Source of the DNA: Caryophanales bacterium
GTDB taxonomy: Bacteria; Bacillota_I; Bacilli_A; RF39; UBA660
Direction of reading: 5' to 3'
DNA length: 32,790 nucleotides
Assembly (NCBI GenBank): GCA_016290885.1
Contig: JAEEVN010000012.1
Location: 1-32,790, forward strand
Shown: positions 1 through 32,790 of the stretch, one piece after another
Position numbering within the stretch: the stretch's first letter is position 1
Layout of the letters: each line of letters opens with the position of its first letter
Notes under the pieces: model-generated
Database searches by the model: none
What the model saw: only the letters and a program-made list of their open reading frames with translations
Told to the model about the DNA's origin: nothing
Program-made: the position numbers and the translations under genes

Positions 1-2
1 GT

Positions 3-1973
3 AAAATACCAGGTGGATTTATTAAAAGAGAAGGAAGACCAACTGATGCTGCAACACTAGCTGCACGTATGATTGATAGACCAATGAGACCTATGTTTCC
101 AGAGGATTTTAGAAATGAGGTTCAAGTTGTTAATACAGTATTATCGGTTGATACAGATAATTCACCAGAACTTTCTGCTATGTTTGGTTCAAGCCTTGCA
201 ACATGTATTAGTAAGATCCCATTTGATGGACCAATTGCGGGTGTTAAAGTAGGTAGAGTTAACGGGGAATTTGTTATTAACCCAACACCAGATGAGTTAG
301 AGATGAGTGATTTAGATTTAACTGTAGCTGGAACTAAATATGCAATTAACATGGTAGAAGCAGGAGCTAAAGAAGTATCTGAAGCTGATATGTTAGATGC
401 ATTAATGTTTGGTCATGAAGCAGTTAAAGAATTATGTGAATTCCAAGAAGAAATCGTTAAAGAAATTGGCGAAGAAAAGATGGAATATGAACATATTGAA
501 TTAGAAGATGAATTAGTTAAAGAAATAACTGATTTAGCTGCTGATAAATTAGATAAAGCAATGCGTATTAAAGAAAAATTAGAAAAATATGCCGCAATAG
601 ATGCAGTTAAAGAAGAAGTAGTAGCTAAATATGAAGAAGAAAATAAAGAAAAATTAGATTCTGAAGAATTAACTCTATTACTAACTAAAGTTAAATTAAT
701 TCTTGAAAATATCGAATATGATATCTTTAGAAGTATTACAGTTAATGAAAAAACAAGAAGTGATGGAAGAAGTATGACAGAAATTCGTCCATTATCTACA
801 GCAATTGATTTATTACCTAGAACTCATGGTAGTGCATTATTTACTCGTGGTGAAACTCAAGCATTAGCAGTAACTACATTAGGTGCACTTAATGAAAACC
901 AAATTCTAGATGGACTTTCTCTTGAAACAGAAAAGAGATTTATGTTACATTATAATTTCCCAGCTTTCTCAGTTGGTGAAACAGGTAGATACGGAAGCCC
1001 TGGACGTCGTGAAATTGGTCATGGTGCCTTAGGTGAAAGATGTCTTTCTCAAGTAATGCCTAGTGAAGAAGAATTCCCATATACAGTACGTGTTGTATCT
1101 GAAATACTTGAAAGTAATGGTTCAAGTTCTCAAGCTACAATTTGTGCTGGATGTATGTCTTTAATGGCAGCTGGTGTTCCTATTAAAGCACCTGTAGCTG
1201 GTATTGCAATGGGATTAATTACTTCAAAAGATGGAAAAGATTATACTATTTTAACTGATATTCAAGGTATGGAAGATCACTTAGGTGATATGGACTTTAA
1301 AGTAGGTGGAACAAGAAAAGGTATTTGTTCTCTACAAATGGATATTAAGATTAAAGGTATTACAAAAGATATATTAAAAGAAGCTTTAGCACAAGCTAAG
1401 AAAGCTAGATTTGAAATTCTAGATTTAATGGAAACAGTTATTCCAGAACCTAGAAAAGAAGTATCTAAATATGCTCCAAAAACTGAAATATTTAAGATTA
1501 ATCCTGAAAAGATTAAAGATGTTATTGGTAAAGGTGGAGAAATGATTACTAAGATAATCTTAGAATCTAGTAACGTTACTTCAGTAAATGATATAAATGC
1601 TGTTAAAGTAGATATAGATGATGATGGTACTGTAGTTATTTATCATACTGATAAAGATGTAATTGAAGCTACAAAACAAAGAATATTAGATGCTTCAAGA
1701 GAAGTTGAAATAGGTAAGATATATACAGGTAAAGTTGTTAAAGTTGAAGACTATGGATGTTTTGTTAATCTATGGGATGGATTAGATGGATTTGTTCATG
1801 TATCACAACTTGCTCACGAAAGAGTAGAAAAACCATCTGATATGGTATCTGTTGGTGATGAAATCATAGTAATGGCAACTGGTTATGATAAGAGAGGTAA
1901 ACTTAACTTATCTAGAAAAGATGCTATTCCAGCACCAGCTAAAAAAGAAGTAAAAGAAAAAGAAGAAAAATAA
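3..1973 (+). CDS. pnp: Polyribonucleotide nucleotidyltransferase (PNPase), 5'-truncated
   Basis: Phosphorolytic 3'-to-5' exoribonuclease of mRNA decay that uses phosphate and releases nucleoside diphosphates; family members are homotrimers. The frame is open from position 3, upstream of the first ATG at 69, and starts in the conserved [17 protein letters not shown] segment, so roughly 50-60 N-terminal residues lie outside the window. In order I see the end of the first RNase PH domain, an acidic all-helical linker (about 410-720), the second RNase PH domain with SNGSSSQA (phosphate site) and [13 protein letters not shown] (catalytic Asp/Asp/Lys), a KH domain with the IGKGGE loop (about 1485-1670), and an S1 domain (about 1707-1925) with FVHVSQLA. 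The tail is Lys/Glu-rich. All key residues visible in this part are intact. It converges on rnjA across a shared hairpin. Identification is secure. Confidence 0.97.
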
Positions 1974-1987
1974 TTTTCTTCTTTTTT
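1957..1987. terminator. Shared convergent terminator between pnp and rnjA
   Basis: A 13-bp A/T-rich stem with two G-C pairs has arms 1957-1969 and 1974-1986 and an ATAA loop at 1970-1973. It ends in a T-run on the plus strand and, read from the other side, an equivalent T-run on the minus strand. The pnp stop (1971-1973) sits in the loop and the rnjA stop (1986-1988) overlaps the right arm. The low GC content makes its strength uncertain. Confidence 0.6.
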
Positions 1988-3656
1988 ATTGTATATCCAT
2001 AATAACTGGAAGAATAATTGGTTTTCTTCCTGTTTTTTCAATTATATAAGTATTAACTTCATTAATTACATTTGATTTTAATTCAGAATAATTAAATTTC
2101 TTACTTTGTAATTCTTTAATAATTATTTCAGTAGCTTTATTTTCTATTTGTTTAATTAAAGCTTCATTTTCATTAACTAGAATAAATCCTCTAGTAGCAA
2201 TAGTTACTTTACCAAGAAGTAATCTTTTCTTTAAATCAACATTACATACTAGAACAAGTATTCCATCTCTTGCCATTATCTTTCTATCTTTAATAACAAC
2301 AGAACCTATATCACCAATTCTATTACCATCAACATATACATCATAACATGCAAATGATTTATCTCTTTTAACTTTACCATTTAATATAGAAAGCATTTCA
2401 CCATTTTGCATTATAAATGTATTTTCTCTAGGAACATCACATGATACAGCAAGATCAGTATGTTCTCTAAGCATTCTATATTCACCATGGATAGGCATTA
2501 CATATTTAGGTTTAAGAAGTCTTATCATTAATTTTAATTCTTCTTGATTACCATGCCCTGATGAGTGAATATCATTTAATAATGTATTTGTATAAGTTTT
2601 AACACCTTTAAGTGCTAATAAGTTTAATGTATTAGCAACTGCTTCACCATTACCAGGAATAGGTGATGAACTAAATATAACTGTATCACTAGGTAATAAT
2701 TTAATTTGTCTATGAGTACCATTTGCTATTCTAGATAAAGCTGCAAGTGGTTCTCCTTGAGACCCTGTACAAAGTAAACATACTTCTTCAGGTTTTAATT
2801 TATTAGCTTCTTCTGCAGTTATTATTGTAGAAGTATCTTCTATATAACCAGATTGAATAGCTATTTCTACTTGAGTTTCCATACTTCTACCAAATAGAAC
2901 AACTTTTCTATGATGTCTTTTAGCAGTTTCTATAATATGTTTTAATCTATATACGTTAGAAGCAAACGTTGCAACAATTATTCTTCCTCTTTGTTTACTA
3001 AATAAATCACTTAAAGTAGCATCTACTTTAGACTCACTAAGTGAAACTCCTTCACGTTCAGCATTAGTACTTTCATTCATAAGTAGAGTAACACCTTTTT
3101 CACCAATTCTAGCCATCTTTTGTAAATTTGCCATAGGTCCAATTGGACTTAAGTCAAATTTATAGTCACCCGATTCAACAATAACACCATTTGGTGTTTT
3201 GACTACAATTGCATAACTATCTGGGATAGAGTGAGTAGTTGCAATAAATTCTACTTCAATATTTTTAAATTTTATATTACTTGATTCATCATAAATAACA
3301 ATATTATCATATCCTATATTTCTTTCAGATATTTTCTTTTTAATTAAATTTGCTGCTTGATTTGGCGCGTAAATAACTGGTATATTTACAGTTTGTAGTA
3401 AGAAAGGTATTGATCCTATATGGTCTTCATGTCCATGTGTAATGAATAAACCTTTAATCTTACTTTCATTTTCTTTTAAGAATGTATAATCTGGAATTAC
3501 GTAATCTATTCCAAGTAAATCTGATTCAGGGAATAAAACACCGCTATCAATTATTATTAATTCATTTCCATGCATTATACAATACATATTTTTACCAACT
3601 TCACCAAGTCCACCAAGCGCAAATACTTTTGTATCAATTTTATTATTAAATTTCAT
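1986..3656 (-). CDS. rnjA: Ribonuclease J (RNase J1-type)
   Basis: Metallo-beta-lactamase/beta-CASP nuclease with endonuclease and 5'-to-3' exonuclease activity, central to mRNA turnover and rRNA maturation in low-GC Gram-positives. The 556-residue length matches RNase J1 (about 555). HGHEDH at residues 74-79 is the zinc motif. Further conserved blocks are TTHSIPDSY, the GDYKFD aspartate, FGRSMET, CTGSQGEP, SSPIPGN, SSGHG and PIHGEYRM, and the protein ends in ILPVIMDIQ, resembling the ILPIIMEV end of B. subtilis RNase J1. I chose the ATG at 3654-3656 because AAAGGAGA lies just upstream and MKFNNK directly precedes the conserved ALGGLGEVGKN. An in-frame upstream ATG would add 35 Lys-rich residues that the family lacks, and it lies above the predicted promoter. 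It converges on pnp and diverges from the gene at 3806. Confidence 0.96.
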   Translation of the reverse strand: MKFNNKIDTKVFALGGLGEVGKNMYCIMHGNELIIIDSGVLFPESDLLGIDYVIPDYTFLKENESKIKGLFITHGHEDHIGSIPFLLQTVNIPVIYAPNQAANLIKKKISERNIGYDNIVIYDESSNIKFKNIEVEFIATTHSIPDSYAIVVKTPNGVIVESGDYKFDLSPIGPMANLQKMARIGEKGVTLLMNESTNAEREGVSLSESKVDATLSDLFSKQRGRIIVATFASNVYRLKHIIETAKRHHRKVVLFGRSMETQVEIAIQSGYIEDTSTIITAEEANKLKPEEVCLLCTGSQGEPLAALSRIANGTHRQIKLLPSDTVIFSSSPIPGNGEAVANTLNLLALKGVKTYTNTLLNDIHSSGHGNQEELKLMIRLLKPKYVMPIHGEYRMLREHTDLAVSCDVPRENTFIMQNGEMLSILNGKVKRDKSFACYDVYVDGNRIGDIGSVVIKDRKIMARDGILVLVCNVDLKKRLLLGKVTIATRGFILVNENEALIKQIENKATEIIIKELQSKKFNYSELKSNVINEVNTYIIEKTGRKPIILPVIMDIQ

Positions 3657-3705
3657 GTTTTCTCCTTTCAAATTTTTAAAAAAGTATTTCGGGTTAACGA
3701 TATAA

Positions 3706-3734
3706 ATTATACTCTTTTTTTTAGTTTTTTGCAA
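3706..3734 (-). promoter_or_regulatory. rnjA promoter
   Basis: On the minus strand TTGCAA (3729-3734) and a perfect TATAAT (3706-3711) are separated by 17 bp. The predicted transcription start is about 40 nt upstream of the rnjA ATG. It lies back to back with the plus-strand promoter at 3750-3778. Confidence 0.7.
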
Positions 3735-3749
3735 CTTTTTAGAATATTG

Positions 3750-3778
3750 TTTACAATACAATAAAAGTATTATATAAT
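3750..3778 (+). promoter_or_regulatory. SigA-type promoter for the lysine-rich membrane protein gene
   Basis: TTTACA (3750-3755), 17-bp spacer, perfect TATAAT (3773-3778). The start site would be near 3785, about 20 nt before the ATG, with AGGGAG at 3793-3798 as ribosome-binding site. This is among the best promoters in the window. Confidence 0.75.
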
Positions 3779-3805
3779 ATAAAAGTAATAAAAGGGAGAT
3801 GTATT

Positions 3806-4096
3806 ATGGCAAAGACTCAAACTGAAGAAAAAACTAAAAAAACAACTACTAAAAAGGTAACAAAGAAATCTACTACTAAAAAAGCACCTGCTAAAAAAGT
3901 AGTAAAGAAAGCACCTAAGAAAGTAGTAAAAAAAGAAGAAGTAAAAGAAGTAGTAACTAAAGAAGAAAAAATTAATGAAGAAACTGCTAGATTAACTAAT
4001 GAAGCAAGATTTAGTGTATGGGTAGATGTATTAATTCTTATATTTATAGTTTTAATGTTCGCAGTAATTTTATATGGTTATTTAATTGCAAGATAA
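3806..4096 (+). CDS. Lysine/alanine-rich single-pass membrane protein, function unknown
   Basis: I do not recognise a family. The 96-residue protein has two parts. Residues 1 to about 50 are a low-complexity basic tail of Lys, Thr, Ala and Val with repeated KKxxxKK and APAKK units, resembling histone-H1-like tails. After a short charged helix (about 50-66) comes one strongly hydrophobic segment (about 70-93) and a final Ala-Arg. By the positive-inside rule the basic tail should be cytoplasmic. There is no signal peptidase motif or lipobox. It has its own strong promoter and its own terminator, so it is monocistronic, between rnjA and the ftsY operon. A role in binding nucleic acid or ribosomes at the membrane is conceivable from composition and location only. 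Such tails also arise as simple low-complexity anchors. Confidence 0.8.
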   Translation: MAKTQTEEKTKKTTTKKVTKKSTTKKAPAKKVVKKAPKKVVKKEEVKEVVTKEEKINEETARLTNEARFSVWVDVLILIFIVLMFAVILYGYLIAR

Positions 4097-4118
4097 AGAG
4101 AGTAATCTCTTTTTTTTT
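4095..4118 (+). terminator. Terminator after the lysine-rich membrane protein
   Basis: A 7-bp stem (arms 4095-4101 and 4106-4112, core AGAGA/TCTCT), a GTAA loop (4102-4105) and a continuous T-run to 4118. The left arm begins inside the TAA stop codon. Confidence 0.65.
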
Positions 4119-4132
4119 ATTTATTTTTAAGG

Positions 4133-4151
4133 TATAATTATTATTGGTGAT
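4133..4151 (+). promoter_or_regulatory. ftsY -10 element and GGTGAT ribosome-binding site
   Basis: A perfect TATAAT (4133-4138) follows the preceding terminator. The -35 position is only T-run. GGTGAT (4146-4151) precedes the ATG at 4156. If transcription starts about 7 nt after the -10, the 5' leader is about 10 nt. The same arrangement precedes the genes at 15300 and 26740. Confidence 0.5.
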
Positions 4152-4155
4152 ATAT

Positions 4156-5142
4156 ATGGGATTTTTTAGTAAATTAAAAGAAAAATTTAGTAAAAAAGAA
4201 ATCTTTAAAGATGAAAAACAAAAAGATAGATATGATAAAGGTTTAGAAAAAACTAGAAAAGAATTTAGTGATAAATTAAATAAATTGAATAAGAAGTATC
4301 AAAAGGTTAATCAAGAGTATTTTGAAGAATTAGAAGAAATGCTTATTATGTCTGATATTGGTGTTAATACTGTTATTAATTTTATGGATAGATTAGTAGA
4401 TAGAGTTAAAAGTGAAAAAATTGAAAATCCAGAAGAATTAAGAGAAGTAATAGTAGATGAATTATTTATAATATATGTTAATAATGAAGTATTGACTAAT
4501 AAGATTAATTATTCTGAAGAAGGCCCAACAGTACTTTTATTTGTTGGAGTAAATGGTGTAGGTAAAACTACTACTATTGCTAAGATTGCTAAGAAAGAAA
4601 AAGATAATAAAAAGAAAATATTATTAGTTGCAGGAGATACATTTAGAGCAGGTGCTATTGAACAAATAAAAGAATGGGGAGATAGACTTAAAGTAGATGT
4701 AGTATCAGGAGAAGAAAATTCTGATCCAGCATCAGTAGTATATAAAGGTATTGAAAAAGCTAAGAATGAAAAATATGATGTAGTACTTGTAGATACTGCA
4801 GGTAGATTACAAAATAAATTAAATCTAATGAAAGAATTAGAAAAAATTAATAAAGTTATTATTAATTTAATAGGACATGAAGTAAATGAAACTTTACTTG
4901 TAATTGATGCTACTACTGGACAAAATGGTATTTCACAAGCTAAAGCATTCAAAGAAATAACTAATGTTACAGGAATAGTACTAACTAAATTAGATGGTAC
5001 TGCTAAAGGTGGTATAGTACTTGCTATTAAAGAAGAAGTTAATATACCAGTTAAATTTATAGGACTTGGTGAAAAAGCAGAAGATTTAGAATATTTTGAT
5101 ATAGAAAAATATATATATGGATTATTTAAGGAAATGATGTAA
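4156..5142 (+). CDS. ftsY: Signal recognition particle receptor FtsY
   Basis: Membrane-associated GTPase that pairs with Ffh to deliver ribosome-nascent chain complexes to the Sec translocon. The 328-residue protein begins with a short Lys-rich amphipathic A region (residues 1 to about 40, MGFFSKLKEKF), which probably contacts lipid, then the helical N domain and the SRP-type G domain. The latter shows GVNGVGKTTT (P-loop, about 130-139), DTFRAGA, DTAGRLQ, TKLDGTAKGG and GLGEKAEDL. I chose ATG 4156 over the in-frame TTG at 4144 because GGTGAT sits correctly before the ATG and the MGFFSKLK start is family-like. It heads an operon with ylxM (1-nt gap) and ffh. Confidence 0.96.
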   Translation: MGFFSKLKEKFSKKEIFKDEKQKDRYDKGLEKTRKEFSDKLNKLNKKYQKVNQEYFEELEEMLIMSDIGVNTVINFMDRLVDRVKSEKIENPEELREVIVDELFIIYVNNEVLTNKINYSEEGPTVLLFVGVNGVGKTTTIAKIAKKEKDNKKKILLVAGDTFRAGAIEQIKEWGDRLKVDVVSGEENSDPASVVYKGIEKAKNEKYDVVLVDTAGRLQNKLNLMKELEKINKVIINLIGHEVNETLLVIDATTGQNGISQAKAFKEITNVTGIVLTKLDGTAKGGIVLAIKEEVNIPVKFIGLGEKAEDLEYFDIEKYIYGLFKEMM

Positions 5143-5143
5143 T

Positions 5144-5443
5144 ATGGATAAACAAGATAAACTAATATTATTATTTGATTATTATGGTGATTTATTATCA
5201 GAATCACAAAGAAATTATTTTGAAAGTTATTATTTTGATAATTTATCTTTATCAGAAATTGGAGAAAACTATAATGTAAGTAGAAATGCTGTTTCTAAAG
5301 ATTTAAAACTAGCTTCTGAAAAATTAAATAATTATGAAGATAAATTAAAAATAATATCTAGAGATGATAAATTAAGAAAATTAGCTAGTAAAATAGAAGA
5401 TAAAGATTTAAAAGAAAAAATAATGAATATACTAGATGAGTAG
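5144..5443 (+). CDS. ylxM: YlxM (UPF0122) putative helix-turn-helix protein of the SRP operon
   Basis: A small helical protein of 99 residues. The segment LSLSEIGENYNVSRNAVSKDL (about residues 32-52) is a sigma-70 region-4-like helix-turn-helix, and LLFDYYGDLLSESQRNYFESYYFDNLS is the family's characteristic N-terminus. YlxM proteins sit between ftsY and ffh in many low-GC Gram-positives and in streptococci have been linked to SRP function. The ATG at 5144 lies one base after the ftsY stop, with AAGGAA about 9 nt upstream, so translational coupling is likely. Eight bases separate it from ffh. Identification rests on both sequence and position. Confidence 0.92.
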   Translation: MDKQDKLILLFDYYGDLLSESQRNYFESYYFDNLSLSEIGENYNVSRNAVSKDLKLASEKLNNYEDKLKIISRDDKLRKLASKIEDKDLKEKIMNILDE

Positions 5444-5451
5444 GTGATATA

Positions 5452-6759
5452 ATGTTTGAAAATTTAAGTGAAAAACTAGATTCTGCGATTAGTAAAATTA
5501 AGGGATATGGAGTATTAACTGAAGAAAATATAGGAGATGTTTTAAGAGAAGTAAGACTAGCTTTACTAGAAGCAGATGTTAACTATAAAGTAGTAAAAGA
5601 ATTTACTAATAATGTTAAAGAAAAAGCACTAGGAGAAGAAGTTAAAAAGAGTTTAAAGCCTGATGAAGTATTCTTAAAAATATTAAAAGATGAATTATTA
5701 GAACTTCTTGGTACTGATGAAATATCTATAGTAACTAAAAATAATCCTAATATGCTTATGTTAGTAGGTTTACAAGGATCTGGTAAAACTACTACTATTG
5801 GTAAACTTGCTAATTATATTAGAAAAAAATACAATAAAAAACCATTATTAGTAGCAGCAGATATATATAGACCAGCAGCTATAGAGCAATTAAAAACTAT
5901 AGGTAAAACATTAAATATACCTGTATTTGAAGAAGGTAAAAAAGATCCTGTAGAAATAGTTAAAGATGCAGTTAAATATGCTAAAGAAGAAGGATTAAAC
6001 TATGTACTTGTGGATACTGCAGGTCGTCTTCAAATAGATGAAAAATTAATGGATGAATTAAAGAATATTAATGAAGCAGTTAAGATGGATGAAGTACTTC
6101 TTGTACTTGATGCAATGATAGGTCAAGATGCTATTAATGTAATAAATGGATTTAATGAACAATTACCATTAACTGGAGTAATACTTACTAAACTTGATGG
6201 TGATACAAGAGGTGGTGTAGCATTATCTGCAAGACACTTAACTAATGTTCCAATTAAGTTTATTGGTACATCAGAAAAATTAGATGGCTTAGAATTATTT
6301 GATGCTGAAAGAATGACTTCTAGAATCTTAGGCATGGGTGATATGATGGGTCTTATTGAAAAGGCTGAAGGTATCATGAATGAAGAAGAATCACTTGATT
6401 CATTTAAGAAAATGAAAAAAGGTAAATATGACTTAGAAGATTTCTTAAAGCAATTTAATCAAATGAAGAAATTAGGACCTATAGAAAATATCATTAAAAT
6501 GCTACCAGGTGCTAAAAAGATGGGTCTAACTGATATTCATATTGATCCAAAAGATATGGCAAGATTAGAAGCAATAGTACTTTCTATGACACCAGAAGAA
6601 AGAAGAAATCCAGATATTATAAAAGCATCTAGAAAAGAAAGAATAGCAAAAGGCTGTGGACAAAATGTTCAAGCAGTTAATAAATTGCTTACTCAATTTG
6701 AACAATCTAAAAAAATGATGAAAATGATGAGTAATGGTAATATGAAATTGCCATTCTAA
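5452..6759 (+). CDS. ffh: Signal recognition particle protein Ffh (SRP54)
   Basis: Cytosolic GTPase that binds 4.5S/SRP RNA and signal peptides and docks with FtsY. The 435 residues show an N domain with the LREVRLALLEADVN motif, a G domain with GLQGSGKTTT (about 105-114), DIYRPAA, DTAGRLQ and TKLDGDTRGG, and then the methionine-rich M domain starting near MGDMMGLIEKAEG. That domain includes the RNA-binding region with MTPEERRNPDII and RKERIAKGCG. The C-terminus is short and Met-rich (KKMMKMM). GGTGAT stands 4 nt before the ATG, repeating the ribosome-binding site style of ftsY. No SRP RNA gene is visible in this window. Confidence 0.97.
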   Translation: MFENLSEKLDSAISKIKGYGVLTEENIGDVLREVRLALLEADVNYKVVKEFTNNVKEKALGEEVKKSLKPDEVFLKILKDELLELLGTDEISIVTKNNPNMLMLVGLQGSGKTTTIGKLANYIRKKYNKKPLLVAADIYRPAAIEQLKTIGKTLNIPVFEEGKKDPVEIVKDAVKYAKEEGLNYVLVDTAGRLQIDEKLMDELKNINEAVKMDEVLLVLDAMIGQDAINVINGFNEQLPLTGVILTKLDGDTRGGVALSARHLTNVPIKFIGTSEKLDGLELFDAERMTSRILGMGDMMGLIEKAEGIMNEEESLDSFKKMKKGKYDLEDFLKQFNQMKKLGPIENIIKMLPGAKKMGLTDIHIDPKDMARLEAIVLSMTPEERRNPDIIKASRKERIAKGCGQNVQAVNKLLTQFEQSKKMMKMMSNGNMKLPF

Positions 6760-6769
6760 TGAGGTATAT

Positions 6770-7546
6770 ATGGAACAAAAAATCTTTTATGATAGTACTG
6801 ATGGTGTAAAACTATGTGGTTTGCTTTCAAGAGTAAATGATAATAATAAAATAGTGGTATTATGTCATGGATTAAATGGAAATAAAACTGAAAGAAATAG
6901 TTTTAATCCTTTTGTAGAAAAATTACAAAAACAAAATATTAATTCTTTTAGATTTGATTTTAGAGGCCATGGAGAAAGTACTGGAAATGATTTTGAAATG
7001 ACACCAACTAAAGAAGTAGAAGATCTAGAAAAAACAATTGAACATTTAAATAGTATTGGATTTAATGAAATTGTTTTATTAGGTGCTAGTTTTGGTGGAA
7101 GTATAATTTCATTATTAGACTATAATAAATATAATTGTGTAAAAGCATTAATATGTTGGTATGGATGTTTAGATTATTTTTATACAATTGAAGCAGAAGG
7201 ATTCTTTTCAAAAGAACATAGAGATATCGCAGAAAAAAATGGATGGTTTGAAGTAACAAGTAAAAGAACGGGTAGAGTATTTAGATTAGGTAAAACTCTA
7301 TATGATGAAGTTTATAAAATAGTACCATATGAAAGCTTAATAAAAGTTGAATTACCAATATTATTTGTTCATGGACTTATAGATAATATGGTTCCATATG
7401 AATCATCTGTTAAGGTTTCAAAAATGTGTAAAAATGCTAAATTAGAATTAATAGAAAATGGATCTCATACATTTGATAATGATGTTAATGCTTTGAATAA
7501 AGCAATTGATGTTAGTATTGATTTCATTAAAAGTATATTAAATTGA
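6770..7546 (+). CDS. Alpha/beta hydrolase (serine esterase/lipase-like)
   Basis: A cytosolic protein of 258 residues with a complete alpha/beta-hydrolase signature. HGLNGNKTE supplies the oxyanion-hole region, FDFRGHGES is the strand-4 motif, GASFGG is the nucleophile elbow with the catalytic Ser, HGLIDNMVP carries the acid Asp, and ENGSHTFD the catalytic His. No signal peptide is seen. The substrate cannot be told from sequence; it resembles the broad family of small esterases and acylglycerol lipases annotated in Bacilli. The ATG follows the ffh stop by 10 nt with GAGG upstream, so it is probably the last gene of the ftsY-ylxM-ffh transcript. Its TGA stop overlaps the -35 box of the next promoter. 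I see no terminator with a T-run after it. Confidence 0.85.
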   Translation: MEQKIFYDSTDGVKLCGLLSRVNDNNKIVVLCHGLNGNKTERNSFNPFVEKLQKQNINSFRFDFRGHGESTGNDFEMTPTKEVEDLEKTIEHLNSIGFNEIVLLGASFGGSIISLLDYNKYNCVKALICWYGCLDYFYTIEAEGFFSKEHRDIAEKNGWFEVTSKRTGRVFRLGKTLYDEVYKIVPYESLIKVELPILFVHGLIDNMVPYESSVKVSKMCKNAKLELIENGSHTFDNDVNALNKAIDVSIDFIKSILN

Positions 7547-7571
7547 CATTTTTAATTAAAAGTGGTATATT
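7543..7571 (+). promoter_or_regulatory. Promoter of the T-box leader and metG
   Basis: A perfect TTGACA (7543-7548), 17-bp spacer and TATATT (7566-7571) predict a start near 7578. The -35 overlaps the stop codon of the upstream hydrolase. This is the only exact consensus -35 I found in the window. Confidence 0.75.
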
Positions 7572-7577
7572 TAATAC

Positions 7578-7820
7578 CGAAATCCTTTGATTGGAAGAGT
7601 AAAAAGATAGAGTTTTAAGAGAGTCTATGGTTGGTGTAAATAGATAACAAAGTCTTTTGAACATGGTCCTTGAGGTGATTAACTGATATGTAAGTTAATA
7701 CAGGAGTGCCTGTTATAGCATATACCTAAATGGTTATTAAGATTAATATAGTAATATATTAATGAAAAAGAGTGGTAACGCGTTAATAACGTCTCTTAGT
7801 TTTCTAAGAGATGTTTTTTT
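7578..7820 (+). promoter_or_regulatory. T-box riboswitch, methionine (AUG specifier)
   Basis: tRNA-sensing transcriptional attenuator. Stem I: a helix at 7593-7595/7667-7669, a specifier loop with AGTA (7598-7601) opposite GAA (7659-7661), a helix at 7602-7607/7653-7658, and a distal hairpin TCTAT/ATAGA (7624-7628/7640-7644) closing the typical GGTTGGTG loop. The specifier codon ATG lies at 7663-7665 and matches metG downstream. Stems at 7679-7684/7693-7698 and 7700-7704/7709-7713 follow. The T-box core AGAGTGGTAACGCG (7769-7782) has TGGT to pair with the ACCA end of an uncharged tRNA. The antiterminator uses AAGAG/CTCTT (7768-7772/7793-7797) plus ACG/CGT (7778-7780/7790-7792), which excludes the terminator. 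Known T-boxes of this kind raise synthetase expression when uncharged tRNA accumulates. Confidence 0.93.
7789..7820 (+). terminator. Conditional terminator of the metG T-box
   Basis: An 11-bp stem (arms 7789-7799 and 7804-7814, one G-U pair) with a TTTT loop is followed by a T-run to 7820. Its left arm contains the CGTCTCTT strand that also forms the antiterminator, so the two structures are mutually exclusive. Confidence 0.9.
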
Positions 7821-7841
7821 ATTTAAAAAGGAGGAATTAAA

Positions 7842-9473
7842 ATGAATGTAATAGTAGGAATAAGTTGGCCATTTGCAAATGGTGATCTTCATATTGGACA
7901 TGCTGCATCTAGTTTACCAGGAGATGTAATAGCAAGATATCATAGATTAAAAGGTAATAATGTATTATTAGTATCTGGTACAGATTGTCATGGTACTCCA
8001 ATTGAAGTTAAAGCCTTAAAAGAAAATAAATCTCCAAAAGAATTAGTAGATGCTTGTCATACTGAATTTACTAAAGATTGGAAAGATTTAGGAGTAAGTT
8101 TTGATTTATTTAATAGAACAGACGATGATTTCCACAAAAAATTTGTTCAAGAACAATTTAAGAAATATGATGCTAATGGATTATTATATGAAAAGGAAGA
8201 AGAACAATTATATTGTGAAAATTGTAAAATGTTTTTAGCTGATCGTTATATCCTTGGTACTTGTCCAAAATGTGGTGCAGATATAAAGGGTGACGAATGT
8301 GAAAAATGTGGTAGTTTATTAACTATTGATGAAGTATTAAATACTACTTGTGCAATATGTGGTAATCCATGTTCTAAAAAGACTAATAAAAATCTTTATT
8401 TTAAATTATCAGAATTTGAAGATGAAATAAGAAAAATAAAAGATTCTCATAAAGAATTATGGAGAGATAACGCTTATAAATTTACTGAAAGATATTTAAA
8501 TGAAGGTATTCCTGATAGATGTGTATCAAGAGTTCAACAATATGGTATTGATATACCTGTAAAAGGTTATGAAAATAAAAAACTATATGGTTGGTTTGAA
8601 AATGTTTGGGGATATGTAACTGCTTCTAAAAAAGTAGCAGATGAAAGAGGACTTGATTGGAATGATTACTGGAAAGCAGATAGAGATAATAAAATATATC
8701 TAGTTCACGCTAAAGATAATATTCCTTTCCATACAGTAATATTCCCAATATTACTTCTAGGTACTAAAGATAATTATAAAATGCCAGATAAAATAATATC
8801 TGATGAATATCTTACTATTGAAGGTGAAAAATTATCTAAGAGTAAAGGAAATTATATTCCAATAAGATATTTACTTAATAGATATTCAGTAGATACTATT
8901 AGATATTTCTTATTATCTAATGATGCTGAAAATAAAGATTTTAATTTTACTTGGGAAGGATTTATAAATTCTCATAATGGAGAATTACTTGGTAAATGGG
9001 GTAACTTTGTAAATAGAACATTCCAATTTATTAATAAATCTTTTGAAGGAAAACTATCTAATACTGAAATAGATGAATCTATAGAAAATAAATTAAAAGA
9101 TTTATATGATTCAGTAGGTAAAGATATTGATGATGGTGAAATAAAATCTGGTATAGAAAAGATATTTGATTTTATATCTTTTGCTAATAAATATTTTGAT
9201 GAAAATGAACCATGGAATTTAGCAAAAACTGATAAAGATAAAGCAGAAGCAGTATTATATAATTGCTGTAATATTATTTATAATATTAATAATATATTAA
9301 AGCCTTATATAATTGAATCTACTCCTAAAGTAGAAAAGTATTTAAATAAATCTATTTCTAAATGGGAATATACTAGATTAGATGAAGTAAAATTATCTAG
9401 TGAAATAGAAGCTTTATTCATTAGATACGATAAATCTCTAATTGATGAAGAAAAAGCTGTACTAGGTAAGTAA
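7842..9473 (+). CDS. metG: Methionyl-tRNA synthetase (two-knuckle zinc type)
   Basis: Class I synthetase that charges tRNA-Met. The 543 residues begin with ISWPFANGDLHIGHA, which carries the HIGH motif, followed by SGTDCHGTPIE and a connective-peptide domain with two zinc knuckles. The cysteines occur in CENC, CPKC, CEKC and CAIC..PC spacing, about residues 126-180. KLSKSKGNY is the KMSKS loop. A helical anticodon-binding domain with the conserved FDENEPWNLAK completes the protein. It stops without the C-terminal EMAPII-like tRNA-binding/dimerisation domain found in E. coli and B. subtilis MetG, so it may be monomeric. AAGGAGGAATTAAA before the ATG is a strong ribosome-binding site. Regulation is by the T-box directly upstream. 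Confidence 0.96.
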   Translation: MNVIVGISWPFANGDLHIGHAASSLPGDVIARYHRLKGNNVLLVSGTDCHGTPIEVKALKENKSPKELVDACHTEFTKDWKDLGVSFDLFNRTDDDFHKKFVQEQFKKYDANGLLYEKEEEQLYCENCKMFLADRYILGTCPKCGADIKGDECEKCGSLLTIDEVLNTTCAICGNPCSKKTNKNLYFKLSEFEDEIRKIKDSHKELWRDNAYKFTERYLNEGIPDRCVSRVQQYGIDIPVKGYENKKLYGWFENVWGYVTASKKVADERGLDWNDYWKADRDNKIYLVHAKDNIPFHTVIFPILLLGTKDNYKMPDKIISDEYLTIEGEKLSKSKGNYIPIRYLLNRYSVDTIRYFLLSNDAENKDFNFTWEGFINSHNGELLGKWGNFVNRTFQFINKSFEGKLSNTEIDESIENKLKDLYDSVGKDIDDGEIKSGIEKIFDFISFANKYFDENEPWNLAKTDKDKAEAVLYNCCNIIYNINNILKPYIIESTPKVEKYLNKSISKWEYTRLDEVKLSSEIEALFIRYDKSLIDEEKAVLGK

Positions 9474-9480
9474 AGTAAAT

Positions 9481-9506
9481 AAAAAAATCCTATATAGGAT
9501 TTTTTT
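9481..9506 (+). terminator. metG terminator
   Basis: A near-perfect palindrome with core ATCC/GGAT flanked by A- and T-runs. It forms about a 10-bp stem with a short ATAT loop and ends in seven T residues. Confidence 0.75.
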
Positions 9507-9510
9507 ATTA

Positions 9511-9519
9511 TGCTATAAT
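9511..9519 (+). promoter_or_regulatory. Extended -10 promoter for the 92-residue protein gene
   Basis: TGCTATAAT is a perfect extended -10 directly after the metG terminator. The -35 position lies inside the hairpin and has no consensus. AGGAGGG follows before the ATG at 9539. Confidence 0.55.
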
Positions 9520-9538
9520 TATTCTAGGAGGGTAAGAT

Positions 9539-9817
9539 ATGGCGAGTGAAAATTATATTGCTGAGCAAATTGCAAAATTAAATAAATTAGCGCAGGATGG
9601 TACGTCTTCAGAAGATTTATTACCTATAATAGATAGTATTAGAGAATTAGTAGTTAAAAATATTAAAATGAAAGAAAATGAGAATGATCCTAGTAGATTA
9701 CAACCATTTGGAACTCCTGAAACTCAAGTAATACCTAGTGTAACATCATCACAAGAATTAGAACCATTTGGGACACCAGAAGGACCTAGTAGTAATGGCA
9801 TAGGGAGTATGCAATAA
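9539..9817 (+). CDS. Small acidic hypothetical protein with a duplicated FGTPE motif
   Basis: Not recognised. The 92 residues comprise a helical N-terminal half (about 1-55, heptad-like, NYIAEQIAKLNKLAQ) and a Pro/Ser/Gly-rich C-terminal half. The unit L-x-P-F-G-T-P-E occurs twice, near residues 59 and 79, about 20 residues apart. There is no signal peptide or membrane segment. The ATG is fixed by AGGAGGG seven bases upstream. It has its own promoter and terminator. The N-terminal SENY also occurs in the next gene product, but I would not claim homology on that. The duplicated short motif in a disordered tail suggests a linear peptide for docking to a partner, which is inference only. Confidence 0.75.
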   Translation: MASENYIAEQIAKLNKLAQDGTSSEDLLPIIDSIRELVVKNIKMKENENDPSRLQPFGTPETQVIPSVTSSQELEPFGTPEGPSSNGIGSMQ

Positions 9818-9844
9818 CGATATTATAAATAATATCGTTTTTCT
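9816..9844 (+). terminator. Terminator after the 92-residue protein gene
   Basis: An 11-bp inverted repeat (9816-9826 and 9829-9839) around a tiny AA centre, followed by T-rich sequence. The left arm starts within the TAA stop. Confidence 0.7.
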
Positions 9845-9873
9845 TTGTTGATTTATTAAAAATGTGTTATAAT
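9845..9873 (+). promoter_or_regulatory. Promoter for the 235-residue hypothetical gene
   Basis: TTGTTG (9845-9850), a 17-bp spacer and TATAAT (9868-9873), which also carries the extended TG (TGTTATAAT from 9865). AGGAG at 9886-9890 leads into the ATG at 9899. Confidence 0.6.
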
Positions 9874-9898
9874 TAATTTGTTAATAGGAGAATTGTCT

Positions 9899-10606
9899 AT
9901 GAGCGAGAATTATTCTAATGAAACAATTAAGAAATATACTGATGCTTTATGTAATACCTTTTATAATACAGGATATTTTACTGAAGAAGAAGCAGAAAAG
10001 TATATAAAAGAAGCAAAAACTAGAGTAAAAGCAGCTGATGAGAGTAGAGTACTAGATCCAATGTATATAGCATTAATTATTACTAATAATACTGGAGGAC
10101 TTCAAGAATATTCTGGTATTGTTCAATCAATACTTGGACAAGCAATTGCTACAACTCTTGGTATACAAGCAGAGTATATGGAAAGAGATGAAAAGAAAGC
10201 TGTTACTCTATATGAACAATTTGTAGGTAAACAATTTGATGAAACTTTTGGCCCTGAAGGATATAGAAAGATATTCACAGGTAATTATGAAGGATTCATG
10301 AAGGACTTCAAAAATTATATGGTTGCATCAACTGAAGTCATGGATGAAGCAAAATTAAAAGCAGCAAAATTAGAAGCGTCTACAGTAATAGTAGAATTTG
10401 AGACAGTATTACAAGAGTCTGTATATGATGGCGTTTATAGTCCAAGAGCTGCAAAGTTAATGGATTCAGTATGTTATAGAGCTGCGAAAGGAAGAAAAAT
10501 AGTAGAAGCATCTCCTATAAAAGTAGAAGAGCCTATAGTAGAAGAACCTATTATGTCATTATCTGACTCAAGGGAAGAGTTAAAAAAACATTTGGCAGCA
10601 ATGTGA
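9899..10606 (+). CDS. Hypothetical alpha-helical cytosolic protein
   Basis: I do not recognise this family. The 235 residues look almost wholly helical, with no signal peptide and no membrane span. The N-terminal part (NETIKKYTDALCNTFYNTGYFTEEEAEKY) resembles a small helical bundle. The middle contains a VQSILGQAIATTLGIQAEYMERDE helix. A Pro/Glu-rich linker with repeated KVEEPIVEEPI stands near residue 212, before a short C-terminal helix (REELKKHLAAM). The ATG at 9899 is preferred over an upstream in-frame TTG at 9878 because AGGAG is correctly spaced before it. It is monocistronic, with a promoter upstream and another starting 15 bases after its stop. No clear terminator follows. Confidence 0.75.
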   Translation: MSENYSNETIKKYTDALCNTFYNTGYFTEEEAEKYIKEAKTRVKAADESRVLDPMYIALIITNNTGGLQEYSGIVQSILGQAIATTLGIQAEYMERDEKKAVTLYEQFVGKQFDETFGPEGYRKIFTGNYEGFMKDFKNYMVASTEVMDEAKLKAAKLEASTVIVEFETVLQESVYDGVYSPRAAKLMDSVCYRAAKGRKIVEASPIKVEEPIVEEPIMSLSDSREELKKHLAAM

Positions 10607-10621
10607 CTAAAAAAAATTAGG

Positions 10622-10650
10622 TTGAAAAAAATAAATATTAGTTATATAAT
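10622..10650 (+). promoter_or_regulatory. rpoZ promoter
   Basis: TTGAAA (10622-10627), 17-bp spacer, perfect TATAAT (10645-10650). The predicted start is about 15 nt before the ATG, with AAGGAGA between. Confidence 0.75.
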
Positions 10651-10671
10651 ACGTAAACAAGGAGAGATAAT

Positions 10672-10869
10672 ATGATTTATTCAATAGATAAAATGTTAAA
10701 TATTATTCCATCTAAATATCAATTAGTTTATGTAGCATCTAAAAGAGCAGAAGCTATGGAACAAACTAAATTTTATCAAATGGAAGAAAATGAATATAAA
10801 AGTACTAAAAATTTAGACAGAGCTCTAGAAGAAATACAAAAGAACTTAATACATATTAAAGAAGACTAG
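10672..10869 (+). CDS. rpoZ: DNA-directed RNA polymerase omega subunit
   Basis: A small subunit that helps fold and assemble beta' into RNA polymerase. The 65-residue protein shows the family pattern: IPSKYQLVYVASKRAEAM near the N-terminus (typical SKYxLVxxAAKRAR) and YKSTKNLDRALEEI near the C-terminus (typical KxVxxALEEI). The length is normal for Bacilli omega. There is no gmk or priA neighbour as in B. subtilis; instead it stands alone before recX with its own promoter. The coding sequence for the last eight or so residues also forms the left arm of the terminator. Confidence 0.88.
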   Translation: MIYSIDKMLNIIPSKYQLVYVASKRAEAMEQTKFYQMEENEYKSTKNLDRALEEIQKNLIHIKED

Positions 10870-10884
10870 TATTAAGTTTTTTTT
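10843..10884 (+). terminator. rpoZ terminator, partly inside the coding sequence
   Basis: A perfect 10-bp stem (10843-10852 with 10869-10878) encloses a 16-nt loop that contains the last rpoZ codons and most of the stop codon. Eight T residues (10877-10884) follow. A terminator that begins within the gene is unusual but compact. Confidence 0.65.
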
Positions 10885-10896
10885 ATTGGAGGATAC

Positions 10897-11655
10897 ATGA
10901 AAGTATTAAAATACAAGAAAGTAAAAAATAAATATAGAGTATATTTTGATAATGATATAAAAATAGATTTATATGATGATATTATTTTAAAATATGAATT
11001 ATTATTAAAAAAAGAAATAGATAATAATACTTTTGATAAATTAGTTTTAGATAATAATAAAGAAGATATATATAATAAAGCATTAAACTATATTAGTATT
11101 AAAATAAGATCAAAAGAAGAAATATATAATTACTTAAATAAAAAAGGCTATGAAAAAGAAGATATAAATAATACTATTAATAGATTAGAAAAAAATAAAC
11201 TTATTAATGATGATCTATATATTAAAAGTTATATACATGATAGATTTTATTTAAGTAGTGATGGTTTAAATAAAATTAGAAATTATTTAATTAATTTAAA
11301 ATTAGATGAATCTATTATTGATAAATATATTGATGAAATAGATAGGGAAGAAGTATTAGATAAATTAAATAAATTAGTTGATAAAAAGATTAAATCTAAT
11401 AGAAATTATAGTGGTAATGTTTTAAGAATGAGATTATGTAGTTATTTCATAGAACAAGGATATAATAAATCTGATATAGAAGAAGTACTTAAAGATAAAG
11501 ATTTGGTGGATATAGATTTAGGTATTAAAGAATATAAAAAACTATATGATAAGTACTCTAAAAAATTAGAAGGATATGAATTAGAAAATTTAATTAGAAA
11601 TAAATTATATCAAAAAGGATATGATTTAAATGAAATAAAAAAGAATATCGATTGA
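10897..11655 (+). CDS. recX: Regulatory protein RecX
   Basis: RecX proteins bind RecA filaments and modulate recombination and the SOS response. The 252 residues contain the helical RecX repeats. ALNYISIKIRSKEEI..YLNKKGY is the first repeat, followed by INRLEKNKLINDDLYIKSYI, close to the conserved L.....DD..fA..yv. Further copies of this three-helix unit follow (NYLINLKLDES, LCSYFIEQGYNKSDI, LIRNKLYQKGYDLNEI). The N-terminal 60 residues form a beta-rich extension as in B. subtilis and Staphylococcus RecX (about 264-270 residues). GGAGG precedes the ATG, which comes soon after the rpoZ terminator. recA is not in this window. The gene converges on prsA. Confidence 0.85.
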   Translation: MKVLKYKKVKNKYRVYFDNDIKIDLYDDIILKYELLLKKEIDNNTFDKLVLDNNKEDIYNKALNYISIKIRSKEEIYNYLNKKGYEKEDINNTINRLEKNKLINDDLYIKSYIHDRFYLSSDGLNKIRNYLINLKLDESIIDKYIDEIDREEVLDKLNKLVDKKIKSNRNYSGNVLRMRLCSYFIEQGYNKSDIEEVLKDKDLVDIDLGIKEYKKLYDKYSKKLEGYELENLIRNKLYQKGYDLNEIKKNID

Positions 11656-11665
11656 TATTCTTTTT
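11638..11665. terminator. Bidirectional terminator between recX and prsA
   Basis: A perfect 12-bp stem (11638-11649 with 11654-11665) and GATT loop, bounded by an A-run and a T-run so that it works in both directions. It covers the recX TGA (11653-11655) and two bases of the prsA stop (11664-11666). Confidence 0.8.
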
Positions 11666-12623
11666 ATTGTCCTTCATATTGTTTTAATTGTTCTTCAATA
11701 TATTCTTTATAAATACTTTTTAGTTTAGAATCTTTAAATTTTAAACCATAATTTTTTCTTATTTCATCTAAAGCAGTTACTGATATTGTTTTATCTTCAT
11801 TATATTTCTTTTGTACTAATGTTTCAATAATTTTTTCTTTAGCTTTCTTTAATGAAACTTTTTCTTTTTCTCCAGTTTTTAAAATTATATGATAACCATA
11901 AGATGTTTTAACTGGTTCTTTAGTATATTCATCAACATTTAATGCATATGCAGCATTTTCAAATTCTTCAACCATTTGACCTTTATTGAAATATCCTAAA
12001 TCTCCACCTTTTTCTTTTGAACCTGGATCATCAGAATTTTCTCTAGCTAATGTATCAAAATCTGCACCATCATTTAATTGATTAATTAAATCTTTAGCTT
12101 TCTTTAATGCATCTTCTTCACTCATATTAGATGTACTAATTAGAATGTGTTTAGCAGATATATCTCCTGCATAATTTTCTTCATAATATTTTTTTATTTC
12201 TTTATCAGAAATATTTTCTTTAATATAATCTTCAATTGCTTTTGATCTTTGGAAACTAAGTCTTAATTCAACTTTAAATTGATCAGCATCTTCATAACCA
12301 TAATTTTTTAATACTTCATCAAAAGATTGTCCATTTTGAGTATATTGAGATTCATAACTTTCATATTGATTTTTTACTTGTTCTTCAATATCTTTGTCAC
12401 CTTTATATACTACATCAAATATTTTTTTATCAATATCATCGATTATTTGATACTTAGCATATTTTTCTCTTAATTCATCATAAAGATCATCTGCTGTTAT
12501 ATTTTCCCCATTTATCTTAATTGCAACTTCTTTACCATTTTTTAATTTAGTCTTACAACCAGAAAGTAATAAAACGGCACTTAGAGCAATTGCTACTCCT
12601 AAAACAATTTTTCCTTTTTTCAT
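11664..12623 (-). CDS. prsA: Foldase lipoprotein PrsA (parvulin peptidyl-prolyl isomerase)
   Basis: Extracytoplasmic chaperone anchored on the outer face of the membrane that folds secreted proteins. The 319 residues begin with a signal peptide whose lipobox LSGC places the lipidated Cys at residue 23. A helical N-terminal chaperone region is followed by a parvulin domain starting at AKHILIS, with FDTLARENSDDPGSKEKGGDLGYF, VEEFENAAYALN and SYGYHIILKT, all standard parvulin blocks. A C-terminal helical segment returns to the chaperone region. AGGAGG lies just before the ATG. It has its own promoter behind hit. The surface proteins at 24819 and 31473 are plausible clients, by inference only. 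Confidence 0.93.
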   Translation of the reverse strand: MKKGKIVLGVAIALSAVLLLSGCKTKLKNGKEVAIKINGENITADDLYDELREKYAKYQIIDDIDKKIFDVVYKGDKDIEEQVKNQYESYESQYTQNGQSFDEVLKNYGYEDADQFKVELRLSFQRSKAIEDYIKENISDKEIKKYYEENYAGDISAKHILISTSNMSEEDALKKAKDLINQLNDGADFDTLARENSDDPGSKEKGGDLGYFNKGQMVEEFENAAYALNVDEYTKEPVKTSYGYHIILKTGEKEKVSLKKAKEKIIETLVQKKYNEDKTISVTALDEIRKNYGLKFKDSKLKSIYKEYIEEQLKQYEGQ

Positions 12624-12649
12624 GTTATCCTCCTAAATGTAACAATAAT

Positions 12650-12678
12650 ATAATATCAAAAATAAGAAATAAAAACAA
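12650..12678 (-). promoter_or_regulatory. prsA promoter
   Basis: On the minus strand TTGTTT (12673-12678), 17-bp spacer and TATTAT (12650-12655) with an extended TGA in front of the -10. It lies in the 57-bp gap between hit and prsA. Confidence 0.6.
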
Positions 12679-12680
12679 TA

Positions 12681-13043
12681 TTACTTTGTTAATAAATCAA
12701 ATACTTCATCAAGACTCTTTTCAGGCACATTACAATCAGGTAGTAAGTGTAAATGAAAATGTTTTATGTCTTGAAGACAACCATTATTTTGAACTAATTT
12801 AATTCCTTTAGCTCCTAATTTATCTTCTAGAAGTTTTTTGATATCTTTAGCAACTTTCATAATATGAGTTATAGTTTCTAAATCTATATCATCTAGATCC
12901 ATAAAATGATTTTTAGGTATTATTAAAGTATGTCCTGTTTTAATAGGATTAATATCTAAAAGTACTTTAACTATTTCATCTTCATAAATAGTTTTTGATG
13001 GTATTTCACCATTTGTAATTTTACAAAATATACAATCGTTCAT
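12681..13043 (-). CDS. HIT-family nucleotide hydrolase
   Basis: Histidine-triad proteins of this type (HinT/Hit) hydrolyse nucleoside phosphoramidates or related dinucleotides. The 120 residues start with NDCIFCKITNGEIPS, the typical zinc-Cys N-terminus, continue with LDINPIKTGHTLIIPKNH, and end with the triad HFHLHLLP. The ATG at 13041-13043 is chosen because AGGAGATGAAATT precedes it and MNDCIFC is the normal start; an upstream in-frame ATG would add 12 atypical residues that overlap the promoter area. It is divergent from sufS. No terminator is visible before prsA, so read-through into prsA is possible. Confidence 0.92.
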   Translation of the reverse strand: MNDCIFCKITNGEIPSKTIYEDEIVKVLLDINPIKTGHTLIIPKNHFMDLDDIDLETITHIMKVAKDIKKLLEDKLGAKGIKLVQNNGCLQDIKHFHLHLLPDCNVPEKSLDEVFDLLTK

Positions 13044-13062
13044 AATTTCATCTCCTAATATA

Positions 13063-13071
13063 ATTTTATCA
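13063..13071 (-). promoter_or_regulatory. Probable extended -10 promoter of the HIT gene
   Basis: On the minus strand TGATAAAAT (extended -10) lies 19 bases before the ATG. There is no convincing -35. Confidence 0.4.
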
Positions 13072-13098
13072 AAAATCATATAAAAATAATATATTTTG

Positions 13099-13107
13099 TG
13101 TTAAAAT
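13099..13107 (+). promoter_or_regulatory. Probable extended -10 promoter of sufS
   Basis: TGTTAAAAT (extended -10) with no clear -35. The leader to the ATG at 13146 is about 30 nt and holds GGAGGTGAAATT. Confidence 0.4.
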
Positions 13108-13145
13108 ATTATTGTTTTAAAACTCTTAATTATGGAGGTGAAATT

Positions 13146-14345
13146 ATGGATTACAAGAAAGATTTTAAATTCTTAGAAAAGAATATTGTTTATTTTGATA
13201 ATGGTGCTACTACCTTAAAGCCTAATAGAGTAATAGAAAAAATGGATAGTTATTATTATGATTATCCTTCTAATGCTCATAGAGGAGATTATAATATCAG
13301 TATGATAGCAAGTACTGAATTTGAAAAAACTAGGGATTTAGTTAAAGAATTTATTAATGCTAAAAATAGAGAAGAAATAATATTTACATCAGGATCTACA
13401 GAAAGTATTAATATGGCTATATATGGTTATTTTATGAATAATCTTAAATCTGGTGATGAAGTATTAATAACTAAATCAGAACATGCATCAATAGTTATAC
13501 CTTGGTTTGATTTAGAAAATAAATTAGGTATTAAAGTTAAATATATAGATTTAAATAAAGATTATACATTTAGTATAGATAACTTTAAGAAAATGATTAA
13601 TTCTAATACTAAAGTTATATCTATCGCAGAAATAACTAATGTAATTGGTGATAAAAGAGATATTAAAGAAATAACTAAAATAGCTCATGAAAATAATATT
13701 AAAGTATTAGTAGATGCTTCTCAAAGTATAGGTCATATAAAAGTAGATGTAACTGATACTGATATAGATTTCTTAGCATTCTCTGCACATAAAATGCTTG
13801 GACCTACTGGAGTAGGAGTACTTTATGGTAAAGAAGAATTATTAAAAGAAATTAGTTTTATAAAAGGTGGAGGAACATCTATATCATTTGATAGCCCTAA
13901 AAAAATAGTATATAAAGATTTACCATATAAATTAGAAGCAGGTACTCAAAATATCGCTGGAGTAATTGGTTTTGGTGAAGCTATTAAATATTTAAATGAA
14001 ATAGGCATGGATTATATAGAAAAATATACTAATGAATTAAAAGAATACTTAGTATCTAAATTAGAAGATAATGAAAATATTATTATGTATAATCCTAGAG
14101 TAGAAGGATCTATTCTTATTTTTAATGTGAAAGATGTATTCGCACAAGATACTGCTATTTATCTAAATAATCATGATATATGTGTAAGAGCAGGAGATCA
14201 TTGTGATAAAAAATTATATGATGAATTAGGTGTTAAGAATACTGTAAGAATAAGTTTATATTTCTATAATACTAAAGAAGAAATAGATAAATTAGTAAAA
14301 GTATTAAATAATAACAATATTTTAGAAGAGAGTTTAGGTATATGA
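13146..14345 (+). CDS. sufS: Cysteine desulfurase SufS
   Basis: PLP enzyme that takes sulfur from cysteine as an enzyme persulfide for Fe-S cluster assembly. The 399 residues show YFDNGATTLKP, SNAHRGDYNIS, FTSGSTESIN, SEHASIVIPW, VLVDASQSIGH, and SAHKMLGPTG with the PLP lysine at residue 216. The catalytic cysteine is residue 353 in the loop RAGDHC, where most SufS have RAGHHC. The ATG at 13146 is supported by GGAGGTGAAATT and by the family start; the longer reading from 13098 would overlap the promoter. The stop overlaps the sufU start as ATGA, so the two are translationally coupled. No sufB, sufC or sufD is present in the window. Confidence 0.95.
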   Translation: MDYKKDFKFLEKNIVYFDNGATTLKPNRVIEKMDSYYYDYPSNAHRGDYNISMIASTEFEKTRDLVKEFINAKNREEIIFTSGSTESINMAIYGYFMNNLKSGDEVLITKSEHASIVIPWFDLENKLGIKVKYIDLNKDYTFSIDNFKKMINSNTKVISIAEITNVIGDKRDIKEITKIAHENNIKVLVDASQSIGHIKVDVTDTDIDFLAFSAHKMLGPTGVGVLYGKEELLKEISFIKGGGTSISFDSPKKIVYKDLPYKLEAGTQNIAGVIGFGEAIKYLNEIGMDYIEKYTNELKEYLVSKLEDNENIIMYNPRVEGSILIFNVKDVFAQDTAIYLNNHDICVRAGDHCDKKLYDELGVKNTVRISLYFYNTKEEIDKLVKVLNNNNILEESLGI

Positions 14346-14761
14346 ATGAAGATTTAAAAAGGGAATTAATAATAGAAAACTATAATAATCCTGTTAATAA
14401 AGGATTAACTAATAATAAAGATTATATATCTATAGAAAAGAGTAATCCATCATGTATAGATCATTTTAAAATAGAAATTAAATTAAATAATAATATAGTA
14501 GAAGATATTAGATTTGATGGAGAAGCATGTGCTATATCAACATCTGCTTTATCTATATCAATATCTAAATTAATAGGTAAAACTAAAGAAGAAGCACTTA
14601 ATATAATAGATAATTATAATAAAATGATTATGAATGAAGAATATGATTCTAAGGTGCTTGAAGAATTAGAAATATATAAAGATATATCAAAACAACCTGC
14701 AAGAGTTAAATGTGCTACTATAGGTATTAATGGTATAAAAGATATTTTAGAAAAAAATTAA
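14342..14761 (+). CDS. sufU: SufU zinc-dependent sulfurtransferase
   Basis: Partner that accepts persulfide sulfur from SufS through a zinc-bound cysteine exchange. The 139 residues have the IscU/SufU fold. The zinc ligands are Cys38 and Asp40 (NPSCIDHF), Cys63 (GEACAISTSA) and Cys124 (RVKCATIG). The insertion between the second and third Cys typical of SufU, rather than IscU, is present. The start overlaps the sufS stop. Together they form the transfer half of a Suf pathway; the SufBCD scaffold must be elsewhere if present. A strong terminator follows. Confidence 0.93.
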   Translation: MNEDLKRELIIENYNNPVNKGLTNNKDYISIEKSNPSCIDHFKIEIKLNNNIVEDIRFDGEACAISTSALSISISKLIGKTKEEALNIIDNYNKMIMNEEYDSKVLEELEIYKDISKQPARVKCATIGINGIKDILEKN

Positions 14762-14782
14762 ATTATACTAAATTTATTAAAT

Positions 14783-14817
14783 AAATAAGAAAATCTAACA
14801 AGATTTTCTTATTTTTT
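14783..14817 (+). terminator. sufSU terminator
   Basis: A perfect 14-bp stem (14783-14796 with 14801-14814), AACA loop and T-rich tail. Confidence 0.85.
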
Positions 14818-14845
14818 ATTTTTATTAAAATTATTGAATTAATTG

Positions 14846-14872
14846 AATGACAAAAATACTATTTTGGTCATT
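14846..14872. repeat. 12-bp inverted repeat upstream of ssb, possible operator
   Basis: AATGACAAAAAT (14846-14857) and ATTTTGGTCATT (14861-14872) are inverted copies matching at 11 of 12 positions, with an ACT spacer. It abuts the -35 box of the ssb promoter. No T-run follows directly and it is not a terminator. It could be a binding site for a dimeric regulator or part of an alternative upstream promoter. Confidence 0.5.
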
Positions 14873-14900
14873 TGTAATATACAAAATATTAATGTATTAT
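14872..14900 (+). promoter_or_regulatory. ssb promoter
   Basis: TTGTAA (14872-14877), 17-bp spacer and TATTAT (14895-14900). A start near 14907 leaves a short leader with AAAGGAG before the ATG at 14922. Confidence 0.5.
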
Positions 14901-14921
14901 GCCTTTGAAAGGAGAAAAATT

Positions 14922-15260
14922 ATGTTAAATCAAATAGTTTTAGTAGGGAGATTAGTAAGAGACCCTGAACTAAAAGAAAGTGAGAATGGTTCACCATTCA
15001 CTACAGTTACTCTAGCAGTACCTAGATCATATAAAAATATTGATGGAGAATATGATACTGATTTCATTGATTGTAGACTATGGGATGGAATTGCACAAAA
15101 TGCAAATGAATTCTGTAAAAAAGGTGATCTTTTAGGAGTAAAAGGAAGAATAGAAACTAGAAATGTAGAAAAAGATGAAAAAGTTACTCATGTTACAGAA
15201 TTAATCGCAGAAAAGATAACATTCTTATCATCTAGTAAAAGTAAAAAAGAGGCAGAATAA
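14922..15260 (+). CDS. ssb: Single-stranded DNA-binding protein, short form without acidic tip
   Basis: OB-fold protein that coats single-stranded DNA. The 112 residues begin LNQIVLVGRLVRDPELKE and include FTTVTLAVPRSYKN, DTDFIDCRLWDGIAQNANEFCKKGDLLGVKGRIETR and a final beta strand, covering the whole OB domain. The C-terminus is SSSKSKKEAE. The Gly/Gln-rich linker and the acidic DDDIPF-like tip that recruits partner proteins in the main bacterial SSB are absent. In length and lack of a tip it resembles B. subtilis SsbB (about 113 residues). The ATG at 14922 is preferred over one at 14847 because AAAGGAGAAAAATT precedes it and the upstream extension would run across the inverted repeat and promoter. 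The terminator overlaps its stop. Confidence 0.9.
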   Translation: MLNQIVLVGRLVRDPELKESENGSPFTTVTLAVPRSYKNIDGEYDTDFIDCRLWDGIAQNANEFCKKGDLLGVKGRIETRNVEKDEKVTHVTELIAEKITFLSSSKSKKEAE

Positions 15261-15274
15261 AATCTGCTTTTTTT
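15244..15274 (+). terminator. ssb terminator overlapping the stop codon
   Basis: A GCAGA/TCTGC core (15252-15256 with 15263-15267) extended by A-T and G-U pairs, with an ATAAAA loop that holds the TAA stop. Seven T residues follow. Confidence 0.7.
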
Positions 15275-15275
15275 G

Positions 15276-15296
15276 TGGTATAATTATAATGGTGAT
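15276..15296 (+). promoter_or_regulatory. Extended -10 and GGTGAT site for the nucleoside phosphorylase gene
   Basis: TGGTATAAT (15276-15284) is a perfect extended -10 and GGTGAT (15291-15296) is the ribosome-binding site, only four bases before the ATG. The predicted leader is about 10 nt, as for ftsY. Confidence 0.55.
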
Positions 15297-15299
15297 TAT

Positions 15300-16565
15300 A
15301 TGATAAAAGACATCATAACTAAAAAAGATAATGGTCTAGAATTAACTAAAGAAGAAATAGAATATGTAGTTTCTAATTATGTTAATGGTAGTATTTCTGA
15401 TGAAGATATGACATTACTATTAAATGCTATTACAAAAAATAGTATGTCTATAGAAGAAACATATGATTTAACTATTGCTATGCTTAATTCTGGAGATAAA
15501 ATAGATTTATCTTCAATAGAAGGTATCAAAGTAGATAAACATTCTACTGGAGGTATAGGAGATAAAACTTCTTTTGTAGTACTTCCTTTAGCAGCATCTC
15601 TAGGAGTAAAAATAGCTAAGATGAGTGGAAGAGGTCTAGGTTTTACTGGAGGTACAATAGATAAACTTGAATCAATTCCAGGATTTAAAACAAGTATTTC
15701 TACTAATGATTTTATAAAAGAAGTTAATGATATAAATATGGCAATTGTTTCACAAACAGAGAACTTAGTGCCTGCTGATAAAAAGATATATGCTTTAAGA
15801 GATGTAACAGGTAATGTAGAATCAATACCTTTAATAGCATCTTCAATTATGTCTAAAAAATTAGCATCTGGATCAGATAAAATAGTATTAGATGTAAAAG
15901 TAGGTAAAGGTGCTTTTATGAAGAATATTGAGGATGCTAAAAGATTATCTAGAATAATGGTAGATATAGGAAATAAACATGGTAAAGAAACTATAGCTAT
16001 TCTAACTAATATGGATTATCCTTTAGGTAATGCTGTTGGTAATTCACTTGAAGTAGAAGATGCTATTAAAACTTTAGAGGGTAAAGGAGATAAAAACTTT
16101 ACTAATCTATGTATAATACTAGCATCATACATGGTATCCTTAGCAAAATCTATTTCAATAGAAGATGCAATTGATATGGTGAAGACTAATCTATATAATG
16201 GTGAAGGTCTTAAAAAGTTTAAAGAATTTATTAAGTATCAAGGTGGAGATTTATCAAAGTTAGAAACTAATTATGGTATAGAGATTTATTCTAGAAAGTC
16301 TGGATATATAACTGATATAGATACTATGAAACTTGCTATGTTAGTTAGAAATTTAGGGGCAGGAAGAATAAATAAAGATGATTCTATTGACCATACTGTA
16401 GGAGTAGAATTATTTAAACATATTAATGATAAAGTAGAGGAAAATGATCTACTATTAAAAGTATATACTGATGACATAGTTAACAAGTTAAAATACTTAA
16501 ATTTATTCACTATAAGTGATAATAAAATTGAAGATATAAAAATAGTCTTAGATATTATAAAATAG
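15300..16565 (+). CDS. pdp: Pyrimidine-nucleoside phosphorylase
   Basis: Phosphorolyses thymidine, deoxyuridine or uridine to the base and (deoxy)ribose 1-phosphate in pyrimidine salvage. The 421 residues (B. subtilis Pdp about 433) show DIITKKDNGLELTKEEI at the N-terminus, the phosphate site KHSTGGIGDKTS, the family signature SGRGLGFTGGTIDKLES, and VTGNVESIPLIASSIMSKK and LDVKVGKGAFMK in the alpha/beta domain. A C-terminal beta-rich domain ends with GAGRINKDDSIDHTVG. Class II phosphorylases of this type in Gram-positives usually take both uridine and thymidine; a strict thymidine phosphorylase cannot be excluded. The ATG at 15300 fits GGTGAT. Confidence 0.92.
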   Translation: MIKDIITKKDNGLELTKEEIEYVVSNYVNGSISDEDMTLLLNAITKNSMSIEETYDLTIAMLNSGDKIDLSSIEGIKVDKHSTGGIGDKTSFVVLPLAASLGVKIAKMSGRGLGFTGGTIDKLESIPGFKTSISTNDFIKEVNDINMAIVSQTENLVPADKKIYALRDVTGNVESIPLIASSIMSKKLASGSDKIVLDVKVGKGAFMKNIEDAKRLSRIMVDIGNKHGKETIAILTNMDYPLGNAVGNSLEVEDAIKTLEGKGDKNFTNLCIILASYMVSLAKSISIEDAIDMVKTNLYNGEGLKKFKEFIKYQGGDLSKLETNYGIEIYSRKSGYITDIDTMKLAMLVRNLGAGRINKDDSIDHTVGVELFKHINDKVEENDLLLKVYTDDIVNKLKYLNLFTISDNKIEDIKIVLDIIK

Positions 16566-16577
16566 ACTATTTTTTTT
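16538..16577 (+). terminator. Terminator overlapping the 3' end of pdp
   Basis: An 11-bp stem (16538-16548 with 16564-16574) encloses a 15-nt loop that contains the last pdp codons. The T-run extends to 16577. As with rpoZ, the left arm is coding sequence. Confidence 0.65.
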
Positions 16578-16607
16578 ACTTTTTTTGTTTAATAATTCTT
16601 GTATTTT

Positions 16608-16616
16608 TGGTATAAT
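16608..16616 (+). promoter_or_regulatory. Extended -10 promoter for polC-ligA
   Basis: TGGTATAAT with T-rich sequence and no good -35 upstream. AGGAGGG stands before the ATG at 16643. Confidence 0.5.
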
Positions 16617-16642
16617 ACTTATAATGAGCATCAGGAGGGTTT

Positions 16643-23241
<6,599 letters not shown>

Positions 23242-23263
23242 AATTATCTTGGGAGGTTTGGTT

Positions 23264-24733
23264 ATGAGATATATAATGAACATTAGCCTAGATAGAGAAT
23301 TAAAACAAGATTATTATAAAATCGAAAAAAGTGAGAATGATGAAAATGTTTTACGTATATATATTTATACAAATGGAGAATCAGTTTTAGATTTTAAAAA
23401 GATGAGTTATATAACTTTTAATAAAAATAGTAAGCAAAACGAAGATGTAATAAAGGCATTTAAATCAAAAAGAGGTTTTAGAAATAATACTAACCAAGTT
23501 TATGTAAGTCTAGCTGAATCTAAATTTGATTATGAAAACACCAAAGAGCAAAATGAATTTTTAGCTAATTTTCTAAGAAGAAATTCAGTTCTTTTAAAAA
23601 AGAGAGTATTTGTAGATATAGGTTCTCCTAAATATGATAAAGAAGGAGTAGATTTAGTTAGTCCATTTAAGGGTATGAGCAGTGTCCTTGTCTCAATAGA
23701 AGATCAACAGTTTTATTGTACAGCAGATGAAATAACTGCTACGTATGAATTAGTTAATGCAATAATGAAAAAATTAGAGGGGCATGAACTTTTTACATTT
23801 GAAAAAATGTTATATGCTTTTGATATTATAAGAACTAATTTTGCATTTGATGAAAAATATAGTAAGTTAGTGGATAAAGTATTAAGATGTTATGATGATC
23901 CATCTACACTTTATACTATTATGTATAAACTAGTATTAGATAGATTAAATGTTAGTAATTTATATTCAGTAGCAACATTTCAAACAAGTGATTTTGGAAA
24001 TTATGAACGTGGAATAAATATTGCATATGTTGATGATCAAGATGCTGGTGTTAATGGAATATACTTTTTTGATTTAGCACATAAAAGTAAATATTCTTTT
24101 AATAAAACTTTTCCGGGTAATACTGATAGAGGATTATATCTAGAAAATTATATAAATAATTATGCTGCTTTTTGTAAGACAAAAGGTTTCATGATAGATG
24201 AATTATCACTTGAATATGAATCTCTACTCGATGAAGCGGATGAACACCTTGTTTCTACGATTGAACTTGATATACAAGAAAATGGAATGAAAGGTTTTCT
24301 TAGTAATAGTTTTCTGCTTAATACAATAGCTAGATTAGTAGATGGAGAAGTTCTTTTTAATCCTAAGAAAAAGTTTAGCAAATCAGAATTAGATGAAATA
24401 GGTATGAATATTGAAAGATTTGCTGATTTATTTGGTAGAGATATAAATGGTGAAACATTCTTAGATGCATTATTTAATGTTAGAAAATTAGAATATATAT
24501 CAAACAGAAGATTATTTCCTTTAGATGATAAGAATCTAAGAGAATGTATGCTTAATTCGTCATTTACATTTTCTACATTAATAGAAAATTCTGATTTATC
24601 TGAATATGAATTTGTAGACTTATTCGAAGATGTATTTTCAGATACAATGGAAAAGCAAGGGTATGAAAAAGAAATTAAGAAATTACATTTAATTATGAAG
24701 CAAGAAGAAACTCCTAAAGATGATGATAAATAA
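23264..24733 (+). CDS. Hypothetical protein, possible degenerate transglutaminase-like fold
   Basis: Not firmly recognised. The 489-residue protein has no signal peptide or membrane segment. About residues 178-200, FEKMLYAFDIIRTNFAFDEKYS has the form of the helix that opens transglutaminase-like domains (ihdyivknikYdekys). A later strand pair GINIAYVDD ... GIYFFDLAH (about 250-272) resembles HAWNxVxxDG..yxvDpT. At the position expected for the catalytic Cys I see DPSTLY, and the expected His is not there, while the final Asp is kept. This suggests a non-catalytic relative, but the similarity is weak. The C-terminal third is helical and acidic. The ATG at 23264 follows GGGAGG, 22 bases after the ligA stop, so it should share the polC-ligA transcript. 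A terminator follows. Confidence 0.7.
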   Translation: MRYIMNISLDRELKQDYYKIEKSENDENVLRIYIYTNGESVLDFKKMSYITFNKNSKQNEDVIKAFKSKRGFRNNTNQVYVSLAESKFDYENTKEQNEFLANFLRRNSVLLKKRVFVDIGSPKYDKEGVDLVSPFKGMSSVLVSIEDQQFYCTADEITATYELVNAIMKKLEGHELFTFEKMLYAFDIIRTNFAFDEKYSKLVDKVLRCYDDPSTLYTIMYKLVLDRLNVSNLYSVATFQTSDFGNYERGINIAYVDDQDAGVNGIYFFDLAHKSKYSFNKTFPGNTDRGLYLENYINNYAAFCKTKGFMIDELSLEYESLLDEADEHLVSTIELDIQENGMKGFLSNSFLLNTIARLVDGEVLFNPKKKFSKSELDEIGMNIERFADLFGRDINGETFLDALFNVRKLEYISNRRLFPLDDKNLRECMLNSSFTFSTLIENSDLSEYEFVDLFEDVFSDTMEKQGYEKEIKKLHLIMKQEETPKDDDK

Positions 24734-24762
24734 AAAAATTCAAAATATTTTGAATTTTTTTT
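24732..24762 (+). terminator. Terminator of the polC-ligA operon
   Basis: A perfect palindrome centred on 24746/24747 (TTCAAAAT/ATTTTGAA core with flanking A- and T-runs), starting inside the TAA stop. Confidence 0.75.
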
Positions 24763-24798
24763 ATTTTTAGGGGGAATTTTTATTTTTTTCTTCGAATA

Positions 24799-24804
24799 TA
24801 TAAT
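24799..24804 (+). promoter_or_regulatory. -10 element for the thioester protein gene
   Basis: A perfect TATAAT, with T-rich sequence at the -35 position. It lies 14 bases before the ATG, with AAGGAGG between, so the leader would be very short. Confidence 0.4.
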
Positions 24805-24818
24805 ATGAAGGAGGAAAA

Positions 24819-26237
24819 ATGAAAAAGATATTCAAAATGTTATTATGCTTAAGCATAATGCTAATATTTGGAATAAAAGGGGTAAAAGCAGATATTGGGG
24901 ATCATGTTACTTTAACAAAAAATGAATTAGATGGTGTATGGGCATATCACTATCTAAATGGAGATATGTGGATTTATATAAATCTACCACTTAGATATGC
25001 TAATGATAAATTAGTATATTGTATTGAACCAGATGTAAGAATTACTACAAGCGATTATATAATATATGATTTTAATAGATCTGGATATAGTGAAGAAGGT
25101 AAAAGAAAAATGGAATTAATATCATATTATGGATATAGATATGATAATCATAATGATCTTAAATATTATATTGCCACACAAGATTTAATATGGAGAATGT
25201 ATGCAGGAGCAGATATTCGTTGGACTAAAGGAGGAGAATATGGTGAAGAAATAGATATATCAAAAGAAAAGAATGAGATACTTGATTTAATAAGTAAACA
25301 TAATGTATTACCAAGTTTTAATGATTCTATAAACGAAATTAAAATTAATGAAACTAAAGAATTTATAGATACTAATGGAGTATTAAATAATTATGATTTA
25401 GAATATTCTGATAACTTAGAAATAACAAAAGAAGATAATAAATTAATTATTACTCCAAAAAAACAAGGAGAATATATAATTAATTTTATTCATAAAAAGA
25501 ATTATGAAAGTGAAACATTATTATATGATAACTTTAGTACATTGACTCAATCAGTTGCAGCATTTGGAGCACCTACATTAATTAATGGTAGTATGAAAAT
25601 AAATTCTAAAATAGATATAAATATTTATAAGAAAGATAAAGATACTAATGAATTAATATTAGATGAAGGTAATAAAGTAAAGATTAAGAATCTAGATACA
25701 GATACATATATAGGAGATATATATGAATTTGAAAATGGTAAATTAACCTTAACTCTAAAAGAAGGTAATTATAAAATAGAAGAAATATCTTCTAGTTATT
25801 CATATAGTATTAATGATGGGCTTAGTTTTTCTATATCAAAAGATGATATTACTAAGGATATAGATTTCTTTAATGAAAAAATTAAATGTGAAATAGTGGT
25901 ATTTAGTACATCAGGAGATATTAAGTTAGATAGTGATTTTGAAGTATATGACTTAAATGGCAATTTAGTATATAAAGGTAGAACTACTGATGGGGAAACT
26001 AAATTCTATTTAGAATATGGTAATTATATAGTTAAAGAAATTACAGTTCCAAATGGTTATATATTAAATGATAAAGAAATAAATTTAGAAGTAAATGATA
26101 TTACATGTGCATCTAGAGTAACATTTAATAATGATAAAGTAATAATGCCTATTACTTCTAAAGAATGTAATATATCTTATTTAATATTATTCTTTTTAAA
26201 TATAATTGGATATGTATTTACTAAAAAGATTAATTAA
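24819..26237 (+). CDS. Secreted thioester-domain (TQXA) surface protein with sorting signal
   Basis: Predicted adhesin-like cell-wall protein of 472 residues. A signal peptide ends at about VKA-D (residue 24). The thioester domain shows KLVYCIEP with Cys68 and ATQDLIW with Gln121; in this family Cys and Gln form an internal thioester that can react with host or matrix amines. Two prealbumin-like/SpaA-type modules follow, recognisable by GNYKIEEISSSYSY and GNYIVKEITVPNGYILNDKEI. The C-terminus is MPITS (443-447), a hydrophobic segment (about 452-468) and KKIN, the layout of a sortase signal with Ser replacing the usual Gly. AAGGAGGAAAA precedes the ATG. The 3' end overlaps the sortase gene by 26 bases. 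Surface anchoring and ligand binding are inferred. Confidence 0.88.
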   Translation: MKKIFKMLLCLSIMLIFGIKGVKADIGDHVTLTKNELDGVWAYHYLNGDMWIYINLPLRYANDKLVYCIEPDVRITTSDYIIYDFNRSGYSEEGKRKMELISYYGYRYDNHNDLKYYIATQDLIWRMYAGADIRWTKGGEYGEEIDISKEKNEILDLISKHNVLPSFNDSINEIKINETKEFIDTNGVLNNYDLEYSDNLEITKEDNKLIITPKKQGEYIINFIHKKNYESETLLYDNFSTLTQSVAAFGAPTLINGSMKINSKIDINIYKKDKDTNELILDEGNKVKIKNLDTDTYIGDIYEFENGKLTLTLKEGNYKIEEISSSYSYSINDGLSFSISKDDITKDIDFFNEKIKCEIVVFSTSGDIKLDSDFEVYDLNGNLVYKGRTTDGETKFYLEYGNYIVKEITVPNGYILNDKEINLEVNDITCASRVTFNNDKVIMPITSKECNISYLILFFLNIIGYVFTKKIN

Positions 26238-26703
26238 AATATTTATATTCTTTTCTTTATTTATATTTTTTATACCAGTTGCAAAGGAAATAAATATAAA
26301 AAAGAAAGTAGAAAAGGTTATAAAAGAAGATAATATTAATAATGAATATTTAGGGTATATTTATATTCCTAAATTTAATTATAAAAATTTAATTAAAGAA
26401 GGGACTGAAGCTTTAGATAATAATTTAATAGAACTTACAAATTTTTCTGATAAGATTGGATATAATAAAATAATACTTGCAGGACATAATAATAAATATG
26501 TTTTTAATAAGATATATAATTTAGATATAGAAGATCAAATTATTATTAGTGATTTTAATGTAGATTATAATTACAAAGTAAATGAAAGAAAAATAATTAA
26601 AGTTGATGATTTTTCTTTCTTTAATGAAGATGGATTATATCTAATTACTTGTACAAGTAATAATCAAGAAAGATTTGTAATAAAAGCAAAAAGAGAGTAT
26701 TAA
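26212..26703 (+). CDS. Sortase, small (class uncertain), paired with the thioester protein
   Basis: Transpeptidase that cleaves sorting signals and attaches proteins to the cell wall. The 163 residues start with a membrane anchor (about 8-23) followed by the sortase barrel. It has GYIYIPKFNYKN, LAGHNN with catalytic His92, YLITCTSN with Cys147 and QERFVIKAKR with Arg154, giving a complete His-Cys-Arg triad. The protein is short and lacks extra insertions, closest in style to class A/D enzymes. The ATG at 26212 lies inside the preceding gene without a clear Shine-Dalgarno sequence, so translation probably depends on coupling to the thioester protein. An in-frame TTG at 26206 is a less likely alternative. 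The overlap strongly suggests a dedicated enzyme-substrate pair. Confidence 0.88.
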   Translation: MYLLKRLIKIFIFFSLFIFFIPVAKEINIKKKVEKVIKEDNINNEYLGYIYIPKFNYKNLIKEGTEALDNNLIELTNFSDKIGYNKIILAGHNNKYVFNKIYNLDIEDQIIISDFNVDYNYKVNERKIIKVDDFSFFNEDGLYLITCTSNNQERFVIKAKREY

Positions 26704-26713
26704 CTCTCTTTTT
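26688..26713 (+). terminator. Terminator after the sortase gene
   Basis: An 11-bp stem (26688-26698 with 26703-26713, GAGAGT/ACTCTC core) with a 4-nt ATTA loop. The stop TAA lies in the loop and right arm. The right arm ends in five T. Confidence 0.75.
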
Positions 26714-26714
26714 A

Positions 26715-26735
26715 TGATATAATATTTTTGGTGAT
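26715..26735 (+). promoter_or_regulatory. Extended -10 and GGTGAT site for the zinc-ribbon gene
   Basis: TGATATAAT (26715-26723) then GGTGAT (26730-26735), four bases before the ATG at 26740. This is the third example of the ftsY-like short-leader arrangement. Confidence 0.55.
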
Positions 26736-26739
26736 CGAT

Positions 26740-27093
26740 ATGTATTGTAAAAAATGTGGTAGAAAAATGGATGATGATAAGTCATTTTGTAATTACTGTG
26801 GGCAAGATAAGGAAGATATTGTATTAACTGGTGATGCAAGTAAAGATTCTGCTGCTAAAACTGATTATAGAACGCTTGGTGGATTATGCATTATAATATC
26901 TATTTTTATTCCTCCAATAGGATTAATAATGTCAATTATTTATCTTAGTACTATGAAAAAGAATACAACTATGGGTAATAAAGAAGCAGGCAAAAAGAGA
27001 TTTATAATTAGTATTATTATTTCTTTAGCATGGATAATAATTCCTATGCTTATTGGAATTGTTAGATTAATTATATCTGCTATTGCGGGGTAA
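26740..27093 (+). CDS. Zinc-ribbon membrane protein, function unknown
   Basis: A 117-residue protein that starts directly with a zinc ribbon, MYCKKCGRKMDDDKSFCNYCG, with two CxxC pairs. A charged linker (about 25-47) is followed by two hydrophobic segments (about 49-73 and 88-114) separated by a Lys-rich loop. The arrangement, ribbon plus membrane helices, is common among small uncharacterised Bacilli proteins, and no function can be assigned. The ATG at 26740 fits the GGTGAT site. Its stop is one base before the dusB start, so the two are probably co-translated. Confidence 0.8.
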   Translation: MYCKKCGRKMDDDKSFCNYCGQDKEDIVLTGDASKDSAAKTDYRTLGGLCIIISIFIPPIGLIMSIIYLSTMKKNTTMGNKEAGKKRFIISIIISLAWIIIPMLIGIVRLIISAIAG

Positions 27094-27094
27094 T

Positions 27095-28066
27095 ATGTTA
27101 AAAATAGGTAATATAGAACTAAAAAATAACGTTGTACTTGCTCCTATGGCAGGAGTATGTAATAGTGCTTTTAGAAGAATAGTTAAAGAATATGGAGTAG
27201 GCTTAATAGAAGCGGAAATGGTATCTGATAAAGCATTAGTTTATGATAGTGAAAAAACTAAAAAAATGCTTTATATGACTCCTGAAGAAAGACCTATATC
27301 ACAACAAATATTTGGTAGTGATAAAGAAAGTTTTGTAATAGCTGCTAAAAAAGTATATGAACTTATGAAACCAGATATTATAGATATTAATATGGGGTGC
27401 CCAGTTCCTAAAGTAGCAGTTAAATCACAAGCAGGCGCAGGATTACTAAAGCATCCAGAAAAGATTAAAGAAATAGTTAAAGCAGTAGTAGAGGCAGTAC
27501 CATGTCCAGTAACAGTTAAAATTAGAAGTGGATGGGATAAAAATTCTATTAATGCAGTAGAAGTAGCTAAAATAATTGAAGAAGCAGGTGCTTCTGCAAT
27601 TACAGTTCATCCAAGAACTAGAGCACAAGGTTATGATGGATTATCTGATTGGAATATAATAAAAGAAGTAAAAGAAAATGTAAGTATTCCAGTAATAGGG
27701 AATGGAGATATTAAATCACCAGAAGATGCTAAAAGAATGATTGATGAAACTAAATGTGATGGAGTAATGATAGGTAGAGCATCACTAGGTAATCCATACC
27801 TATTTAAACAAATAATTACTTATCTAGAAACTGGAGAAAAATTACCAGATTTAACTCCAATTGAAAAGATAGATTTAGCACTTAAACACTTAGAATATTT
27901 ATCAGAAATTAAGCCTGAAAAAACTGCAGTACTAGAAATGAGAACACATGCTGCATGGTATATAAAAGGATTAAATAAAAGCGCTGAAATAAAAAGAGAA
28001 ATATTTAAATGTCAAAAAAAAGATGAATTAATTAAAATATTAGAAGAATACAAGAAAAAATTATAG
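27095..28066 (+). CDS. dusB: tRNA-dihydrouridine synthase (DusB-type)
   Basis: Flavin enzyme that reduces uridines in tRNA to dihydrouridine. The 324-residue TIM barrel shows VLAPMAGVCNSAFRRI, QIFGSD, DINMGCPVPKV with the catalytic Cys, AGAGLLKHPE, TVKIRSGWD, ITVHPRTRAQGY, VIGNGDI and GVMIGRASLGNP (FMN phosphate). The helical C-terminal tRNA-binding domain contains MRTHAAWYIKG. The ATG at 27095 starts one base after the zinc-ribbon stop and has only a weak GCGGGG before it, so coupling is likely. dusB next to lysS is a common order in Bacilli, which supports the assignment. Confidence 0.94.
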   Translation: MLKIGNIELKNNVVLAPMAGVCNSAFRRIVKEYGVGLIEAEMVSDKALVYDSEKTKKMLYMTPEERPISQQIFGSDKESFVIAAKKVYELMKPDIIDINMGCPVPKVAVKSQAGAGLLKHPEKIKEIVKAVVEAVPCPVTVKIRSGWDKNSINAVEVAKIIEEAGASAITVHPRTRAQGYDGLSDWNIIKEVKENVSIPVIGNGDIKSPEDAKRMIDETKCDGVMIGRASLGNPYLFKQIITYLETGEKLPDLTPIEKIDLALKHLEYLSEIKPEKTAVLEMRTHAAWYIKGLNKSAEIKREIFKCQKKDELIKILEEYKKKL

Positions 28067-28071
28067 AAATA

Positions 28072-28080
28072 TGATATAAT
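28072..28080 (+). promoter_or_regulatory. Possible internal promoter for lysS
   Basis: TGATATAAT, an extended -10 in the 36-bp dusB-lysS gap. No terminator separates the genes, so lysS may be read from both here and upstream. GAGGTGAAATT precedes its ATG. Confidence 0.4.
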
Positions 28081-28102
28081 TTAATAAATTTGAGGTGAAA
28101 TT

Positions 28103-29569
28103 ATGAGAGAATTAAGTGAACAAGAGGTAATAAGAAGAAATAAGCTTGAAGAAATAAGTAAAGTTTATAATCCTTATCCTGCTAAATATGAAAGAACTAA
28201 CACTTTAAAAGAAGCTAAAGAATTAGCTGATGGAACTAAAGATGTTAAACTTTGCGGTAGAGTAGGATTTGCTAGAAAAATGGGTAAATTATCTTTTGTT
28301 AAAATAAAAGATTTAGAAGCAAATTTTCAATTAGAATTTAGAGAAGATATATTAGGTGAAGAAAAATATGATTTCTTTAAAAGATTAATAGATTCAGGAG
28401 ATTTTATTGGAGCTAAAGGAGAAATATTTACTACTCAAACTGGAGAAAAAACTTTAAGAGTAGAAGAATTTACTTTCTTAGGTAAAGCATTAAGACCACT
28501 TCCAGAAAAGTTCCATGGACTTCAAGATACTGAACTTAAATATAGAGAAAGATATGTAGATTTAATAACTAATGAAGAATCTAGAAAAGTATTCTTAGGA
28601 AGAAGTAAATTCTATTTGTTTGTTAGAAATTATTTAGATAAAAATGGTTTCTTAGAAGTAGAAACTCCAATTATACAAACTAGTGTAAGTGGAGCAACTG
28701 CTAAACCTTTCTTTACTCATTATAATGCACTTGATTTAGATTGTAATTTAAGAATAGCACCAGAATGTTATTTAAAGGAATTAATCGCTGGTGGTTATGA
28801 TAGAGTATATGAAGTAGCAAAATGTTTTAGAAATGAAGGAATGGATCCACAACATAATCCAGAATTTACTCAAGTAGAATGGTATGCTAGTTATTGGGAT
28901 TATGAAGATAATATAGTATTCTTTGAAGATTTCTTAAAAGAAGCATTTACTTATTTAACAGGTTCTCCAATAATTACTTACCAAGGTAATACTCTTGATT
29001 TTAGTAAACCTTTTGAAAGAGTTAATTATGTGGAAAAGATGAGAGAAATATTAGGATTTGATTTCTTAAATGAAACTGATATTAATGAATATAAATCTAA
29101 AGTAGTAGAAAAAGGATTCTTTACTGAAAAAGATATGGCTGAATATAAATCTATTAGTCAGTTAACAGATTTCTTATATAAGAAATTATTACGTGCTAAT
29201 ATAGTTGGACCAGTAGTAATGTATAATTATCCAGCTAGTTTAAAACCACTTGCAAGAAGAAATGATGAAGATAGTAATATAGTTGATTGTTTCCAAGTAG
29301 TAGTATGCGGTGCAGAAGTATGTAATGCATATTCAGAACTTGTTGATCCAGCAATTCAAAGAAGTACTTTTGAAGATCAATTAAAAGCTAAAGAAGCTGG
29401 AGATGATGAAACTATGGATTTAGATGAAGATTATCTATTATCTATGGAACAAGGTATGCCACCAATAAGTGGACTTGGTTTTGGTATAGATAGATTAATG
29501 ATGCTTGCATTTGATCAAGCATCAGTAAGGGATGTAATCTTATTCCCAACTATGAAACCAAATAAATAG
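28103..29569 (+). CDS. lysS: Lysyl-tRNA synthetase, class II
   Basis: Charges tRNA-Lys. The 488 residues have an N-terminal OB anticodon-binding domain (VKLCGRVGFARKMGKLSFVKIKD) and a class II catalytic domain. Motif 1 lies near RERYVDLI, motif 2 is FRNEGMDPQHNPEFTQVEWY, and motif 3 is GLGFGIDRLMML. SGATAKPF and APECYLKEL are also typical. The length is normal. It follows dusB and precedes a 31-residue ORF. I see no T-box or lysine riboswitch in front of it. Confidence 0.96.
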   Translation: MRELSEQEVIRRNKLEEISKVYNPYPAKYERTNTLKEAKELADGTKDVKLCGRVGFARKMGKLSFVKIKDLEANFQLEFREDILGEEKYDFFKRLIDSGDFIGAKGEIFTTQTGEKTLRVEEFTFLGKALRPLPEKFHGLQDTELKYRERYVDLITNEESRKVFLGRSKFYLFVRNYLDKNGFLEVETPIIQTSVSGATAKPFFTHYNALDLDCNLRIAPECYLKELIAGGYDRVYEVAKCFRNEGMDPQHNPEFTQVEWYASYWDYEDNIVFFEDFLKEAFTYLTGSPIITYQGNTLDFSKPFERVNYVEKMREILGFDFLNETDINEYKSKVVEKGFFTEKDMAEYKSISQLTDFLYKKLLRANIVGPVVMYNYPASLKPLARRNDEDSNIVDCFQVVVCGAEVCNAYSELVDPAIQRSTFEDQLKAKEAGDDETMDLDEDYLLSMEQGMPPISGLGFGIDRLMMLAFDQASVRDVILFPTMKPNK

Positions 29570-29576
29570 GAGAGAT

Positions 29577-29672
29577 ATGGATAAAAGAACAATGATTACA
29601 TCAATAGTAATGATGATATTAATAAGTGTATTAATATTTGCTGCATACTTTTATGTAAAATATCATGGTTAA
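29577..29672 (+). CDS. 31-residue single-pass membrane microprotein
   Basis: MDKRTMITSIVMMILISVLI is followed by FAAYFYVKYHG. A short basic N-terminus is followed by a hydrophobic stretch of about 20 residues (6-27) and a His-Gly end. TAGGAGAGAT, overlapping the lysS stop, is a good ribosome-binding site seven bases from the ATG, and a terminator follows the stop directly, so the ORF fills the end of the transcript neatly. I do not recognise it. Small membrane proteins of this size can be real, but sequence alone cannot prove translation. Confidence 0.6.
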   Translation: MDKRTMITSIVMMILISVLIFAAYFYVKYHG

Positions 29673-29674
29673 AC

Positions 29675-29702
29675 AAAAATATGCGTTACGCATATTTTTT
29701 TT
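29675..29702 (+). terminator. Terminator of the dusB-lysS operon
   Basis: An 11-bp stem with core TATGCG/CGCATA (29675-29685 with 29689-29699), TTA loop and T-run. Confidence 0.8.
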
Positions 29703-29722
29703 ATTCTTTTCTTTTTATTTTA

Positions 29723-29731
29723 TGCTATAAT
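29723..29731 (+). promoter_or_regulatory. Extended -10 promoter for the carrier-like gene
   Basis: TGCTATAAT, identical to the element at 9511. There is no clear -35. The start near 29738 gives a leader of about 60 nt that holds a short GTG-started ORF. Confidence 0.5.
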
Positions 29732-29749
29732 TTATATAGGAGATTAGAG

Positions 29750-29812
29750 GTGAGCATAAGAATTCAAAGAAATTTAAAAATATTAGAAGGAGGAAAAAAT
29801 GAAAAAGTATAA
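29750..29812 (+). CDS. Possible 20-residue leader peptide overlapping the carrier gene
   Basis: GTG-started frame encoding MSIRIQRNLKILEGGKNEKV with AGGAG at 29738-29742, seven bases upstream. Its end overlaps the start of the next gene by 14 bases in another frame, and the downstream gene's own ribosome-binding site AAGGAGG lies within it. It could couple or gate translation of the carrier, or be fortuitous. Confidence 0.3.
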   Translation: MSIRIQRNLKILEGGKNEKV

Positions 29813-31301
29813 TGTTTTTAAAATTTTAACTATTGTTATATTATTATCAATGGTTTTATCTTATTTTATTCCTGGATCTAACCTTAGTTATGCTGGTTTA
29901 GAAAAAGGAACAATCATCCCAGTTACATTTGCTAATTTATTTAGTAATGGTATTACTACTGTTAGTGCTTTAATTACTACAATAATATGGGTACTTGTAA
30001 TTGGAGTATTCTACTTTGTTTTAAAGAAAACAGGTAAATATGAAACTCTTGTTGAAAATACAGCATCAGTTTTTGATACTAATAGAGGACTATTTGTAGT
30101 TATTACAGTATTTGCTCTTGGATTAGTAACATTATTTAGTGGAGATTTATTAGCTATGCTAATATTTGTACCATTCCTATATGATGTACTTACTAAATTA
30201 GGATTTAGTAAATTAAGTAGTATATTAGCTACTATAGGATCAGTAATCCTAGGATTTAGTGGATCTACATATACTTATTATATTAATCAATATATGTCAT
30301 TAACAGTTAAAGATAATTTAACTGCAAAAATAACTATTGGATTAATAGGATTAGTATCAATTGTAGCATTTATTTTAGTATTTAATAAAAATAAAAAATT
30401 AAATGGTGAAATTAGAAAATCTACAATGAAGAAAATGCTTCCATTATATATTACATTTATATTATTATTTGTATTTGTAGTATTAGGATTTATTAATTGG
30501 AATGCATATTTTGGATTTAAAGGATTTGAAACATTCTTAGAAAATCTAAGAGAAGCTAAAGTTTCAGGTGTATCAATATTTGATGCAGTATTTGGAGCAA
30601 CTATTGTTCCATTTGGGCAATGGCAAACTTATAATTTAGGTGTATTAGTAATGTTTGCATCTATATTATTATCTTTAATCTACAGATTAAAAATTAATGA
30701 TTTCTTTGAAGCATTTGGAGAAGGACTTAAAAAAGCATTCCCTTATGCAATTATTATTACACTTGCTAACTTAGTATTAGTTAATGTTTATTCTTCAGGA
30801 ATATTCTATACTATATCTATTGCAATAACTGGTAAAACAATTAACTTATTTACTGGTTCGCTAACAAGTATGCTTTCATCTATTGCATATCCAGATTATG
30901 GATATTCAGCTCAATTTACTCTAACATCTCTTATGGGAACAACAGCAACAGGTTATCAAGCATTATTTGCTATAACATACCAAGCAATTTATAGTCTATT
31001 CTTATTAATATCTCCAACAAGTATATTACTATTATTTGCATTATATAAGACAGATACTAGATATATTGATTGGATTAAATATATTGGTAAATACTTCTTA
31101 GTATTATTACTAGCATATTTATTAGTAATAGCAATATTCTTAAAAGGATTTAATACTCCAACTATTATATTTATGTTAGCTATATTAGTAGTATTAGCAT
31201 TCATAATAGTAGCATTTAAATCTAAAAAAGAATCTAAAGAGATAAAAGAAGAGCCAAAAAAAGAAGTAAAAAAAGATAATAAAAAAACAAATAAAAAATA
31301 A
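29799..31301 (+). CDS. Multispanning membrane carrier, possibly YfcC/DcuC-like
   Basis: A 500-residue integral membrane protein with about eleven or twelve hydrophobic helices, starting with FKILTIVILLSMVLSYFIPGS, which resembles the first helix and Ile-Pro-Gly turn of the YfcC/DcuC (C4-dicarboxylate or amino-acid carrier) superfamily. Re-entrant-like segments rich in Gly, Ser and Thr (GSVILGFSGSTYTYY and LMGTTATGYQALF) sit in the two halves, as in ion-coupled carriers with an inverted repeat. The C-terminus (about 470-500) is a Lys/Glu-rich cytoplasmic tail. AAGGAGGAAAAA supports the ATG. The substrate cannot be assigned and the family call is tentative. It is monocistronic between two terminators. 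Confidence 0.6.
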   Translation: MKKYNVFKILTIVILLSMVLSYFIPGSNLSYAGLEKGTIIPVTFANLFSNGITTVSALITTIIWVLVIGVFYFVLKKTGKYETLVENTASVFDTNRGLFVVITVFALGLVTLFSGDLLAMLIFVPFLYDVLTKLGFSKLSSILATIGSVILGFSGSTYTYYINQYMSLTVKDNLTAKITIGLIGLVSIVAFILVFNKNKKLNGEIRKSTMKKMLPLYITFILLFVFVVLGFINWNAYFGFKGFETFLENLREAKVSGVSIFDAVFGATIVPFGQWQTYNLGVLVMFASILLSLIYRLKINDFFEAFGEGLKKAFPYAIIITLANLVLVNVYSSGIFYTISIAITGKTINLFTGSLTSMLSSIAYPDYGYSAQFTLTSLMGTTATGYQALFAITYQAIYSLFLLISPTSILLLFALYKTDTRYIDWIKYIGKYFLVLLLAYLLVIAIFLKGFNTPTIIFMLAILVVLAFIIVAFKSKKESKEIKEEPKKEVKKDNKKTNKK

Positions 31302-31322
31302 TGGTTAAAACCATTATTTTTT
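31293..31322 (+). terminator. Terminator of the carrier gene
   Basis: A TAATGGT/ACCATTA stem (31299-31305 with 31310-31316) with flanking A- and T-runs and a TAAA loop. It overlaps the stop codon. Confidence 0.75.
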
Positions 31323-31334
31323 TATTCTTTTTTC

Positions 31335-31363
31335 TTGATTATTATACCTGTATATTATATAAT
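31335..31363 (+). promoter_or_regulatory. Promoter for the small peptide ORF and glycine-rich protein
   Basis: TTGATT (31335-31340), 17-bp spacer, perfect TATAAT (31358-31363); a second TATAAT lies at 31365-31370. The leader to the glycine-rich gene is about 100 nt, far longer than for most genes here. Confidence 0.65.
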
Positions 31364-31381
31364 CTATAATAGGGAAAGTAT

Positions 31382-31468
31382 ATGATGAAAGGTAAAAAAA
31401 ACTACACTATTTTATTATATATACCGTATTGTATATTTTCTCTTTTAATAAGTAAGAAAAAGAGGTAG
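31382..31468 (+). CDS. 28-residue basic/hydrophobic peptide ORF in the leader of the glycine-rich protein gene
   Basis: MMKGKKNYTILLYIPYCIFS followed by LLISKKKR: a hydrophobic core of about 17 residues between basic ends, a transmembrane-like layout. AGGGAAAG precedes the first ATG. The stop TAG overlaps the AGAGGTAG ribosome-binding site of the next gene, whose ATG is four bases further on, so translation of the two could be coupled. If transcription starts at the upstream -10, the ribosome-binding site lies at the very 5' end of the mRNA. It is not recognised and may be a leader peptide or chance. Confidence 0.4.
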   Translation: MMKGKKNYTILLYIPYCIFSLLISKKKR

Positions 31469-31472
31469 TTGT

Positions 31473-32790
31473 ATGAAAAAAATATTAAACAACAAAATAT
31501 CAAATTTAATAAAGGTGTTAGTAGCAGTATTAGCACTTTTTCTCTTTAATATAGATAAAGTAAAGGCAGATGTTTTGTATTCTAAGAACTATGGATATAC
31601 AGGTAATTATGAAACATTTACAGCACCTTATACTGGCGATTATAAGATTGAATTATGGGGAGCTGCTGGAAGTGACCGTGGAGGAAAAGGTGGAGCAGGA
31701 GCTTATACTTCTGGAATAATTAGATTAACAAAAGGTGAAACAATATACATTTATGTTGGAGGATATGAAACAACATTTAATGGTGGATATAAAAATGGAA
31801 TGGGTGGTAACGGCGGAACCGGTGGAGGAGCCACAGACGTTAGACTTGTTTCAGGAGCATGGAATAATACACAATCATTAGCATCACGTATTATGGTTGC
31901 TGCCGGTGGAGGAGGTTCTGGTTATGCCAGTGCTGGTGGAGCTGCCGGAGCATTGACAGGATTTACAGGTGCTAAATGGAGATATGACTGGTATGGTGGC
32001 GGTGCAACTCAAACATCAGGAGGATCTGGTGGAGCAGGAAGAGCAGGAAATGCTGGTCAATTCGGAATTGGTGGAAATCAATCTGGTGCAGCCTCAGGTG
32101 GAGGTGGCTACTACGGTGGTGGTGGAGGTCATGGACAAGTAAACTATGACCACGCATCAGGAGGTGGTGGATCATCATACATTTCGGGTTATAAAGGATG
32201 TGTTGCTATTAAAGCGGCTGATGATATAACACCTAAAGAAGGGTGTGCAAACGGAACAACAAATGTAGAATGTTCATATCACTATTCTGGCAAAAAATTT
32301 ACAAGTGCTGTAATGTATGCTGGTAATCAATCAATGCCAAATACTGCAGGTACAGGAACAATGACAGGTAATGGTGGAGCAGGTTATGCAAAAATATCAT
32401 TAAATTCAAGTAAAGACATGTTATCTGATATGTCAGTAAATAAAGGTTCATTAGTTGAAGATTTTTATCCTACTGAGACAGAATATACATGGATAATACC
32501 AAAAGGTGTAGATTTATTAACTGATGAGGATATCAATGCAACTGCATACTATAATACTTCTCAAGTTATAATTCCTGAAGAGATTCCTTTTGAACAAGAC
32601 GGAGATTCTTTTGATATTAAAGTAATTGGTGATGATGAAACAAGAAGAACTTATACAGTAACAATGCAAAGATATGTATCAAATGATGCAACTTTATCAA
32701 GTCTTGCTAGTGATCAAGGAATATTGACACCAGAATTCAATCCTAATACTACAACATATACTTTAGAATTTATGGATGATTTAGATAGTA
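31473..32790 (+). CDS. Secreted glycine-rich protein with cadherin-like beta-sandwich repeats, 3'-truncated
   Basis: The frame stays open to the end of the window, giving 439 residues so far. A signal peptide ends at about VKA-D (residue 32), like the thioester protein. Residues about 40-300 form a glycine-rich domain: YETFTAPYTGDYKIELWGAA, then many GG runs, GGNGGTGGGATDVR, VAAGGGGSGY and SGGGGSSYISG. This matches the bacterial Gly-rich family related in pattern to the glycine-rich region of ALK/LTK receptors. From about 314 come cadherin-like beta-sandwich repeats (LSDMSVNKGSLV ... RTYTVTMQR, then NDATLSSLASDQG ... FNPNTTTYTLEF). Codon choice differs from the neighbours, with more C-ending codons (GGC, GCC, GAC, TAC). 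Probably an exposed adhesin or matrix protein; the cell-wall anchor, if any, is beyond the window. Confidence 0.85.
   Translation, partial: MKKILNNKISNLIKVLVAVLALFLFNIDKVKADVLYSKNYGYTGNYETFTAPYTGDYKIELWGAAGSDRGGKGGAGAYTSGIIRLTKGETIYIYVGGYETTFNGGYKNGMGGNGGTGGGATDVRLVSGAWNNTQSLASRIMVAAGGGGSGYASAGGAAGALTGFTGAKWRYDWYGGGATQTSGGSGGAGRAGNAGQFGIGGNQSGAASGGGGYYGGGGGHGQVNYDHASGGGGSSYISGYKGCVAIKAADDITPKEGCANGTTNVECSYHYSGKKFTSAVMYAGNQSMPNTAGTGTMTGNGGAGYAKISLNSSKDMLSDMSVNKGSLVEDFYPTETEYTWIIPKGVDLLTDEDINATAYYNTSQVIIPEEIPFEQDGDSFDIKVIGDDETRRTYTVTMQRYVSNDATLSSLASDQGILTPEFNPNTTTYTLEFMDDLDS

Follow-up and report, generated by a model that had tools for sequence, protein, structure and literature searches.

A putative thioester adhesin and an overlapping sortase gene form a conserved pair in Bacilli of the UBA660 family

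Introduction

The stretch of DNA analysed in this work (hereafter the window; 32,790 nucleotides, contig C37 of a 1.11 Mb genome in 52 contigs) carries a gene for a putative thioester adhesin ending in the sorting motif MPITS, and the end of this gene is overlapped by a sortase gene. The locus raises the question whether the sortase serves the adjoining adhesin alone and whether, as proposed in an earlier note made from the sequence, it has become tuned to a Thr-Ser junction. The pair is a real and conserved adhesin-sortase unit. The claim of a rare unit tuned to Thr-Ser is too narrow and partly wrong.

Layout of the locus

Both open reading frames lie where they had been described. Their domains were recovered with Pfam models, namely TED (4e-7; 30.7 bits, cut-off 22) and SpaA (2e-15) in the adhesin and Sortase (PF04203; 6.5e-17; 61.9 bits, cut-off 26.6) in the second gene. 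The following features were assigned.

24808..24814, + strand: Shine-Dalgarno sequence AAGGAGG of the adhesin gene (from the sequence; duplex energy to the 16S tail -12.1 kcal/mol)
24819..26237, + strand: thioester adhesin gene, 472 aa, with signal peptide, Class II thioester domain (TED), two CnaB/SpaA domains (the second Cys-containing) and sorting signal
24819..24890, + strand: predicted signal peptide, residues 1-24 (hydrophobic N-terminus; [VA]KA or similar at its end in orthologues; putative cleavage site)
24894..25574, + strand: predicted Class II thioester domain, approximately residues 26-252 (Pfam TED; HMM alignment to SaTIE-TED 6fx6; fold match to BaTIE 6fwv)
25020..25022, + strand: Cys68, predicted thioester Cys (on SaTIE Cys296 in the alignment; invariant)
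25179..25181, + strand: Gln121, a conserved TQxxPhiW residue that is not the bond-forming Gln (PMC6194298; invariant)
25548..25550, + strand: Gln244, predicted thioester Gln (on SaTIE Gln467 in the alignment; invariant)
25587..25874, + strand: CnaB/SpaA domain 1, in which Lys, Glu and Asn are putative isopeptide residues (SpaA match 25614-25877; residues by inspection)
25875..26138, + strand: CnaB/SpaA domain 2, strand-A Lys missing (SpaA match 25932-26135)
25887-25889 and 26106-26108, + strand: Cys357 and Cys430 in CnaB/SpaA domain 2 (both invariant in the genus)
26145..26159, + strand: sorting motif MPITS, residues 443-447 (orthologue tails and tail profile)
26160..26234, + strand: spacer, hydrophobic helix and KK tail, which complete the sorting signal
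26212..26237, + strand: 26-base overlap from sortase start to adhesin stop
26212..26703, + strand: sortase gene, 163 aa, with N-terminal membrane anchor and His92, Cys147 and Arg154
26687..26714, no strand assigned: terminator-like palindrome of 12 pairs across the sortase stop (scored on the minus strand)

The adhesin tail runs in the order MPITS, KECNIS, hydrophobic stretch and KKIN, which bears out the MPITS-hydrophobic-KK signal of the earlier note. The same note had called the locus a fused module. The genes do overlap but are not fused, since the sortase ATG at 26212 lies inside the adhesin gene in a different frame. As had also been noticed, this start is without a clear ribosome-binding site: its duplex energy to the 16S tail is +1.7 kcal/mol, and that of the adhesin start is the -12.1 kcal/mol listed above. 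The sole membrane anchor of the sortase is a helix starting just after this Met, and any later start would lose it.

The adhesin head and stalk

A profile of 11 orthologues was aligned with the solved thioester domain of SaTIE (6fx6; 2e-17). In this HMM alignment Cys68 falls on residue 47 and Gln244 on residue 218 of the 6fx6 chain. If four vector residues are assumed to head the 253-residue construct (Gln254-Gly502 being 249 residues), one and the same offset converts both positions into the proven SaTIE pair, Cys296 and Gln467. Cys68, Gln121 and Gln244 are all invariant in the genus. The thioester context ascribed to Cys68 is thereby supported. Gln121, which had been taken for its partner, was ruled out: it sits in TQDLIW (residues 120-125), a TQxxPhiW motif in which the Gln is inessential for the thioester bond according to Miller et al. 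(PMC6194298), and the SaTIE alignment gives Gln244 instead. Because Cys68 and Gln244 align with the proven pair and are invariant, the adhesin head is classified as a Class II TED with a predicted Cys68-Gln244 thioester.

With respect to local motifs, Cys68 stands in YCIE and agrees with the [YFL]C motif. Gln244 is found in TQSVAAFG; here Thr precedes Gln, so that the PhiQ motif on the C-terminal hairpin is only loosely matched. For the beta-sandwich insert (slipknot) of about 75 residues expected ahead of this Gln, the length between Cys68 and Gln244 and the strands at 171-225 would fit, in a model that is weak in the head domain. The adhesin model as a whole is of middling quality (pLDDT 76; TED residues 70-84 below 50). 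The closest full-length structure is BaTIE (6fwv).

Stalk length differs by one CnaB domain among the species of the genus. In the last CnaB domain the strand-A Lys is missing, and two Cys residues (357 and 430) are invariant; these might form a disulfide replacing the isopeptide bond. A DsbA-like Thioredoxin_4 protein was not found in the genus.

Conservation of the pair in the genus

Sequence searches identified an orthologous sortase in all 12 genus genomes, each directly downstream of a TED/SpaA protein whose gene it overlaps by 17-35 bases. His92, Cys147 and Arg154, reported intact in the earlier note, proved invariant in the 11 aligned orthologues. The motifs were MPITS (six genomes), MPKTS (two), and MPITT, MPNTT, MPDTT and YPVTS (one each), all 12 conforming to [M/Y]PxT[S/T]: Pro and Thr are invariant, P4 is Met or Tyr, P1' is Ser or Thr, and the third position is I, V, K, D or N. 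A sorting signal defined more broadly, as xPxT plus a hydrophobic stretch and a basic tail, was likewise present in 12/12. The LPxTG models TIGR01167 and PF00746 gave no match to the window tail with its MPITS motif, and comparison of the C-termini of proteins adjoining the orthologous sortases revealed no canonical LPxTG neighbour in the genus.

A profile of the full-length tail, which finds tails of similar make-up and could let a second substrate with another hydrophobic stretch escape, gave exactly one full match per genome in 12/12 (1e-15 to 2e-21). The next matches, at 8e-4 and weaker, covered the hydrophobic part only. Given that all 12 genomes keep the pair, with one such tail each and a constant [M/Y]PxT[S/T], the sortase appears to be private to its adhesin; the one-substrate, one-sortase pair put forward earlier is thus well supported at the genus level by sequence comparison. 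By inspection, the unit in the window and in several relatives has a ligase-like (ligA-like) gene on one side and dus-like and lysS-like genes on the other, and the sharing of these housekeeping-like flanks suggests vertical inheritance.

It had further been supposed that the amount of sortase is tied to that of its substrate. The overlap of 17-35 bases and a Shine-Dalgarno sequence that is weak or absent in most genus genomes (fair in two members, -7 kcal/mol) lend indirect support to this supposition, in that sortase translation may be coupled to adhesin translation; in an AT-rich genome, a missing Shine-Dalgarno sequence by itself is no proof of coupling.

Proposed mechanism

We regard it as probable that the locus is a bicistronic unit for covalent adhesion, made up of a thioester adhesin and a translationally coupled private sortase that cuts MPIT|S. 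The adhesin would be exported via Sec and retained at the membrane by its C-terminal signal until the sortase acts. The sortase, made by coupled translation through the 26-base overlap, would cut after Thr446 (MPIT|S) and pass the adhesin to a cell-wall (peptidoglycan) precursor. It would read P4 Met, Pro and Thr, with Ser at P1' tolerated and not required; such cleavage between Thr and Ser would need no new chemistry, because LPATS is a known substrate of Streptococcus pyogenes SrtA. At the cell surface the CnaB domains would serve as a stiff stalk, and the Cys68-Gln244 thioester of the Class II TED at the tip would act as a "harpoon" that acylates an amine on the target. Thioester formation, cleavage site, exclusivity, coupling and target are the parts of this scheme that we infer.

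Sorting motifs and sortases across the family

The unit had been considered uncommon, which does not hold for the family. A TED protein above the family cut-off is encoded in 43 of 58 family genomes. The survey of 40 TED loci, together with those already collected, yielded 50 sortases that are each preceded by a gene for a surface protein; the sortase ATG overlaps this upstream gene in 43 of the 50 cases, and the upstream protein carries xPxT near its C-terminus in 48. Overlapping private pairs are therefore normal in the family, and Gly at P1' is rare. Among the 48 motifs P1' is S in 13, A in 7, Y in 6, G in 5, D, T, E and K in 3 each, L in 2, and Q, H and N in 1 each; outside the genus the fifth motif position is A, Y, G, D, E, K, L, Q, H, N or S.

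A quick tree of the 50 sortases, with many open forks, contains a split (SH-aLRT 98) between clade I (19 sortases including that of the window) and clade II (31 sortases). The P4 residue of the clade I motifs is M, Y or L; of the 29 clade II motifs, 28 have V or I there. Val at P4 requires 5 changes on the tree versus 16.3 after shuffling, and none of 300 shuffles was as low, also with the genus counted as one row. Ser/Thr at P1' requires 4 changes, but once the genus counts as a single row, a value as low was reached in 51 of 300 shuffles. Of the earlier claim that the sortase co-evolved to recognise MPxTS, the general idea of enzyme and substrate changing together thus finds support in these sequences at P4, but not at the Thr-Ser junction.

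These data bear on the explanation that the sortase is tuned to the Thr-Ser (MPxTS) junction with P1' Ser as its specificity determinant. Such tuning would agree with Ser or Thr at P1' in 12/12 genus genomes despite a variable third position, and with Ser in three of the seven other members of clade I. It is nevertheless unlikely given that P1' Ser/Thr is without phylogenetic signal once the genus is one row, that sister sortases in clade I adjoin tails with A, E or Y, and that several P1' residues are tolerated by known sortases.

Other surface proteins and sortases of the genome

The general wall sortase of the organism, standing beside one substrate by chance, is a further candidate role for the enzyme. 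Every genus genome encodes it, and in the window and several relatives it lies near the ligA-like, dus-like and lysS-like ORFs. Against this role, each genome holds only one tail of the MPITS type, and the other surface proteins of this genome bear the signals VPITD, [NS]IQTG[KQ] and NPKTG. Four further sortases are encoded in the genome, which could also act on the window adhesin, and two profile searches of this genome found no canonical LPxTG tail among the C-terminal matches. A general role is accordingly judged quite unlikely. Three matches were discarded as LPxTG substrates since they are internal to their ORFs: the one on C30, which was the only match above the cut-off besides the VPITD tails, and those at C4:1458 and C45:120827.

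Several other loci were recorded. Very large surface proteins of up to 4819 aa (L023:1305-14541 on C45, L025:347-3022 on C5 and L030:1962-16418 on C45; SpaA-matching in C45 and C5) have C-termini composed of [N/S]IQTG[K/Q], a hydrophobic stretch and a basic tail. Here [N/S]IQTG[K/Q] is a putative Pro-less sorting motif, and candidate sortases for these proteins are located on C45 and C14. A second sortase type (TLMTCESGGQSR) is encoded at L003:1492-2097 on C45 and in genus relatives (L049, L051-L054). It stands alone, with small lipoprotein-like and response-regulator-like genes adjoining in several genus genomes and no obvious substrate gene next to it. D-Ala-D-Ala ligase-like and MurF-like ORFs were assigned on C45 by inspection. 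At positions 31473-32789 of the window, a secreted protein truncated by the contig end contains a Gly-rich ALK/LTK-like domain (Pfam ALK_LTK_GRD, 1e-36) and is likely another surface protein.

Fold and class of the sortase

The enzyme has a sortase fold with His, the Cys of TLxTC, and Arg, and its fold matches were LmSrtA, CpSrtD and SrtC. The three catalytic residues are kept in 19/19 clade I sortases. No NCBIfam class model passed its cut-off (class D 45.9/165, class C 44.6/160, SrtD 43.2/140, class E 24.1/160), and the general NCBIfam sortase model scored 38.2 with a cut-off of 39.35. The near-equal scores of the class C and class D models would be compatible with a pilus-type polymerase that joins adhesins to each other or to a pilin and not to the wall, and a CnaB-rich adhesin accompanied by a private sortase is an arrangement typical of pilus loci (group A Streptococcus (GAS) Cpa, PMC7900414). 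We consider this very unlikely in view of the missing pilin gene next to the unit, the single substrate, and the short enzyme (163 aa) without C-terminal anchor. Finally, programmed frameshifting into an adhesin-sortase fusion protein, which the overlapping frames might suggest, was rejected: the frame relation varies in the family (overlap mod 3 is 2 in 36 cases and 1 in 7), no conserved slippery site was seen in the overlap sequences of the genus, and the sortase comes with a start and a membrane anchor of its own.

A sister clade with Gln at the catalytic Arg position

The Gln-for-Arg sister clade is more surprising than the unit in the window. In clade II, Gln occupies the column of the catalytic Arg in 28 of 31 sortases, and in 48 of 52 with the members added by a class-wide search, while His and Cys are kept in all. 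A new Lys is present in 51 of 52, in the stretch ahead of the catalytic strand, and the catalytic His lies in an HSG motif (Gly 52/52, Ser 50/52) versus HN in clade I. The neighbours of clade II sortases (about 50 family loci) carry [V/I]PxTx tails. Among 198 genomes across the class, clade II was found in this family only; the single match outside it (G059) was dismissed as an ordinary class C pair with its Arg one residue on.

Two clade II sortases are encoded in the genome that carries the window (L028:4029-4658 on C31 and L029:4199-4831 on C9), behind open frames of 913 and 928 aa with TED and SpaA domains and VPITD tails. The two units are near-identical copies and are probably located on plasmid-like elements, since ParB-like and DnaD-like genes adjoin. 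The clade II sortases may be active, as their neighbours are conserved and have intact xPxT tails. A literature search of incomplete coverage found nothing relevant on Gln-for-Arg sortases.

On the whole we lean slightly towards the view that surface display in the family consists of many private pairs without a P1' Gly rule, served by two kinds of sortase in which active site and P4 preference shifted together: His-Cys-Arg with Met, Tyr or Leu, and His-Cys-Gln plus an invariant Lys and HSG with Val or Ile. Activity of the Gln enzymes would mean that the catalytic Arg, which sortases are thought to share, is replaceable. A clade without this Arg would make the debated role of the residue directly testable in natural enzymes. 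The series of private pairs, with Pro and Thr fixed, P1' free and P4 tracking the sortase, forms a natural set for the study of sortase recognition. The LPxTG rule also under-detects wall proteins of uncultured Bacilli: as most sortase neighbours in the family are without Gly, motif-based surveys would overlook these neighbours, the window adhesin among them.

Comparison with known systems

The window adhesin resembles BaTIE and SaTIE (6fwv, 6fx6; PMC6194298) in its signal peptide, Class II TED Cys and Gln, CnaB stalk and C-terminal sorting signal, and most orthologues also share with BaTIE a TED plus three CnaB domains. BaTIE ends in LPATG, whereas the window adhesin ends in MPITS, is overlapped by a sortase gene and has one stalk domain fewer. 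A further difference from BaTIE and SaTIE is its last CnaB domain, where two invariant Cys residues are present and the strand-A Lys is missing.

Among solved sortases, SrtD of Clostridium perfringens (4d70; PMC4498605) is the best sequence match (1.3e-11), with the same Cys-to-Arg spacing of seven, and its gene likewise lies in an operon with a likely substrate. It differs in preferring LPQTGS and in sequence, the fold comparison giving about 23% identity, and no gene overlap is described in the parts of PMC4498605 consulted. The plasmid-like TED units on C31 and C9 may be compared with TIE of plasmid pLS20 (PMC8092201), a Class II TED adhesin that promotes conjugation; TIE differs in being without sorting signal and without sortase.

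The Cpa/SrtC pilus units of GAS (PMC7900414) likewise combine a thioester adhesin and a private sortase in one locus with a non-LPxTG motif (QVPTG, EVPTG, VPPTG or VVPTG). Cpa differs in that it has a Class I TED at the pilus tip, is joined to polymerised pilin and retains Gly at P1'. S. pyogenes SrtA is a class A housekeeping enzyme with the natural motif LPXTG, yet it processes LPATS and was crystallised with it (7s4o; PMC9520033), and thus accepts the Thr-Ser cleavage that is proposed for the window sortase.
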